Below are positions 1-64,000 of a stretch of 64,000 bases of DNA, one piece after another. The position numbers were made by a program, and so were the translations under genes. Position 1 is the stretch's first letter; each line of letters begins with the position of its first letter. The DNA is from Bacteroidetes bacterium GWB2_32_14 (GTDB lineage: Bacteria; Bacteroidota; Bacteroidia; Bacteroidales; UBA12077). The stretch spans positions 1-64,000 of the forward strand of contig MENK01000008.1 in the NCBI GenBank assembly GCA_001768235.1, in the 5' to 3' direction. The notes under the pieces are model-generated. The model worked only from the letters and a program-made list of their open reading frames with translations, was not told the origin of the DNA and did not search any database.

Positions 1-79
1 CACTTAGTGGCGAAATCTAAGAAAAGGTTTAATATTATTCATATTACAGGGTTTAGTAAAATTTTAATCGGACACCAAT
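1..79. repeat. REP-like dispersed repeat, copy A (right part)
   Basis: The first bases hold a small palindrome (CACTTAGTG) followed by GCGAAATCTAA. About 40 bases later comes the tail AATTTTAATCGGACACCAATG-like (bases 59-79). The same architecture, a short palindrome, a G-C-GA core and a closely similar tail, recurs at about 24940-25073. This copy may begin before the window. No gene is visible in it. Confidence 0.4.
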
Positions 80-311
80 GTATTTAAAGTATTTTACCGG
101 GATAATATGCTTTTATTTTTCCTTGTAAAAATTTGAGTCTCATAGTTTTTGTGGTAAAAAACATCTGCTAAAATGCTAATCCATAAAGATGCATAAAATC
201 AGCACTTTAAACTTATGAACACGCAACAGGTTAAAATAATTTAAACCAAAAGAATTATTTACCGTAAAAAGTTAAATTATGCACAATTTTTGCCAGATAA
301 TTGCATTATAC
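80..311. other. non-coding gap upstream of the YD-repeat gene
   Basis: This AT-rich stretch has no supportable ORF. Around 138-160 it contains TTTGTGGTAAAAAA, which resembles one arm of the degenerate CTTTGTG-type inverted repeat at 36884-36985. Otherwise I see nothing in it. Confidence 0.4.
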
Positions 312-343
312 TTTACAAAGTGAATATATTTAAATTATATTTG
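312..343 (+). promoter_or_regulatory. putative Bacteroidota-type promoter
   Basis: The -7 box TATATTTG (336-343) matches TAnnTTTG, and a TTTA (312-315) lies 20 bp upstream in the -33 position. The predicted transcript would start about 25 nt before the ATG at 374. The call is by consensus match only. Confidence 0.45.
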
Positions 344-373
344 ATAATTGAAATTCAATAACCTGATTTAAAA

Positions 374-1345
374 ATGAAACAAATAGCGCTAATTACAGGC
401 TTCATTTTAATAGCAAATATATTATCTGCACAAGTTCCCGGCGAACTTAAATGGAAAGAAAATATCATTAAAAACCATATCCATACACAAACTCAATGGA
501 ATCATAAATACGAGAAAGGAAAACCTAAAAAAGACGGGTATAAAAACTTTTCTAAAACGTATGATCACAACGGGAATATTATTGAGGAAATCTATTATCA
601 GTCGGGAAAACCAGGAAGTATTGATCAAAAACTAAGTTACAAGTACGATAATAAAGAAAATAAAGTTGAATATATAAATACAAAAGGTGCAGAAGGGAAA
701 GTGTTATTTAAACAAAATATTACCTATGATAATTCAGGTAAAAAAATCCGTGAAGAAAGATACAATGGCTCCGATTACGAAATTATAAAGTATAGCTACG
801 ATACCAAAAATCGTATCTCGGAAATTGTAAGAACTGATCTTGAAGGAAAAATTGCACAAAAAAGAATTTTTGAGTATTCAAATAACATATCAACAATACA
901 TATTACCGATGGCAATAATATAAACCTGGGGAAAATTGTAAATAAGTACGATAATAACCAAAATATTATTGAGACAACTGAATACGAGGTAGATGGCAAA
1001 ATCAAAGAACACTATTTTTATAAATTTCAAAATAAGCTGATGGTTGAAAAATCAAAATACATTTTTGATAATTTCAATTATAAAGAAACATACAAACATG
1101 ATGATAAGGGCAACTTGCTTGAAATTACGCGCGAACAACCTTTAGGAAACATATTTATAAATAACACTTATATTTACGATTCGAATGGAAATATAATTGA
1201 AGAAAAATGGTACGATGATGATCCAACAGAATATTCGAAAAAATCATATTATTATAATTCAAAAGGGATACTTGAAAAGGTAGATGTTTATTACGCTGCA
1301 TATAAATATAAAATGCAGTATCGCTACGAGTATAAATTTTACTAA
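374..1345 (+). CDS. secreted YD-type repeat protein, function unknown
   Basis: The 323-residue product starts with a signal peptide (about residues 1-19, cleaved near SAQ), so it is exported to the periplasm or surface. The rest is built from about eight imperfect repeats of the form Y-D-x-x-G-N-x-x-E, for example YDHNGNIIEE, YDNSGKKIREE and YDSNGNIIEEKWYD, spaced roughly 25-35 residues apart. This resembles the YD/RHS-like beta-strand repeats found in many secreted Bacteroidota proteins. It has no toxin core, no T9SS sorting domain and no lipobox. A promoter lies just upstream and a terminator follows, so it is probably monocistronic. Start, reading frame and repeats are visible. I cannot assign a function. 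Confidence 0.75.
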   Translation: MKQIALITGFILIANILSAQVPGELKWKENIIKNHIHTQTQWNHKYEKGKPKKDGYKNFSKTYDHNGNIIEEIYYQSGKPGSIDQKLSYKYDNKENKVEYINTKGAEGKVLFKQNITYDNSGKKIREERYNGSDYEIIKYSYDTKNRISEIVRTDLEGKIAQKRIFEYSNNISTIHITDGNNINLGKIVNKYDNNQNIIETTEYEVDGKIKEHYFYKFQNKLMVEKSKYIFDNFNYKETYKHDDKGNLLEITREQPLGNIFINNTYIYDSNGNIIEEKWYDDDPTEYSKKSYYYNSKGILEKVDVYYAAYKYKMQYRYEYKFY

Positions 1346-1349
1346 ATAA

Positions 1350-1384
1350 AAAATAAACCCTGGTTTCACCGGGGTTATTTTTTT
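1350..1384 (+). terminator. rho-independent terminator, convergent genes
   Basis: A 9-bp stem with one G-T pair (AACCCTGGT/ACCGGGGTT) and a 3-nt loop is followed by a T run that reaches the stop codon of the convergent FKBP gene. It ends the YD-repeat gene. Confidence 0.75.
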
Positions 1385-2291
1385 AATCGTATTTGTTTAA
1401 ATCCAGGTTTTTATCACGGGGACCGGGTTTAACTTCGAGAAGTTCCACTTCGAAAATTGTAGATGTATAAGGAGGAATTATTCCTGTTGAAGAACCGGTT
1501 TCACCAAATCCTATTTGAGAAGGTAATATGAATATTGAACGTTCGCCGGCTTTCATGCGTCCAATAGCTTCTTCCAAACCGGTTATAACCTGCCATTTTT
1601 TTCCATAAACAAACTGGAAAGGGGAATTCCTGCGCTTTGTGGAGTCGAAAAATTTCCCGTTTAAAAATTTTCCCTCGTAATGTATGGTAACCGTGTCGCC
1701 CAATTGTACATTTTCTCCAATTCCCTCTTTAATTATTAAATGAATTAATCCTGATTGTGTCGGAGACATTGAAATTTTTTCCTGTTCTATAAATTGCCGT
1801 AAAATTACTTTTTCATAATCGCCAAAATCTTCTATCCAGTTTAAAAAAGCTTCTTTCTCACGGTAATATTCGCTTTCGGTTTGTATTTCAATAATATCGA
1901 TAACAACTTTCATCTCCTTCCCTGGTTGTATGAATTGCGGCAACGAGGTTTCGAGCGTTTTTTCAAAAAAATCGGCAGCAGAAATAATAAAAGTAGCCTT
2001 TTCATTTTCAGCAAGCATTAAAAAGCATTCATCAATAGAACCGGGGTAAGAAGGATCGGTAATCTGCAACATTCTTCTGCCTTCAAAAAATACAGAGTCG
2101 TCCATTGTTTTATAATAAATATCGGCTGTCAGATAGTCTCCGGGTTTAGCTTTTTCGGTACTTTCACCAAATTTCTCGAGCTTATAATAAAAACCCGATT
2201 CAGATTTTGAAAATCCCGGGTATTTTGAAAAATAATCACAAGAATTAAGAAGAATAATTGAAATTAAAACCAGGATAAGCCGTTTATTCAT
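1383..2291 (-). CDS. FKBP-type peptidyl-prolyl isomerase lipoprotein (tandem FKBP folds)
   Basis: The 302-residue product has a lipoprotein signal with a Cys at residue 18 (LLNSC), so it is membrane-anchored on the periplasmic side. Residues about 180-288 form a complete FKBP domain: GDTVTIHYEGKFLNGKFFDS, then GLEEAIGRMKAGE, then GIIPPYTSTIFEVELLEV. It should catalyse Xaa-Pro cis-trans isomerisation in folding exported proteins. Residues about 35-140 look like a second, degenerate FKBP fold (GSGFYYKL, FFEG, LMLAENEKATFII), so the protein seems to be a tandem. It lies downstream of a second FKBP lipoprotein and nrnA on the same strand, separated by 109 bp. FKBP lipoproteins beside nrnA in gliding Bacteroidota include GldI. 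Which of the two is the GldI counterpart cannot be told from sequence alone. Confidence 0.85.
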   Translation of the reverse strand: MNKRLILVLISIILLNSCDYFSKYPGFSKSESGFYYKLEKFGESTEKAKPGDYLTADIYYKTMDDSVFFEGRRMLQITDPSYPGSIDECFLMLAENEKATFIISAADFFEKTLETSLPQFIQPGKEMKVVIDIIEIQTESEYYREKEAFLNWIEDFGDYEKVILRQFIEQEKISMSPTQSGLIHLIIKEGIGENVQLGDTVTIHYEGKFLNGKFFDSTKRRNSPFQFVYGKKWQVITGLEEAIGRMKAGERSIFILPSQIGFGETGSSTGIIPPYTSTIFEVELLEVKPGPRDKNLDLNKYD

Positions 2292-2400
2292 TTTTTCACG
2301 ATTTATAGTATTTTTTCAAAGATAACTTTTTTTAAATAAAAAAAATATGGTATTCACTTACAAAATAAGAAATCTGAATCAATACAATCAGCTTATAAAT

Positions 2401-2934
2401 TTACTGCCCTATTTTTACTACTTCAATATCATAAAGTATTATTGCACGGCCGGGGATTTTATCTCCATCACCAATTAATCCATGAGCTAAATGTGGTGGT
2501 AAAATAAATCGGGCTTTACTTTTTTCAGTAAGAAACAGAACCCCTTCTTCGAGTCCGGCTTCCACCCCGCCCTTGCCTACAATAAATTTTTTAGTTCCTG
2601 TACTATCTGATGAATATAGCAGGGTTCCGTCTAATAACCAGAGCTTGTAGTTTAATTCAACATAATCCCTTTTATTCACTTTTTTACCCTTGCCATCAAA
2701 ATAAACGTTATACCAAAGTCCGGTTGCAGAAACACTCATTTCCCAGTTCCTGCGATTTATATAATTTTTTATTATTTCTGTATCGTTATCAACCAATACT
2801 TTATTTACTTTTTCAAGAGTTCTTTTATAGTTTGATGGTATATTTTTCTGCGGCTCCTGTTTTTTTTGTCTGCAAGAAAAAGACAATAAAACAAGAAGCA
2901 AAAAAACACTGATTTTTAATGAGTTATAATGCAT
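2401..2934 (-). CDS. FKBP-type peptidyl-prolyl isomerase lipoprotein (GldI-like)
   Basis: The 177-residue product carries a lipoprotein signal ending at Cys21 (LLSFSC). Residues about 80-175 are a short FKBP domain: DYVELNYKLWLLDGTLLYSS, GVEAGLEEGVLFLTEKSKA, PPHLAHGLIGDGDKIPGRA, and a final IILYDIEVVKIG. Its start overlaps the 3' end of nrnA by 11 bp, so the two are translationally linked. In gliding Bacteroidota the FKBP lipoprotein GldI is a known gliding/T9SS-associated protein and often sits beside an nrnA-type gene. The presence of a T9SS cargo at 46693 fits that reading. The isomerase assignment is secure; the GldI role is inferred. Confidence 0.82.
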   Translation of the reverse strand: MHYNSLKISVFLLLVLLSFSCRQKKQEPQKNIPSNYKRTLEKVNKVLVDNDTEIIKNYINRRNWEMSVSATGLWYNVYFDGKGKKVNKRDYVELNYKLWLLDGTLLYSSDSTGTKKFIVGKGGVEAGLEEGVLFLTEKSKARFILPPHLAHGLIGDGDKIPGRAIILYDIEVVKIGQ

Positions 2935-3952
2935 TTTGAAGTTCTGTTTGGTATTTTGGCAATAGTTCTCTAAATTTTTTTAATGTTTCATCAAGAGAAA
3001 CATATGAATATCCACCCGATGCATTTTTATGCCCGCCACCGTTAAAATTTTCTTCAGCAAATTTATTTACTGAAAAATTACCTTTCGAACGAAATGATAT
3101 TTTTATCTGCTTGTCTCTTTCAATAAAAATAGCTGTAAACCTTATGTTCTTAATCGAAAGGGGTAAATTCACAAATCCTTCGGAATCACCCGGGGCAAAA
3201 TTAAATTCTTTTAATTCGTCTTTTGTAATACTTATAATTGCTGCATGATATTCAGGAAAAACCTCCATTTTTTTATGAAGGCAGTATCCCAATAAACGCA
3301 TTCTGTCAGCAGAAAAATTATCGTACACATTCCAGTAAATTCGGTCTTTATCAATTCCAAATCCAACCAGTTTTGAAACAACCAAATAGGTATATGGATT
3401 TGATGAATTATAATTAAAAGACCCTGTGTCGGTCATTATACCGCAGTATATACATTCAGCAATATTTTTATCAATTAAATCTTCGTCACCCAGGCTTTCA
3501 ATAACATGATAAACCATTTCGGCAGTAGAACTGTATTGAATATCAGAAATAGCAATATCTGCAAAGTCTGATGGATCGGGATGATGATCAATCATTACTT
3601 TTACAGCTTTCGATTCATTAAGATATTTTTCCAGGCCTTCAGTACGTTCAAAATTATTAAAATCAAGAGCGATAATTAAATCCGCATCACGAATTGCATT
3701 TGTAACTGTTCCCGTGTTTCGTTTATAAACTGTAACATTCTCGTTTCCAGGCATCCAATGCAAAAATTCAGGATAATCATTGGGTGATACCATAAAAGGA
3801 TTTTTTCCTTTTTTAACTAAATAATGATAGAATGCAAGTATTGAACCTATTGCATCACCATCAGGATTATAATGTGTAATTATCAATGGTTTTTCTGATA
3901 ATTCGATTCTGTTTTTGAGTTCTTTTATTATGTTGTTTTGTATTTCTTTCAC
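2924..3952 (-). CDS. nrnA: DHH-family oligoribonuclease/PAP phosphatase NrnA
   Basis: The 342-residue cytoplasmic enzyme has the full set of DHH phosphoesterase motifs: NPDGDAIGS (residues 29-37), ALDFNN, the DHH motif itself in MIDHHPDP, GIMTDTGSFNY, and the C-terminal DHHA1 motif GGGHKNASGG. The family degrades 2-5 nt RNA fragments to mononucleotides and, in some members, dephosphorylates pAp, using bound Mn2+. It heads a probable operon with the FKBP lipoprotein it overlaps. Length is normal for the family. Confidence 0.92.
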   Translation of the reverse strand: MKEIQNNIIKELKNRIELSEKPLIITHYNPDGDAIGSILAFYHYLVKKGKNPFMVSPNDYPEFLHWMPGNENVTVYKRNTGTVTNAIRDADLIIALDFNNFERTEGLEKYLNESKAVKVMIDHHPDPSDFADIAISDIQYSSTAEMVYHVIESLGDEDLIDKNIAECIYCGIMTDTGSFNYNSSNPYTYLVVSKLVGFGIDKDRIYWNVYDNFSADRMRLLGYCLHKKMEVFPEYHAAIISITKDELKEFNFAPGDSEGFVNLPLSIKNIRFTAIFIERDKQIKISFRSKGNFSVNKFAEENFNGGGHKNASGGYSYVSLDETLKKFRELLPKYQTELQNAL

Positions 3953-4008
3953 TTTCAGAAACTTTAAGTTTTTATAACTGTATCAAAGATAAAATAATCT
4001 GATCAGAA

Positions 4009-4039
4009 TTTAAGTATTCACAAAAATTTTATATCTTCG
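4009..4039 (+). promoter_or_regulatory. putative promoter of ndk
   Basis: TTTA (4009-4012), exactly 19 bp, then TATCTTCG (4032-4039). Each box has one mismatch to the Bacteroidota consensus TTTG-N19-TAnnTTTG. The ATG of ndk lies 24 bp downstream. Confidence 0.4.
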
Positions 4040-4063
4040 ATACTAGAACCAATAATTTTAAAT

Positions 4064-4483
4064 ATGCCATTAGGTTATACATTTGCAATGATTAAACCGC
4101 AAGCTTGCCGTAAAAATCATGTGGGCCCAATTTTAGCCATGATTAACCAGGCAGGTTTCAGGATTTCAGCAATCCGCTCGACCAAACTAACCCGCGATGA
4201 AGCAGAGAAGTTTTACGAAATGCACCGGGGGAAACCCTTTTACGAAGGACTTGTTGAATTTATGAGTTCGGGCCCCATTGTAGCATTATTGCTCGAAAAA
4301 GAAAACGCGATTGAAGATTTTCGAAAACTAATTGGTAATACAGACCCGTCAAAAGCAGAAGAAGGTACAATCCGTAAAATGTTTGCCGAATCGTTGCAAC
4401 GTAATGCAATACATGGTGCAGATACTCCTGAAAATGCAAAACGTGAAGCGGATTTCTTCTTTAACCAGAGAGAAAGGTATTAA
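4064..4483 (+). CDS. ndk: nucleoside-diphosphate kinase
   Basis: The 139-residue protein transfers the gamma phosphate of ATP to NDPs through a phosphohistidine. The catalytic His is His117 in NAIHGADTPENA. Other family blocks are YTFAMIKP at the start, FYEMHRGKPFYEGLVEFMSSGP, and GNTDPSKAEEGTIRK. The normally conserved KPD at residues 11-13 reads KPQ here, a small deviation that I note without expecting loss of function. It is divergent from nrnA and convergent with the DciA-like/recF pair. Full length for the bacterial family. Confidence 0.95.
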   Translation: MPLGYTFAMIKPQACRKNHVGPILAMINQAGFRISAIRSTKLTRDEAEKFYEMHRGKPFYEGLVEFMSSGPIVALLLEKENAIEDFRKLIGNTDPSKAEEGTIRKMFAESLQRNAIHGADTPENAKREADFFFNQRERY

Positions 4484-4507
4484 GTACAGAAGATAAAAGA
4501 TAAAAAT

Positions 4508-4798
4508 TTATTTTAAAATTATTTCATCAATTATACTTTCACCGGCCCTGTCGTTCAGGGCTTTTTTTAACCCGTCACGAAGCATGAATAACTCGTTTCG
4601 AATAACTGATGAGTTTAATTTTACAAAGAGTTTACGGTCTTTAATATAAAGTTCTTTTGTTGAGCGGGCAATGGTTTTACCAACAACTTCATCCCACGAT
4701 CTGATTAAACCTACTTCTTTTAGTTTGTTCTCAATTTTAAGTGATTTCAGGTATTGCCCTATCACTTCATCGAGTTTCTGGGTATTGTTTTTTCTCAT
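4508..4798 (-). CDS. DUF721/DciA-like protein
   Basis: The 96-residue cytoplasmic protein shows the DUF721 pattern: an N-terminal helix (LDEVIGQYLKSLKIENKL), the block IRSWDEVVGKTIARSTKELY, then KLFVKLNSSVIRNELFMLRDGL. The family includes DciA, which helps load the replicative helicase in bacteria lacking DnaC/DnaI. It lies 9 bp downstream of recF on the same strand, which fits a replication/repair role. The family call is good; the helicase-loader role is inferred. Confidence 0.8.
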   Translation of the reverse strand: MRKNNTQKLDEVIGQYLKSLKIENKLKEVGLIRSWDEVVGKTIARSTKELYIKDRKLFVKLNSSVIRNELFMLRDGLKKALNDRAGESIIDEIILK

Positions 4799-4807
4799 AA
4801 ATTTTAA

Positions 4808-5923
4808 TTATTCAACTTTCTTAACAATTAAATTCCCGTTCGATTCAATTTCAAATAAACTATGAGGGATATCGATTTCACGTAATATGGGTTCAAGCCT
4901 GTCCTGGTTGGTATCGGTAATGAATATCTGTCCAAAATGATGCTCAGCAACCAGTTCTATCATTTTCCTGACTCTTTGTGTGTCAAACTTATCAAATACA
5001 TCATCGAGTAATAATATTGGATTAAATCCATTGATTTTTTTCATAAAATCGAATTGGGCTAATTTAAGCGAAACAAGATATGTTTTTTGTTGTCCCTGTG
5101 AACCGGCTCTTTTCATCGGGAAACCATTTAATGAAAGTATCAAATCGTCTTTGTGTACACCAACAGATGTATATTGAACAGCTCTGTCTTTATCTATCGC
5201 TGCTTTTAGCAATTCCCGGTATTCTCCTTCGAATAACTGTGATTCATAAACCAATTCAACTTTTTCCCTGTTTTCAGATATCCGGTTGTAATAATCCTGA
5301 AAGATAGGAATAAGTTCTTCAACAAATTTAACGCGGGTTAAATGTATTTTTTCACCTAAAATAATAAGTTGTTCATCCCAAATATCGATAGTTTCAGGAT
5401 CAAAACCGCGTGTTAAATAAAAATCTTTTAAAAGTTTATTACGTTGTGCTAAAGCCCTGTTGTAGCGGATTAAATTTTCAAGATAATCCTTGTCGTATTG
5501 CGAAATAACACTATCCATAAACCTCCTGCGTTCTTCACTCCCGTCAAGAATAAGGTTGTTGTCTAATGGCGAAATCATGACTATGGGCAACAAACCAATA
5601 TGATCGGATAGCTTCTGGTATTCCTTTTTATTTCGTTTAAATTGTTTTTTTTTGGTTCGTTTTAAACCGCAATAAATATCTTCGTCTTTTTCATTTCTTT
5701 CATATTCGCCCTGAATAACAAAAAAATCTTCTTCGTATTTAATGTTCTGGATATCAATCGGATTAAGGTAACTTTTACACATTGAAAGATAATAAACAGC
5801 ATCGAGCAAATTTGTTTTTCCAACACCATTTCTACCTATAAAACAATTGATTTTCGAAGAAAAATTCAGCTCAAGCTCACTGTAATTCTTAAAATTTATT
5901 AATGATAATTTTTTAAGATACAT
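4808..5923 (-). CDS. recF: DNA replication/repair protein RecF
   Basis: The 371-residue SMC-like ATPase helps load RecA at single-strand gaps. Visible are the N-terminal LKKLSLINFKNY, Walker A GRNGVGKT (residues 30-37), the ABC signature region GSQGQQKTYLVSLKLAQ, and the Walker B/D-loop LLLDDVFDKFDTQR. Length is normal. It forms a two-gene operon with the DciA-like gene 9 bp downstream. Its start at 5923 faces the TPR gene promoter at about 6009-6039 in a divergent arrangement. Confidence 0.95.
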   Translation of the reverse strand: MYLKKLSLINFKNYSELELNFSSKINCFIGRNGVGKTNLLDAVYYLSMCKSYLNPIDIQNIKYEEDFFVIQGEYERNEKDEDIYCGLKRTKKKQFKRNKKEYQKLSDHIGLLPIVMISPLDNNLILDGSEERRRFMDSVISQYDKDYLENLIRYNRALAQRNKLLKDFYLTRGFDPETIDIWDEQLIILGEKIHLTRVKFVEELIPIFQDYYNRISENREKVELVYESQLFEGEYRELLKAAIDKDRAVQYTSVGVHKDDLILSLNGFPMKRAGSQGQQKTYLVSLKLAQFDFMKKINGFNPILLLDDVFDKFDTQRVRKMIELVAEHHFGQIFITDTNQDRLEPILREIDIPHSLFEIESNGNLIVKKVE

Positions 5924-6008
5924 AAAAAATCTTTTTACAAAGATTTGATTTATTCGGTAGAATTAAAAAATATAAGTGCAATAAATATCAATTTTTATAA
6001 ACAAAATA

Positions 6009-6039
6009 TTTTATAAATTAGTCAAAAGAATTACATTTG
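6009..6039 (+). promoter_or_regulatory. putative promoter of the TPR membrane protein
   Basis: A perfect -7 box TACATTTG (6032-6039) with TTTT (6009-6012) 19 bp upstream. The ATG is 49 bp downstream. Confidence 0.5.
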
Positions 6040-6088
6040 CGTTTCTATTAATTTCAGGAACATATAATATTAATTTAGTTAGAATACG

Positions 6089-6778
6089 ATGAGCAAAAAG
6101 AAAATATCTAATGAAGATCAGTTAGAAACAGTAGAAAATGCATTAAGCAAAACAGAACATTATATTGAAGAAAATCAGAAAAGCCTTACCATAATTGTAC
6201 TTGCAATAGCAATTATTGTTGGTGGATATTTAGGATATAAACGATTCGTGGTTGTTCCAAAAGAAAATGAAGCATTAACACAAATGTGGATGGCTGAGCA
6301 ATATTTTGCCCGTGATTCATTTAACCTAGCTTTAAATGGCGATGGTAACTATTTAGGTTTTCTCGATATTATTGATGAATACAGTATTACTAAATCGGCA
6401 AATCTTGCAAATTATTACAGTGGAATATCTTATTTGCACTTAGGACAATACGAAAAAGCTATTGAATACCTGAAAAAGTTTGAATCTGACGATAAAATGC
6501 TTGCTCCTGTTGCTTTTGGAGCTATTGGCGATGCGTACATGGAACTTAACAATACCAGTGAGGCTGCAGGTTTTTATAAACGTGCTGCTGATGAATATGT
6601 AAATAACTTCACAACTCCTTTATATTTAATGAAATTAGGCTTTGTTTACGAACAAACCGGCAAATATGAAGATGCCTTGGAAGTATATCAAAAAATCGAA
6701 AAAGATTTTCCTAATTCAACCGAAGGAAAACAAATTGAAAAATACATCACACGTGCTGAATTAATGATAAGCAAATAA
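6089..6778 (+). CDS. membrane-anchored tetratricopeptide-repeat protein (YfgM-like)
   Basis: The 229-residue product has a short cytoplasmic N-terminus rich in Lys and Glu, one membrane segment at about residues 33-51 (LTIIVLAIAIIVGGYLGY), and a periplasmic region with three or so TPR motifs (LANYYSGISYLHLGQYEKAI, APVAFGAIGDAYMELNN, YEQTGKYEDALEVYQKI). This matches the YfgM-type TPR fold, known as a partner of the Sec translocon chaperone PpiD in proteobacteria. It has its own promoter and terminator and lies upstream of ribH. The topology is clear; the YfgM-like role is by analogy. Confidence 0.8.
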   Translation: MSKKKISNEDQLETVENALSKTEHYIEENQKSLTIIVLAIAIIVGGYLGYKRFVVVPKENEALTQMWMAEQYFARDSFNLALNGDGNYLGFLDIIDEYSITKSANLANYYSGISYLHLGQYEKAIEYLKKFESDDKMLAPVAFGAIGDAYMELNNTSEAAGFYKRAADEYVNNFTTPLYLMKLGFVYEQTGKYEDALEVYQKIEKDFPNSTEGKQIEKYITRAELMISK

Positions 6779-6802
6779 TATTTAGCATTGTTTTTATTTA
6801 AA

Positions 6803-6830
6803 AAAAGTCCTGAGATTTCAGGATTTTTTT
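6803..6830 (+). terminator. rho-independent terminator
   Basis: A stem TCCTGA/TCAGGA extended by A/T pairs and followed by seven T residues, just after the TPR gene. Confidence 0.7.
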
Positions 6831-6842
6831 ATTGATATCAAT

Positions 6843-6850
6843 TACCTTTG
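6843..6850 (+). promoter_or_regulatory. putative -7 box of ribH
   Basis: TACCTTTG matches TAnnTTTG exactly and lies 20 bp before the ATG of ribH. I see no good -33 partner, because that position is inside the preceding terminator. Confidence 0.35.
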
Positions 6851-6870
6851 AATAACTAAATCTATAAAAT

Positions 6871-7374
6871 ATGGCAACAAATCTAAAAAACCTTTCGGAT
6901 TATGATATTAAATCTGTTCCATCTGCATCGAATATGCGTTTTGGAATAGTAGTAGCAGAATGGAACAGCGACATTACAAATGCATTACTCAAAGGAGCTT
7001 TAGAAACATTAAAAAAGCATGGTGCATTGGAAGAAAACATACTTGTAAAATTTGTTCCCGGGGCTGTTGAGCTTACTCTTGGGGCACAATTTATGGCTGA
7101 ATATGCCGATTTAGATGCTATAATTTGCCTGGGTTGTGTAATTCAGGGTGAAACACGCCATTTCGATTTTGTTTGCCAGAGTGTTACTCACGGAATAACC
7201 GAATTAAATATGAATTACAATATTCCTTTTATTTATGGTATATTAACTACAGATAACATACAACAAGCAAAAGATCGTTCAGGAGGTTCGTACGGGAACA
7301 AAGGCGATGAAGCTGCTGTTACTGCAATAAAAATGGCCCAATTACAGGGGGAGATGGAAGAAATGGAAGAATAA
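6871..7374 (+). CDS. ribH: 6,7-dimethyl-8-ribityllumazine synthase
   Basis: The 167-residue enzyme carries out the penultimate step of riboflavin synthesis, joining the pyrimidine dione with dihydroxybutanone phosphate. Diagnostic blocks are [25 protein letters not shown], and [21 protein letters not shown] with the catalytic His at residue 97. The tail is [17 protein letters not shown]. The protein normally assembles into pentamers or icosahedral shells. No other rib gene is nearby. The C-terminus is slightly acidic (GEMEEMEE). Confidence 0.95.
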
Positions 7375-7393
7375 ACTCAACTCTTTATAGAAA

Positions 7394-7434
7394 TAAAAAA
7401 GGTTGTTTCATAATAATTGAAACAACCTTTTTTA
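7394..7434. terminator. bidirectional rho-independent terminator
   Basis: A perfect stem of AAAGGTTGTTTC and its complement (GAAACAACCTTT) around TAATAATT, with A/T runs on both sides. It can end ribH on the plus strand and the tRNA/GIY-YIG transcript on the minus strand. Confidence 0.85.
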
Positions 7435-7447
7435 TTGAGCGGGAGAC

Positions 7448-7469
7448 CTGCCTGAACCGGCAGGCAGGC
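7448..7469. repeat. short palindromic insertion, CTGCCTG type
   Basis: CTGCCTG, AACCGG, CAGGCAG form a perfect 7-bp stem with a 6-nt loop, inserted inside the tRNA-Gly tail copy. Related palindromes occur at 28495-28517 and 30871-30888. Confidence 0.7.
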
Positions 7470-7480
7470 GGAACTCGAAT

Positions 7481-7566
7481 GCCGAATTTCACCAAGCTTT
7501 GTTTGGCTTGAAATTCGAGCATCCACGAAAAATTATGAAAATCATTGATTTTCAATTTTTTGAGAT
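7481..7566. repeat. 86-bp insertion made of two neighbouring imperfect palindromes
   Basis: The left half is built on GAATTTCA...TGAAATTC (7484-7516) with AAGC/GGCTT around the loop. The right half is built on TGAAAATCA/TGATTTTCA (about 7536-7553) flanked by A and T runs. The insert breaks the tRNA-Gly tail copy between its second and third blocks and supplies the stop codon of the GIY-YIG reading frame. Confidence 0.6.
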
Positions 7567-7828
7567 CCGCGACCTTCAGATATTTCTTTTTCTATAAAAT
7601 TCAAAATTCTTTGTTGACTTTTATAGTTTTTTATCTTTCTCTCTAACTTCATAGCATCTGACCTTGATTCTACTACTCTATAAAACTTTATTTCCACGGG
7701 ATACCTTTTGATGTATAATTCTCAAATCCATGATTGTGCCTTTTAATTCTATCAAGTAGGTTTTGTGTTTGACCAATATAGAATTTTTGCAATGATTCTG
7801 AGAATAAAATGTAAACATAGTATTTCAT
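7542..7828 (-). pseudogene. GIY-YIG nuclease-domain gene with a frameshift
   Basis: The minus-strand ATG at 7828 opens a frame reading MKYYVYILFSESLQKFYIGQ, then TQNLLDRIKRHNHGFENYTS and KGIPWK, the hallmark N-terminus of the small one-domain GIY-YIG (UPF0213/YhbQ-like) family. At 7690-7693 a short A run makes the frame hit TAA. Adding one base restores IKFYRVVESRSDAMKLERKI and onwards to the C-terminal SEGRGSQKIENQ and a TGA at 7542-7544. It is therefore one gene with a 1-nt deletion, or a homopolymer sequencing error. Its last codons (EGRG) lie on the copied tRNA-Gly tail. The terminator of the tRNA cluster ends 8 nt before its ATG, so expression would need read-through. Confidence 0.82.
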
Positions 7829-7836
7829 AATACAAG

Positions 7837-7863
7837 AAAAAGATTGCTTTTATGCAATCTTTT
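7837..7863 (-). terminator. terminator of the tRNA cluster
   Basis: On the minus strand AAAAGATTGC, ATAAAA, GCAATCTTTTT forms a hairpin with a T run directly after tRNA-Gly and just before the GIY-YIG start codon. Confidence 0.75.
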
Positions 7864-7869
7864 CTTTTG

Positions 7870-7942
7870 AGCGGGAGACGGAACTCGAATCCGCGACCCT
7901 TAGCTTGGAAGGCTAATGCTCTACCAACTGAGCTACTCCCGC
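7870..7942 (-). tRNA. tRNA-Gly (anticodon UCC)
   Basis: The 73-nt gene folds as a normal class I tRNA. The 5' acceptor strand GCGGGAG pairs with CTCCCGC, the D arm is GCTCAGTTGGTAGAGC, and the anticodon arm TTAGC-CTTCCAA-GCTAA has anticodon TCC. The T arm contains the standard GATTCGAGTTC. CCA is not encoded. It is last in a Thr-Tyr-Gly cluster, and its 3' 30 bases are duplicated at 7437-7574. Confidence 0.95.
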
Positions 7943-7949
7943 AATATGT

Positions 7950-8035
7950 TGGTGGGGAGAGCAGGATTCGAACCTACGAAGGCGTACGCCAGCAGATTTA
8001 CAGTCTGCCCCTGTTGGCCACTTAGGTATCTCCCC
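7950..8035 (-). tRNA. tRNA-Tyr (anticodon GUA), CCA encoded
   Basis: This class II tRNA has acceptor GGGGAGA/TCTCCCC, anticodon arm GCAGA-CTGTAAA-TCTGC with anticodon GTA, a long variable arm (TGGCGTACGCC) and T loop TTCGAATC. Discriminator A is followed by genomic CCA at 7950-7952, unlike the two neighbouring tRNA genes. Confidence 0.95.
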
Positions 8036-8051
8036 AACAATAACATTTCCG

Positions 8052-8125
8052 AGCCGATGGAGGGATTCGAACCCCCGACCAGCTGATTACAAATCAGCTG
8101 CTCTGGCCAACTGAGCTACATCGGC
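8052..8125 (-). tRNA. tRNA-Thr (anticodon UGU)
   Basis: The 74-nt gene has acceptor GCCGATG/CATCGGC, D arm GCTCAGTTGGCCAGAGC, anticodon arm GCTGA-TTTGTAA-TCAGC with anticodon TGT, and T arm GGGGGTTCGAATCCC. CCA is not encoded. It is first in the minus-strand Thr-Tyr-Gly cluster. Confidence 0.95.
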
Positions 8126-8210
8126 ATTTCTTATAAGAACATTGATAATTCGAGTTGCAAAAATATTAAAAATCCACAATTATCAAACTCCTATTTGAAT
8201 TATTTTATAT

Positions 8211-8264
8211 AAAAAAACTCATCTCAAAATTCGATTATTTCTAAAGATTTTGAAATGAGCCTTT
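8211..8264 (-). terminator. terminator of the DUF349-pyrG-yidC operon
   Basis: On the minus strand an imperfect 13-bp stem (CTCATTTCAAAAT/ATTTTGAGATGAG) is followed by TTTTTTT, 38 bp beyond the yidC stop codon. Confidence 0.7.
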
Positions 8265-8296
8265 TAAATTTATTATCCCGAAATATTTTTATTCAA

Positions 8297-10180
8297 CTAT
8301 TTTTTCGGGTTATACCCTCTTTTTTTAGCAGCATCTTCTAATCGTTGCTGCCATTTTGATTTGACAACCGGTTTTTTCTTGTTCTCATGAATTTTCCTCA
8401 TAATTTCTTCATCATCAACAAACCGTCTGATTATTATTGTTTGTCCTAATGTGAATACGTTTGACAAGAAATAATAATAACTTAAACCTGCTGAATAGCT
8501 GTTAAAGAAAAACAACATCATTATCGGCATCAACCAGGTCATCATAAACTTCATACCAGGTATTTGCTGATTGGTATCGCCCATTTGTTCAGTGCTTATT
8601 CTTGTAGTAAAAATCAAGGCAACAGCCATAAGGATTGTAAATAAGCTTACATGATCGCCATATCCGAATGGAACCGTAAATGGTAAATTGATTATTGAAT
8701 CGTATGCAGATAAATCGTCTGCCCATAAAAATGCTTTCTGACGCAATTCGAAAGATGCAGGGAAAAACCGGAACATGGCAATAATTATAGGGAACTGAAT
8801 AAGCATTGGAATACATCCTCCCATAGGATTTACTCCTGCTTTCTTATACATAGCCATGGTTGCCTGCTGTTTTTTCATGGCATCTTCCTTTTTGGGGAAT
8901 TTTTTTCCTATCTCATCAACTTCAGGTTTTAACACTCTCATTTTCGCAGTTGATAAGTACGATTTATAAGTAAGCGGGAATAGAATTAATTTTATAAAAA
9001 TGGTTAACAACAAAATGATCAATCCATAATTTAAAATATAATTATCCAAAAAATTGAAAACAGGAATAACAATAAATCGGTTTACCCATCCAAAAATACC
9101 CCATCCTAAAGGGACAATTCGTTCAAAATCCATTTCGTACTCTTTTAACGTGTTGAAATGATTAGGGCCGAAATAAAATTTTAACGGAACTGTTGATTTT
9201 TCGGAATTCTCAAAAGGAATTCCAATAGATGAACTAAAATACTTTAAGTATTTCCCCGGGTTATCTTCGTTTTCGAGATTCTGAAATTCGACTACTGCAT
9301 TTGTAAAGAAATTATTGGCTACAAGAATTGACGAAAAGAATTGTTGCTGATAGGAAATCCATTTTAACTTTTCGTTCAGCTCTTCTTTTTTCCCGTCTTT
9401 ACTACCCCTTGCAGTTAAGGAATTTACTTCATCCTGATAGAACTTGTATCCAATGGTTGTGTAAGTATTTTCATTTTTAGCACCTTTTTCCTGTTGGGGT
9501 GAATACATTGACCATTTTAAATCCATAACACTTTGATTTGATGCAATTACTCCGTTTATTCCAACAAAGTTTATATCAAAATCAATCATGTAACTGTTAG
9601 GATACAATGTGTAAACATATTCGATATATTTACCTTCACCTGCATACAAACGCATTTTTACAGATTCAGGATTAGTATCAACTAAATAACTTTCTTTTTC
9701 ATTTTCCGAATTAAAAAACAGGTCATTTGTTATTATGCTCCTGTTTTGCGAAAAGAAATTCAAACCAAAAACGGTTGAATCGCCATCAAATAAAATAAGT
9801 GGTTTTTGGGTATATGTTTTATAGTTTTTAAGTTCTACAGAATATATCCGTCCACCTTTATTTGTAACTTTTATTCTTAATAAATCATTCTCTATTGTAA
9901 TAAATTTCTGTAAACCTTCAGCAGCATCGGCGAAACTTCCAAACATGCTTTTAAGTTGTTCTTTATTAGCACTATCAGATGCTTGTATGGTTTTTGGTAA
10001 TAATGCTTTGGCATCTTCAAATGCCTTTTCTTCTATCATTTGTTGCTGATGCACCATTTCAAGGGAATCTCTTTTATGCTTTGCTTCCTCGATCTGTTCT
10101 TTTGAAGGTTTATTCATCACGCTATAGATAATGAGTATCCCTGCAATTAATATGATTCCAATAATTGAATTTTTGTCCAT
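8297..10180 (-). CDS. yidC: membrane protein insertase YidC
   Basis: The 627-residue inner-membrane insertase has the Gram-negative layout: an N-terminal membrane anchor (residues about 5-22), a large periplasmic domain to about residue 350, then the conserved five-helix core. The core begins at GWGIFGWVNRFIVIPVF, continues through LLLTIFIKLILFPLTYKS with its buried Lys, the cytoplasmic hairpin KMRVLKPEVDEIGKKFP, NPMGGCIPMLIQFPIIIAMF, and ends in FNSYSAGLSYYYFLSN. The tail is strongly basic (KKPVVKSKWQQR onwards), which fits ribosome binding. It is 37 bp downstream of pyrG and last in the operon. The usual rpmH/rnpA/trmE neighbours are absent, as is common in Bacteroidota. Confidence 0.96.
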   Translation of the reverse strand: MDKNSIIGIILIAGILIIYSVMNKPSKEQIEEAKHKRDSLEMVHQQQMIEEKAFEDAKALLPKTIQASDSANKEQLKSMFGSFADAAEGLQKFITIENDLLRIKVTNKGGRIYSVELKNYKTYTQKPLILFDGDSTVFGLNFFSQNRSIITNDLFFNSENEKESYLVDTNPESVKMRLYAGEGKYIEYVYTLYPNSYMIDFDINFVGINGVIASNQSVMDLKWSMYSPQQEKGAKNENTYTTIGYKFYQDEVNSLTARGSKDGKKEELNEKLKWISYQQQFFSSILVANNFFTNAVVEFQNLENEDNPGKYLKYFSSSIGIPFENSEKSTVPLKFYFGPNHFNTLKEYEMDFERIVPLGWGIFGWVNRFIVIPVFNFLDNYILNYGLIILLLTIFIKLILFPLTYKSYLSTAKMRVLKPEVDEIGKKFPKKEDAMKKQQATMAMYKKAGVNPMGGCIPMLIQFPIIIAMFRFFPASFELRQKAFLWADDLSAYDSIINLPFTVPFGYGDHVSLFTILMAVALIFTTRISTEQMGDTNQQIPGMKFMMTWLMPIMMLFFFNSYSAGLSYYYFLSNVFTLGQTIIIRRFVDDEEIMRKIHENKKKPVVKSKWQQRLEDAAKKRGYNPKK

Positions 10181-10217
10181 TTTTCTCCCTATTAATCTTT
10201 ATAATTAGTTTTTTGAA

Positions 10218-11831
<1,614 letters not shown>

Positions 11832-11864
11832 TTATTTTTTAAAATTAACTATGAAAATTTAATA

Positions 11865-13871
11865 CTATTCGTTATCAGATTTATCTATTAACCTGATTTT
11901 ATCTTCCATTACTTTTATTTCCTTTTTAGCTTCTTCAATTTTATTCATATAATCGTTTATCATCTCTTTTGCCTGAGCTGAATCGGAATTAAAGAATCCT
12001 AAATTGTTTTCCCATAAAGTAATATTGCTTTCCAATTTTTTAATTCGTGTAAAGAACTTCTCGCGTTCATGCCTTATTTTATTTGATGATTTTGGTTTAT
12101 GCTGCAAATTTTCGAGATGTGACTGAAATTTGAGCAATTTTTTTTCAGAATCATCTATTTTCAATTTATCGAACTGCTGGTTAATAAGTTCCCTGAATTC
12201 ATTCTGAACCTTATCTTTCATTTTAAAAGGTACAAAACCAATCTCCGACCAATCATCTTGAAGTTTTTTTAATGATTCAAAGTTTTTACGTGGATTATCT
12301 GAAAACTCGAAATTCTTAACTTTTTCAATAATTTCAAGTTTTAGTTTCAGGTTATTATCGTAAACTTCCTCAATATTAGAGTAATATGATGATTTGCGAT
12401 TAAAAAAGTGATCACAGGCAGCCCTGAATCGTTTCCATACCTTATCAGATTGTTTTCGTGGTACAGGGCCAATTTCTTTCCATTTTTTCTGTAAATCGAT
12501 TAAATCTTTAGTAGTTTGTTTCCAATCGGTACTTTCCTGTATCAATTCGGCCTGGACACACAACTCAATTTTCCTTTCGAGGTTTGTATCCTGAAGTTCT
12601 TTATTTTGTGAATAAAACTCTCGTTTTTCAGTAAAAAATTTATCACATGCATTTCTAAAACGAGCATATATTCTATTATTATCCTTTTTGGGAGCAAAGC
12701 CAATCGCTCTCCATGCTTTTTGTAAGTCAAGAATTTCCTGGGTTTTGTCTGTCCAGTCTTTGTGTGAATCAAGTTTTGTATTAGAAATTTCTTCTGCTTT
12801 CTCGCACAATGCTGACTTCTGTTCAAGATTATTTTTCTGATCATCTTTCAGATTTTTAAAATAATCCTGATGTTTTTTATTTATAAGCCGGGTTGCTTCT
12901 TTAAATCTTTCCCAAACAGCATCACGTTGCTCGTTTGATATAGGTCCAATCTCTCTCCATTGGTTATGTAGTTTTTGAAGAGTTTTAAAAGCGATTACAA
13001 CAGAATTATGTTCAATTAGTTTTTCTGCCTTTTCGCATAGATCGGTTTTAATTTCAAGGTTTTTCTTGAGGTCTAAGTCGCGAAGTTCTTTATTTATATT
13101 TATAAAATCGTAAAATTTTTCAACATGATGATGATAAGTGTTCCATAAATCTTTTAAATGCGATTGTGGAACTGGCCCGATTTCTTTCCATTGTAGTTGT
13201 AATTCTCTAAATACCTGGAAAGTATCGCCTATAGATTCGTTATTTGTGATTAAATCTTTTAACTTCTCAATGACTGCATATTTTCTTTCAAGGTTTGTTT
13301 CTTTTACATTTTCAAGCGACCTGTTATACTCGGCCTTGTATTTTCTGTATTTTTTAAATAGTTCTTTTAATTCGGTTTCTAAAGGATCTTCAACAGGAAT
13401 ATAATCTTCAATATTACCTCCATCTTTAATAAATTGTTTCCTGTTAATTTCATTTATTGCTTTTTGTTTCTTATAAAAACTAGCTTTAATAGCTTCAACC
13501 TCACGTCTAATCTGATTTATGGGTTGTGTTTCAATAAATCGTCGAAGTTCTTCTACTAATACATCGCGTTCCAAAAGATTAAAATCAACATCAATTTTTG
13601 ATTGATCATCATTTAGATACAATTTACTTACTTCTTCAACTTCATTATCAAAATTTTCAGCTTCATCTAAAACAATTTCTTCTTCCAAATTTATTTCATG
13701 GTTCTTATCCGTTTCGGAATCTTTTTTCTTAGATTTCTTAGATTTTGCTTTAGGTTCGGCTGTTTCCATATCTTTTAAATCATCAATAGCTTCAGCATTA
13801 TTCAACACGGGTGAAGCATTTTGCTGTTCATTCTGAACAGGTTCAGAGTTTTGTAAATCTTTAGTTTCCAT
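11865..13871 (-). CDS. DUF349 repeat protein
   Basis: The 668-residue cytoplasmic protein is almost wholly helical. After an acidic, Lys/Glu-rich leader of about 100 residues it carries five or so DUF349 repeats, each about 70-75 residues with the signature W-x-E/A-I-G-x-x-P, for example LQLQWKEIGPVPQSHLKDLW, NQWREIGPISNEQRDAVWER and QKAWRAIGFAPKKDNNRIYA. The C-terminus is coiled coil (KKLESNITLWENNLGFF onwards). The family is widespread and its role is poorly defined. Here it is the first gene of the pyrG-yidC operon. I do not infer a function. Confidence 0.85.
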   Translation of the reverse strand: METKDLQNSEPVQNEQQNASPVLNNAEAIDDLKDMETAEPKAKSKKSKKKDSETDKNHEINLEEEIVLDEAENFDNEVEEVSKLYLNDDQSKIDVDFNLLERDVLVEELRRFIETQPINQIRREVEAIKASFYKKQKAINEINRKQFIKDGGNIEDYIPVEDPLETELKELFKKYRKYKAEYNRSLENVKETNLERKYAVIEKLKDLITNNESIGDTFQVFRELQLQWKEIGPVPQSHLKDLWNTYHHHVEKFYDFININKELRDLDLKKNLEIKTDLCEKAEKLIEHNSVVIAFKTLQKLHNQWREIGPISNEQRDAVWERFKEATRLINKKHQDYFKNLKDDQKNNLEQKSALCEKAEEISNTKLDSHKDWTDKTQEILDLQKAWRAIGFAPKKDNNRIYARFRNACDKFFTEKREFYSQNKELQDTNLERKIELCVQAELIQESTDWKQTTKDLIDLQKKWKEIGPVPRKQSDKVWKRFRAACDHFFNRKSSYYSNIEEVYDNNLKLKLEIIEKVKNFEFSDNPRKNFESLKKLQDDWSEIGFVPFKMKDKVQNEFRELINQQFDKLKIDDSEKKLLKFQSHLENLQHKPKSSNKIRHEREKFFTRIKKLESNITLWENNLGFFNSDSAQAKEMINDYMNKIEEAKKEIKVMEDKIRLIDKSDNE

Positions 13872-14019
13872 TAGTATATTTTTTTATACATCGTATATCA
13901 GGTAAGATTGTATCTTACTTAAAATTACAAGCTACGAAAATAATTATTTAACTATTAATACTCAAAGTTTTTTGAATTAATTGTTTTAAAGATTACAATT
14001 TAGTTTATCATTTTGATAA

Positions 14020-14053
14020 AAACAAAACTGCCTGATTTAAAAATCAGGCAGTT
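14020..14053 (-). terminator. terminator of the FadL-like gene
   Basis: A perfect 13-bp stem AACTGCCTGATTT/AAATCAGGCAGTT with an AA loop. On the minus strand it is followed by a T-rich run, 30 bp after the stop codon at 14083. Confidence 0.8.
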
Positions 14054-14082
14054 AATTCAAAACTCAATTTAAACCCCTAAAC

Positions 14083-15567
14083 CTAAAACTTAATACCAAA
14101 AGTTAGAATAAAATTATTTTGTTTTGAATCTACAGTTGAATAATAAGGGTTTCCCGGGAAAACTTCTAATTTATTTTGATTTGCAGTTTGTGAAAAAGCA
14201 AAATCGATAAACAAATGTTTTTCTCTGTAACCCACACCACCTGCATAAGTTAATATATAAGAATCATGATTTAGTGATATATCTGTTTTTTTGTAAGGAC
14301 TAGTTGAGTATCCTGCTCCCCCTCTGACATAAAACTGTCCGCTTTTCAGCTCTGCACCTGCCCGTATATTGTGAACAGCTATATAGTTATTTTGTATAAA
14401 TAAATTATCGTTTTTTACATCCTGACTATTAAATTCGTCATCTAATTTCATTGTAGAATAATCAACATATTCGTAATCCAAATCGATAAGTGCAAATTTC
14501 CCGATTTGAAAGCCTGCCGAGCCTATTGCTCTAAGTGGTGTTGTTACTGAATACTCATATGTTTGTCTGCTTGATTCTGAAGAATAACTATCACCATTAT
14601 CAAACGATGAATTTACCTGATTATAGTACCTATCTTCTAAATCATAGAATGTTGGTATATGAAGAGCTACACCTAAACGAATAAAATCAATTGGTTTATA
14701 TATGGCTCCTAATTTTATATTTACGCCAGTTCCCGAAATCTCGGAATTTTCTTTAAATTCAAGTGTTCTAAAGTCAAATACATCTGTTGTATTAGCATCT
14801 TCAAATTCATAATGCGATGAATACTGATTATATTTCAAAGAAACAATTCCAACACTTAAACCAACATATAATTTATGTGCATAATTTGCACCTAACGCGA
14901 TTGTAACTTCGCTGATTGAGCCTTCTGTTTGAATTGATTTTTGCTGGTTTAAATTAAAACTATTAGTTGAATCGATATACCACTTTTCGTCTGTAACCTG
15001 GCTCCAGAATTCATTATTGCTTGTATCCATTAAATATGTATCATATACTAAGTATTCGTACATACCATCCAGGTTATCAATACTTCCAGATGCATTGGCA
15101 TTATCAACAAAATATTCCATGATTGAGTAATTATTGTTACCCTGGAAAATAATATTTTTATTAAAGTTATTTGTTTTATTATATGTAGCGGCAACATTAA
15201 AATTCACCCAGCGTGTATCAGAATTTGACAGATCATAAGATGCAACAAATCCCAGGTTATTAATAGCCATCCTGTATTTATTATCGTTCAAAATATTTCC
15301 CAAATAATCAGATTCGGTTTTATTGAATAACAAACCAGGAGAAAAAACCAATTCGGAACTTTGAAAAACACCAATACCCCCGGGGTTAATTGAAAGAGAA
15401 CCCAGATCGCCGCCTAAAGCTCCAAATGCGCCAGCCATACCTGTAAAACGGGCTGTTCCTCCATAATTATTTTGCGAAAACAGCAATGAATTGTCAACAT
15501 AAACACTTTGTGAAAATAATTGAATTGACAATGAAATAAAAAGAAGTATAATCAGATTTTTTTTCAT
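14083..15567 (-). CDS. OmpP1/FadL-family outer-membrane transport protein
   Basis: The 494-residue product has a signal peptide (residues 1-19, LFSQ) and the family's N-terminal hatch signature: ARFTGMAGAFGALGGDLGS followed by SINPGGIGVFQSSE. The rest alternates as amphipathic strands with Asn/Tyr/Ser-rich loops and ends in an aromatic strand (NNFILTFGIKF), as expected for a 14-stranded outer-membrane barrel. Family members let hydrophobic compounds such as fatty acids or aromatics cross the outer membrane. The substrate cannot be predicted here. It is 61 bp downstream of the Tyr/Ser/Arg-rich lipoprotein on the same strand, so the two may be cotranscribed. Confidence 0.85.
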   Translation of the reverse strand: MKKNLIILLFISLSIQLFSQSVYVDNSLLFSQNNYGGTARFTGMAGAFGALGGDLGSLSINPGGIGVFQSSELVFSPGLLFNKTESDYLGNILNDNKYRMAINNLGFVASYDLSNSDTRWVNFNVAATYNKTNNFNKNIIFQGNNNYSIMEYFVDNANASGSIDNLDGMYEYLVYDTYLMDTSNNEFWSQVTDEKWYIDSTNSFNLNQQKSIQTEGSISEVTIALGANYAHKLYVGLSVGIVSLKYNQYSSHYEFEDANTTDVFDFRTLEFKENSEISGTGVNIKLGAIYKPIDFIRLGVALHIPTFYDLEDRYYNQVNSSFDNGDSYSSESSRQTYEYSVTTPLRAIGSAGFQIGKFALIDLDYEYVDYSTMKLDDEFNSQDVKNDNLFIQNNYIAVHNIRAGAELKSGQFYVRGGAGYSTSPYKKTDISLNHDSYILTYAGGVGYREKHLFIDFAFSQTANQNKLEVFPGNPYYSTVDSKQNNFILTFGIKF

Positions 15568-15628
15568 GAGTTTTTATATTATTAATGTTTATTAAGAAAA
15601 CAAGAGATCAAATTAAAAACTAATATTT

Positions 15629-16957
15629 TTATCTTCTTCCTCCACGGTCAGACCTTGTAGATCCGCTGTTTCCAGAGCTTCCTGAACTGCCAGAACTTCT
15701 TGTACTACCGGAGTTTCCCGAGCTTGAACGTGTCGATGTACTTTTTACAGAACTTCCAGAACTACCTGACGATCGGGTTGGACTATATGAACTTCCACTG
15801 GTACCCGATTTATTAGCAGGGCCTGACGATCTGTTCACATTATCAGTTCCTTCACTGGAAGTTCTTGCAGGGCGAACATATCGTGTATTAGTCGTTCTGT
15901 TTGATGTATTATAAGTTGATGTAGCCTGCCTGGTTGTTCTTGTTACATTTTGGGGTACAGTACTTCCTTCAGTTGAAGTTCTTCTCCTGGTTATGTCAGA
16001 ACCCGAACTTGTTCTTGTTACAGGATTATCAGAATTAGCTACCCGGGTGGTACGTTCCCTGTTTAAATCGGTCGTTCTTTCTCGTGTAGCTTCTGTTCGT
16101 CTTGTACTTGTAGCAGTTCCCGATTGACCATCCAAACCTTCTTTAAGTGTTCTTGTTCTTTGAATATCATTCCCCAAGTATGTTTCGGGCAATTGACGCG
16201 ATGCTCGTTGGGTACGACTTATCCCCGTTGGGTTTGTCGATGTTAATGAACGCCTGCGACCTGAATTAGAAGATGAACTAAACCAATTATCGTTATTATA
16301 ATAATTTATCGTATAATGCGGGTAATAATATGGATAGTATGGATTATTATAGTGATTGTAATAATGACTATAATAATATGGATATCCGTAGTTATAATAT
16401 GGGTAATCGTAATATCCATAGTATCCGTAATAACCATAATATCCGGAGTACCAAGAAGAACCATAATAACCGAAGCTTGAAGTTATCCACCGAGGCTCAA
16501 CCCAAACACGATCACCAATTATTATAACATTATAAAAGGGATCGTTCAAATATGCTGATGCATACCAGTAGTCGTCAGTTGTTGTTATAAAATAATTATT
16601 AGTTATTCCATAGGTACCACTTTTCTTTGCATCTAACCTGTTTTGATAGGCTTCATCGTAATCATCAACTATAATATCCTGGTAAGGATTTCCTGTTTTC
16701 TCATCATTATAAATGGTCGTGTCAACATTTTCTTTTGATTCATCTTCCAGAATTGCTGAAATCTTTTTATCCATTTCATCTTTTTCAGAATATGAATTCG
16801 TTTTATTGGTATTCTGGTACATTGCTATTTCATTACGAGACATATTATCATCTTTGGGAGAATAATATAAATCATCTATATTTGAAGTTGTTTGTAATGA
16901 TGAACAAGAAACCAGGAATAAGGATAAAACAACTGTTATTTTTGCAAGTGTTTTCAT
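15629..16957 (-). CDS. low-complexity Tyr- and Ser/Thr/Arg-rich lipoprotein
   Basis: The 442-residue product starts with a lipoprotein signal ending at Cys18 (LFLVSC). Residues about 30-165 are polar and mixed. About 170-225 is very rich in Tyr, Gly, Pro, Asn and His (SGYYGYYGYYGYYDYPYY and similar). From about 230 to the end it is Ser/Thr/Arg/Gly-rich, finishing in SGSSGSSGNSG-type repeats and RSDRGGRR. Proteins of this kind recur in Bacteroidota as cell-surface lipoproteins with no known function. The gene is divergent from proS with 104 bp between them, and precedes the FadL-like gene. No catalytic motif is visible. Confidence 0.75.
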   Translation of the reverse strand: MKTLAKITVVLSLFLVSCSSLQTTSNIDDLYYSPKDDNMSRNEIAMYQNTNKTNSYSEKDEMDKKISAILEDESKENVDTTIYNDEKTGNPYQDIIVDDYDEAYQNRLDAKKSGTYGITNNYFITTTDDYWYASAYLNDPFYNVIIIGDRVWVEPRWITSSFGYYGSSWYSGYYGYYGYYGYYDYPYYNYGYPYYYSHYYNHYNNPYYPYYYPHYTINYYNNDNWFSSSSNSGRRRSLTSTNPTGISRTQRASRQLPETYLGNDIQRTRTLKEGLDGQSGTATSTRRTEATRERTTDLNRERTTRVANSDNPVTRTSSGSDITRRRTSTEGSTVPQNVTRTTRQATSTYNTSNRTTNTRYVRPARTSSEGTDNVNRSSGPANKSGTSGSSYSPTRSSGSSGSSVKSTSTRSSSGNSGSTRSSGSSGSSGNSGSTRSDRGGRR

Positions 16958-17061
16958 AATGTACCTCCTGTTTCGTTTTATTTTAATAAATTTATTTCGT
17001 TATTTTGCTGCTCTAAAACTAATCATTTTTCATAAATTAACTAGCAAATATTATACCAATA

Positions 17062-18537
17062 ATGGCCAAAGATTTAACAAAAAGAGAAGATAATTATTCG
17101 CAGTGGTACAACGATTTAGTAATTAAAGCCGATTTAGCTGAAAATTCAGCTGTACGTGGTTGCATGGTTATTAAACCTTACGGATACGCGATTTGGGAAA
17201 AAATTCAAGCTACATTAGATAAAATGTTTAAAGATACAGGCCATTCGAACGCCTATTTTCCTTTATTTATTCCAAAATCATTCTTTTCAAAAGAAGCAAG
17301 CCATGTAGATGGTTTTGCAAAAGAGTGTGCTGTAGTAACTCATTATAGATTAAAAAACGATCCCATAACAAATAAAATTATTGTTGATCCGGATGCAAAG
17401 CTTGAAGAGGAATTGATTGTAAGACCTACTTCTGAAACAATAATATGGAGTACATATAAAAACTGGATACAATCATACCGTGATTTACCAATTCTCATAA
17501 ACCAATGGGCAAATGTTGTTCGCTGGGAGATGCGAACTCGTTTATTCCTTCGTACTGCAGAATTTTTATGGCAGGAAGGCCATACTGCCCATGCAACACG
17601 TCAGGAAGCAATAGAAGAAACAGAACAAATGATAAATATTTATGCTGATTTTGCTGAAAATTGGCTGGCCATTCCTGTAATTAAAGGAGTAAAATCAGAA
17701 AACGAACGATTTGCCGGGGCTCTGGAAACTTATGCTATTGAAGCTCTTATGCAGGACGGAAAAGCCCTTCAGGCAGGCACATCCCATTTTTTAGGGCAAA
17801 ACTTTGCTAAAGCATTCGATGTAAAATTTACTGATAAAGAAGGTAAATTGGATTATGTTTGGGCCACATCATGGGGTGTTTCAACCCGTTTGATGGGTGC
17901 TTTAGTTATGGCTCACTCCGATGATAACGGATTGGTGTTGCCTCCAAAACTAGCCCCAATTCAGGTAGTTATTGTTCCTATCTATAAAAGTAACGATCAG
18001 CTTGATTTAATTGCAGAAAAAGCTAATCATGTTAAGAAACAGCTTGAACAGAAAGGCATTACAGTAAAATTCGACGACAGGGATACACATAAACCAGGTT
18101 GGAAATTTGCTGAATATGAGCTAAAAGGAGTACCTGTTCGCATTGCCATTGGCCCAAGAGATATTGAGAATAATACTGTTGAAGTTTCAAGACGCGACAC
18201 TCTCCAAAAAGAAACTCATTCTCTCGATAATATCGAAGACTATATTGAAAAACTACTTGCTGAAATACAATCGAACATCTATCAGAAAGCTTTTGATTTC
18301 AGAAAAGAAAATACTTTCAAAGTTGAAACATATGAAGAATTTAAACAGGTACTCGATTCAAAAGGTGGATTCATTGAAGCACATTGGGATGGAACAGTAG
18401 AAACAGAATTAAAAATCAAAGAAGAAACAAAAGCGACAATACGTTGTATTCCATTAAATAACCCTCAGGAAGAAGGAAAATGCATGGTAACAGGAAAACC
18501 TTCGAAACAAAGAGTTATATTTGCAAGAGCATATTAA
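17062..18537 (+). CDS. proS: prolyl-tRNA synthetase, archaeal/eukaryotic type
   Basis: The 491-residue class II synthetase attaches proline to tRNA-Pro. It is the short type without the bacterial editing insertion: [50 protein letters not shown] (motif 2 region), [36 protein letters not shown], and the C-terminal anticodon-binding domain with VVIVPIYKS and the final [20 protein letters not shown]. This type is standard in Bacteroidota. It is followed 24 bp later by a small unknown gene, perhaps cotranscribed. Confidence 0.96.
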
Positions 18538-18561
18538 CATGTTTGATTAAAAAGTAAACTT

Positions 18562-19248
18562 ATGAACGAAAAAGAAAGTAAAGATCAAATCCTTTCATCG
18601 CTTGAGATGAAAGCAATCGTTAAACAAAAAGTTTATGATCAAACTCTTGAAACATTTTCTTTACTTAAAATGATTTTAAAGGAGATTGTAACTGAATACA
18701 ATTCGCAGTTACAAATTAAAGACACCAGGATTAATCTGGCCTATAAAGATCGGGGGCAGTTTGAATGTGAGCTTAAAGTAGCAGGCGATTTACTCATTTT
18801 TAGTATGCATTCGAATATATTTGAATTCGACAGAAACCATAATGTTTGGAAACTAAGCTATGTTAATGAAAATAAAATGTATAGCTATTGTGGTATTATA
18901 AATATATACAATTTCCTTGCTGATTCATTTAAATACAATAGAACAGAAGACCTGGGCTATTTAATTACTCGAATATTCGTAAATATTGAAAAGCATTTTT
19001 TTGTTGAAGGAAAACGTCAAAATGAATATCTTTATAATAACTTTGGACAAGCAGTATTATCAAAAGAAATACTAAAAGAAATCATTTTAAATGCAATTCT
19101 TTATTCGCTTGATTTTGATTTACTTGTTCCTCCTTACGATAATATTAAAATTGCTTCTGTTGCCCAAATGAACGAAAAAATGGAATTTTCCAAGATGCAA
19201 ACAGGTAAACGACTCGGGTTTAAGTTTAATTCTGATGATGTAAGTTAA
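18562..19248 (+). CDS. conserved-looking cytoplasmic protein of unknown function
   Basis: The 228-residue product has no signal peptide or membrane segment. It mixes helices (TFSLLKMILKEIVTEYNSQL) with a strand-rich middle (RGQFECELKVAGDLLIFSMH), then FVNIEKHFFVEGKRQNEYLY, and ends LLVPPYDNIKIASVAQMNEK before a short tail. I recognise no family. It follows proS by 24 bp and is closed by a terminator, so the pair is probably one transcript, which hints at a housekeeping role but shows nothing more. Confidence 0.7.
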   Translation: MNEKESKDQILSSLEMKAIVKQKVYDQTLETFSLLKMILKEIVTEYNSQLQIKDTRINLAYKDRGQFECELKVAGDLLIFSMHSNIFEFDRNHNVWKLSYVNENKMYSYCGIINIYNFLADSFKYNRTEDLGYLITRIFVNIEKHFFVEGKRQNEYLYNNFGQAVLSKEILKEIILNAILYSLDFDLLVPPYDNIKIASVAQMNEKMEFSKMQTGKRLGFKFNSDDVS

Positions 19249-19269
19249 TGAAATTGATTTTTTATTCTC

Positions 19270-19297
19270 AAGCCTGATAATACATTCAGGCTTTTTT
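19270..19297 (+). terminator. rho-independent terminator
   Basis: An 8-bp stem AAGCCTGA/TCAGGCTT followed by a T run, 22 bp after the unknown gene. Confidence 0.75.
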
Positions 19298-19512
19298 AAT
19301 TTTTTATTATTAACTTATTGCATCATTTTTTGTTTTCATTCGTCTATAAAATAAAAGTTGCTGTTTGAAATCGTACGCTTTCTGTTTCAATATCGAACAA
19401 TTAAGAGCTTGATTTTACATGTTTTTAATTATATAAACCTGATATTATGGAAGTTAGATTAAATGGCATGAGAAATGAGATGAATAAAAAGTAAAATTTA
19501 AATTTTAAGGTT

Positions 19513-19821
19513 ATGGTAGTAGATTTAAAAGCAAACGAATTGGTTTTAAAAGCAGGCGATTCCAACTTATGTGCCGACGAAACAACCATTGATGGTAAAT
19601 TGATATTAACAAATCAACGTGTTTATTTCAAAACAAAAAATGAGAATCATTCTCAGTTTAACATGGAAATATTACCATCACAAATAAAAGAGATTATCTA
19701 TTTTAACACGCTGAAAATATTTCCAAACGGATTAAATATTATTCTAAAAGAAGGAAAAGAGCTTCGGTTTAAAATTGGTGACCGTAATTCCTGGGGACAG
19801 GCATTAAATAGAATATATTAA
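19513..19821 (+). CDS. small GRAM/PH-like domain protein
   Basis: The 102-residue product resembles a single GRAM-like domain: ELVLKAGDSNLCADETTIDG, KLILTNQRVYFKTK (the characteristic LTN-x-R-hydrophobic strand), then LPSQIKEIIYFNTLKIFPN and GLNIILKEGKELRFKIGDR with a final W in RNSWGQALNRIY. It has no signal peptide. Bacterial proteins of this type have no settled function and may bind lipids or partner proteins. It is flanked by terminators on both sides, so it is probably expressed alone. The family call is by pattern. Confidence 0.65.
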   Translation: MVVDLKANELVLKAGDSNLCADETTIDGKLILTNQRVYFKTKNENHSQFNMEILPSQIKEIIYFNTLKIFPNGLNIILKEGKELRFKIGDRNSWGQALNRIY

Positions 19822-19869
19822 GATTTACTACCATTTATATTTACATATATTTCCAATATCTACAGAGGA

Positions 19870-19899
19870 GATGAGTCAATTTTTTGATTCATCTTTTTT
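19870..19899 (+). terminator. rho-independent terminator
   Basis: GATGAGTCA paired with TGATTCATC around a T-rich loop, then TTTTTT, 48 bp after the GRAM-like gene. Confidence 0.65.
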
Positions 19900-19985
19900 A
19901 CATTTATAAGAATCACTCCAAAAAATTAATTAATTTTAAACAACATGTATTATTAATTGTTACATGATCAATAATTAAACAATCG

Positions 19986-20492
19986 ATGAAACCAATAGGA
20001 ATTTTTTACGGTTCAACTACCGGGAAAACAGAAATTATAGCTAAAAAAATTAAAAATCAATTTACTGATACCCAAATAGATATTTACAATGTTCGTTTTG
20101 CCAGTGAAAAGGATTTGGAAAAATACGATAATATTATCTTAGGAACATCAACCTGGGGAAAAGCAGAACTACAAAAAGATTTTAAAGATTTTTTATCGAT
20201 ACTAAAAAAAGCAAATTTGCGTGGAAAAAAAATAGCCATCTTTGGTGTAGGTGATTCATCAAAATACCCGGTTTCTTTTGCCGATTCCATTGGAATTGTA
20301 TTTGAAGTTTTGGAAGGTAAGGGAGCAATATTTGTAGGAGAATTCTCAGTTAAAGGCTACCACTTTGAATCGTCATTATCTATTTTTGGAGATAAGTTTG
20401 CAGGCTTACCAATCGACGAAGATTCTGAATGCGATTTAAATAAAGAAAGAATATCCATGTGGACTGATTTACTTAAACTCAGCCTTAATTAA
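19986..20492 (+). CDS. fldA: flavodoxin (long-chain type)
   Basis: The 168-residue electron carrier binds FMN. The phosphate loop is YGSTTGKTEIIA (residues 8-19; most flavodoxins have GNTE, here GKTE), the second loop is GTSTWGKAELQKDF with the flavin-stacking Trp, and the third is FGVGDSSKYPVSFADS. The extra segment around GEFSVKGYHFESSLSIFGDK is the long-chain insertion. The next gene is another flavodoxin-fold protein. No reductase or partner enzyme is adjacent. Confidence 0.9.
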   Translation: MKPIGIFYGSTTGKTEIIAKKIKNQFTDTQIDIYNVRFASEKDLEKYDNIILGTSTWGKAELQKDFKDFLSILKKANLRGKKIAIFGVGDSSKYPVSFADSIGIVFEVLEGKGAIFVGEFSVKGYHFESSLSIFGDKFAGLPIDEDSECDLNKERISMWTDLLKLSLN

Positions 20493-20601
20493 AATCTCAT
20501 CAACTACCCGCTCTAAATCAATAATCACGTTTTAAATTTTAATCAATTTTAATAAATCTGTGTTATTTTAGTATTTTTGATAAATTTAATATTTATTCAA
20601 A

Positions 20602-21078
20602 ATGGATACGGCTATTATTTATGCAACAAAACACGGATGCACAGAGAAGTGTTCACAAACTCTTGCAAATGAACTGCCTGCAAACACACAACTTTTTAAT
20701 CTTGAAACTTCTGATATTATAAATATTGATAATTATGAAGTTATCATCTTGGGTGGTTCAATTCATGCAGGAATGGTTAATAAAACTCTCAAAAAATATA
20801 TTGAAAAAAACCTTGCCCTGTTATCAGATAAAAAAATTGGATTATTCTTGTGTTGCATGGAAGAAAACGATAAAGCCATAGAGCAGTTTAACAATGCTTT
20901 TCCTGAAAAATTAAGAAACAGGGCTACTGCCAAAGGCTTTTTTGGAGGTGAGTTTAATTTCGAGAAGATGAACTTTATTGAAAAAGCTATCATTAAAAAA
21001 ATTGCACATATTGAAGACAGTATGTCGAAAATTAACTATCAGAATATTAAAACTTTTGCAACTGAAATGATAAAATAA
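20602..21078 (+). CDS. flavodoxin-fold protein, HemG-like
   Basis: The 158-residue product has an FMN loop IYATKHGCTEKCSQ, a second loop GGSIHAGMVNKTLKKY and a third region FLCCMEENDKA followed by RATAKGFFGGEF. This is the flavodoxin_5 type that includes HemG, the menaquinone-dependent protoporphyrinogen oxidase. In anaerobes most relatives are of unknown function, so a heme role is not claimed. It follows fldA by 109 bp. Confidence 0.8.
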   Translation: MDTAIIYATKHGCTEKCSQTLANELPANTQLFNLETSDIINIDNYEVIILGGSIHAGMVNKTLKKYIEKNLALLSDKKIGLFLCCMEENDKAIEQFNNAFPEKLRNRATAKGFFGGEFNFEKMNFIEKAIIKKIAHIEDSMSKINYQNIKTFATEMIK

Positions 21079-21213
21079 CCCTATGTATGCGTAATATTTT
21101 TTCATGCTGAGCCCGAAAGCAATTTCAAGCTTTCTTTTTTATTAATATTTTATGAAATCTGCAAGCAAAATTTTAACTTGCAACTCTTTATTCATAAACT
21201 TAAATCCATTAAT

Positions 21214-22863
21214 ATGATACGAAATTTATTAAAAATCACTTCATTAATTATTGCAACTGTTATAATATTCAGTTGTGCAAAACCAAGCCCATACACCATG
21301 GAAGAACTAGCAGATATTCAGAAAAAGGTAAACGAGTTTGTCGAAGTTGAGCTTTCAACAGATATAAGCCATTTAACTGATAATGACAAAAAAATGTTAA
21401 ATTACTTATTCGATGCAGCACAGATTATGGACAACCTGTATTGGAAACAAGCTTACGGAAATAAAGATGAATTAATTAATAGTATTCAAGAGCCTGCAGT
21501 AAGAGAATTCGTAAAAATAAATTACGGGCCATGGGAACGCCTAAACAACAATAAACCATTCACGAAAGATTCAACAATCAAACCCGCAGGTGCAAATTTC
21601 TATCCATCCGACATGGCCAAGGAAGAATTCGAAACATTTGAATCAGCTGATAAAACCAGTTTATATACAGTTATCAGACGCGATGAAAACGGGAAATTAA
21701 AATCAGTACCTTATCATGCAGAATATAAAGCAGAAATTGACAAAGCTGCCGAACTTGTTAAAAAAGCAGCCGAATTAGCCAACGATGAAGGCTTAAAAAA
21801 CTATTTAAATCTTCGTGCTGAAGCATTGCTTACCGATGAATACTTGGCAAGCGATATGGCCTGGATGGATATGAAAACCAATTCTATTGATTTTGTTATA
21901 GGCCCAATTGAGAATTATGAAGATGGTTTATATGGATACAAAGCTGCTTATGAATCGTTTATCCTCATAAAAGATATGGAATGGACTGTTAAATTAGCAA
22001 AATTTGCAGCACTGCTACCAGAATTGCAAACAAAATTACCGGTAGCAAATGAATATAAAACAGAAGTCCCAGGCAGCGATTCCGACCTAGGTGTTTACGA
22101 TGCAGTGTATTATGCAGGCGACTGTAATTCAGGAAGTAAAACCATAGCAATTAATCTCCCTAATGATGAACGGGTTCATATCGAAAAAGGTAGTAGAAAA
22201 CTGCAATTAAAAAACTCGATGAACTATAAATTTGAGAAAATTCTTAAACCGATAAGCACGATTGTTATTGACGAATCTCAACTACAATATGTAAAATTTG
22301 ATGCATTTTTCGAAAATGTAATGTTTCACGAAGTTGCTCATGGATTAGGAATTAAAAATACCATAAATAATAAAGGTACTGTTCGTGATGCTTTAAAAGA
22401 AAAATATAGCGGAATTGAAGAAGCCAAAGCCGATATTCTGGGCTTATTTCTTGTAACCCAACTTGCCGAAATGGGTGAACTTGGGGAAAAAGATTTAATG
22501 GATAATTATGTCACTTTCTTATCTGGAATTTTCCGTTCTGTTCGGTTTGGAGCCGCCAGTTCACATGGTAAATCGAATATGATTCAATTCAACTATTTCA
22601 ACGAACAAGGCGCATTTACCCGCGATGAAGTAACCGGGAAATATAAAGTTGATTTTGAAAAAATGACCCAGGCCGTTAGTTCTCTGGGAGAAAAAATTCT
22701 TGTAATTCAGGGTAATGGCGATTATGATGCTGCCAGCAAATTAGTCGAAGAAATGAGTATTATTAAAGAAACTCTTCAAAACGACCTGAATAAAATTGGT
22801 GAAGCAGGTATTCCAAGAGATATCCGGTTTAAACAGGGAAAAGATGTTTTAGGTATTATCTAA
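21214..22863 (+). CDS. M49 (dipeptidyl-peptidase III)-like metallopeptidase lipoprotein
   Basis: I start at the ATG at 21214 because it gives a proper lipoprotein signal, with Cys21 in VIIFSCAKPS. Upstream in-frame codons would mask it. The 549-residue protein has a zinc site HEVAHG (residues 372-377) and a second motif EEAKAD (402-407), about 30 residues apart. The spacing and the surrounding text (INLPNDERVHIEKGSRKLQLKN, DAFFENVMFHEVAHGLG) match bacterial DPP III-like proteins. Classic M49 enzymes have the hexapeptide HEXXGH; this one has the pentapeptide HEXXH form known in a minority of the family. It probably removes dipeptides from peptides in the periplasm. A terminator follows. Confidence 0.78.
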   Translation: MIRNLLKITSLIIATVIIFSCAKPSPYTMEELADIQKKVNEFVEVELSTDISHLTDNDKKMLNYLFDAAQIMDNLYWKQAYGNKDELINSIQEPAVREFVKINYGPWERLNNNKPFTKDSTIKPAGANFYPSDMAKEEFETFESADKTSLYTVIRRDENGKLKSVPYHAEYKAEIDKAAELVKKAAELANDEGLKNYLNLRAEALLTDEYLASDMAWMDMKTNSIDFVIGPIENYEDGLYGYKAAYESFILIKDMEWTVKLAKFAALLPELQTKLPVANEYKTEVPGSDSDLGVYDAVYYAGDCNSGSKTIAINLPNDERVHIEKGSRKLQLKNSMNYKFEKILKPISTIVIDESQLQYVKFDAFFENVMFHEVAHGLGIKNTINNKGTVRDALKEKYSGIEEAKADILGLFLVTQLAEMGELGEKDLMDNYVTFLSGIFRSVRFGAASSHGKSNMIQFNYFNEQGAFTRDEVTGKYKVDFEKMTQAVSSLGEKILVIQGNGDYDAASKLVEEMSIIKETLQNDLNKIGEAGIPRDIRFKQGKDVLGII

Positions 22864-22883
22864 TTTCAAAATTTTATAAATTT

Positions 22884-22917
22884 AAAAAGGTTCAAATTTT
22901 TTTGAACCTTTTTTTTA
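22884..22917 (+). terminator. rho-independent terminator
   Basis: A stem AAAAAGGTTCAAA/TTTGAACCTTTTT with a long T run, just after the peptidase gene. Confidence 0.8.
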
Positions 22918-22954
22918 TTTAAATTCATGCCATCTTTTAAATTCTTATTTTACA

Positions 22955-24916
22955 TTGATTATCAATAAAATAAAAATATCGTTTCTCGTAATTTTAATTG
23001 CTTATCTGTCCGAACTATCAGATGCAACAGCACAGAGTATCAACTATTTTGCTTTAAATAACAGAAATACAGAATTCGAAGAAAATATTATTAAAGAAAA
23101 ACAAAAAGTTAACTCAGGGGAATTTAAAACAGATACTATTTTATTAAAAAAACTGAAAGAAAAAGAAATTAAATCAGAAAATTTTTATGATTCAATACGG
23201 ACTATAGCTTCACAAAACCTGATTACACGAAAAGCAATTGAGTTTATACTTACAAAAAATCCATCGAATGGAATAAATATGTTACCAGAATTAAATAATT
23301 CTGAAGAATACTTTTCAAAATACAAGGGGAAAACAATACGAAATATTGAAATCACTAAATTAAATGTTTTTAGCCCCGATTTTAAGGAGCCTTTGTATTC
23401 AGGAACATCGTGGATACAAGATGCCGGAAACTTAGTCCATATTAAAACCAGGGACAACTTATTGAAAAACTACCTTCTTTTCGCCGAGGGTGATACTATA
23501 GACCCTTTAGAATTAACCGATAACGAACGATTACTGCGCGAAATTGAATTCATAAAAACTGCCTATATCCAGGTTATGGAAGTTGAAGGCAGTAATGATT
23601 TGGTTGATATATTAATCATTACAAGAGATCTTTGGTCGTTAGGTTTTTCTGCAAATTTATACAACACCTCATCAGGTGCGATTGAAGTATTTGAAAATAA
23701 CTTATATGGCCTCGGCCAAAAAGTTGAAGGAAGTTTATTTATAAATTCAGATTATTTACCTGCTACAGGTTATGAATTTGCTTATAAATTTGATAACATC
23801 AGCAACTCGTATATAAAATCAAGAATTAAATACCACAATGCATTTGATACAGAAAAATACGGGATAGAGATTTGGAGAAAATTCTACTCTTACAACACGA
23901 AATATGCCGGAAGTATTAATATTTCTCAAACATCAACACTAAAAGATATTAAGAAACCAGATACAACACTTTATAACACCCGGCTTAATTATTCTACACA
24001 GGATATTTGGTTTGGCAGATCATTTATTCTTAAAAATCTAAACTCAGGTTTTTACAAACGTTCAAGAATTGTTTTAGGTGCACGATTTATTAATACAAAT
24101 TTTTATAAAGGACCCGAAGTAAGCGAGCGATATAATTACTTGTATCACGACAACCAGATTTTTCTAGGAAGTATTGCATTTGCACAACAAAAACATATAA
24201 AATCAAATTTAATATATGGATTTGGGAAAATTGAAGATATTCCCTTAGGCAATTTAATACAGGTTAATTTTGGGTATGAAAAAGATGAGTTTTATAAAAG
24301 GCCTTATTTGGGATTAAACCATTCCGGCGGCATATCAATTAAGAAATTAGGATATTTAAACTACCAGTTAGAATTTGGAGGGTTTTTATACGAAAAACGT
24401 TTAGAGCAAGGTGTAATTTCTTTTAATACCCAGTTGATTTCAAATATTCATTATATAAACCGGTTAAAATTCAGAGAGTTTTTACGAATCAATTATACAC
24501 GTGGAATAAACAGGTTTAGTGACGAGAATATCTACCTTGATTCAAGAAAAGATATTTGGGGCCTGGAAAGTAATTATTTATTTGGTACCCAAAAAATTGG
24601 TGCTCATGCAGAAACCGTGGCATATTCAGATATGTTTCTCTATAATTTTCGTTTTGTTTTTTTTGGTTTTGGCGATATTGGATTCATTGGGCCTGAAAAT
24701 AAATCACTTTTTTCAAATAGTTTATATAGTGGAATAGGGCTTGGGTTCCGGGTTAGAAATGAAAACCTTGTTTTTAAAACTTTCCAGGTACGTTTTGCAT
24801 ATTATCCTTTAGTTCCCGAAGATAGCAACCACTTTTACATGCTCATCTCCGGAGAAACATACACAACTCCGATAAATTTTGAGCCTTCGGCTCCTAATAC
24901 AATTGATTATAAATAG
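22955..24916 (+). CDS. POTRA-plus-barrel outer-membrane protein (BamA/TamA-like superfamily)
   Basis: The 653-residue product seems to start at TTG (22955): that codon gives a signal peptide (about residues 1-26, ending TAQS), and no in-frame ATG precedes it. Residues about 125-225 contain a POTRA-like region: GKTIRNIEITKLNVFSPDF, DNLLKNYLLFAEGDTIDP, LTDNERLLREIEFIKTAYIQ, VDILIITRDLWSLGFS. The rest is a strand-rich outer-membrane barrel, with ENNLYGLGQKVEGSLF at its entry. Members of this superfamily insert or export outer-membrane proteins, but this single-POTRA Bacteroidota type has no known client. The last residues (INFEPSAPNTIDYK) extend past the barrel, which is unusual because many such barrels end in an aromatic residue. 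Confidence 0.78.
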   Translation: MIINKIKISFLVILIAYLSELSDATAQSINYFALNNRNTEFEENIIKEKQKVNSGEFKTDTILLKKLKEKEIKSENFYDSIRTIASQNLITRKAIEFILTKNPSNGINMLPELNNSEEYFSKYKGKTIRNIEITKLNVFSPDFKEPLYSGTSWIQDAGNLVHIKTRDNLLKNYLLFAEGDTIDPLELTDNERLLREIEFIKTAYIQVMEVEGSNDLVDILIITRDLWSLGFSANLYNTSSGAIEVFENNLYGLGQKVEGSLFINSDYLPATGYEFAYKFDNISNSYIKSRIKYHNAFDTEKYGIEIWRKFYSYNTKYAGSINISQTSTLKDIKKPDTTLYNTRLNYSTQDIWFGRSFILKNLNSGFYKRSRIVLGARFINTNFYKGPEVSERYNYLYHDNQIFLGSIAFAQQKHIKSNLIYGFGKIEDIPLGNLIQVNFGYEKDEFYKRPYLGLNHSGGISIKKLGYLNYQLEFGGFLYEKRLEQGVISFNTQLISNIHYINRLKFREFLRINYTRGINRFSDENIYLDSRKDIWGLESNYLFGTQKIGAHAETVAYSDMFLYNFRFVFFGFGDIGFIGPENKSLFSNSLYSGIGLGFRVRNENLVFKTFQVRFAYYPLVPEDSNHFYMLISGETYTTPINFEPSAPNTIDYK

Positions 24917-24939
24917 ACCAATATTTTATTTCTATAAAG

Positions 24940-25073
24940 GTTAAGCTGCCATGCGGCATTTTACCCGGCAACGTAGTTGCTATATCTTTGTAGATAAATG
25001 TATAATAAAATTTGTAAAGCAACATAGTTGCGACACCTTAATCAGTTCTAATTTTAACCGGGAACCAATGATT
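24940..25073. repeat. REP-like dispersed repeat, copy B
   Basis: Two near-identical 13-base palindromes, GCAACGTAGTTGC and GCAACATAGTTGC, lie about 60 bases apart around CTTTGTAGA. The second is followed by GACACCTTAATCAG and then by the tail AATTTTAACCGGGAACCAATG, which closely resembles the tail of copy A near base 59-79. It lies in the 243-bp gap between the barrel gene and the peroxiredoxin. Confidence 0.55.
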
Positions 25074-25159
25074 CTAAACGTTAAATTCTCTGAACATTAC
25101 GTAGTATTTTTTGTTTAACCGGTAAAGAAAACCTATTGTTAAACTATAAAAATTAAATT

Positions 25160-25789
25160 ATGTCAGTATTAGTAGGGAAAAAAGCACCATCTTTTAAAAC
25201 AGATGCTGTTATAAATGGAAATCAAATAGTAGAAAATTTTTCGTTGGATCAATACCTGGGTAAGAAATATGTATTATTTTATTTTTATCCGGCCGATTTC
25301 ACTTTCGTTTGCCCAACCGAAATTCTTGCATTTCAGGAGAAAATTGCCGATTTTGAAAAACGAAATGTTGCTGTTGTCGGATGTTCTGTTGATTCAGCAT
25401 TTTCACATTGGAAATGGTTGCAATCCGAATTAAAAGAAGGTGGAATAAAAGGTGTCAAATACCCTATAGTTGCCGATCTTTCTAAAACAATATCTGAAAA
25501 CTATGATGTTTTAGCCGGGTATTATGATTATGATGACGATGACCAGATCATTTTTAACGGAACCCCACAAGCTTATCGAGGACTTTTTTTAATTGATAAA
25601 CAGGGAATTGTACGCCACCAATTAGTTAATGATATGCCATTGGGCAGAAGTGTTGATGAAGCATTACGTATGATTGACGCACTGCAATATTTCGAAGAGA
25701 ACGGTGAAGTATGCCCCGCCAACTGGAAAAAAGGTGATAAAGCACTTAAACCAACACAAGAAGGAATTTCTGAATATTTAAGTCATTAA
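25160..25789 (+). CDS. 2-Cys peroxiredoxin (AhpC/Prx1 type)
   Basis: The 209-residue thiol peroxidase reduces H2O2 and organic peroxides. The peroxidatic Cys is Cys51 in DFTFVCPTE and the resolving Cys is Cys185 in EVCPANW, so it is a typical 2-Cys enzyme. Compared with classic AhpC it has a short acidic insertion (YYDYDDDDQIIFNGTPQ) before AYRGLFLIDKQGIVRH, which I consider normal for Bacteroidota. No AhpF reductase is adjacent. It has its own terminator. Confidence 0.93.
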   Translation: MSVLVGKKAPSFKTDAVINGNQIVENFSLDQYLGKKYVLFYFYPADFTFVCPTEILAFQEKIADFEKRNVAVVGCSVDSAFSHWKWLQSELKEGGIKGVKYPIVADLSKTISENYDVLAGYYDYDDDDQIIFNGTPQAYRGLFLIDKQGIVRHQLVNDMPLGRSVDEALRMIDALQYFEENGEVCPANWKKGDKALKPTQEGISEYLSH

Positions 25790-25807
25790 TGGGAAATACT
25801 TTTTATT

Positions 25808-25837
25808 AAAAGCATCTCTTATAGTGATGCTTTTTTT
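25808..25837 (+). terminator. rho-independent terminator
   Basis: AGCATC/GATGCT stem followed by seven T residues, between the peroxiredoxin gene and pabB. Confidence 0.7.
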
Positions 25838-25848
25838 ATTTTTGCTGT

Positions 25849-27156
25849 ATGAGAGCAAGTCTTAAAATTGATATTCAGGATATTCATTTATTCAAACAGA
25901 AGTTACTCACGTGGGGAAATTCTTTCGACACATTCGTTTTTTTAGATAGTAACGACTTTACCAAAATCAACAAAGAATTTACCTATTATGAATATGACTT
26001 TTTAGCTGGAGTTAATGTAAATAAAGATCTTACCGCTTCCGAATTTAATGGGTTTAAAAAGCTAACCGATTTTTCGAATGTAAATGACTGGATATTTGGT
26101 TATTTAACCTACGATTTAAAAAATGAAACGGAAAATTTGAAATCCGAAAATATAGATGAGCTTCTATTTCCTGCAACCCATTTTTTTGTTCCCGGATTTG
26201 TTTTTACTTGCAAAAGTAAAAAGATTGAAATTCATTTTCATGAGAACGATTCTACGATTGAAGATATTACAAAACTTATACTTGCAATTCAAAATACAGA
26301 AATATCATTTTCTGAAGATAAGACCAATTCATTAAAACTTAAATCAAGATTCTCGAAAAACGAATACATCTCAACTGTAGAAAAATTAAAACATCATATT
26401 CAGATTGGAGATATTTACGAGGTTAATTTTTGCCAGGAATTTTATATTGAATCAAAAATAAATGCTCTTGAAACTTTTTTTAAATTAAAAGATATCTCAC
26501 CTACCCCGTTTTCGTGTTTTTATAAATTAAATAACAACTACCTGATTTGTGCAAGTCCCGAAAGATTTATAAAAAAAACAGGAACTAAAGTAATTTCGCA
26601 ACCCATAAAAGGAACAATACGAAGAGGAAAAACTGAACAGGAAGATATCTTGTTAAAAGAAAAGCTCTTGAATGATCCAAAAGAACGTGCTGAAAATGTG
26701 ATGATTGTTGACCTGGTACGAAACGACCTTTCACGGACAGCAAAAAAAGGTACTGTTAACGTTGAAGAATTATTTGGGATTTACAGCTTCAAACAAGTTC
26801 ACCAAATGATTTCAACTGTTGTTTCAGAAGTAGAATCAACAACTAACATTGTTGATATCATTAAGAATGCTTTTCCCATGGGATCTATGACCGGAGCACC
26901 AAAAATAAGAGCAATGCAACTTATTGAACAATACGAGAAGACAAAGCGAGGATTGTATTCCGGTACTATTGGATTTATTACACCTGAAAAAGATTTTGAT
27001 TTTAATGTAGTAATTCGCAGTATTTTGTATAACGAAGCAAAAAATTATGTATCTTTTACCGTTGGAGGAGCAATTACCAGTTTATCGGAACCTGAAAAAG
27101 AATACGATGAATGTATGATAAAAGCAAAAGCAATAACAGATTTATTTAATATCTAA
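25849..27156 (+). CDS. pabB: aminodeoxychorismate synthase component I
   Basis: The 435-residue chorismate-binding enzyme converts chorismate to aminodeoxychorismate for folate synthesis. The C-terminal catalytic half shows the signature blocks HHIQIGDIYEVNFCQEF, SQPIKGTIRRGKTEQED, ENVMIVDLVRNDLSRTAKKG, PMGSMTGAPKIRAM and YSGTIGFITP. PIKGT is typical of PabB rather than the PIAGT of anthranilate synthase TrpE, and no trp gene is adjacent. The first 150 residues are the diverged N-terminal half. tilS follows after 3 bp, so the two are cotranscribed. No pabA or pabC is in the window. Confidence 0.88.
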   Translation: MRASLKIDIQDIHLFKQKLLTWGNSFDTFVFLDSNDFTKINKEFTYYEYDFLAGVNVNKDLTASEFNGFKKLTDFSNVNDWIFGYLTYDLKNETENLKSENIDELLFPATHFFVPGFVFTCKSKKIEIHFHENDSTIEDITKLILAIQNTEISFSEDKTNSLKLKSRFSKNEYISTVEKLKHHIQIGDIYEVNFCQEFYIESKINALETFFKLKDISPTPFSCFYKLNNNYLICASPERFIKKTGTKVISQPIKGTIRRGKTEQEDILLKEKLLNDPKERAENVMIVDLVRNDLSRTAKKGTVNVEELFGIYSFKQVHQMISTVVSEVESTTNIVDIIKNAFPMGSMTGAPKIRAMQLIEQYEKTKRGLYSGTIGFITPEKDFDFNVVIRSILYNEAKNYVSFTVGGAITSLSEPEKEYDECMIKAKAITDLFNI

Positions 27157-27159
27157 ATT

Positions 27160-28482
27160 ATGCTCGATCGTTTTCAAAGTTATATTCAAAAAAACAACTT
27201 ATGCCTGAAAACCGATAAAATCCTTCTTGGTGTAAGCGGAGGCATTGATTCAATAATCATGTTTCATCTTTTCAGATTATCAGGATATCATTTCGCAGTT
27301 GCCCATTGTAACTTCAGGTTAAGAGAACAAGAATCTGATGAAGACGAAGAGTTTGTAGAAAATCTGGCCGAAAATTTCAATATTCCATTTTTTAATACCC
27401 GTTTTAATACAAAGGCTATAGCAACAGATGAAGGAATATCCATTCAAATGGCTGCCAGGGATTTACGTTATGAATGGTTCGAAGAAATAAGAAAATCGAA
27501 AGGTTATGAATATATTGCTATTGCTCATAATTCCGACGATCAGATTGAAACATTTATAATAAATCTTACACGAGGTACAGGAATAAAAGGATTAACAGGA
27601 ATTAAAAATAAATCAGGCAAAATAATAAGGCCTCTCCTATTTGCCAGTCGTAAAGAAATTCTTGATTTTGCTTTACAAAACAGCTTTTTGTATCGCGAAG
27701 ATTCATCGAACAGTTCAAAGAAATATGCAAGAAACCTGATTCGGCATGATGTTATTTCTTTACTTGAAAAAATTAATCCCGCTTTCAGGCAGATAATGGT
27801 TGAAAATATTAAGCGTTTAAAAGAAACAGAACAGATTTTCACACAGGCTATACTGGAAAAATATAAAATAGTTGTTTCAAATCTGAACAATACAATCTTA
27901 CTGAGCATTGAAGAACTTAAAAAACTCGATCCTGTGGAAACCTATTTGCACGAGTTTTTAAAACCTTTTGGATTTTCAAATACTCAGGTAAATGATATTG
28001 TTTCGGTTTTCGACAGTGAGCCCGGCAAACAATTCATTACATCGACACACCGGCTAATTAAAGATCGTGAAAATCTAATATTGGAAGAAATTTCTGTTCA
28101 ACCCGGAAAAGTGTTTTATATAAATGAAAATGATATAAAACTTGAGCATCCTGTTGCTCTTTGTATTGAAAGAATAGAAATTGATGATTATTTTACCATT
28201 GAAAAGAACGCTGTTACCGGTCAGTTTGATTTAGATAAAATATCTTTCCCTTTAACCATTCGTAAATGGCAAAAAGGAGATTACTTCATGCCGCTGGGTA
28301 TGAAAAACCTGAAAAAAGTAAGTGATTTCTTTATCGATCAAAAACTATCTCTTTCGGAAAAAGAAAATGCATGGATACTCGAGAGTGGAAATAAAATTGT
28401 TTGGATTATTGGCTTACGGCCCGATGAGCGATTTAAAGTTACTTCTGATACGAAAAGTATTCTTAAAATACATCTGAGATAA
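27160..28482 (+). CDS. tilS: tRNA(Ile)-lysidine synthetase
   Basis: The 440-residue N-type ATP pyrophosphatase modifies C34 of the CAU-anticodon isoleucine tRNA to lysidine, so that it reads AUA. The PP-loop is VSGGIDS (residues 25-31), followed by VAHCNFRLREQESDEDEEF, AHNSDDQIETFIINLTRGTG, and the linker EDSSNSSKKYARNLIRH. The C-terminal domain contains RKWQKGDYFMPLGM and KKVSDFFIDQKL. Full length. It is translationally close to pabB (3-bp gap). Confidence 0.95.
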   Translation: MLDRFQSYIQKNNLCLKTDKILLGVSGGIDSIIMFHLFRLSGYHFAVAHCNFRLREQESDEDEEFVENLAENFNIPFFNTRFNTKAIATDEGISIQMAARDLRYEWFEEIRKSKGYEYIAIAHNSDDQIETFIINLTRGTGIKGLTGIKNKSGKIIRPLLFASRKEILDFALQNSFLYREDSSNSSKKYARNLIRHDVISLLEKINPAFRQIMVENIKRLKETEQIFTQAILEKYKIVVSNLNNTILLSIEELKKLDPVETYLHEFLKPFGFSNTQVNDIVSVFDSEPGKQFITSTHRLIKDRENLILEEISVQPGKVFYINENDIKLEHPVALCIERIEIDDYFTIEKNAVTGQFDLDKISFPLTIRKWQKGDYFMPLGMKNLKKVSDFFIDQKLSLSEKENAWILESGNKIVWIIGLRPDERFKVTSDTKSILKIHLR

Positions 28483-28494
28483 ACTACAGATACA

Positions 28495-28524
28495 GCTTGC
28501 CTGCCTTTGGCAGGAGCATTTTTT
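28495..28524 (+). terminator. palindromic repeat serving as the likely tilS terminator
   Basis: GCTTGCCTGCC, TTT, GGCAGGAGC forms a GC-rich hairpin followed by ATTTTTT. Its core belongs to the same CTGCC/GGCAG palindrome type as 7448-7469 and 30871-30888, so a dispersed repeat may have been used as a terminator. Confidence 0.6.
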
Positions 28525-28564
28525 AAAACAAACTAAATGAATATTAATGTATTTAGAATTTAAA

Positions 28565-28590
28565 GACAAGAATCTATTTTTAATTCTTGT
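28565..28590. other. 8-bp stem hairpin in the tilS-amt gap
   Basis: ACAAGAAT and ATTCTTGT pair perfectly around a T-rich loop. No T run follows on either side, so I do not call it a terminator. Confidence 0.4.
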
Positions 28591-28612
28591 ATCGAACTCA
28601 CGTTAATTTATG

Positions 28613-28642
28613 AAAAAAGGTTGCCTGAAATAGACAACCTTT
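28613..28642 (-). terminator. terminator of the ammonium transporter gene
   Basis: On the minus strand AAAGGTTG and CAACCTTT pair around a 14-nt loop and are followed by a T run, 31 bp past the amt stop codon. Confidence 0.7.
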
Positions 28643-28673
28643 CAAATTAAGATGAATTTAGATTAATCTGAAA

Positions 28674-29891
28674 CTATAAAGCTCCTTCATCATAAGCTTT
28701 TTCTCCATGTAAAGCAGCATCTAACCCTTCTTTTTCATGTTCTTCTGATACCCTTACAGGGGTAATCATATTTATAAGAATCAACATTAAGTAAGTAAAG
28801 ATAAATGCATATACAGAAGCTGCAACAACAGCTATTAATTCTTTAAAGAAAAACGATGAATTTCCAGCTAATAAGCCATCTGCACCAGCTGAATTCAGAC
28901 TTTTATATGCAAAAACACCTAATAAAACAGTACCTAAAAATCCTCCAACGCCGTGTACTCCCCACACATCCAAAGCGTCATCCCATTTCATTTTGTTTTT
29001 TAGCTGAACAGCAAAATAACAAACAAGACCTGCTGCTGCACCTATAATTGGAGCAGCCCAGACAGGAACAAAACCAGCACAGGGTGTAATTGTTGCCAAA
29101 CCGGCAATTCCCCCGGTTAATAATCCAACCAATTTTGGTTTTCTTTCTCTCGACCACTCAATTATTAGCCAGGTAATGGTTGCAAATGAAGCTGCAATAT
29201 CTGTATTTAAGAATGCTGTTACCGTAATTCCGTCAACGGCTACTTCGCTTCCGGCATTAAAACCATACCAACCGAACCACAATAACCCACTACCAATAGC
29301 AACCAAAGGAATACTATTAGGTGTTGAATTTTTATCAACCCTGGCACCAACATAAAATACTGAGGCTAAAGCAGCAAAGCCAGCTGTAGCATGAACAACG
29401 ATTCCACCTGCAAAATCAAGTACGCCCCATTCAGCTAATAAACCACCACCCCAAATCATGTGAACAAAAGGGTAATAAACAAAAATTTGCCATACTGTTA
29501 AGAAAATCATGTATGATTTAAAAGTTACACGATTAGCAAATGCACCTGTAATCAGAGCAGGAGTAATAATTGCAAACATCATTTGGTAGGCTATAAAAAC
29601 AAATTCGGGAATTTTGCCATTGGTGTACATTGTATCAACGCCAACTCCCATTAAAAATGCTTTATCAAAGTTTCCAATAATTCCCCCGGCACCACCGCTA
29701 AAGCATAGTGAATAACCAAAAAGTATCCACAAAACAGTTGTCCATCCCATAGATACAAAGCTTTGAATCATTATACCCAAAATGTTTCTTTTAGTAGCCA
29801 AGCCACCATAAAAGAAAGCTAATCCGGGTGTCATTAACATTACCAGGCTGGTTGCTAACAGCATAAACCCGGTTGAACCAGTTTCTAACAT
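28674..29891 (-). CDS. amt: ammonium transporter
   Basis: The 405-residue inner-membrane channel has about eleven membrane helices. Visible family blocks are TPGLAFFYGGLATKRN near the start, WTTVLWILFGYSL, DFAGGIVVHATAGFAAL with the first pore His, and DALDVWGVHGVGGFLGT with the second pore His. It carries NH4+/NH3 into the cell. Usually amt is paired with glnK/glnB, which encodes the PII regulator; here none is adjacent, and the gene immediately upstream on the same strand (34 bp) encodes an outer-membrane barrel. Confidence 0.95.
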   Translation of the reverse strand: MLETGSTGFMLLATSLVMLMTPGLAFFYGGLATKRNILGIMIQSFVSMGWTTVLWILFGYSLCFSGGAGGIIGNFDKAFLMGVGVDTMYTNGKIPEFVFIAYQMMFAIITPALITGAFANRVTFKSYMIFLTVWQIFVYYPFVHMIWGGGLLAEWGVLDFAGGIVVHATAGFAALASVFYVGARVDKNSTPNSIPLVAIGSGLLWFGWYGFNAGSEVAVDGITVTAFLNTDIAASFATITWLIIEWSRERKPKLVGLLTGGIAGLATITPCAGFVPVWAAPIIGAAAGLVCYFAVQLKNKMKWDDALDVWGVHGVGGFLGTVLLGVFAYKSLNSAGADGLLAGNSSFFFKELIAVVAASVYAFIFTYLMLILINMITPVRVSEEHEKEGLDAALHGEKAYDEGAL

Positions 29892-29925
29892 ACTATTTCT
29901 CTTTTATTAATTAATACTTTATTTA

Positions 29926-30699
29926 TTAAAATGAAATTCCAAGAACCATAAAAATGTTTTGTGTTTGTGGATTCGTTATGAGTGAAACCGCGAAAGGAAC
30001 AGAAAAACTGTCGGTAATCTTAATTTCTTTTGTACCGGTAATTCCCATGTTTACTATTCCAAAATAATCTCCATAATATCCTGATTCACCTTTTTCTAAA
30101 TCAGGAGCAATAAGGTTTATCCCAACAAAAGCATTTAATTTTATTTGAGAAAGAATATCTCTTGAATAACCTAATTCGGCATATGTAGAGTAGAATTTAT
30201 CGCCATCAGCATCCCGTTTATCTGCACCCCAAATGTTTGTTGCAATTAAAAGTGTAAAAGGAACTTTTTCTGTTCCGTTAAACGAAAGTGCAGCTTCCAA
30301 AATATGACCGGTTTTATCTTCATTAAATTCGTAATAATGATTATTTGCAGCTAAATCATTTGGAAAAAAATAATCGGTTAATGTAAGGCTAAACATCTCT
30401 TTGAGAGTATAAGAAAGATATAAATCTGTTTCCTGTGTTGTTGAAAATGAGCCAGAGTTTATTTGACTAGTAGCAAAAGCGCCCCAATAGCCAATTGCAA
30501 ACCCGCCTGCTGATAATTCAATACCTGGCTGAATACTTGGAGATCGTCCGAAATCGGTTCCTCTCCATACATAGCGGCTCACAATGTCGGAACCAATAGT
30601 AAAGTTAAGCTTGCTTTCTTTTGTTTCTGTTTCTTGTGAAAAAGCAGAATAGCTAGGTATTAAAAAAATGAATAAGATAATAGAGATAAGTTTTTTCAT
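29926..30699 (-). CDS. outer-membrane barrel of the TorF type, cotranscribed with amt
   Basis: The 257-residue product has a signal peptide (residues about 1-21, AFSQ) and then the conserved opening SDIVSRYVWRGTDFG, followed by alternating strands (IELSAGGFAIGYWGAFATSQ, TDLYLSYTLKEMFSLTLTDY) to a C-terminal strand ending in Phe (QNIFMVLGISF). This is the TorF/Gcw_chp putative porin pattern. It lies 34 bp upstream of amt on the same strand and probably shares its transcript, suggesting a route for ammonium or another small solute across the outer membrane. Function is inferred from this pairing only. Confidence 0.75.
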   Translation of the reverse strand: MKKLISIILFIFLIPSYSAFSQETETKESKLNFTIGSDIVSRYVWRGTDFGRSPSIQPGIELSAGGFAIGYWGAFATSQINSGSFSTTQETDLYLSYTLKEMFSLTLTDYFFPNDLAANNHYYEFNEDKTGHILEAALSFNGTEKVPFTLLIATNIWGADKRDADGDKFYSTYAELGYSRDILSQIKLNAFVGINLIAPDLEKGESGYYGDYFGIVNMGITGTKEIKITDSFSVPFAVSLITNPQTQNIFMVLGISF

Positions 30700-30812
30700 T
30701 TGTATATATTTTTTACGTTATTAATTCTTATTTAATTACCTGCTTGTTCTGTTTGTAATTTTATTTTTTCTTGTTACTCGCTCCCACCTATCCGTCCCAC
30801 GTTCCGCTCGTG

Positions 30813-30919
30813 AACCTCCATGCCATACTTCTATTATAATAAAATCGGCAAAACATATTTAATCATCTTTGTCTGCCTATCGGCAGACATGTTTGCGCAA
30901 AACCTTTTGCATGGAGGTT
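30813..30919. repeat. inverted repeat with 11-bp arms
   Basis: AACCTCCATGC (30813-30823) is the exact reverse complement of GCATGGAGGTT (30909-30919), and the pairing extends outward with one bulge (TGA/TTCA). The 85-bp interior contains the second palindrome at 30871-30888. The structure looks like a tiny non-coding insertion or the remains of one. Confidence 0.6.
30871..30888. repeat. perfect palindrome, CTGCC type
   Basis: GTCTGCC, TATC, GGCAGAC: 7-bp stem and 4-nt loop, nested inside the larger inverted repeat and related in sequence to 7448-7469 and 28495-28517. Confidence 0.65.
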
Positions 30920-31118
30920 TCATATTTACTCTTTTTTTGATTAACAATTAAAATTCTAACCAAACAAAGATAGAAGTATTAAACTCAGATATTATAAGGG
31001 TTTTAGCGTAATTGTGTTTACAAGTAATGCTTAATAAATAGGTAAATTACCGATATAAAAAATTTCAAAAAATCAATTAAAAACACAGTTTTTAAACAAT
31101 TGATATCTAAATGTTTCT

Positions 31119-31126
31119 TACTTTTG
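31119..31126 (+). promoter_or_regulatory. putative -7 box of the two-component operon
   Basis: TACTTTTG matches TAnnTTTG and lies 10 bp before the kinase ATG, so the transcript would be nearly leaderless. No clear -33 box is seen. Confidence 0.3.
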
Positions 31127-31136
31127 AGAACCTGCT

Positions 31137-32549
31137 ATGAAAACAATTTTCAGATATAAAACTACCCTTACACAAAAGCTGTTTGTTTACTACCTTTTTT
31201 TGTGTTTGGCAACAATTGCCATTTTAAGTGTTTACTCTTATTACACAGCTAAAAGTGCACTCATTTCAAGAACGTACGATCAGTTAACATCCGTTCGATT
31301 TGAAAAAATCCAAAGTTTAAACCGGTATTTTGAAACGAATAGATTAAAACAAGATTCAACCTTAACCGAAAAAGATATTGAATCGATTAATTCACTGATG
31401 TTTAATACAAATCCGCGTAATGGCCTGGGTAAAACCGGCGAAGCGTATCTTGTCGATAACAATTACAAAATGCTTACAAGTTCACGGTTTAAAGAACATC
31501 GGGATTTTGCCATACTTGTAAAAACAAAAGCAACACATGATGTTTTTTCAGGAATATCAGGCACTAATGAATATTTAGATTACAGAAATGTTACGGTTTT
31601 TGGATCATACTCTCCAATTGAGTTTGGGAATCATAAATGGGCTGTTATTGCTGAAATTGATGTTGAAGAAGCTATGGTTTCAATTTACACTCTTCGCAAC
31701 AGTATCATTCTATTAAGCATAGTAGTTTCGTTATTTATCTTTGTTTTGGTTTATATCATATCCAGAAAAATATCGCTCCCTGTTATCAGGTTAAAACAAG
31801 CTGCCGAAATAATTGCTTCAGGAAACTACACAACTCACATAGAAAATGATTCTAACGACGAAATTGGTGAACTTACCCAAGCATTTAATAAAATGTCGGG
31901 AAAAATTAAAATACAGACTCAGGAATTAAAATACGAAAAGGAAAAACGTATAACATCGATGATTGATGGTCAGGAAATTGAGCGACAGAGGCTTTCGCGC
32001 GAATTGCACGATGGATTGGGACAGTATATTCTTGCTACAAAAATGAAACTGGAACGCTTCGAAAATGCATCACCCGAATTGAAACAACAAATCGTAGAAG
32101 AAGCAAAAAGTTTATTGGCAGTTATTTCAAAAGAAGTAGTAAGTATGTCAGAAAACCTTGCTCCACCTGTATTAAATCAGTTTGGGTTAGTTTCTGCCAT
32201 AGAAAATATTTGCGAAGAAATTCGTAAAAATTCAGGAATTAAGATTCAATTTACTCATAATGCGGGTGAATTAACCTGTGATGAAAAAGTAAAAATATAT
32301 CTTTATCGTATCATTCAGGAAGCACTTAATAATATTGTCAAGCATTCGAAAGCAACAGAAGTACTTATTAATTTCAATTATACCGATCAGTTAGATTTAA
32401 GCATTTCAGATAATGGGGTTGGATTTTATTTTGATGAGCATTTTAAACCCGGAAACGGGATTTCAAATATGCGCGAACGAACAGAATTGTTAGGTGGTAC
32501 GTTTGAAATTATTCAGGATAGTGGTACTTTAATAAAAATCAACATATAG
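31137..32549 (+). CDS. NarL-type sensor histidine kinase
   Basis: The 470-residue membrane kinase has TM1 at about residues 14-37, a periplasmic Cache-like sensor (about 40-185, with GKTGEAYLVDNNYKMLTSS), TM2 at about 187-209, a HAMP linker (210-262), a HisKA_3 dimerisation segment with the phosphoacceptor His291 in RELHDGLGQYILATK, and a HATPase domain with the N-box EALNNIVKHSKA (from about 395), DNGVGF (425-430) and GNGISNMRER. It should phosphorylate the LuxR-type regulator encoded 6 bp downstream. The signal is unknown. Confidence 0.9.
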   Translation: MKTIFRYKTTLTQKLFVYYLFLCLATIAILSVYSYYTAKSALISRTYDQLTSVRFEKIQSLNRYFETNRLKQDSTLTEKDIESINSLMFNTNPRNGLGKTGEAYLVDNNYKMLTSSRFKEHRDFAILVKTKATHDVFSGISGTNEYLDYRNVTVFGSYSPIEFGNHKWAVIAEIDVEEAMVSIYTLRNSIILLSIVVSLFIFVLVYIISRKISLPVIRLKQAAEIIASGNYTTHIENDSNDEIGELTQAFNKMSGKIKIQTQELKYEKEKRITSMIDGQEIERQRLSRELHDGLGQYILATKMKLERFENASPELKQQIVEEAKSLLAVISKEVVSMSENLAPPVLNQFGLVSAIENICEEIRKNSGIKIQFTHNAGELTCDEKVKIYLYRIIQEALNNIVKHSKATEVLINFNYTDQLDLSISDNGVGFYFDEHFKPGNGISNMRERTELLGGTFEIIQDSGTLIKINI

Positions 32550-32555
32550 AATTCA

Positions 32556-33212
32556 ATGAAGACAACTATCATTCTTGCTGACGATCACCAAATATTTCGC
32601 GATGGAATAAAATCTCTATTGTCTGATGAAAGCAATCTAGAAATTATTGGCGAAGCATCGAATGGTGACGAACTTTTAAGTTTACTAAAAACGATATCGC
32701 CCGATATTTTAATTTTAGATGTTACCATGCCTAAAATCACGGGAATCGAACTTACCAAAATTATTACCCAACAATATCCCGGTATAAAAATACTTATTTT
32801 ATCGATGCATAAAAACGAAGAATATGTAATAAATGCTATGATTAACGGGGCCAAAGGTTATTTACCCAAAGATACTTCAAGAAAAGAGTTGTTGGATGCA
32901 ATTTCATCGATATCAAATGGAGAAGAATACCTGGGTAAATTAATTTCGTCATCCATTTTAAAAAGTTATATTAAAAAATCCTACTCCGGATTTGATCGTT
33001 TAGATAAGGATGAACAACTTACCAGCCGGGAAAAAGAAATTATTGAACTGATTGGTAAAGGATATTCAAATAAAGAAATTGCCGATAAGCTTTTTATAAG
33101 CGTCCGTACAGTCGATAGCCATAAAAATCACATCATGTGTAAATTAAAATTACGAACAACAGCAGAACTTATTATTTACGGAATAAAAAATAAGATAATC
33201 GAAATTGAATAA
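32556..33212 (+). CDS. NarL/LuxR-family response regulator
   Basis: The 218-residue regulator has a receiver domain with acidic pocket Asp9-Asp10, phosphoacceptor Asp55 (LILDVTMPK) and Lys105 (YLPKDT), then a LuxR-type helix-turn-helix at about residues 152-212 (LTSREKEIIELIGKGYSNKE, then RTVDSHKNHIMCKLKL). It is the partner of the kinase encoded 6 bp upstream. The pair may control nearby genes such as the amt/barrel operon, which faces away across the gap, but no binding site could be identified. Confidence 0.93.
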   Translation: MKTTIILADDHQIFRDGIKSLLSDESNLEIIGEASNGDELLSLLKTISPDILILDVTMPKITGIELTKIITQQYPGIKILILSMHKNEEYVINAMINGAKGYLPKDTSRKELLDAISSISNGEEYLGKLISSSILKSYIKKSYSGFDRLDKDEQLTSREKEIIELIGKGYSNKEIADKLFISVRTVDSHKNHIMCKLKLRTTAELIIYGIKNKIIEIE

Positions 33213-33296
33213 AAAATAACAATTAATTAGGCACAAGCAAAGGAAAACCATCAACAACGGATAATTTACTACAAAAAAGACAAAAAGTAAATTTAC

Positions 33297-33314
33297 TATC
33301 CATATATAAGGATA
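33297..33314. promoter_or_regulatory. 18-bp palindrome upstream of the restriction-modification genes
   Basis: TATCC, eight A/T bases, GGATA: an almost perfect two-fold symmetric site about 53 bp upstream of the -33 box of the methylase promoter. It could be an operator. No controller gene is visible in the locus. Confidence 0.35.
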
Positions 33315-33366
33315 TTTGGCTGTCCAAACACACATACAACTGCACCATAACCAAAAGAACCTAAAT

Positions 33367-33397
33367 TTTGCAACCACGCCTTTTTTTAATACTTTTG
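33367..33397 (+). promoter_or_regulatory. perfect Bacteroidota consensus promoter of the methylase gene
   Basis: TTTG (33367-33370), exactly 19 bp, TACTTTTG (33390-33397). Both boxes match the TTTG-N19-TAnnTTTG consensus without mismatch. The ATG of the methylase is 17 bp downstream. Confidence 0.65.
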
Positions 33398-33413
33398 CTT
33401 TTATAAAATAGCA

Positions 33414-34616
33414 ATGATGGATAAGAAAAAACAGTATAGGATAAATGAAGTAAAACAGGCAAAGCAAGTTGCATTTGATTATTTAAAATCTTTTGAACTA
33501 GATAAAGCTATTGATTTTGGTTTGCCTGAAATTGATGATAGGTACCATATTTGGAGAGTTCCTTTACTTTCAAAAAATAATGAAGCTATTGGAGAGGTAG
33601 TAATTGACGCTATTACAACTCTTATTAATGAGAAAAAAAGTTCAAATAAAAAAGTTTTAGAATCAAGGTTATTAGGACGAAAATATGTAAATGATACTAA
33701 CAATGAGATTGACCCATTCTCAGAGAACGGAGCAATACCTAAAATATCAAACTTACGAAATACTGTTGGTTTTGGAGATTGTGAAGAATTGTTATCTGAA
33801 ACTCCAAATGAATCAGTAGATTTAATTTTCACATCCCCACCTTATTATAATGCAAGGCCAGAATATGCAGAGTATTTAACTTATGATGAATACTTGTTAA
33901 AAATAAAAAAGATTATTCACCAGAGCCATAGAGTATTAAATGAAGGAAGGTTTTTTGTGATGAATATTTCACCTATATTAATTAGACGTTCAAGCCGTAG
34001 TGAAGCATCAAAAAGAATTGCTGTACCCTTTGATTTTCATAGACTTTTTATTGAAGAGGATTTCGAATTTATTGATGATATTATATGGGTTAAACCTGAA
34101 GGTGCAGGTTGGGCAACAGGCAGAGGAAGAAGATTTGCTGCCGATAGAAGTCCTTTGCAATATAAACCAGTTCCTGTTACTGAATATATCTTAGTTTATA
34201 GGAAAAAAACTGAAAGATTAATTGATTGGCACATAAGAAAGCATCCAAATCCGGGATTAGTAGAAGCATCAAAAATTGATGATGGTTATGAAACAACAAA
34301 TATTTGGAAAATACATCCAGCACATTCACCCAAGCACCCGGCAATATTTCCACTCGAATTAGCTGAAAAGGTAATTAAATATTATTCTTTTAAAAATGAT
34401 GTGATTTTAGACCCTTTTGCAGGTACAGGTACCGTTGGAAAAGCAGCAGTAAAATTAGGCAGGAGATTTGTTCTTTTTGAACAAGATCCTGAATATATTA
34501 AAATAATTCAGGAAGAATTACATTCATGGCTTCAGAATAGGGTTGATGAGGTAAATCTTATAAATATGGAATTATCACAAAACAAAACTCCTTTTATTAA
34601 TTTTGATATATCATGA
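33414..34616 (+). CDS. type II DNA methyltransferase (beta class, SPPY)
   Basis: The 400-residue enzyme transfers methyl groups from S-adenosylmethionine to DNA. The catalytic motif IV is TSPPYYN (residues 140-146), and the SAM-binding motif [14 protein letters not shown], comes later (about 332-344), which is the beta-class order. SPPY points to N4-cytosine methylation, though N6-adenine cannot be excluded. Residues 1-110 form an extra N-terminal region ([20 protein letters not shown], then [20 protein letters not shown]) not part of the methylase core. Its stop codon overlaps the start of the restriction gene (ATGA). A consensus promoter lies just upstream. The specificity cannot be read from sequence. 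Confidence 0.88.
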
Positions 34617-35698
34617 AATCAAAAGAATCTGTTTCAAAATATATTCCCAAGCTAGGTTTAAGTTTAACGAAATACACAGGCAGTCAATTAATAGAACGTG
34701 TAGGAGAAGATATAATTCGTAGTGTTGTTGCCTCAATATTGTGTGGTGGAAATGTTCGTTCACTTACTGAGGGACTTACTCAAAGGAGGATTTCCTTATC
34801 AAATGCATCTATGTTAATCGCATATCTTAAAGCTTCAAAGAACATTAAAGACTTTAATCAAAATCTTTTACCAATAGTAAGTAACGAGCTTAAAACAGAA
34901 AAACTATCTACAGAACAAAAAATTTTCCTTCAATGGTTTATTGGACTTACAGGAAAAAGTATTCAAAATGTTCTGAGAAGTGATTCAGAACAAGTACAAG
35001 CATATCTAAAAGAACTTGATAATGCGATTAAAAATGCAGTAACTCAATCAAAAGCTGAGTTTGGTGATTTACTAGGCACATTTACCATTAACAAGGAAAA
35101 TTATCTTTTAAGTTGGCCATCAATTCTACAGTTGTTTACTGCAATAGGTACTCAAACTTTAGCTTTGCGTGGCTCTGAAAAATCAATGTATGGAAAATTA
35201 TTTGAAAAACTGATTTTAGGTTCATTATTGACAATTCTGGGATTTGAAAAAATAAACCCAAATGATTCAACAAAATCAAAAAAAGTTTTTTGGCTATCAC
35301 AAAGAGAAAGTAAACGGGAAAGCGATGCAACCTTGTTATACAAACCCGGTATAGGTGTACGTTTTGATATTGGTTTTATTGGACCTGGAAATACTGAAAT
35401 TTCATTAGATAAAGTATCTCGTTTTGAGAGAGAAATGGAGTTCGGAAGACAACAACATTTTATGTCAACAATAATTCTTGTAGATAGAATTGGGGAAGGA
35501 AGTCGAATAACAGACTTAGCAAAAAAAATTGATGGACATATTGTTCAAATGAGTATGAATTATTGGGTTAAAGAAATTTGTGATATCCTAAAAAAGAATG
35601 TTGGTTTTGAACATAAATTGTTAAAAATGAGCAACGAAGAGAGTTTGAATTATGTAAATTCGGAAATGAAGAAAATAAATTTAAATAGTTTTATGTAA
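34613..35698 (+). CDS. type II restriction endonuclease, perhaps CfrBI-like
   Basis: The 361-residue protein overlaps the methylase gene by 4 bp (ATGA) and is its expected partner. I see no classic family signature with certainty, but the stretch [20 protein letters not shown] followed by [11 protein letters not shown] resembles the CfrBI restriction endonuclease family, whose type member cuts CCWWGG and is paired with an SPPY methylase. A possible PD-(D/E)xK core is the region around E-S-D-A-T-L-L ([12 protein letters not shown]) and VRFDIGFIG, with an acidic residue then a Lys-containing strand ([13 protein letters not shown]). The partner role is strong from position; the CfrBI link is tentative. 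Confidence 0.72.
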
Positions 35699-35770
35699 AA
35701 CCTTGCTTCAATTCCTCATCCGTTTATTAGTGATTTCGAGTATTAAAGGTTTTATCTAATATTAAGAAAT

Positions 35771-36769
35771 TCAAATCTCTTTAACTATTCCAGGAATTCT
35801 TTGTTCCAACATCATTAAATCGGCAAGAACAATAGCAGTAGCAGCTTCCAAAATAACAGGAACCCGGAGAGCAATACAGGTATCATGGCGGCCTTTAATT
35901 TCGAGATTTTCAGTTTTACCCTTTTCCAGATTTAAAGTTTGTTGTGGTTTGGATATACTTGATGTTGGTTTTACTGCAACTCTATAATAAATCTCATTCC
36001 CATTTGTTATTCCGCCATTTATTCCACCCGAGTAGTTTGTTTTGGTTTTGCCTGTTGATTCCAATATCGCGTCGTTATGCCCACTGCCGGTCATTTGAGC
36101 TGAAGAAAATCCTGAACCAAATTCTATTCCTTTAATTGCAGGTATTGCAAAAACAATATGGCTAATCAGCGATTCGAAAGAATCGAAGAAAGGTTCGCCC
36201 AAGCCAACAGGTACATTATCAGCACGACATTCAACTATACCACCAATTGAATCGTTTTCTTTAATTGCTTTGTCAATTGCAGAATCAATATTTTTAGAAC
36301 CCCCGGTTTCTATAACTGTAGCATTTATTTTTACAGGGGCTATCAGTTTCTTGGCAATTACACCTGCTACAATTAACCCCAAGGTTAGTCTGCCAGAGAA
36401 GTGCCCTCCGCCCCGATGATCGTTATAACCACCAAATTTCATCTTAGCAGTAAAATCGGCATGGCCGGGTCGTGGAAAAGCCAATAAATCTCTATAATCT
36501 TCTGAATGAACATCTTTATTCTCAAAGGATATCAAAACCGGGGTACCTGTTGTTTTACCATTAAACACACCGGATTTAATTATCGGTTTATCTTCTTCAA
36601 TGCGGGGAGTTGTTCCTTTTGCCCCTCCTTTTCGGCGTTGTATATCTTCCGTAAAATCTTCGATTGTTATTGGCAAGCCGGCAGGGCAACCATCAATTAA
36701 GATACCAATTTCTTTTCCATGAGATTCACCATAAATATGTATTCTGAAAATTCTACCGAATGTGTTCAT
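35771..36769 (-). CDS. aroC: chorismate synthase
   Basis: The 332-residue enzyme makes chorismate from EPSP with reduced FMN as cofactor, the last shikimate step. Family blocks are GESHGKEIGILIDGCPAGLP, RRKGGAKGTTPRIEEDKP, FPRPGHADFTAKMKFGG then DHRGGGHFSGRLT, and GRHDTCIALRVPVILEA. It is a little shorter than the 350-360 residues usual for the family, without loss of any block I can identify. The gene is alone on the minus strand and convergent with the restriction gene. Its product feeds pabB elsewhere in the window. Confidence 0.96.
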   Translation of the reverse strand: MNTFGRIFRIHIYGESHGKEIGILIDGCPAGLPITIEDFTEDIQRRKGGAKGTTPRIEEDKPIIKSGVFNGKTTGTPVLISFENKDVHSEDYRDLLAFPRPGHADFTAKMKFGGYNDHRGGGHFSGRLTLGLIVAGVIAKKLIAPVKINATVIETGGSKNIDSAIDKAIKENDSIGGIVECRADNVPVGLGEPFFDSFESLISHIVFAIPAIKGIEFGSGFSSAQMTGSGHNDAILESTGKTKTNYSGGINGGITNGNEIYYRVAVKPTSSISKPQQTLNLEKGKTENLEIKGRHDTCIALRVPVILEAATAIVLADLMMLEQRIPGIVKEI

Positions 36770-36883
36770 AATTATCCTTTTAAAATCGAAATGAAAGTAC
36801 TGAATTAATTGGAACCATCAAAATTAATGAAAAAATTGTTACTGACTTGACTACCGAAGGCAGTTTGCTGGTTGTTGGTTACT

Positions 36884-36985
36884 GGTTCCTCAGTGAGACT
36901 TCGTGAGAACCTTCATGATTTGTGGTAAAAAATTTATATTGATAAACTACAAAGTAACTCCAAGTACACACGAAGGAACACAAAG
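36884..36985. repeat. degenerate CTTTGTG-type long inverted repeat
   Basis: The left arm (GGTTCCTCAGTGAGACTTCG, GTGAGAACC, TTCATGATTTGTGGT) and the right arm (ACTACAAAG, CACACGAAGGAACACAAAG) are mutually complementary with many mismatches and show a loose period of about 10-11 bases. This fits a class of intergenic repeats I have seen in Bacteroidota. It fills most of the gap between aroC and the phosphoesterase gene. Confidence 0.45.
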
Positions 36986-36995
36986 CACATTAATT

Positions 36996-37856
36996 CTATA
37001 GAATTATTCTCTCTGCCTTGTCTAAATCTTCCGGATCAAACTTAATAACAGCAAGTTCAGGTTTATGATATGCTGCCGAGAAAAGCACTGTTTTTCCAAT
37101 TTTATCAGACCAAGACCCCGTGATATCTGATGATTCGTGAATATGTCCATGCAGAGTTAAAAGAGGTTGTTTTTCTTCGATAAATCGTCGCAATGCAATA
37201 CTTCCGACATTTACATCCAAAGGAACATGCTCGAAGCTTTTGCCATCTAATGCAGCCCTATCAAGATTCGTCTGGTATGGCGGTGAATGAAATAGAAAAA
37301 CAGATTTCCCGGGTTCAAAAATATGGGTTAATTTATCAACATCATTTTGAATTGTAGCATATTCAATATCTGTAGTTTCTGTAATTGTTCGAATTCCTTC
37401 AGTTGGGTGAATACACCCGGGATCAACATAACGGGAAACATCGTATCGTTCCCAATCTTTTAGCAAAAATGGCGATGGTGGAATATTTGAATAACCAAAA
37501 ACTTCAAAATCGTTCCACTGATATCTTCTATTATGCATGTAATGCCATATTCCTTTTGATTCTGCATTAATTATTCTTTGTTCTTCAATTTTGGGGTCAT
37601 CATTTCCAAGAATAATAAACACCTCGGGATAATGACTTTTCATTTCTGATCTCAATTTTACGAATTCGGATATTAAAAAATCATCCACAAAATCGTCGAT
37701 TAATTTAAAATTAAAATTGTTTACCGAACCATGAATATGAGGCAATAAATCGCCACCAATAAAAACCGCTTCGGGTTTTTCTGATTTAATGAGCTGGAAA
37801 AATTTTTGGTATCTATCGATTTTCCCATGCAAATCGGCAACAAAGAAACAATTCAT
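36996..37856 (-). CDS. calcineurin-like metallophosphoesterase
   Basis: The 286-residue cytoplasmic enzyme has the ordered metal-binding motifs: FFVADLHGK, VFIGGDLLPH, LGNDDPK, FHSPPYQTNLD and LHGHIHES. The substrate is unknown. It lies 5 bp downstream of a GAF-like/nucleotidyltransferase gene, so the two are one operon and probably work on the same nucleotide-modified target or second messenger. There is no signal peptide. Confidence 0.87.
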   Translation of the reverse strand: MNCFFVADLHGKIDRYQKFFQLIKSEKPEAVFIGGDLLPHIHGSVNNFNFKLIDDFVDDFLISEFVKLRSEMKSHYPEVFIILGNDDPKIEEQRIINAESKGIWHYMHNRRYQWNDFEVFGYSNIPPSPFLLKDWERYDVSRYVDPGCIHPTEGIRTITETTDIEYATIQNDVDKLTHIFEPGKSVFLFHSPPYQTNLDRAALDGKSFEHVPLDVNVGSIALRRFIEEKQPLLTLHGHIHESSDITGSWSDKIGKTVLFSAAYHKPELAVIKFDPEDLDKAERIIL

Positions 37857-37861
37857 AGGCT

Positions 37862-38689
37862 TTATCTTTTTCGTAACAAACGTGCTGAATTGTATGGATT
37901 TGAAATCATTACAGCAAAACTGTTTTGTTCGTCAATTTCTTTTTGGGTAATAATATGTAAATCAATAATTCCTTTTTCCATTTTATAACCTGTTTTTTGA
38001 TGATTTAATTCTGCAAGCGAAAAACTCCAACCATTAATCCATGATTTGAAGAGTTCTAATTGATTTTCCGTTCCATCGAATTGAATCATAAGGTCGATAT
38101 CACTTGCCGGGCCGGCATTCGTTTCTTTAGTACTTCCAATAAGATATATGGCATGAACTCCATAATATTCAAAATCTGTTTTATCAGCAATTGTTTGAGC
38201 CATTCGGAATCTCCATTTCCAATGTTCATCACCAAAACGCTTCAGAATTTTTTCACCGTTTTCATTATTTGTTTCCTGGGATAATAATTTAACAGTTTGA
38301 ACCAGTCTGTTATAAAATAGATATTGTCCTAACCTGTATGCAATAGTATTTAACAGTCTTTGTTCATCTGGCAAAAATGGGTCATTTTCAAATGGAATAG
38401 ATGTGTAAAATACCTTAATATCACCAACAATATTATTATCAACAATGATATCGGCAGATTGCAACCATTTTGTTTCAATAAAACCAGGGAGTACATATTT
38501 CTGATTATCAATCTCGATTTTAACAATACAAATTGCCGGGAATTGCCATCCACTGGGAATAATTTCCAAAACCTGGTTTATCATATTACTAAAAGATAAA
38601 GTTGATTTGCGAAGTGTTTCTTCAATATCGTAAATACACTTTAATTCTTTTGCCCTTTCCTGAAGCGGTTTTAACTGACCTAAATCCAT
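37862..38689 (-). CDS. GAF-like domain fused to a nucleotidyltransferase domain
   Basis: The 275-residue protein has two parts. Residues about 1-140 begin LKPLQERAKELKCIYDIEET and contain NQVLEIIPSGWQFPAICIVKI, which resembles the GAF-like sensor domains of some bacterial kinases. Residues about 150-275 carry the pol-beta-type nucleotidyltransferase motif: Gly185-Ser186 (YLIGSTKET) followed by Asp197 and Asp199 (SDIDLMIQ), with a later acidic strand IIDLHII. It should transfer a nucleotide to an unknown acceptor under control of a ligand or partner sensed by the N-terminus. The phosphoesterase gene follows after 5 bp. The nucleotidyltransferase call is firm, the GAF call moderate. Confidence 0.75.
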   Translation of the reverse strand: MDLGQLKPLQERAKELKCIYDIEETLRKSTLSFSNMINQVLEIIPSGWQFPAICIVKIEIDNQKYVLPGFIETKWLQSADIIVDNNIVGDIKVFYTSIPFENDPFLPDEQRLLNTIAYRLGQYLFYNRLVQTVKLLSQETNNENGEKILKRFGDEHWKWRFRMAQTIADKTDFEYYGVHAIYLIGSTKETNAGPASDIDLMIQFDGTENQLELFKSWINGWSFSLAELNHQKTGYKMEKGIIDLHIITQKEIDEQNSFAVMISNPYNSARLLRKR

Positions 38690-38719
38690 AGCAAGCCATT
38701 TTTTGAAAGTTACAAAAAA

Positions 38720-40582
38720 TTAAATAAACTCACTCAATTCGAGCCAACGATCTGTTTTTGTGTCGAGTAAATGTATTATTTCGGCTATTCGTTTCGATTT
38801 TTTTATTAAATCTTCTGTTTTTAAATTCCCCAAATTGATTTCGTTTTCGAGATTTGTTTTTTCGTTTTCCAAATCGGCAATTTCTTTTTCAAGTTGCTCG
38901 TATTCACGTTTTTCGTTGAACGATAATTTTATTTTGGGTTTATCGGATTTTACAATTTCTTTTTTAGGTATAATAGCTGATTCTTTGATTTGAACTTTTT
39001 CCATTTTTAAAATCCATTCTCGATATTGAGAGTAATTTCCGGGAAAATCCTTTACATTTCCATTGCCCTGAAAAACAAAAATATGATCGACCACCTGATC
39101 CATAAAAAACCGGTCGTGAGATACTACCAACACGCAACCATCGAAAGTTGTAAGGTAATCTTCCAACACGCCCAGGGTCATTATATCAAGGTCGTTGGTT
39201 GGTTCATCAAGAATCAGAAAATTGGGTTTACGCATTAATACCGTTACCAGGTAAAGCCTTCGTTTTTCACCACCACTCAATTTCGAAACCTGTGTATAAT
39301 GCATGTCGAAAGGAAAAAGGAAATAATTTAAAAACTCCTTCACTCCCATTTCACGGCCACCACCCAACGAAACCACTTCGGCAATTTCCTGAACAACATC
39401 AATAACACGTTGATTTTCGGTAAACTGAATTCCTTCCTGTTTATAATATCCATAAACGATTGTTTGCCCGACTTCAATAGTTCCTGTATCGGGAGCGATA
39501 TTCTGAGTGATTAGATTTAAAAAGGTTGATTTCCCGGTTCCATTATCACCCACAATACCAATTTTTTCTCCTCTGCTGAATTTATAACTAAAGTTATTTA
39601 AAATGGATATGTTCTCGAATTTTTTTGAAAGGTTTTCAATTTCAAGTATCTTTTTTCCTAAACGCGAAGCCTGGACATTAATCTGCATTTGCTCATCGTT
39701 TCGACTTTGTGAAGCAACATCTTTCAGTTGGTAAAAATTATCGATACGGAATTTGGCCTTATGACTTCGTGCTTTAGGCATTCTACGCATCCAGTCTTCT
39801 TCTTTACGTAAGATGTTTTTTGCCCGTTCTACTTGTGATTCTTCATTATTTAAACGTTCTTCACGTTTCTCAAGAAAATACGAATAATTGCCTTTGTAAC
39901 TATATATTTTAGAATTATCCATTTCAATAATCTCATTGCATACCCGGTCGAGAAAATAGCGGTCGTGGGTAACCATAAGCAAGGTTGAATGAGTATTCCT
40001 CAGATAATTTTCGAGCCATTCGATCATATCTAAATCGAGATGGTTGGTTGGTTCATCGAGCAATAATAAATCCGGTTCTTCGATTAAAACGGATGCTAAA
40101 GCAACACGTTTTTTTTCTCCTCCTGATAATGTAGAAATTAGTTGTTCGTATTTGTCTATTTTAAGTTTGGTGAGTATTTGCTTCACTTTTACTTCATAAT
40201 CCCATGCACCAAGCAAGTCCATTTGCTCCGTTGCCTTTGAAAGTAAATTTTTATCGTGTGTATTTATAGCTTTTTCGTACTGAATAATTGCCTCTTTCAC
40301 ATTATTCGACGAATGTAAAACTTCGTTTAACAGGGTATTTTTTGGATTCAGGGGTGGATTTTGTTCTAAAAACCCAAATCGAATATTGTTTCGGAAAATA
40401 ATTTTGCCTGAATCGGGAGAATCTTTCCCCGTAATAATGTTAAAAAGAGTGGTTTTACCTGTTCCATTTTTAGCAATTAAAGCCACTTTTTGGTCTTTTT
40501 CTATTGTAAAACCAATATCTTCGAAAAGCAAAAGATCCCCAAACGACTTCTTTAAATTTTCAACCTGTAAGTAATTAATCAT
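38720..40582 (-). CDS. uup: ABC-F family ATPase (Uup-like)
   Basis: I start at the ATG at 40582 (MINYLQVENLKKSFGDLLLF), the usual N-terminus; an in-frame ATG 21 bp upstream would add seven residues. The 620-residue soluble protein has two ATPase domains with Walker A AKNGTGKTT and GDNGTGKST, signatures LSGGEKKRVALA and LSGGEKRRLYLV, and Walker B LLLLDEPTNHLD and FLILDEPTNDLD, plus a C-terminal coiled coil (KREYEQLEKEIADLENEKTN). ABC-F proteins act on ribosomes; Uup types also affect DNA structure-related phenotypes. No membrane segments. Confidence 0.92.
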   Translation of the reverse strand: MINYLQVENLKKSFGDLLLFEDIGFTIEKDQKVALIAKNGTGKTTLFNIITGKDSPDSGKIIFRNNIRFGFLEQNPPLNPKNTLLNEVLHSSNNVKEAIIQYEKAINTHDKNLLSKATEQMDLLGAWDYEVKVKQILTKLKIDKYEQLISTLSGGEKKRVALASVLIEEPDLLLLDEPTNHLDLDMIEWLENYLRNTHSTLLMVTHDRYFLDRVCNEIIEMDNSKIYSYKGNYSYFLEKREERLNNEESQVERAKNILRKEEDWMRRMPKARSHKAKFRIDNFYQLKDVASQSRNDEQMQINVQASRLGKKILEIENLSKKFENISILNNFSYKFSRGEKIGIVGDNGTGKSTFLNLITQNIAPDTGTIEVGQTIVYGYYKQEGIQFTENQRVIDVVQEIAEVVSLGGGREMGVKEFLNYFLFPFDMHYTQVSKLSGGEKRRLYLVTVLMRKPNFLILDEPTNDLDIMTLGVLEDYLTTFDGCVLVVSHDRFFMDQVVDHIFVFQGNGNVKDFPGNYSQYREWILKMEKVQIKESAIIPKKEIVKSDKPKIKLSFNEKREYEQLEKEIADLENEKTNLENEINLGNLKTEDLIKKSKRIAEIIHLLDTKTDRWLELSEFI

Positions 40583-40656
40583 ATTCGATAATGGACTTTT
40601 CAAAATGTTTACAAAACAACGTAATTATTCAGATTAAAAAAAATTAAACCTATTTT

Positions 40657-40687
40657 TTTGTAATCTGTTACGAATGCATTACATTTC
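40657..40687 (+). promoter_or_regulatory. putative promoter of the TPR histidine kinase
   Basis: TTTG (40657-40660), exactly 19 bp, TACATTTC (40680-40687), one mismatch to TTTG-N19-TAnnTTTG. The ATG at 40706 follows 18 bp later. Confidence 0.5.
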
Positions 40688-40705
40688 TATAATAAATTGG
40701 TAATT

Positions 40706-42745
40706 ATGAAATTTATCAGAAAAAGTGTTTTTTTTATTTTTACAGTGTTAATCAGCAGTAATATTTCAATTTCTGCTCCATTACTTCTACAAGCTTCAGA
40801 CAAAAAAACAAACATCGAAACAATCGACCGAAATCTATCTGTTATTAAAGATAATTTCAACTTTAAAAATGACAGCATAAAAACACTAACATACAAAACA
40901 TTAAAACTATCTGAATTGGTAAATTATCAAAGCGGAATTGAAAATAGCTGTTTTTATTTGGGCCGTTTTTTTTATTTAAATAACCACATTGATAGCGCGA
41001 TGTACTTTTATAAAATGGGATTAGAAAAAGCAAAAAATAATAAGAGTAATCTAATTAACTCATTTTACATTGGTGTTGCAAATATTTTTTGGGATACCGG
41101 TGATTATAGCGGTGGCTTGGAAACTATGTTCGAAGCAAAACAATATTTTGAATCAGAGGGTATAATTGATCAAAAATATGAGATTTTCAATTACACGGGA
41201 TTATATTACGAAGGAATCATGGAATTTGGCCCGGCATTGGAAAACTTCAAGAAATCAACAGAAATAGCAATAAATAGAGGTGAGAATGGATATACTGGCG
41301 TTGTTTATGCCAACATGGGCAGGGTTTATTCTAAATTAATGAAATATGATACATCCATCATATTCTTTAAAAAAGGAGTTGCCCTTGAAGTAAAAAATAA
41401 GCTTTTTAGAAATGCAGGAAGATCATATTCTTCTCTAGCTACTGTATATCTAAATCTAAATCAAATTGACTCGGCCAGAATTTACCTGGAAGAAGCATTA
41501 AATTGTAATTTGCTTTCGAATGATAGCACAGGGCTGGTAAGAACTTATATTGCCTATGCAAATTATTATATCAGGCAGTCTGATTTTAAAAAATCAATTG
41601 AAATACTCACAAATGCGATTCCAATAGCTACCAAGTTTAAAAATAAATCCGAAATGGTTGAATTATTTTATTTGATGGCTCAAAGTTATTATAAAACAGG
41701 TAATTATAAAGAATCAAGCCGCTTCTATATTGAATACATTGGTATGTATCAACAAGTTTATGATATTAAAAAGTTTAACCAGGTAAGTGCACTTGAGCAT
41801 CAACTTAAAATTACACAACAAGAAAATGAAATAAATATTCTAAAAATTGAGAAACAACAGTCAGTTACTAACTATTTATTAATTATTGCTGTCTTATTGC
41901 TAACAATTAGCGTTTCATCCATTGCCTTCGTTATCTATTTCAGAAAAATGAACCAACAGTTGATAAACCAGAATAAAAAAATATCCGAGCAAAAAGAGAA
42001 TCTCGAAGAACTTAACAAACAATTGATTCTTGCTGAAAAAAACATGAGTAAAATAGACGAATTAAAAAGTAATTTTATTAATATCCTTTCTCACGAAATA
42101 CGAACCCCGTTAAATAGTATTGTTGGATTCTCTTCATTGGCTTTCGATTCAGAAATTTCAAATGAAGAAAAGATTGAAGCATCGAACATTATTAAAAAAA
42201 GCAGCGACGATTTAATCTCTACCGTCGAAGGGTTAGTTGATCTTTCGTTAATAAATTCAAATCAAATGTATGTTTACAAAGAAAACTTCGATGTTTACAG
42301 CTTTATGAAAAAAATTCATGATGATTTTATTAACCTAAAAAACAATTTTTTAAAAGATAATATTGCAATACATTATTTACCCGATAAAAACTATTCAGGT
42401 TTCATAATTAAATCAGATTCAGTATTATTAAAAAAATCTTTAAATAAATTGATGCATAATGCATTGAAATTTACTTTGAAAGGAAAAATTGAATATGGTT
42501 TTTCCATATCAGATTCTCGTTTTACATTTTTTGTAACAGATACCGGAATAGGAATACCAGGAGAATCAAATGATAAAATTTATATACCTTTTGAAAAAGG
42601 AGATAATGTACCTAAAAACTCCGGGGGGTTGGGAATAAGCCTGGCATTGGTAAAAAAATACATCGGTTTACTTGAAGGAAAAATAGGACATGAATCTGTT
42701 TTAAATAAAGGATCAAAATTTTATTTTGAGATACCAATCCAATAA
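40706..42745 (+). CDS. TPR-sensor histidine kinase
   Basis: I start at ATG 40706 (MKFIRKSVFFIFTVLISSN); a TTG 9 bp earlier is less likely and would lie closer to the promoter. The 679-residue protein has a signal peptide, about 350 residues of TPR repeats in the periplasm (for example VYANMGRVYSKLMKYDTSII), one TM at about 390-413, a coiled coil, a HisKA domain with His463 in NILSHEIRTPLNS, and a HATPase domain with DTGIGIPGES and NSGGLGISLALVKKYI. There is no receiver domain and no regulator nearby. nth starts 8 bp downstream. Confidence 0.88.
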   Translation: MKFIRKSVFFIFTVLISSNISISAPLLLQASDKKTNIETIDRNLSVIKDNFNFKNDSIKTLTYKTLKLSELVNYQSGIENSCFYLGRFFYLNNHIDSAMYFYKMGLEKAKNNKSNLINSFYIGVANIFWDTGDYSGGLETMFEAKQYFESEGIIDQKYEIFNYTGLYYEGIMEFGPALENFKKSTEIAINRGENGYTGVVYANMGRVYSKLMKYDTSIIFFKKGVALEVKNKLFRNAGRSYSSLATVYLNLNQIDSARIYLEEALNCNLLSNDSTGLVRTYIAYANYYIRQSDFKKSIEILTNAIPIATKFKNKSEMVELFYLMAQSYYKTGNYKESSRFYIEYIGMYQQVYDIKKFNQVSALEHQLKITQQENEINILKIEKQQSVTNYLLIIAVLLLTISVSSIAFVIYFRKMNQQLINQNKKISEQKENLEELNKQLILAEKNMSKIDELKSNFINILSHEIRTPLNSIVGFSSLAFDSEISNEEKIEASNIIKKSSDDLISTVEGLVDLSLINSNQMYVYKENFDVYSFMKKIHDDFINLKNNFLKDNIAIHYLPDKNYSGFIIKSDSVLLKKSLNKLMHNALKFTLKGKIEYGFSISDSRFTFFVTDTGIGIPGESNDKIYIPFEKGDNVPKNSGGLGISLALVKKYIGLLEGKIGHESVLNKGSKFYFEIPIQ

Positions 42746-42753
42746 ACATTAAA

Positions 42754-43404
42754 ATGACAAAGAAAGAAAGGTTCGAAAAAATCATTGATTACTTTAAAAA
42801 AGTACAACCCGTGGCCGAAACGGAGCTTGATTATAAAACCCCATTTGAATTAATTGTTGCCGTGATTCTCAGCGCCCAATGTACCGACAAAAGAGTTAAT
42901 ATAATTACCCCTGCCCTGCTCGAACGCTTTCCTTCTGCTTATGAAATGTCGCAAGCTTCGGTCGAAGAAATATTTTCTTACATTAAAAGTTGCTCCTATC
43001 CAAACAATAAAGCCAGGCATCTTTCAGGAATGTCGAAGATGCTGGTTGAAAAATATAATGAAATAGTTCCCGATGATATTAGCGAACTTCAAAAACTTCC
43101 GGGAGTTGGAAGAAAAACAGCCAATGTAATCGCATCGGTTGTTTATAATAAGCCCACACTTGCTGTTGACACGCATGTTTTCAGAGTTTCTAAACGTATA
43201 GGCTTAACCACTAATGCAAAAACACCTTTAGAAACTGAAAAACAACTCGTAAAATATATTCCTGAAGAATTAATACCCATTGCACATCATTGGCTCATAT
43301 TACATGGACGCTATGTTTGTATTGCCAGAAAACCAAAATGCGAAAGTTGTGGTATTACTCAATATTGCATGTATTTCGGAGAAACAATAAAACCGGGAAA
43401 ATAG
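42754..43404 (+). CDS. nth: endonuclease III
   Basis: The 216-residue DNA glycosylase/AP lyase removes oxidised pyrimidines. The helix-hairpin-helix reads KLPGVGRKTANV with catalytic Lys121, and the catalytic Asp is Asp139 in AVDTHVFR. The C-terminal 4Fe-4S cluster ligands are Cys189, 196, 199 and 205 in the standard C-x6-C-x2-C-x5-C spacing. It lies 8 bp after the kinase gene and probably shares its transcript. Confidence 0.96.
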   Translation: MTKKERFEKIIDYFKKVQPVAETELDYKTPFELIVAVILSAQCTDKRVNIITPALLERFPSAYEMSQASVEEIFSYIKSCSYPNNKARHLSGMSKMLVEKYNEIVPDDISELQKLPGVGRKTANVIASVVYNKPTLAVDTHVFRVSKRIGLTTNAKTPLETEKQLVKYIPEELIPIAHHWLILHGRYVCIARKPKCESCGITQYCMYFGETIKPGK

Positions 43405-43527
43405 AAAAGGTGAGTAGTGAATTGTGAATAACCTTTAACTTTATTTCCAACTAAAGTAAATTTCAGTAACCGAATTTCCCCTTGTTAATACTTTATTAAT
43501 GCATATATTCTAGCATCAGGGATTAAA

Positions 43528-43562
43528 TAAAAATGGCTGTCTTTTTTAGTTTAAGACAGCCA
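43528..43562 (-). terminator. terminator of hsp20
   Basis: TGGCTGTCTT and AAGACAGCCA form a perfect 10-bp stem. On the minus strand it is followed by ATTTTTATTT, 19 bp after the hsp20 stop codon. Confidence 0.8.
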
Positions 43563-43580
43563 CACCTTTAAATCCTTACT

Positions 43581-44027
43581 TTATGAAATTTTAATTTCTC
43601 TTTTTGGCTTTTCTTTTGCTTCATCACGCTTAGGAATTACAAGAGTTAAGATTCCATCTTTGTGTTTCGCATTTATTTTATCCTGGTTTACACTTTCAGG
43701 CAAACTAAAAGAACGTTGGAATGAACTGTAACTGAACTCACGACGAACATATTTTTCTTTTTCCTCCAGGTTTTTTACTTCTTTTTCAGAAGATATAGTT
43801 AAAACGTTGTTATGAATATCAATTTTAAAATCTTCTTTTGCTAAACCCGGAGCAGCTACATCAATTCTAAACTCTTCGGCATTTTCAATTACATTTACCT
43901 CAGGAATACTTTTATTAGCTGAAGTATCAAAGAAATCGGCCAAAAAATCTTTACCAAAGAAATCGTCTTCGAAAGCTGGTAAAAAACGTTTGTTTCTTAA
44001 CATAGGTATCATAGCTTTATCCTCCAT
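43581..44027 (-). CDS. small heat-shock protein, Hsp20/alpha-crystallin family
   Basis: The 148-residue chaperone has an N-terminal arm (MIPMLRNKRFLPAFEDDFFG), an alpha-crystallin domain from about residue 40 (IPEVNVIENAEEFRIDVAAP, then FKIDIHNNVLTISSEKE, YVRREFSYSSFQRSFSLPES) with the closing motif KDGILTLVIPK, and a short C-terminal tail. It holds unfolding proteins in oligomers. Its upstream region carries two palindrome-like TGTCA sites (44091-44134) that may be heat-shock operators. Confidence 0.93.
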   Translation of the reverse strand: MEDKAMIPMLRNKRFLPAFEDDFFGKDFLADFFDTSANKSIPEVNVIENAEEFRIDVAAPGLAKEDFKIDIHNNVLTISSEKEVKNLEEKEKYVRREFSYSSFQRSFSLPESVNQDKINAKHKDGILTLVIPKRDEAKEKPKREIKIS

Positions 44028-44090
44028 ATTTTAGTTAAACAATCAATTTTCAGATTGAACATTTCAAAAAAAATACCAATGCTTATTTCG

Positions 44091-44134
44091 TGTCAAATTG
44101 TCTTTAAATACTGTTACACCAATGTCATTTTGAC
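44091..44134 (-). promoter_or_regulatory. pair of TGTCA palindrome-like sites upstream of hsp20
   Basis: TGTCAAATTGTC (44091-44102) and TGTCATTTTGAC (44123-44134) are near-palindromes with the common half-site TGTCA, spaced about 32 bp centre to centre. I recall similar sequences upstream of heat-shock genes in Bacteroidota. No CIRCE element is seen. Confidence 0.35.
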
Positions 44135-44234
44135 GCAAACAACAATACATAAAAGACAATTCGATTTATATATTTTGATATCTGATTTCTTATTTCTATT
44201 TTTAAACTTGAACTTTTATAGATAATAAAGTCTG

Positions 44235-46481
44235 ATGAAAACGTTAAAAAATCTCATATTTTTAATACCCTTTATCTTTTGTTCTCTTATAGTATTTTCC
44301 CAAACCCGAATTGATACACTTGAAACAAAATTAAAAACAGCCGAAGGGGAAGAAAAAATTATTATCTTAATTGATTTAAGTGAGCAATATTTATCAGATG
44401 AGTTTTATAATAATGAAAAATGTCTTGAACTTTCAAATCAGGCGCTTACTCTTTCTAAAAAACTTAAAAATAAGAATAATGAAGCTATTGCATTAAAATA
44501 TATTGGTTTTGCTTATTATTATCAACAAAAATATGATACAAGCATTTTTATTTTTAATAATGTATTGAAAATACTTGAAAATTATGAAGATATTCAAGTA
44601 AAAGATCAAGTATATAACGTAATAGGTGCTTGTTATTATTACAAGGGAGATTTCAATAAAACTCTTGAATATTGGAAAAAAAGACTTGAATTATGCAAAC
44701 AAATTAGAGATACTGCTAATACTGCTCAAAGTTATATGAATCTTGGAGTCATCTATAAAAATATGGATGAATACGATCAGGCCATTTCGTTTTACCAGGA
44801 AGCATATAAAATCAGAGAAGAACGAAAAGATTCAACTGAAATGGCTACTGTGCTAAATAATATTGGAAATATTTATTTCCAATTCAGGGGCAATTATACC
44901 AAAGCGTTAGAAAATTATTCAAAAGCCATTGATATCTATAAGAAAAAAGGGGACAAAGAAAACGAGGCTCATCTTTTAAATAGTATAGGTTTAATCTACG
45001 ATAAACAGGATCAAAATCAAATGGCTTTAAATAATTTTAACCAAGCACTTACTATTTTAAAAAGTTTAAAAAATAAAGATGATAAAATTGCAGAAGTAAA
45101 AAATAATTTAGGTGTGCTTTATGCCGAACTTGGAAATTTTGAAATGGCATACAGACTACTTAATGAGAATTATCTATATTATTTAGAAATTGGAGCAAAA
45201 CCAAATATTGGAGGAACCTTAATAGATCTTGGTGACGTTTACTTTTCATGGGGAAAATATGAAGATGCACTAACAACTTATTTAAGAAGCTATGAAATTT
45301 CTACCGAGTTAAATATGAAAAGTGAAATTGCCAGAACCTATGAGAAACTTGCAAAAACTAATGCAAATTTAAAAAATTATAAAAAGGCATTCGAATACCA
45401 CGTATTATACACCCATTTGAACGATAGTTTATTCACAGAAAAACTCAATGAACAAATTACCGAAATACAAACCAAGTACGAAACCGAGAAAAAAGACAAG
45501 GAAATTGCGCTATTAAACTCTGATAAAGCCTTACAGGAAGCTACTTTAAAACGCCAGAAGCTTGCAATATTTGTATTTATTGGAGGCTTTTTCATTATTT
45601 CCATATTTCTTATCCTCATTTTCCGCTTGTATAAACAAAAGCAAAAAGCCAATATCATACTCGAAGAAAAAAACGAAAAAATCAGCCAGCAACGTGATTT
45701 TATTTTCCAACAGAACAAAGAAATTACTTCAAGTATAGAATATGCCAAACGTATTCAGAATGCGCTGCTCCCACCTCAGGAATTAATCGATGCAATTATC
45801 CCTGATTCATTTATCCTGTTTAAACCACGCGACATTGTGAGTGGCGACTTTTACTGGTTAAATCAAAAAGAAAATAAAATTATTTCTGTAACTGCCGATT
45901 GTACAGGACATGGTGTACCGGGTGCATTTATGAGTATGTTGGGAATTTCTTTTATAAATGAGATTATTAATATAACAAAACCTGGAGAACTCAGATCAAA
46001 CCAGGTATTGGATCACTTGCGGGAATTAATAATTACATCTTTGCGCCAAACAGGTAAACTCGGTGAAAGCCGCGATGGAATGGATATGACCATTTGTATT
46101 ATTGATACAGAAAAGAAAACGCTCGATTTCGCAGGTGCGTACAATCCAATGTACCTTGTACGAAATGGAGAACTTATAGAAGCGAAAGCCGATAAAATGC
46201 CTATCGGTATTCATGTTAAGACCATTGAACCTTTTTCAAACCAGATTTTCCAGATTGAAAAAGGAGATATCATTTATACCTGTTCCGATGGATATGCCGA
46301 TCAGTTTGGAGGCCCGGAGAATAATAAATTCCGACGAAAAAACTTTAAAGACCTGCTCTTACAAATCCATACTAAAGACATGAATCAACAAAAAGAAATC
46401 CTCGACAAAACTCTCATGGATTGGATGGAAGGATTTGAACAAGTGGATGATATTCTGGTGTGTGGAATTCGAATCACTTAA
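44235..46481 (+). CDS. TPR-containing SpoIIE/RsbU-type protein phosphatase
   Basis: The 748-residue protein has a signal peptide (about residues 1-23, VFSQ), about eight TPR repeats in the periplasm (such as AQSYMNLGVIYKNMDEYDQA and ATVLNNIGNIYFQF), one membrane helix at about 443-465 (LAIFVFIGGFFIISIFLILI), a coiled coil and a cytoplasmic SpoIIE/PP2C-like serine phosphatase domain from about 500. Metal-binding and core motifs are VSGDFYWLNQKENK, VTADCTGHGVPGAFMSM, and YTCSDGYADQFGG. It probably dephosphorylates an anti-sigma-factor antagonist in response to a periplasmic signal. It precedes the giant PKD gene on the same strand. Confidence 0.88.
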   Translation: MKTLKNLIFLIPFIFCSLIVFSQTRIDTLETKLKTAEGEEKIIILIDLSEQYLSDEFYNNEKCLELSNQALTLSKKLKNKNNEAIALKYIGFAYYYQQKYDTSIFIFNNVLKILENYEDIQVKDQVYNVIGACYYYKGDFNKTLEYWKKRLELCKQIRDTANTAQSYMNLGVIYKNMDEYDQAISFYQEAYKIREERKDSTEMATVLNNIGNIYFQFRGNYTKALENYSKAIDIYKKKGDKENEAHLLNSIGLIYDKQDQNQMALNNFNQALTILKSLKNKDDKIAEVKNNLGVLYAELGNFEMAYRLLNENYLYYLEIGAKPNIGGTLIDLGDVYFSWGKYEDALTTYLRSYEISTELNMKSEIARTYEKLAKTNANLKNYKKAFEYHVLYTHLNDSLFTEKLNEQITEIQTKYETEKKDKEIALLNSDKALQEATLKRQKLAIFVFIGGFFIISIFLILIFRLYKQKQKANIILEEKNEKISQQRDFIFQQNKEITSSIEYAKRIQNALLPPQELIDAIIPDSFILFKPRDIVSGDFYWLNQKENKIISVTADCTGHGVPGAFMSMLGISFINEIINITKPGELRSNQVLDHLRELIITSLRQTGKLGESRDGMDMTICIIDTEKKTLDFAGAYNPMYLVRNGELIEAKADKMPIGIHVKTIEPFSNQIFQIEKGDIIYTCSDGYADQFGGPENNKFRRKNFKDLLLQIHTKDMNQQKEILDKTLMDWMEGFEQVDDILVCGIRIT

Positions 46482-46598
46482 TTTTTGGTATAATACAAAT
46501 TATTCCATTATTCCATATTTTTTCATCATTAAATTCGATTTCACAAATTTTTATTTTTGACGATTCGATCATTTTTGATTGTAAACGCTCTTGATTTT

Positions 46599-46626
46599 AG
46601 GGTTTAAATACCCTAACTTGTAAGTT
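46599..46626. promoter_or_regulatory. two adjoining palindromes upstream of the PKD gene
   Basis: AGGGTTTAAATACCCT (46599-46614) and AACTTGTAAGTT (46615-46626) lie back to back in the 211-bp leader of the giant gene. Either could be an operator or a 5' leader hairpin. No function is shown. Confidence 0.35.
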
Positions 46627-46692
46627 ATTTCGCAAAATTTTTATCAAAATTAATTCGTTATAAATCAGTAACAATCATAAAACCCATAAACT

Positions 46693-49600
46693 ATGAAAAA
46701 ACTCTACTTCAAACTAATGCTATTCGTGTTAATGTTAGGGAATTTTCCAGTATTAGCACAGAACACTGTTCAGTTCGATGTTTCTTATGACCCACAACAG
46801 TGTGCCCCGGTACCAGTAATGTTGATTAATAATTCTATTATTGATACATATACCGGAACGGTATATTACAATTGGTATATGAATGGCGTATTGTTCTCAA
46901 CCGATCAATACCCGGCAACAACAGATTTCCAGGGAGGAAATTACGACATTCGCCTTGAAGTAACTGATAGCCTTGGATTTCTTGGCGATTATTATCAATT
47001 TATTTATATAAAAGGTTTTTCAGGTAAGTTTTATACATATCCCGAAGGAGAAGCTGCTCCCGGGCAACCAGTCCAATTCTACTCAAACGATATGTCTCAA
47101 CAATGGATTGTTTGGAAATTGCATACAGGAGAAACTTTAAAATATAACTATGCCCAATATATTTATAACGATATTGGTGTTTACCCTGTAAAAATGACCA
47201 TTTCAACAGAATGCGGAATTGATACAGTTACACAATGGATAAACATTACCAATTCAGCCGTTCCGGGAGCTGAAATTACGGTTTCAAATTACGAAGTATG
47301 TCCTAACGATGAGTTTATATTAACTGCCAGCGAAGCATTTCAACACGAATGGAATATTGGAGGGAATATATTAAATGGGAAAGAAATATATTATGCTTTT
47401 GGAGATATTGGAGTTCACCCGGTTATTTTAAAAAACACGAATGAATTTGGTAATTCATCTTTTGATACAGCATACATTAACGTGAGAAATGATATTTATG
47501 TATCTGCCGAATTCTCGCCATATTATGAAAATCAGCCATGCCCTAACAACGAGATAAAGTTCGAAGCATACTCTTCGGGAACATTCGAATGGGATTTTGG
47601 TGATGGTTCTGCTGGTTTTGGAAAACGTGTATATAATACTTATGTTGACACAGGAATGTATAATGTTACATTGTATGCAACAAATGGTTGTGGAACGCAA
47701 GCTGTATCATCTATGCCTGTTTACATTTACTATGATCAGTATTCAGGGGTTTCATATCCTGACTTTTACTTTGATAACATTGAAAATGGCTGGGTAGAGT
47801 CAATTAATGTTTGCCCTAACGATTTGGTTACTGTTGTTAATGAAACATACCAGGATGCCGGAACCACGTTGCACTGGCTTATTGATGGTGTAGAATATTA
47901 CCAGGATGAAGTATCAATCTATTTTCCTGCACCCGGGGTATATGAAATTCAATTAATTGCACAAAACAATTGTATGGCTTCTGATACTGCAACAAAATGG
48001 GTTTATGTTGACTCGTATTATATGCCTGAATCAAATCTCAGTGTAGCTCCGATAGCAATATGCCCGAATGAGAAAGTATATTTTTTCGACGAGCATTTAC
48101 AGTTTAATGAAAATGGAACAACTGTACTTAACTATTCAATCAATTTTGGTGATGGCCAAACACAATCCAATATTACCGGACTGGCAGATGATGTTATGGA
48201 AGTTCTTGCAGTACACACTTATGCTGATACCGGATTGTATAATTTCAGCTTTATTGCTACCAATAATTGCAATAACTCCGACACTTTGAAAGGACAAATA
48301 TTAGTTAACGATGATCCAAACAGAACCCCGTTTTATTATATTAATAACACAACTGCCGGGGATGAAATGGAGGGAGAATTTGAGAACTGGGGCGTAATCC
48401 CCGACAGGCAATATCAAACATTTTATATTAATGTAAATTTAACTAACTGGAACTATTGTGGATTAATGGATAGTTCAGTTTATGTATTTTTCTGGTATGG
48501 CCTTTTAGATATGAGCAATCCCGATTTAGGCCCTCCAAATGGCTATGTCGAACTCTCGGCCCCTGGAACTGCTGTTGCTTACGTTCCTTTCAATGTTGTT
48601 AAGCCCAGCGTTGGTTTGGCAGCAGTATGGTATTGCAATAAAGATTATTTTGACAAAGACCCCCAGGTTTATGCATTACCTATTGATACTGTTACATTAC
48701 TGCCTGTTCAATCGTATCCAACAGTTCCTGGTGGAATTGCAACAATACCAGATACAATTACCCTGGATGCAATACAATGGTATAATGAATCAATGTGTAC
48801 CTGCACTCCTCCAAGTGATAATATAAAAGGAACATGGAGTTATCAAACAGATGATGGTTATTACCATATATTAGATATTTATGATGCAGCAGAAGACTCA
48901 TTAAGGTATAGGGCATCTGCAGGACCTGACCCCTGGGATGGAAGAACAGATTATTCCTATGGAACTCTTAACTTATTAAATGATTCAACTATGCAATTAT
49001 ACCCCGAAGACTCTTCTTGCTTTGAGATTGGAGTATATAATTATAAAGTAATAAACAATGAACAGCTCTTATTTACTATTAATTATGATAATTGCATTGG
49101 CCGAGCAAATTACCTTACTGCAGATATTTTCGGGAAATATAATTACGATCAAACAAATAATCCTGATGATAAAACCGGATGTCCTGGTGATACTATTGGA
49201 TTTAAAGTAGTTGGTGGAATCTCGTACGAATGGCACATTCGGGGTACAGTAACAACTGAACCATTTACCTATTACGTTTACGATACAGCCGGTGTTTATG
49301 AAGAATATGTAGTTACTACAAATGCCTGTAACAGAACCGATACCATTTATACAAAAGTAGTTATTGGACTGGATAATGTTCCTGAGCCATACTGGTCAGT
49401 AAACAAATGGACAGCCAAACGATTTGAACCATTGCAGTTTTATGTTGAAAGTCATGGTGATTTTAATAATTATTCCTACCTGTGGGAGTTTGGCGATGGA
49501 ACCACATCAACAGAAATGAATCCCGAGCATTTTTACACAATGGAAGGTAACTACAAAGTAAAATTAACTGTAACAAATGGTTGTGGCAGTACATTCATGG

Positions 49601-52600
49601 AAAATTTTATCTGGGTTACCAAAGAAACATCGACCTGCGAAGCAAAATTTGTTTATTCTTTAACAGGTACAACAGTTAATTTCCAAAATTTATCTCTTGG
49701 AAATGTGTCATCATTCTTCTGGGAATTTGGTGATGGAAAAGTCTCTACAAAACCAAATCCTCAAAACATTTACCCCGAGGAAGGTATGTACACTGTTGTT
49801 TTAACAATATATGATTCAATTAACGATTGCAGCGACCAAATAGTTAAACAAATCATGGTTGGAACTATCGGATGTCTTGCAAATTTCAATTACACTGTAA
49901 ATAATATTACACGTACAGTAAGCTTTTATAATTTGTCATCAGGTGACATAAGTGAATATTACTGGGACTTTGGCGATGGCGATTATTCTTCTAACCAAAA
50001 CCCATTACATACATTTGCTTCCGATGGATATTACAGGGTTTGCCTCGTTACGTATGATGAAGGAACACAATGCATGTCAGAAATCTGCAAATACATAACT
50101 GTAGGTACTCCCGAAATACTTGCCGATTTTGATTATTATATCGATCCACAAAACGGTACTGTTTACTTTGCTGATATCTCATCAGGAACTATATCTGACT
50201 GGTATTGGGATTTTGGTGATGGAAACTGGGATGTAATACCGGAACCACAACATCAATATGCAGAATCAGGAGAATACGATGTTTGTCTCTCGGTATTTAA
50301 TAATAATACAGGTTCTTTTGCAAATATTTGTAAAACCATAATGGTAATTACGGATACTTCTTTAGTTTCAACAAAAGCCGGCTTCATGTATATGGTAAGT
50401 TCGGTAACTCCAAATAAGGTTGATTTTGTTGACCAATCTTCAGGAGATATTACCAATTGGTACTGGACATTTGGCGATGGAACATACCAGTCGGGAGAAA
50501 ATGTAAGCCATACCTATTCTGCACCCGGGTTATATAATGTTTGCCTTATTGTTTACGATTCTAATACAGGCGAACGCTCTGAAATATGTAAAATAATTCA
50601 GGTTGGCATTATTGACTGCAATATAAATGCTGATTTTACATATTACATTAACCCTACACTAAAACAAGTCTCATTCTCCGACAAAACAACCGGTATTGCC
50701 GATGAATGGTTCTGGGATTTTGGTGATGGCATGACTTCTGCCTCCAGAAATCCGGTTCATATATACAGCAACCCGGGATTTTATCTTGTAAGCTTAGCAG
50801 TACGTAATACCCTTAACGATTGTGTTGACTATTATGCCGACTTTATACAAGTTGGAGTAGCTGAATGTATTGCAGATTTTAACTTTACTGTAACTGATCC
50901 GGTTAATAATACTGTTAAATTTGCCGACAAATCTATAGGAGACATTGTAGATTATTTCTGGTACTTCGATGATGGAACATTCTCTACAGAAACTGAACCC
51001 GAACATACTTACGATTTCCCCGGTTTATATTTTGTGTCTTTAACAATTACTGATGCTACCGGCATGTGCTTTGATTTCAGGATGAAAGAAGTTCAGGTTG
51101 GTACTGTAAATTGTGATGCCACATTTACTGTTTTTGTGGATTCGTTAAATAATGATGCCTATTTTTCAAATAGCAGCATTGGTACAGCAACCGATTATTA
51201 CTGGATGTTTGGTGACGGACAATTTGACATTGGCCCAAATCCTATACACCATTACATTGCTCCTGGCTACTTTACTGTTAGTTTAAATACATTCAACAGT
51301 AACGATAATTGTATTGATTACTTTGAAAAAGTAATCCTCATTGGTAATTCAGAAAATGATGTAGAAGCCGATTTCTTCTATCAATCTGATTTTTCAACAG
51401 GCGATGTATATTTTTATAACGAATCCATGGGTGAAAACCTTTCATTTATATGGGATTTTGGTGATGGAACAACTTCTACAGAAGAAAATCCAACTCATAA
51501 TTATTCACAGGGAGGATATCAGTTTGTATGTTTAACTGCAACAAACCCGGTTACAGGTGCTGTAAAAACAAGTTGTAAATTGGTTCAAACATCTAACCAG
51601 TCAGAAAATAATTGCCTGGCTCAATTTAATTATGATATCAATGCCCAGGAAGTAACATTTATTAATAAATCGTATGGTGAGCCTGATGTATATGCATGGA
51701 ACTTTGGCGATGGGAATACATCAACTGAATCGGACCCGATTCACACATATAGCTCAGCAGATTTTTACCTGGTAGAACTTTATACCTATAACCAGACTAC
51801 CGGATGCGAAAGTTATGATTATGAGTATATTAACGTGGGAGTTGATAATGACAGTATTCAGGCAATATTTACCTACTATATAGATACAACAGGTAAAGGT
51901 AAACCTGGTGGCAAACCTGTTGATATTATTGGTGTAGGACATGGCGGGGGCTCAAAATTAAGCTGGAGCTACGGAGATAAAAAAGTTGAAACAGGGAAAG
52001 TAACATCTACAACGCTTCGTCCAACACATGTTTACGAAAATCCAGGTAAATATAATTGTTGTTTAACTATTGAGGACCCAGTAATTAATCAAAGTGATAC
52101 ATACTGCGATTACATTATGGTTCCTTACGAAACTGTAATCTCTGAATCAATATGCGAAGGTTCCGAATACGATTTCTTTGGAGATATGCTGTCTGTTGCT
52201 GGAGAATATATTGATACCACGAGCAGTGTTAATGGAGTTGACAGTATTATTTATTTAACACTAACCGTTAATCCTCAACCTGTAAAACCAACTGCAAGCT
52301 TAACAGGAACAACATTAACATCGAGCGCTGCCAGTGGTAACCAATGGTATTTTAATGGTACAGCAATTAATGGAGCAACAAATCAAACTTATACAGCAAC
52401 ACAAAGCGGTAATTATAGTGTAGTTGTTACTGATACAAATGGTTGTTCTTCTGAATCATCGGATGATGTTAATGTGGTTATTTCCGGAATAGAAGATGTG
52501 GAGTCATTCAGTATGAAAGTATTCCCGAATCCACTTCAGTCTCATACCCGTGTAGAGTATTATTTATCGGATACAAAGCAAATAAAAATTGCTTTATATG

Positions 52601-52761
52601 ATGTGGTAGGAAATCTGATTGAAACCATAATCAATACTTATAAGCCCGCAGGTAATCATTATATTATTTGGAAAAACCCGGGATTAGCAAATGGTATTTA
52701 TTATCTGGTTTTAACATCTGAAAGTGAAAAAATTACTACAAAATTAGTCATTCAGAAATAA
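46693..52761 (+). CDS. giant PKD-repeat surface protein, type IX secretion cargo
   Basis: The 2022-residue product starts with a signal peptide (about residues 1-22, ending VLAQ). At least twelve PKD domains are marked by W-x-F-G-D-G (WDFGDGSAG, WEFGDGTTST, WDFGDGMTSA, WNFGDGNTST). Residues about 545-820 hold a non-PKD insert, and about 1815-1935 a SICEGSEYDF-type domain and an Ig-like repeat (QWYFNGTAINGATNQTYTAT). The last 80 residues form a T9SS type A sorting domain (MKVFPNPLQSHTRVEYYLSD, then NGIYYLVLTSESEKITTKLV), so it is exported to the cell surface. It probably serves adhesion or a cell-surface matrix. No enzyme domain is visible. A terminator follows. Confidence 0.9.
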   Translation: MKKLYFKLMLFVLMLGNFPVLAQNTVQFDVSYDPQQCAPVPVMLINNSIIDTYTGTVYYNWYMNGVLFSTDQYPATTDFQGGNYDIRLEVTDSLGFLGDYYQFIYIKGFSGKFYTYPEGEAAPGQPVQFYSNDMSQQWIVWKLHTGETLKYNYAQYIYNDIGVYPVKMTISTECGIDTVTQWINITNSAVPGAEITVSNYEVCPNDEFILTASEAFQHEWNIGGNILNGKEIYYAFGDIGVHPVILKNTNEFGNSSFDTAYINVRNDIYVSAEFSPYYENQPCPNNEIKFEAYSSGTFEWDFGDGSAGFGKRVYNTYVDTGMYNVTLYATNGCGTQAVSSMPVYIYYDQYSGVSYPDFYFDNIENGWVESINVCPNDLVTVVNETYQDAGTTLHWLIDGVEYYQDEVSIYFPAPGVYEIQLIAQNNCMASDTATKWVYVDSYYMPESNLSVAPIAICPNEKVYFFDEHLQFNENGTTVLNYSINFGDGQTQSNITGLADDVMEVLAVHTYADTGLYNFSFIATNNCNNSDTLKGQILVNDDPNRTPFYYINNTTAGDEMEGEFENWGVIPDRQYQTFYINVNLTNWNYCGLMDSSVYVFFWYGLLDMSNPDLGPPNGYVELSAPGTAVAYVPFNVVKPSVGLAAVWYCNKDYFDKDPQVYALPIDTVTLLPVQSYPTVPGGIATIPDTITLDAIQWYNESMCTCTPPSDNIKGTWSYQTDDGYYHILDIYDAAEDSLRYRASAGPDPWDGRTDYSYGTLNLLNDSTMQLYPEDSSCFEIGVYNYKVINNEQLLFTINYDNCIGRANYLTADIFGKYNYDQTNNPDDKTGCPGDTIGFKVVGGISYEWHIRGTVTTEPFTYYVYDTAGVYEEYVVTTNACNRTDTIYTKVVIGLDNVPEPYWSVNKWTAKRFEPLQFYVESHGDFNNYSYLWEFGDGTTSTEMNPEHFYTMEGNYKVKLTVTNGCGSTFMENFIWVTKETSTCEAKFVYSLTGTTVNFQNLSLGNVSSFFWEFGDGKVSTKPNPQNIYPEEGMYTVVLTIYDSINDCSDQIVKQIMVGTIGCLANFNYTVNNITRTVSFYNLSSGDISEYYWDFGDGDYSSNQNPLHTFASDGYYRVCLVTYDEGTQCMSEICKYITVGTPEILADFDYYIDPQNGTVYFADISSGTISDWYWDFGDGNWDVIPEPQHQYAESGEYDVCLSVFNNNTGSFANICKTIMVITDTSLVSTKAGFMYMVSSVTPNKVDFVDQSSGDITNWYWTFGDGTYQSGENVSHTYSAPGLYNVCLIVYDSNTGERSEICKIIQVGIIDCNINADFTYYINPTLKQVSFSDKTTGIADEWFWDFGDGMTSASRNPVHIYSNPGFYLVSLAVRNTLNDCVDYYADFIQVGVAECIADFNFTVTDPVNNTVKFADKSIGDIVDYFWYFDDGTFSTETEPEHTYDFPGLYFVSLTITDATGMCFDFRMKEVQVGTVNCDATFTVFVDSLNNDAYFSNSSIGTATDYYWMFGDGQFDIGPNPIHHYIAPGYFTVSLNTFNSNDNCIDYFEKVILIGNSENDVEADFFYQSDFSTGDVYFYNESMGENLSFIWDFGDGTTSTEENPTHNYSQGGYQFVCLTATNPVTGAVKTSCKLVQTSNQSENNCLAQFNYDINAQEVTFINKSYGEPDVYAWNFGDGNTSTESDPIHTYSSADFYLVELYTYNQTTGCESYDYEYINVGVDNDSIQAIFTYYIDTTGKGKPGGKPVDIIGVGHGGGSKLSWSYGDKKVETGKVTSTTLRPTHVYENPGKYNCCLTIEDPVINQSDTYCDYIMVPYETVISESICEGSEYDFFGDMLSVAGEYIDTTSSVNGVDSIIYLTLTVNPQPVKPTASLTGTTLTSSAASGNQWYFNGTAINGATNQTYTATQSGNYSVVVTDTNGCSSESSDDVNVVISGIEDVESFSMKVFPNPLQSHTRVEYYLSDTKQIKIALYDVVGNLIETIINTYKPAGNHYIIWKNPGLANGIYYLVLTSESEKITTKLVIQK

Positions 52762-52780
52762 TCTCTTGAAATGGTTATTA

Positions 52781-52811
52781 GAGCCTTGAAGTTTTTCAAG
52801 GCTCTTTTTTT
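52781..52811 (+). terminator. rho-independent terminator
   Basis: GAGCCTTGAA and TTCAAGGCTC pair around GTTT, followed by seven T residues, after the PKD gene. Confidence 0.85.
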
Positions 52812-52872
52812 GCTGTTTTGATAAATCAATGAACATCTTTTGTATTTTTATATCATCAAAAGATACAAAGCC

Positions 52873-55086
52873 ATGAAAATATATCTCGATTATAATGCGA
52901 CAACACCTGTCGATAAAGAAGTAGCACAAGCAATGCAACCCTATTTAGCCGAATATTTTGGAAACCCTTCCAGCTCGCATAGTTTTGGAACTGAAACAAA
53001 AAAAGCTGTTGAAAATGCCCGTAAACAAGTTGCTTCATTAATTAATTGTAAATCAAACGAAATAATCTTTACAAGTGGTGGTTCTGAATCGAATAATTAT
53101 GCAATCAAGGGTTTTGCATTTGCAAATGAGTATAAAGGGAATCATATAATAACTTCTACAATTGAACACCCTGCAGTGTTTGAAGTATGCAAATATCTCG
53201 AAAAAAAGGGGTTTCAAATTTCGTATATCCCTGTTGATGAATTTGGTATAGTAGATTTAGAAAAACTTGAAACGGCCATTACTCCACAAACAATTCTTAT
53301 CTCCATAATGCACGCGAATAATGAAATAGGTACCATTCAACCTATTTCAGAAATTGCTGCAATTGCAAGAAAATACAATGTTGCATTTCATACCGATGCA
53401 GCCCAATCTGTTGGTAAATACCCTGTCGATGTTCAGCAAATGGGTGTTGACTTGCTTTCAGTTGCAGGCCATAAACTGTATGCCCCGAAAGGAATTGGGG
53501 CTTTATTTATTCGTGACGGATTAGTACTCGAAAAACTCATACATGGAGCCGATCACGAACAAAACAAACGCGCGGGAACAGAAAACGTACTCGAAATTGT
53601 AGGCCTTGGAAAAGCATGTGAAATCGCACAACGTGATTTAAATAAAAACCTGGGTCATTTAAAAAGGATACGTGATTTGCTTCATAATAAGCTACTCGAA
53701 AAACTACCCGACCTAAAGCTAAACGGGCATCCCGAGTTGCGCTTACCAAACACGCTGAATATAAGTTTTCCGGGAATCGAAGCCAACATTCTGTTGAACG
53801 AAATGGAGCTGAAAGGAATTGCTGCATCGGCAGGTGCTGCATGTCATACCGATTCGGTTGATGTTTCACCGGTATTAACTGCCATAAAACTAATGACTGA
53901 TTATGCCATGGGAACTATCCGCTTTTCTGTTGGGAAATATTCTACAGAGGAAGAAATTAACAGGGCTTCAGAAATAATTATTGATATTGTAACCAGGCTG
54001 AAGCCAAAAGAAAAAACTCAGATTCAAGAGTTCGTTGAGCTTACGAATGATTTTAAATTAACCAAATATACTCAGGGACTTGGTTGTGCCTGCAAATTAA
54101 GACCCCAGGAACTGGAGAAAATTTTAAAAGATTTGCCTGTATCAAACGATCCGAATATTTTAATCGATACTCAGAATTCGGATGATGCAGCCGTTTATAA
54201 GATTAACGAAACAACTGCATTAGTTCAAACTGTTGATTTCTTTACTCCTATTGTTGACGATCCTTATGATTTTGGTGCAATTGCCGCAGCAAATTCGTTA
54301 AGTGATATTTATGCTATGGGTGCCAAACCATTATTTGCACTGAACATTGTTGGTTTTCCTTCGAACCGTTTGCCCATGGAAGTTCTAAAACAAATTCTTA
54401 AAGGAGCCCACGATAAAGCCCGGGAAGCTGAAATTAGTATTTTGGGTGGCCATACCATTGATGATCCCGAACCCAAATATGGAATGGTGGTAAGCGGAGT
54501 TGTTCATCCCGATAAAATATGGGCTAACTCCGGGGCACTCGAAGGTGATGCCATTATCTTAACAAAACCAATAGGAACAGGTATTCTCACAACTGCTCTA
54601 AAACGCGGGTTAGTCGATCAAAAAACCAAAAGCATGGTAATACAATCTATGGCAGAACTAAATAAAAGTGCTGCCGGCATAATCGAAAAATACACTATTC
54701 ATGCCTGTACCGATGTAACCGGGTTTGGTTTAATTGGCCATTTAAGCGAAATTTCAATTGCAAGCAAAATGAATGTTGAATTGTTTGCAGACAAAGTGCC
54801 ATTTTTCAACGAAACCGTTAATTTTGCAACCGCTAATATTATTCCGGGCGGATCAACAAACAATTTAAGTTACTTCTCTAAACATGTTGTTTGGGATAAA
54901 AACATATCAAACATTATAAAAATCGTACTTTGTGATGCTCAAACTTCTGGAGGGTTATTGTTTACTATTCCTCTTAACGAAAAAGATGAAGTTATTTTAA
55001 AGCTTAGAAGTGCAGGTATTAGTTCGGCAATGCATATTGGCAATTGTTTACGAAAAGGAGAAGGAAAAATTTTTGTAAAAAGTTAA
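52873..55086 (+). CDS. cysteine desulfurase (NifS)-selenophosphate synthase (SelD) fusion
   Basis: I start at ATG 52873 (MKIYLDYNATTPVDKE); an upstream TTG would add eleven residues. The 737-residue protein has two complete enzymes. Residues about 1-380 are a NifS-type, PLP-dependent cysteine desulfurase with the PLP Lys201 in SVAGHKLYAPKG and the sulfur/selenium-carrying Cys324 in ASAGAACHTDS. Residues about 395-737 are SelD: the active site is GLGCACK (Cys405, Cys407, Lys408), then NSDDAAVYK, TVDFFTPIVDDPYDFGAIAA, LGGHTIDDPEP, TDVTGFGLIGHLSE and a DAQTSGGLL block. NifS-like enzymes can release selenium from selenocysteine, so the fusion should pass selenium straight to selenophosphate synthesis. 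No selA, selB, selU or tRNA-Sec is in the window. Confidence 0.93.
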   Translation: MKIYLDYNATTPVDKEVAQAMQPYLAEYFGNPSSSHSFGTETKKAVENARKQVASLINCKSNEIIFTSGGSESNNYAIKGFAFANEYKGNHIITSTIEHPAVFEVCKYLEKKGFQISYIPVDEFGIVDLEKLETAITPQTILISIMHANNEIGTIQPISEIAAIARKYNVAFHTDAAQSVGKYPVDVQQMGVDLLSVAGHKLYAPKGIGALFIRDGLVLEKLIHGADHEQNKRAGTENVLEIVGLGKACEIAQRDLNKNLGHLKRIRDLLHNKLLEKLPDLKLNGHPELRLPNTLNISFPGIEANILLNEMELKGIAASAGAACHTDSVDVSPVLTAIKLMTDYAMGTIRFSVGKYSTEEEINRASEIIIDIVTRLKPKEKTQIQEFVELTNDFKLTKYTQGLGCACKLRPQELEKILKDLPVSNDPNILIDTQNSDDAAVYKINETTALVQTVDFFTPIVDDPYDFGAIAAANSLSDIYAMGAKPLFALNIVGFPSNRLPMEVLKQILKGAHDKAREAEISILGGHTIDDPEPKYGMVVSGVVHPDKIWANSGALEGDAIILTKPIGTGILTTALKRGLVDQKTKSMVIQSMAELNKSAAGIIEKYTIHACTDVTGFGLIGHLSEISIASKMNVELFADKVPFFNETVNFATANIIPGGSTNNLSYFSKHVVWDKNISNIIKIVLCDAQTSGGLLFTIPLNEKDEVILKLRSAGISSAMHIGNCLRKGEGKIFVKS

Positions 55087-55165
55087 AAACAAAACAGAGT
55101 AAAAATCGTTTTAAATGAATTATTAATTGGTCATTTTAAAATTAAAAAATTACAACTTCAGAACC

Positions 55166-55654
55166 ATGAAATTAAAAATTGCTCTTATCCTTATATTATT
55201 TACTTGTTTAGCTTTAAATCTTACCGCGCAAAAAAAAATTCCTGAACTCAATACCGAAATAGTTAAATATGTTGAATCGGTTATGGGAACAAAAGTTGAA
55301 CGTGGCGAATGCTGGGATTTAGCAAATCAGGCATTATTAAAAGTTGATGCCGATTGGGACAGGGAATATAAATATGGCAATAAAATTGACCCTGAAAAAG
55401 ACAAGATATTCCCGGGAGATATTGTACAATTCGAAAAGATAAAAGTAAAATATGCCAAAGGAAATGCAACTTATACAGAAATCATGGAACATCATACAGC
55501 AATTGTTTATAAAGTAATTGATAAAGGTGTTTTTGAACTGGCACATCAGAACACTGAATTTTCGGGCAGAAAGGTAGGAATAAGTAAATTCGATATAAGT
55601 ACAGTCGTTCAGGGGAAAATGTTTTTTTACAGACCGACAAAAAACCTAAAATAA
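55166..55654 (+). CDS. secreted protein with a cysteine-protease-like fold
   Basis: I start at ATG 55166 ([21 protein letters not shown]), which gives a signal peptide; an upstream TTG would add thirteen residues. The 162-residue product has the pattern [13 protein letters not shown], then [24 protein letters not shown] and FELAHQNT. The order of Cys, a G-D-I-V strand and His suggests a papain-like (CHAP/NlpC-like) fold similar to the fungal BBC1/AIM3 domain. It could cut peptidoglycan or a peptide, or be inactive. Its stop codon overlaps the start of the SDR gene (TAATG), so the two are translationally linked. Confidence 0.65.
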
Positions 55655-56418
55655 TGACCAATAGATGGAATTTAAATGATAAGAACGCGTTAATAACCGG
55701 CGGAACAAAAGGTATTGGTGAAGCTGTTGCCAAGGAGTTTATTGAGCTTGGGGCTGAAGTTCTTGTAGTTTCCAGGAACAAAGAAGATTTTGAAAAGCTA
55801 AAATCATCGCTTCAGAATCCGGCAAAACTCAGTTATTATTCTGCCGATGTTTCAACAACCATCGGAATTGAATCGCTTGCTGGCTTCGTTAATAAAAAAT
55901 GGAGTAAACTTGATATTCTGGTAAATAATGTTGGAACCAATATTCGTAAAAAAACTATCGAGTATTCATACAACGAATTCGATAAAATTATTCACACCAA
56001 CTTACGTTCTGCATTTGAATTAAGTAAATCGCTTTATCCGTTTCTCAAAAAGTCAGGGCAAGGCAACATAGTTAATATAAGTTCAGTTGCCGGAATTACG
56101 CATTTACGAACTGGTTCTATTTATGGAATGACCAAAGCAGCACTTATTCAGCTCACCAAGAATCTGGCCGGAGAATGGGCTGCAGATGGCATACGTGTAA
56201 ATGCCGTCGCACCCTGGTACATCAGAACACCTTTAGCAGAGACCGTTCTAAAAAACCCGGACTATTACAACGAAGTAATCTCGCGTACTCCCATGAAAAA
56301 AGTTGGAAATACTGAAGATGTAGCAGCAGCAGTAGCATTTTTATGTATGCCTTCGGCTGCATTTATTACAGGACAATGTATTGCTGTTGATGGCGGATTT
56401 ACTATTAACGGGTTTTAA
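55654..56418 (+). CDS. short-chain dehydrogenase/reductase
   Basis: The 254-residue cytoplasmic NAD(P)-dependent oxidoreductase has TGGTKGIG (residues 15-22) for cofactor binding, the NNVG motif (91-94), Ser143/144 and the catalytic Tyr157-x-x-x-Lys161 (SIYGMTKA). The C-terminal half ([26 protein letters not shown]) is classical. Its overall text resembles tropinone reductase-like SDRs, whose substrates vary. It is translationally linked to the Cys-protease-fold gene upstream, and its last 14 bp overlap the convergent TetR gene. Confidence 0.92.
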
Positions 56419-56812
56419 GAGATTTAAAACAAGGGGTTGTATCTATTATTAAATCAACAATGCTTAATTGATTACTTTTCTCAATAATTATTTTCTCAAT
56501 TAAATCTTCCCAATCAAGCAATGCATAGCAATTTAAGGTGGTAATAAACAATTTCCTGTTGTTTTTTAATTCGGTTGTTATAAACCAAACATATTTTGCC
56601 AAATCCTTTTTTTCAAAATTATTTTCCAGAATAAATTTAGCTATTTTATTGACTACTAGCTTATAAAGTTTCTCTTTCGACCTGAAATAATAATGAATAG
56701 CTGTTTTGCCCACTCCTGCTTTGGAAGAAATTTTCTGAATTGTTGCTCCATGATAAGCATATTCAAGAAAAACGTGTTGTGCTGCATCAAATATTCTTTC
56801 TTCAACTTTCAT
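56405..56812 (-). CDS. short TetR-family regulator
   Basis: The 135-residue protein has a normal TetR N-terminal DNA-binding domain: [20 protein letters not shown], then [20 protein letters not shown] and [12 protein letters not shown]. The ligand-binding part is much shorter than usual (TetR proteins have about 190-220 residues) and ends at the convergent SDR gene, with a 14-bp overlap of the two 3' ends. It may be truncated or a naturally short member. It sits at the downstream end of the RND-efflux gene run and could control it. Confidence 0.8.
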
Positions 56813-56888
56813 TTATATATACTTAAATTTATTTTTTTAATTAATCCGTAGTGGTTAAGATAAATTTCGTTAAACACTTAAAAAAGAA

Positions 56889-57509
56889 CTAACGATATAA
56901 AGCAATTCCAAAACCCAATTCTAAAATATCTGTAAATTGAATTTCAGAATTATCCCAGGCACTTGTTAAATAAAGGCCCCTGCTACCAACACGAAAATAA
57001 AATGCCAAACCTGATGCAGGAGTATAATGTGCCAGCAGTTTTGTTCTTATCTCACCACCAATAAAAATTCCACCCATTCTACCTGGCGACCACCAGTAAT
57101 AATTTTCAGGGTAATGCGATGGCAGAGTTACCCAATACTCTTCGCCAAAATTGTGATGTAAAAAAAATCCGATATTTAGTGGTAAAACGTCAATATCTTT
57201 TTTTAATGAAAATTTAAAAATCTTCCCTGTAAACTGTAAACTTATGCTGTGTAAATCATCTGAAGATAAGAAAGATGGAATATACCCATAGAATAAAGTA
57301 ATATCCAGCCTGTGTTTTAAAAAAGTATAACCTAAACCCGGAGATATAAATCCTATTCCACCAGCATACTGTAATTTTACATAGTCTGGCAGCAATAAAG
57401 TTGCTTTAAAACTAAAAGTTGAATCCCTGTTATTTGCATATACCCCAATGGGTATAAGCCCTAAAAAAAATATTAAAATAATTTTAAATATCAATGTTTT
57501 CAGCTTCAT
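56889..57509 (-). CDS. outer-membrane beta-barrel protein, function unknown
   Basis: The 206-residue product has a signal peptide (about residues 1-25, GVYA) and a run of amphipathic strands: KATLLLPDYVKLQYAGGIGF, RLDITLFYGYIPSF, GLAFYFRVGSRGLYLTSAWD and a final LELGFGIALYR. I recognise no family. It overlaps the 3' end of the phosphoesterase lipoprotein gene by 26 bp, so the two are translationally linked and the last genes of the envelope run before the TetR gene. Confidence 0.7.
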   Translation of the reverse strand: MKLKTLIFKIILIFFLGLIPIGVYANNRDSTFSFKATLLLPDYVKLQYAGGIGFISPGLGYTFLKHRLDITLFYGYIPSFLSSDDLHSISLQFTGKIFKFSLKKDIDVLPLNIGFFLHHNFGEEYWVTLPSHYPENYYWWSPGRMGGIFIGGEIRTKLLAHYTPASGLAFYFRVGSRGLYLTSAWDNSEIQFTDILELGFGIALYR

Positions 57510-58284
57510 AACCGTTACTTGTAATTTTAAGAATAGTAGCTTTCATATGCTCAACTCCATAAATATTAATAAAATCTATATCGAAATTATCAATATTATA
57601 AATCTCGAAATGGTGAGTATGTCCGTGTATATATGTTAAAACATTATTGTATTTAAGCGTGATTTCTCTGAATTCATCTTTTAATTTTGAATCAAAATCA
57701 GCATCGGATGGCGATACATGAGCAACAATTATTGCTTTATTAAATGTTGAATCTGGAATAAGCTCATTTTCATACCAACCCAGGTCTGGAACTTTACCAT
57801 TAAAAGCATACTCCCTGCTATTGGTATTTAGAAATATAAATTTGATTTCTCCAATGATAAAACTAAAATTAAAAGCTCCAAACATTAAATTATAACATTC
57901 AGGGCCATTCGCAACAAGATCGTGATTACCAATAGCAACCAGATAGGGTTTTTCAAGTTCAGCCATTATATTATAACCCCATTCATACTGAATAGGTAAT
58001 CCATAATCTGTAAAATCACCAATATGAATAATAAAATCAATATCATCCTCTTTATTTACAGTATTTACAAATGAGACCCATTCATCATAGAATCTATGTG
58101 AATCGCCTGTAAATGCAATTTTCAGGGTATCTCCTAAATCAGTAGAAGATACTATTTTTGAAATATTTTTCTCATTCATATTTCTTTCTTCAAAATCGAC
58201 CTGGTAGGGAGAATAATCAAAAATATCATCGCATGATTGTAATATTAAAATGAATATAAATAGCGTGTATATAAATTTTCTCAT
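57484..58284 (-). CDS. metallophosphoesterase lipoprotein
   Basis: The 266-residue product has a lipoprotein signal with Cys18 (LILQSC), placing it in the periplasm or outer membrane, and calcineurin-type metal motifs: FTGDSHRFYDEW, HIGDFTDYG, AIGNHDLVANG, AHVSPSDADF and IHGHTHHFEIY. The first motif has GDSH where most have D-x-H, which is acceptable for this superfamily. The substrate, perhaps a phospholipid or nucleotide in the envelope, is unknown. It overlaps the next barrel gene by 26 bp. Confidence 0.85.
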   Translation of the reverse strand: MRKFIYTLFIFILILQSCDDIFDYSPYQVDFEERNMNEKNISKIVSSTDLGDTLKIAFTGDSHRFYDEWVSFVNTVNKEDDIDFIIHIGDFTDYGLPIQYEWGYNIMAELEKPYLVAIGNHDLVANGPECYNLMFGAFNFSFIIGEIKFIFLNTNSREYAFNGKVPDLGWYENELIPDSTFNKAIIVAHVSPSDADFDSKLKDEFREITLKYNNVLTYIHGHTHHFEIYNIDNFDIDFINIYGVEHMKATILKITSNGYEAENIDI

Positions 58285-58351
58285 ATTAACATATTTATAA
58301 CCTTAAAAGCAGTATATTAATCGTTTAAGCAATTCTAACAATTTCAAATCT

Positions 58352-59248
58352 TTAGAATCTCAATTTTTCTGTCATTAAGCCAAATCTTATAACATCCAAT
58401 CTATGGTTGAAATACATGTTATAATAATCCGAACCATGGTAATACTGGACAAATAAACCCAAGTCTTCTAAAAAAGGGGGATGATAAAACATAGTTAAAC
58501 TTAAATTTAATCTGTTTAAAGAAGTGTCATCCCAATTATTTAATTCACCAAACATCCACGTAGCTTCACCCTTAATAGAAATATCAGCTTTTTTCATAGG
58601 ATTATGAATACTTCGCGGCGAAAGTTTAAAAATAGAAAATGCTGTATGCCAGCGATATTTACTATATATCCCATCAAGTTCATCGCCAGTCCAACTTTCC
58701 GGATGAATCTCGAGCGAAGTTTTAAAAAACTGATATGCATTGAACCGCTTACAAATATTTGCTTTTATGATTCCCGCTTCAATATAGTTTGTCGAAAAAT
58801 CGCCTGATTTTAGATTTAACTCTCCATTTTCTAAAAAGAAATCATCATCCTGCCCATTGGAGTGATGTGCAAGTCGCCCATATAAAGTAAAATTTTTTGT
58901 ACTATTTTCTCCTTTAAAAAAATAATAAATAGTTACCTGTGGCATATAACTGGGAGTTCTAACAGGGTAAGACCTCTCCTGGTACATTCTTATTATTATT
59001 TGTGGTGTTAAAACACCCATAAATCTTGAATCCTTACTTTGCCTGATATAAAAATTGGGTATTAAGTTTCCTTCAAACCATAGAGGTTCAATATTACCAA
59101 TATCTGTAGGAAAAGTAACAAAACTATTCCCCTGGTTTACCTGGGATATGATTGTAAGTGTAATCTCAGGTATAGAATCTCTTTCCTGCCCCCTAATTGA
59201 AAGAGTATAAAATATGAAAATAATTAATGAATAGGTGAATCTTTTCAT
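58352..59248 (-). CDS. OMPLA (phospholipase A)-like outer-membrane barrel
   Basis: The 298-residue product has a signal peptide (about residues 1-20, IRGQ). In the middle it reads LYGRLAHHSNGQDDDFFLEN, which resembles the active-site strand of outer-membrane phospholipase A (H-x-S-N-G with the catalytic His and Ser). The end, GLFVQYYHGSDYYNMYFNHR followed by LDVIRFGLM, also resembles the OMPLA C-terminus. If active it would hydrolyse phospholipids in the outer leaflet of the outer membrane. The catalytic Asn partner could not be placed confidently. It lies between the DUF2141 gene (3 bp) and the phosphoesterase gene (67 bp). Confidence 0.6.
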   Translation of the reverse strand: MKRFTYSLIIFIFYTLSIRGQERDSIPEITLTIISQVNQGNSFVTFPTDIGNIEPLWFEGNLIPNFYIRQSKDSRFMGVLTPQIIIRMYQERSYPVRTPSYMPQVTIYYFFKGENSTKNFTLYGRLAHHSNGQDDDFFLENGELNLKSGDFSTNYIEAGIIKANICKRFNAYQFFKTSLEIHPESWTGDELDGIYSKYRWHTAFSIFKLSPRSIHNPMKKADISIKGEATWMFGELNNWDDTSLNRLNLSLTMFYHPPFLEDLGLFVQYYHGSDYYNMYFNHRLDVIRFGLMTEKLRF

Positions 59249-59251
59249 TGC

Positions 59252-59701
59252 TTACATGTATATAATTTTCACTTTTATTTTTAAATCATCTTTTAAATTA
59301 ATAGATGCTTTTGCAAATTTTGGTATGTTGGACAAACCAATAGATTCATAATTAGAAAATCCTATACCTTCCTTTGGAAGTATAAGTGTTCTATCAATTT
59401 TACCATTTGTATTTTCATCGTGCAAAATATTTACTGCATATATTCCTGCAGGGATATTCTCGAAAGTAGCTACAGATGAGTTATTTATAATTTCCCCTTT
59501 TAAAATTTTATAACACCTTACATAATTCTCATCAGGAAGAGAACCGTCTTTATTGTATAATGCAAATTGAACTACACCTTTTGAGTTTCTTAATTCATTT
59601 ACTTCAATTGTTAAAGAACAGGTTTCCCCATTGTAATTGTTAAAAGAAGAAAAAAGTATCATTGTAAAAACTACCAATACAATTTCTAGTATTCTTTTCA
59701 T
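59252..59701 (-). CDS. DUF2141 periplasmic protein
   Basis: I start at ATG 59701 (MKRILEIVLVVFTMILFSSF), because it gives a signal sequence and its TAATG overlap with the RND gene's stop is typical of translational linkage; a longer frame upstream would run inside the RND gene. The 149-residue product shows the DUF2141 pattern: CSLTIEVNELRNSKGVVQFA, LYNKDGSLP, FENIPAGIYAVNILHDENT, NGKIDR and a GIGFSNY element. DUF2141 proteins are common in Bacteroidota and of unknown function; their fold is Ig-like. Confidence 0.85.
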   Translation of the reverse strand: MKRILEIVLVVFTMILFSSFNNYNGETCSLTIEVNELRNSKGVVQFALYNKDGSLPDENYVRCYKILKGEIINNSSVATFENIPAGIYAVNILHDENTNGKIDRTLILPKEGIGFSNYESIGLSNIPKFAKASINLKDDLKIKVKIIYM

Positions 59702-62700
59702 TAAGATGCTCCTTTCTTCTTTGTCATTTTTTCTTTCATAGTATCTACAACATAATAAACCATCGGCACCAGATAAACAGTCAAAATCAAGGATGACAAT
59801 AAGCCTCCGATGATAACCCATGCTAACCCATTCTTCCACTCAGCGGCCGTACCTTTAGCTAATGCAATGGGTAACATTCCTATAGCCATCGATAGTGTTG
59901 TCATTAAAATTGGCCGCATACGTTCTTTCCCTGCAATTATTAACGCTTCTTTAAAATGCAAGCCCTGTTTTTTCAACTGATTTGTGAAGTCAACAATAAG
60001 TATGGAATTTTTTGTCACTAAACCCATGAGCATAATCAAACCAAGCTGTGCAAACAAGGTTAAGTGATTCAACGACAGGTTTAATGCTAAAAAAGCACCA
60101 ATTGCAGCCACAGGAATCGCAAATAGAGCTACAAGAGGATATATATAATTATCATACAGTGCAACCATAATCAGGTAAATAAGGATAAATGAAATTATTA
60201 AAACTGAACCTAATGCTCCAAAACTTTCATTTTGTGTTTTAATATCTGCGCCCCATGTTAACTTTACATCAGCAGGCAAAGGTTTTGTTTTAAGGTAGCT
60301 AATTACATCACCGGCCAAAGTACCAGAAGGCCTGCCAAATGATTCGGCGGTTAGAGTTACCGATGGTTGCCTGTCTAACCTTTCAAGTAACGAAGGTGAA
60401 TTATCTTGCCTTACATCTGCAAATTGTGATACTTCAACAGGCATATTCATTGGATTTACTATGGAAAGACGTTGTATATCCTCATAATTTCTTCGGCTAA
60501 AGTCATCTAACCATATACGTACAGGATATTCTATTCCATTTTCGGTTAAAGTGGCATCGTCGTTTCCAGTAAATGCTGTTCTTAAATTTAAACCAACATA
60601 CGCGGTAGTCAGTCCCAATCGCTGCATTTTATCCTTATCCGGAATAACCTTATATTCAGGGCTACCTTCCTCTACTGATAGTTGTACATTATCAGCACCG
60701 GGAATATTTTCAATAATTGATTTCATCTCGTTTCCCGTTTTCATTACTAAATCTAAATTACTTCCACTCAGGGTAATTTTAATAGGAGCCGATTTGGGAA
60801 GTAATCCCAGTACCGCCATTGAAAAATTAACACCTGGGAATTGCCGTTTCAGTTCTTCACGAAGCGATTTCATATATGTCTCAGTGTCGTTATAACTGTC
60901 ATTATTTGGCTTAAGCTGAATGGTGAATTCAGAAAGATTAGACGAACCTACTCCTAAACTTCCAATACCTGTACTTGGCCCTGCAATATTGCTAAATAGG
61001 GTGGCTACTTCAGGTTGTTGAACTATAAAGTTTTCTATTTGTTGAGAAATGATATTGTTTTGTTGAACAGTTATCGTTTTATCAAACTCTAAATTTAAAC
61101 GGAACTTTCCCTGGTCTCCTGTGGACATCATCTCCTTACCTATTATCCCTTGTTTCATCATAACTCCTGTCAGTACCAATAGGAAAATCACAATTCCTGT
61201 AAAGATAATTTTGTGACTAAGCACCCATTCCAACTGCTTTCCATACCATTGAATAAACTTTTCTAATTGATGTTCAAACCATAATAAGAAGCGATTTAAA
61301 AAATTGGTAGGTTTTAAATCGTCTTTTTTTCCAATACGTGAAGCCAGCCATGGAGTTAAAGTAAACCCTACTAATAAACTGGTAAGTGTGGATGTAATTA
61401 CTACAATAGAAAATTGTTTGAGCATATCGGCAACAAAAACCTGCAAAAACAAAATGGGTAAGAATACCACCACATCAACCAGGGTAATTGATATTGCCGA
61501 AAAACCTATTTCCATTCGTCCATCCATCGCAGCAATTCTTTTTTCTTTACCCATATCTAAATGGCGCTGAATGTTTTCCAAAACCACAGTAGCATCATCA
61601 ACCAGAATCCCAATTATTAATGACATGGCAAGCAAAGTCATCAGGTTTAACGTGAAACCCATTAACCACATCACGGCAAAGGCCGTAACTAAAGATGTAG
61701 GAATTGAAATTAAAACAATTATTGAATTTCTATAACTTCTTAAAAACAAAAGCATTACCAACGAAACCAAAATTACTGCTAAAATCAAGTCGTGAACTAC
61801 TGAATTTACAGCTGCTATGGTTTTGTCGGTTGAATCATCGGCAATAATAAATTTTACACCTGATTTTACATTTTGATTTTCTATGTTTATAAGTTTTTCC
61901 CGAACCAGCCTTGAAACATCAACAGCATTGGCATCGCCTTGTTTTTTTAACAGAAGGCCTATTCCGTTTTCTCCGTTAAATCGACTAACTGAAGTTACTT
62001 CTTTAACTCCGTCAATAACAGTTGCTATATCTTTAACATAAACGGGACTTCCAAAAACAGGCATAGCCACCTGTACATTCATAATATCATTTACGGTTGC
62101 AAATTTTCCTATTAACCGGACAGAGTTATTCTCAATATCGGTTTGTACCTTTCCTGCAGGCAAGTCTAAACCCGAACGATTAATTGCATCAACAACCTGG
62201 TAAAGTGAAATTTTATAGAGTTTCAATTTATCCTGATTTACCTTAACCTGAATCTCGCGTTCTTCTCCGCCCAAAATGGTAATTTCTGCAACACCCTTAA
62301 GTTGTTGAATTTGTGGCAAATATTCATCTTTCATTTTTTGATAAAATTCGGTTGCCGTTAAATTGCTTGTTGCACTAATTGAAATAATAGGTAAATCGTT
62401 GGGCGATACTTTACTCATCACGGGGCTTAAAATATCAGCAGGAAGGTCTTTTCGGATATTATCAATATAACGTTGAGCATCTCTCATCGCATTATCAACG
62501 CTTGTTCCGTATTTAAGGTTGGCAATAATTACGGATGCATTTGGCATCGACTTTGTCTCCAGGTAATCAACTCCTTCAAGGTTTGATAAAGCATCCTCAA
62601 TTTTTCGCGAAACCGATGTTTCTACTTCCTGGGGCTCGGCTCCCGGGTACATTGTTTTTATTACTACAACGGGTTGGTTAAAATCAGGCAACAATTCATA

Positions 62701-62799
62701 GCCCAGGTTCTTGTAACCTATTATCCCCAACAGGGTGAATACGCTGAAAAGTACTATTATCAGCGATGGCCGTTTAATTGAAATTTCTGTAATATTCAT
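59701..62799 (-). CDS. RND efflux pump permease (AcrB/MexB-like, HAE1 type)
   Basis: The 1032-residue inner-membrane pump has the twelve-helix RND layout in two halves with two large periplasmic loops. Visible are the first helix (SLIIVLFSVFTLLGIIGYKN), the proton-relay region GILVDDATVVLENIQRH with Asp-Asp in helix 4, and the later helices GSVLIISFILIYLIMVALYD, LMGLVTKNSILIVDF and AIGMLPIALAKG. The DDA-type relay marks drug/lipid-type (HAE1) rather than heavy-metal pumps. It is downstream of its periplasmic adaptor (15 bp) and overlaps the DUF2141 start by 1 bp (TAATG). Specificity cannot be predicted. Confidence 0.94.
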   Translation of the reverse strand: MNITEISIKRPSLIIVLFSVFTLLGIIGYKNLGYELLPDFNQPVVVIKTMYPGAEPQEVETSVSRKIEDALSNLEGVDYLETKSMPNASVIIANLKYGTSVDNAMRDAQRYIDNIRKDLPADILSPVMSKVSPNDLPIISISATSNLTATEFYQKMKDEYLPQIQQLKGVAEITILGGEEREIQVKVNQDKLKLYKISLYQVVDAINRSGLDLPAGKVQTDIENNSVRLIGKFATVNDIMNVQVAMPVFGSPVYVKDIATVIDGVKEVTSVSRFNGENGIGLLLKKQGDANAVDVSRLVREKLINIENQNVKSGVKFIIADDSTDKTIAAVNSVVHDLILAVILVSLVMLLFLRSYRNSIIVLISIPTSLVTAFAVMWLMGFTLNLMTLLAMSLIIGILVDDATVVLENIQRHLDMGKEKRIAAMDGRMEIGFSAISITLVDVVVFLPILFLQVFVADMLKQFSIVVITSTLTSLLVGFTLTPWLASRIGKKDDLKPTNFLNRFLLWFEHQLEKFIQWYGKQLEWVLSHKIIFTGIVIFLLVLTGVMMKQGIIGKEMMSTGDQGKFRLNLEFDKTITVQQNNIISQQIENFIVQQPEVATLFSNIAGPSTGIGSLGVGSSNLSEFTIQLKPNNDSYNDTETYMKSLREELKRQFPGVNFSMAVLGLLPKSAPIKITLSGSNLDLVMKTGNEMKSIIENIPGADNVQLSVEEGSPEYKVIPDKDKMQRLGLTTAYVGLNLRTAFTGNDDATLTENGIEYPVRIWLDDFSRRNYEDIQRLSIVNPMNMPVEVSQFADVRQDNSPSLLERLDRQPSVTLTAESFGRPSGTLAGDVISYLKTKPLPADVKLTWGADIKTQNESFGALGSVLIISFILIYLIMVALYDNYIYPLVALFAIPVAAIGAFLALNLSLNHLTLFAQLGLIMLMGLVTKNSILIVDFTNQLKKQGLHFKEALIIAGKERMRPILMTTLSMAIGMLPIALAKGTAAEWKNGLAWVIIGGLLSSLILTVYLVPMVYYVVDTMKEKMTKKKGAS

Positions 62800-62814
62800 A
62801 TTCGCTGATATTAA

Positions 62815-63915
62815 TTAAATAATGTTAACATTTATTCCATCAAAAAGATTAATAAAACCATTGGTTACAATAATGTCGCCTTCAGTTAAACCTTTAGAAA
62901 CAACTACCTTATTTTGAACTCTCTTTGAAATAGTAATGTTTTGCAAAACAGCCTTTCCATTTTTTACTACATAAACCTTTGGCTGGTTGGTTGTTCCTGT
63001 TATTGAAGATGCTGAAATAATAATATATTTATTTTCACTTTCATCTTTTACATCAATAGCTACCGGGTTTACTTTCCCAAACATCCCCGATTTAATTTTT
63101 AAATCATCTGTATTATTTACAGAAAACTGAACAGGAAAACTATTGCTCATATTGGCTTTACTACCGATCATCGTAACTTTTCCTGACAATTTAATTTCCG
63201 GAAAAACATCTGCCGTGAGTGAATATATTTGATTTAGCTTAAATAGATTTAACTCATGTTCAGGAACATTTACAGTAAATTTCAAAAGAGAAATATCCGT
63301 AATTTGAAGCAATGGCACACCCGGTGCTGCAAATGCTCCTTCTTCGTTGAATTTAGCCGTTATTATTCCATTGAAAGGCGCTACAATTGTTGTTTTATTG
63401 ATTTGTTCATTTAATGTAGCACGTTGCACTTTTGCTGATTTTAAGCCTAAAACTGACTTTTCCAACTGAATACCTTGAATTGCATCAGCATTAGCCAGAA
63501 CAGTATATCGTTTTACATCCGATTCTAAGCCTTCAATCTGAATATCTACCGATTGTAATTGTAGTTTTAGTAAAGAATTATCTAATTGAATTAATGGCTG
63601 GCCTTTTTTTACAGTACTTCCAACATCAACCAAAATTGAATTAACCTTACCTTGAATATCCGCGCTGATTTTTGATTCCTTATTGGGTTCAAAAGTTCCT
63701 GAATAGAAGATATCGTTTTTGATATGTTCTGGTTTCAAAGTGTCAACCTGAACATTAACTGCCTGTTCTTTATTGTATTGATAAACTCTGCTTTTAGTAA
63801 TTTCTTTATTGCTTTTTAAACGAACTACCGCGAAAGCAATTAAAGCTATTGCCACAACTAAATACATAATATTTTTCATATATGGCGATTTATTTGTATT
63901 TGTTATCGAACTCAT
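62815..63915 (-). CDS. RND efflux periplasmic adaptor subunit
   Basis: The 366-residue membrane fusion protein is anchored by one N-terminal membrane helix (residues about 15-30, IMYLVVAIALIAFAVVRL). It has the lipoyl/barrel-sandwich motifs GTFEPNKESKISADIQGKVN, VGSTVKKGQPLIQLDN, a helical hairpin, then KTTIVAPFNGIITAKFNEEG, and a C-terminal region with KVVVSKGLTEGDIIVTNGF. An ATG twelve codons later is an alternative start. It lies 5 bp after the TolC-like gene and 15 bp before the pump gene. It bridges pump and outer-membrane channel. Confidence 0.93.
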   Translation of the reverse strand: MSSITNTNKSPYMKNIMYLVVAIALIAFAVVRLKSNKEITKSRVYQYNKEQAVNVQVDTLKPEHIKNDIFYSGTFEPNKESKISADIQGKVNSILVDVGSTVKKGQPLIQLDNSLLKLQLQSVDIQIEGLESDVKRYTVLANADAIQGIQLEKSVLGLKSAKVQRATLNEQINKTTIVAPFNGIITAKFNEEGAFAAPGVPLLQITDISLLKFTVNVPEHELNLFKLNQIYSLTADVFPEIKLSGKVTMIGSKANMSNSFPVQFSVNNTDDLKIKSGMFGKVNPVAIDVKDESENKYIIISASSITGTTNQPKVYVVKNGKAVLQNITISKRVQNKVVVSKGLTEGDIIVTNGFINLFDGINVNII

Positions 63916-63920
63916 AATTT

Positions 63921-64000
63921 TTAATTTTTATTAATATTCATATTCCCTGTTAGTTTTTTCAACTCTAAATCTGTTTTCAAATAATCAATTACAGCAGATA
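63921..64000 (-). CDS. C-terminal end of a TolC-like outer-membrane factor (partial)
   Basis: Only the last 26 codons are in the window, reading SAVIDYLKTDLELKKLTGNM and then NINKN before TAA. This resembles the end of a TolC-family outer-membrane channel, where a helix ending in a Y-x-x-A/L...LEK pattern closes the barrel. It is the first gene of the run as far as seen and precedes the adaptor by 5 bp. The 5' part lies beyond the window. Confidence 0.55.
   Translation of the reverse strand, partial: SAVIDYLKTDLELKKLTGNMNINKN

Follow-up and report, generated by a model that had tools for sequence, protein, structure and literature searches.

Why should a small GIY-YIG nuclease gene lie between a tRNA-Gly gene and a second, broken copy of that gene's 3' end? 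The window, by which we mean the whole 64,000-nucleotide stretch analysed, comprises bases 1-64000 of contig 8 of a 3.66 Mb genome in 36 contigs. The locus contains the following features.

7869 to 7942, minus strand: intact tRNA-Gly(TCC), the target gene (ARAGORN)
7950 to 8035, minus strand: tRNA-Tyr of the same cluster, upstream of tRNA-Gly (ARAGORN)
8051 to 8125, minus strand: tRNA-Thr of the same cluster, upstream of tRNA-Gly (ARAGORN)
7841 to 7860, minus strand: terminator-like hairpin AGATTGC..GCAATCT immediately 3' of tRNA-Gly (sequence, sequence comparison)
7688 to 7828, minus strand: 5' part of the one-domain GIY-YIG gene, with its ATG at 7828, ended by a frameshift (PF01541)
7542 to 7697, minus strand: 3' part of the GIY-YIG gene, in a second frame, entering the tRNA-tail copy (list of open reading frames; PF01541)
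7567 to 7574, minus strand: displaced tRNA-Gly copy, tRNA positions 45-52 (sequence match)
7481 to 7566, minus strand: 86-nt hairpin-rich insert at the T-loop of the displaced tRNA-Gly copy (sequence comparison)
7470 to 7480, minus strand: displaced tRNA-Gly copy, tRNA positions 53-63 (sequence match)
7448 to 7469, minus strand: 22-nt GC-rich palindromic insert of the CCTGCC..GGCAGG type (sequence), missing in the copies of genomes G007 and G008
7437 to 7447, minus strand: displaced tRNA-Gly copy, positions 64-74, the tRNA 3' end (sequence match)
7392 to 7436, strand not applicable: terminator-like perfect inverted repeat of 19 bp, separating the displaced tail from the convergent neighbour gene (sequence)

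The three blocks of the displaced copy match the tRNA-Gly tail at 30 of 30 bases, just as a preliminary description of this DNA had read them, and under gap-tolerant scoring the copy reaches 17.9, compared with 10.0 for the best of 40 shuffles. That description also placed a small GIY-YIG gene between the tRNA and the copy. Such a gene is there, 3' of tRNA-Gly on the shared strand, and its read-through peptide matches PF01541 (E 1.3e-13), but it is broken near 7690-7700 by a frameshift, either real or a sequencing error, which leaves a first frame of 46 codons. The residues EGRG are read from the copied tail as claimed, but they are not the C-terminus, as SQKIENQ comes after them. Annotated GIY-YIG proteins elsewhere have termini resembling translated tRNA tails. 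The suggestion that the frame would be open through the whole tail once both inserts are removed held when the sequence was inspected, by eye only. Two relatives, G007 and G008, have an insert similar in sequence to the 86-nt one at the identical T-loop position, and the hairpin 3' of the window's tRNA-Gly is like the one that comes after it in gene-less relatives. A dispersed repeat of about 270 bp, a partial copy of which opens the window (1-100), has at least 11 further copies in the same genome; it lies at about 860-1150 in L002.

The tRNA cluster lies near two genes that we take to be ribH, the convergent neighbour by our own reading of its ORF, and yidC, also our own reading. By tBLASTn the cluster is flanked by both of these putative genes in G003, G006 and G007, and in G001, G004 and G009 it lies next to one; the G008 contig has the putative yidC and stops within the tRNA. 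A GIY-YIG gene is present at the Gly site in G007, G008 and G009, the displaced copy in G009 being decayed, and no such gene was found in the 300-420 nt examined in G001, G003, G004 and G006. The orientation of the Thr-Tyr-Gly cluster with respect to its neighbour genes is inverted in some relatives. The window's genome has a second, near-identical Thr-Tyr-Gly cluster on contig 1 (L055), with no GIY-YIG gene after its tRNAs.

Proteins of this type satisfy the usual definition of the GIY-YIG superfamily, the domain together with conserved Y, Y-x-G, R and E; these residues (Y6, Y17, G19, R27 and E63) are invariant in eight diverse members, the window copy being frame-broken. Of five PF01541 matches in the window's genome, two fall in long proteins. 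The other three are one-domain, and all three of these genes adjoin a tRNA gene, for Gly (in the window), Val and Arg. The proteins are 80-100 aa long and have no evident DNA-binding domain beyond GIY-YIG, which counts against a homing reading. Their nearest solved structures are UPF0213 proteins (1zg2, 1ywl) and SLX1. NCBIfam gave weak matches to group I intron endonucleases for two of four proteins, and PHROGs weak matches to homing endonucleases for three of four. An origin in phages or plasmids was considered and rejected: against 50,697 phage records one protein gave only two weak matches and a second none, and a third had no match when compared with plasmids.

A profile of the tRNA-linked type had matches in 139 of 197 Bacteroidia genomes (E 1e-6) and in 188 of the 296 genomes of a second sample (E 1e-10), some genomes being common to both. 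The eight sequences behind the profile all belong to loci that have a tRNA no more than about 420 nt away, so the counts tell how common the family is and say nothing about its linkage. A sample centred on the genome of a record titled Limnohabitans shares contigs with the Bacteroidota samples and so provides no outgroup. Ten pairs of Arg-type genes from five members of the genus gave dN/dS values of 0.07-0.26, some pairs having saturated synonymous change, which indicates that this protein is maintained by purifying selection.

Linkage was measured separately. A PF01541 search of 41 Bacteroidota genomes provided, from among the matches listed, 78 loci with short frames. A tRNA lies within 170 nt in 39 of the 78, always on the same strand as the gene, and across all 78 stretches a single tRNA stands on the other strand, about 1.6 kb off. 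A tree of 154 domains pooled from several searches (79 columns, many forks unresolved) places 72 of these loci; the window locus is among the six absent. It contains a clade of 33 rows (support 100/96) that we presume from its sequences to be YhbQ-like. No row labelled tRNA-adjacent falls inside that clade, so the tRNA-adjacent genes do not qualify as members of it. With four contig-edge loci excluded, 36 of 43 loci in the tRNA-linked group outside the clade lie within 170 nt of a tRNA, compared with 0 of 25 in the clade (Fisher p ~1e-12). The association of one-domain GIY-YIG genes with tRNA genes, which the preliminary description had offered as a check, is therefore found. Homologues with no tRNA association, which it had named as a refutation, also exist, as the YhbQ-like clade and as 7 of the 43, but the refutation applies only in this limited form. 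No tRNA was seen in the stretches examined at nine UvrC-type or other long GIY-YIG loci, nor in those examined at several GIY-YIG loci of the genus.

The kind of tRNA also follows the tree. With one row per locus, the amino acid of the tRNA requires 34 changes, against at least 44 (mean 51) in 200 shuffles, and tRNA linkage requires 17, against at least 31. The tRNA given in the tree label is not always the nearest one (exceptions are L007, L028 and L178), and the test was run with the labels as they stood.

The loci fall into two classes. Class A, to which the window locus belongs, has a copy of the tRNA 3' tail beyond the gene; class B, mostly at tRNA-Arg, has a copy of the 5' head before it. 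Both occur in the window's genome: the Val locus has a 31/31 tail copy 317 nt downstream of the tRNA, and the Arg locus is its mirror image, with tRNA positions 1-21 copied upstream of the gene and the full tRNA downstream. Comparable copies accompany Met, Leu, Asn and Val tRNAs in relatives. Among 142 pooled distinct tRNA-adjacent loci, 125 have a displaced copy scoring above shuffles, 107 of 120 in class A and 18 of 22 in class B, where one locus had no testable stretch. The pool is rich in Val (54 of the 120 class A loci), and the 17 loci with no copy, or none that could be evaluated, count against a mobile element. The tail copies of class A, together with the matching gene-less sites described below, support the original proposal that a GIY-YIG unit uses tRNA genes as its targets and rebuilds the tRNA end. 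Chance local duplication was rejected on the strength of recurrence at many tRNA kinds, and given this recurrence a chance origin of the window's own tail copy is very unlikely. The two classes are not clade-structured (11 changes on the tree; shuffle minimum 10, mean 13).

The Val type is the most amply represented. An alignment search gave 79 loci, from the best 80 of 98, and these include isolates of Algoriphagus, Marivirga (a complete chromosome), Pedobacter, Winogradskyella and Cognataquiflexum. In this set a tRNA on the gene's strand lies within 170 nt at 57 loci, 50 of class A and 7 of class B, and is tRNA-Val in 45. The remaining loci comprise nine at contig edges and 13 with no tRNA that near; for nine of these 13 a tRNA-Val stands upstream at about 180-770 nt. 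Of the 49 class A loci open to evaluation, 47 have a tail copy.

Copies lacking an intact GIY-YIG gene occur in limited number, as Val tails in G010, G312 and G004 and at L280, L281 and L297. The preliminary description had held that tail copies without the gene would refute it, but we read them as relics, since relatives have the gene at the same site (Val) or the copy contains the same palindrome type. L280 (G000 contig 18 near 16671) and L281 (G000 contig 24 near 284377) are Met and Leu head copies split by the CCTGCC..GGCAGG palindrome, and no GIY-YIG gene was seen within the stretch examined at the Met and Leu head copies of the window's genome. A Met head copy in G003 (L294) is split in the same way, with a GIY-YIG gene about 560 nt further on (L010), and L297 (G010) is a His tail copy split by this palindrome.

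Where exactly does the unit sit? At tRNA-Arg(ACG), both flanks of the element in the window's genome are matched in G003 and G304, where they meet with the 21-nt tRNA head present once. The upstream flank (about 90 nt) is 86% identical in G003 and 80% in G304, the downstream flank (about 875 nt) 70% and 77%, and about 280 nt are missing at the site in both. Twelve Arg sites were listed from 20 genomes. A promoter-like TATATATTTGCA stretch stands directly 5' of the intact tRNA at seven of them; in the five carriers it precedes the displaced head, laid out as tRNA positions 1-21, a palindrome and then about 22-38, and the intact tRNA comes after the gene. The reading frame of these carriers ends LDL or LNL, followed by a stop codon within the tRNA (L245, L248-L251). 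We infer that the tRNA of class B Arg loci may be processed out of the nuclease transcript, removing the stop codon from the mRNA.

The Val site was searched in 20 genomes and 13 sites were listed: six with the gene (that of G009 at a contig end), three with tail relics (one with a truncated gene) and four with neither, the sequence of one of these ending 94 nt past the tRNA. In G007, G312, G010 and G004 the tRNA is immediately followed by the hairpin AGACTTCAG..GAGTCT or a near variant of it. Carrier G306 has the host-type hairpin after its displaced tail and another, different one after its intact tRNA. Similarly, G305, a carrier with two tandem units, has after its last tail copy a flank like the one that follows the tRNA in the gene-less G006. 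The displaced tail in G306 and G312 ends ATCGCCC and the functional tRNA ATCTCCC; ATCGCCC is the end of the functional tRNA-Val in G004, G007, G308 and G310. The pattern is what replacement by an end of foreign origin would leave, though drift could also have produced it.

In carriers, then, the native end has been displaced: the host terminator (Val) or promoter (Arg) adjoins the displaced copy. This places the element inside the tRNA gene, supplying a replacement end, and comparison of the sites shows, as far as sequence alone can, that it lies within the tRNA-Val and tRNA-Arg genes. The target tolerates the insertion, with an intact tRNA beside the gene and a displaced 3' or 5' copy. Presence and absence at a fixed site are polymorphic at the level of species, not strains (Val 6 of 13 and Arg 5 of 12 listed sites). 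A Pro site in another genus was left out because the downstream gene was non-syntenic in most matches. The earlier reading is extended in two ways, as insertion is inside the tRNA gene and not at its very end (Val, Arg), and a mirror class restores the 5' head. Empty sites in relatives, which had been suggested as a check, were available at both the Val and the Arg site for comparison with carriers. Because of the inversion of the cluster, and of the host-like hairpin beside the intact tRNA-Gly, displacement of the host flank is not shown at the Gly site, and it is an inference that the window copy is a product of the same process.

Tandem arrays, with tRNA tails read, are found in G111 (contig 9, L177), with at least ten 457-bp GIY-YIG units, and in G195 (contig 1, L178), with four 322-bp units at tRNA-Pro and a different terminator after the last copy. 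Further arrays occur in G604 (period 315 bp) and on contig 1 of G551 (period 450 bp), and the GIY-YIG copy number reaches 22 per genome. At L011/L020 (G012 contig 3), tandem tRNA-Val-like genes are interleaved with GIY-YIG genes; the tRNA-Val-like genes have odd anticodon loops and are reported by ARAGORN as tRNA-??? 'ta'.

We think it likely that these loci represent a family of minimal homing-type GIY-YIG mobile elements in the tRNA genes of Bacteroidota. The proposal rests on observed recurrence, tRNA adjacency, displaced copies, insertion at Val and Arg, tandem arrays, relics and the purifying selection measured for Arg-type genes; cleavage and homing are inferences. What the aligned loci show, short of any experiment, is small units occupying tRNA genes and leaving an intact tRNA and a displaced end. 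Each element would consist of one small GIY-YIG endonuclease gene and a piece of tRNA gene, about 280-460 bp per unit. Lying within the tRNA gene it would bring a replacement end that leaves the tRNA intact, a 3' tail with terminator in class A and a 5' head in class B, and the host's own end, with its terminator or promoter, would come to lie on the far side of the nuclease gene, usually with a palindrome at a tRNA hairpin. The nuclease is inferred to cut the tRNA gene, probably near the loop marked by the palindrome, and host recombination would then copy the element in, which constitutes homing; the palindrome might block re-cutting or recombination at the displaced copy. One point counts against this scheme: the tRNA next to the gene is intact in carriers, and an enzyme able to cut tRNA genes would be expected to cut its own host as well. 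If the element reading as a whole is right, as seems probable, the window locus is a decayed member of this minimal mobile family.

The same loci could belong to an ordinary host gene with a role in repair, tRNA metabolism or defence, the partial copies having been left by local duplications at recombination-hot tRNA genes. Purifying selection on the Arg type would be expected of such a gene, tRNA genes are in general known recombination sites, and some copies have no GIY-YIG gene. We nevertheless consider this improbable, as the gene is patchy within one genus (Val 6 of 13, Arg 5 of 12 listed sites), the host flank is found on the far side of the displaced copy, the genes occur at many kinds of tRNA while the YhbQ-like clade has no tRNA linkage, and a genome may have up to 22 copies. 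Vertical inheritance with loss could explain the patchiness in part.

The palindromes bear on a second alternative. Many displaced copies are split by a palindrome at a tRNA hairpin, those continuing on both sides keep the tRNA order, and identical palindrome types occur with different tRNAs. A perfect stem of at least 7 bp is present in 85 of 125 displaced copies, compared with 21 of 125 intact tRNAs and 5 of 125 shuffled copies, each copy being taken with 25 nt on its gene side, a margin into which a few stems fall. The 40 copies without such a stem count against the element reading. Stems of class A (n=75) lie in the anticodon arm (57), the T-loop (17) or the D-loop (1), and those of class B (n=10) in the D-loop (8) or the anticodon arm (2). 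The pattern CCTGCC-N2-14-GGCAGG has 22 matches at 20 places in the whole of the window's genome, with none for a reversed-pattern control, and is missing from 2 of 19 genomes of the genus. Two of the places are in the window, at 7447 and 28500. Ten of the 20 were examined: two are in elements (Gly, Arg), two in the Met and Leu head copies and six elsewhere. The window has four GC-rich perfect stems of at least 8 bp, the 22-nt insert (7448-7469) among them. Further GC-rich palindromes in the window, at 30870-30889 and 28500-28514, are TGTCTGCC..GGCAGACA and CCTGCCTTTGGCAGG.

Such figures might point to a system centred on hairpins, in which an SLX1-like structure-specific GIY-YIG enzyme acts on palindromes and tRNA-gene hairpins, the dispersed palindromes being a second substrate, as REPs are for RAYT transposases. 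The excess of stems in displaced copies, the D-loop position in 8 of 10 class B stems against 1 of 75 in class A, the four of ten examined palindromes that lie in tRNA copies and the presence of SLX1 among the nearest structures all speak for it, but with six of the ten examined not at tRNA copies, two genomes of the genus lacking the palindrome type and no biochemical data, we find it very doubtful. Least credible is an ordinary tRNA-integrating satellite, moved by a tyrosine integrase in trans with GIY-YIG as cargo and the tRNA copies as att sites: tail duplication and tRNA targeting are in general the classical marks of integrase elements, but the units examined in detail have a single short ORF in about 280-460 bp, no second ORF and no integrase, their copies are mostly interrupted by a palindrome, a 5'-head class exists, and the nuclease family tracks the tRNA kind (34 changes against at least 44 in 200 shuffles).

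Returning to mobile GIY-YIG elements, our preferred guess for the palindrome, an inference, is that it blocks either re-cutting or deletion and recombination between the repeats; the more novel alternative guess would give it a structural part in the mechanism. A bolder version, which we regard as unlikely though worth stating, would make these phylum-wide selfish elements with an ultra-small, structure-guided GIY-YIG nuclease, divided into subfamilies each attached to one tRNA gene. The enzyme would cut in a hairpin loop, the tRNA would be restored at its 3' or 5' end, the palindrome would mark the displaced half at the cut loop, and the dispersed palindromes would in part be products of the enzyme.

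tRNA genes are essential, and mobile DNA within them is usually attributed to integrases. Among the papers listed by searches of the open-licence literature, judged by titles and abstract openings, there was no bacterial chromosomal counterpart of GIY-YIG elements in tRNA genes, and what we describe looks like a widespread, so far undescribed kind of selfish DNA. The units would be near the minimum size for a protein-coding selfish gene, and would live inside tRNA genes, entered from either end, while leaving the tRNAs intact. They would assign a function to a common annotation, account for unusual tRNA fragments and for pseudogenes resembling tRNAs, supply nucleases that possibly each favour one tRNA gene, and tie palindromes to a nuclease family. 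How a nuclease of 80-100 aa recognises its target and spares its host becomes testable.

Four known systems invite comparison. The one-domain UPF0213/YhbQ proteins (1zg2, 1ywl) have the same size and fold family and are the best structure matches, but the YhbQ-like clade has no tRNA linkage. Islands and prophages that integrate at tRNA genes use integrase att sites and regenerate the tRNA end; unlike them, the elements have no integrase, consist of a single short ORF, include a 5'-head class and have a copy split by a palindrome.

The free-standing homing endonuclease SegB is larger than the element proteins. It belongs to the tRNA region of phages T4 and T6 and shares with the elements the GIY-YIG domain, adjacency to tRNA genes (36 of 43 loci) and tandem units. 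According to the accessible part of its description, SegB of T6 cuts within tRNA genes, amplifies tRNA-segB units in tandem (718 bp), often lies beside tRNA genes of many isotypes and has homologues in phages of Bacteroidota (PMC13096335). The motif RAWTSGAAC given there (PMC13096335) reverse-complements, by our own reading, to the T-loop sequence GTTCSAWTY. SegB is phage-borne, whereas the element proteins (two tested) have few or no close phage relatives, and the accessible part mentions neither restoration of a tRNA end nor a palindrome-split copy (PMC13096335). By analogy, and within the limits of that partial source, SegB of T6 is the nearest experimental precedent.

For the architecture, the nearest precedent is the mobile ORFs (mORFs) of fungal mitochondria, again by analogy and on a source available to us only in part. 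These carry a replacement 3' end of atp6, atp9, cox2 or nad3, and the inserted end replaces the native one, which ends up downstream, Allomyces atp6 being a case cited there (PMC3630166). Unlike the elements, mORFs are organellar, have protein-coding targets and mostly encode LAGLIDADG enzymes (the atp9 case is GIY-YIG), and the available part reports no 5'-head class or palindromes (PMC3630166). Like the elements, they combine an endonuclease gene with a copy of the target gene's 3' end (PMC3630166).
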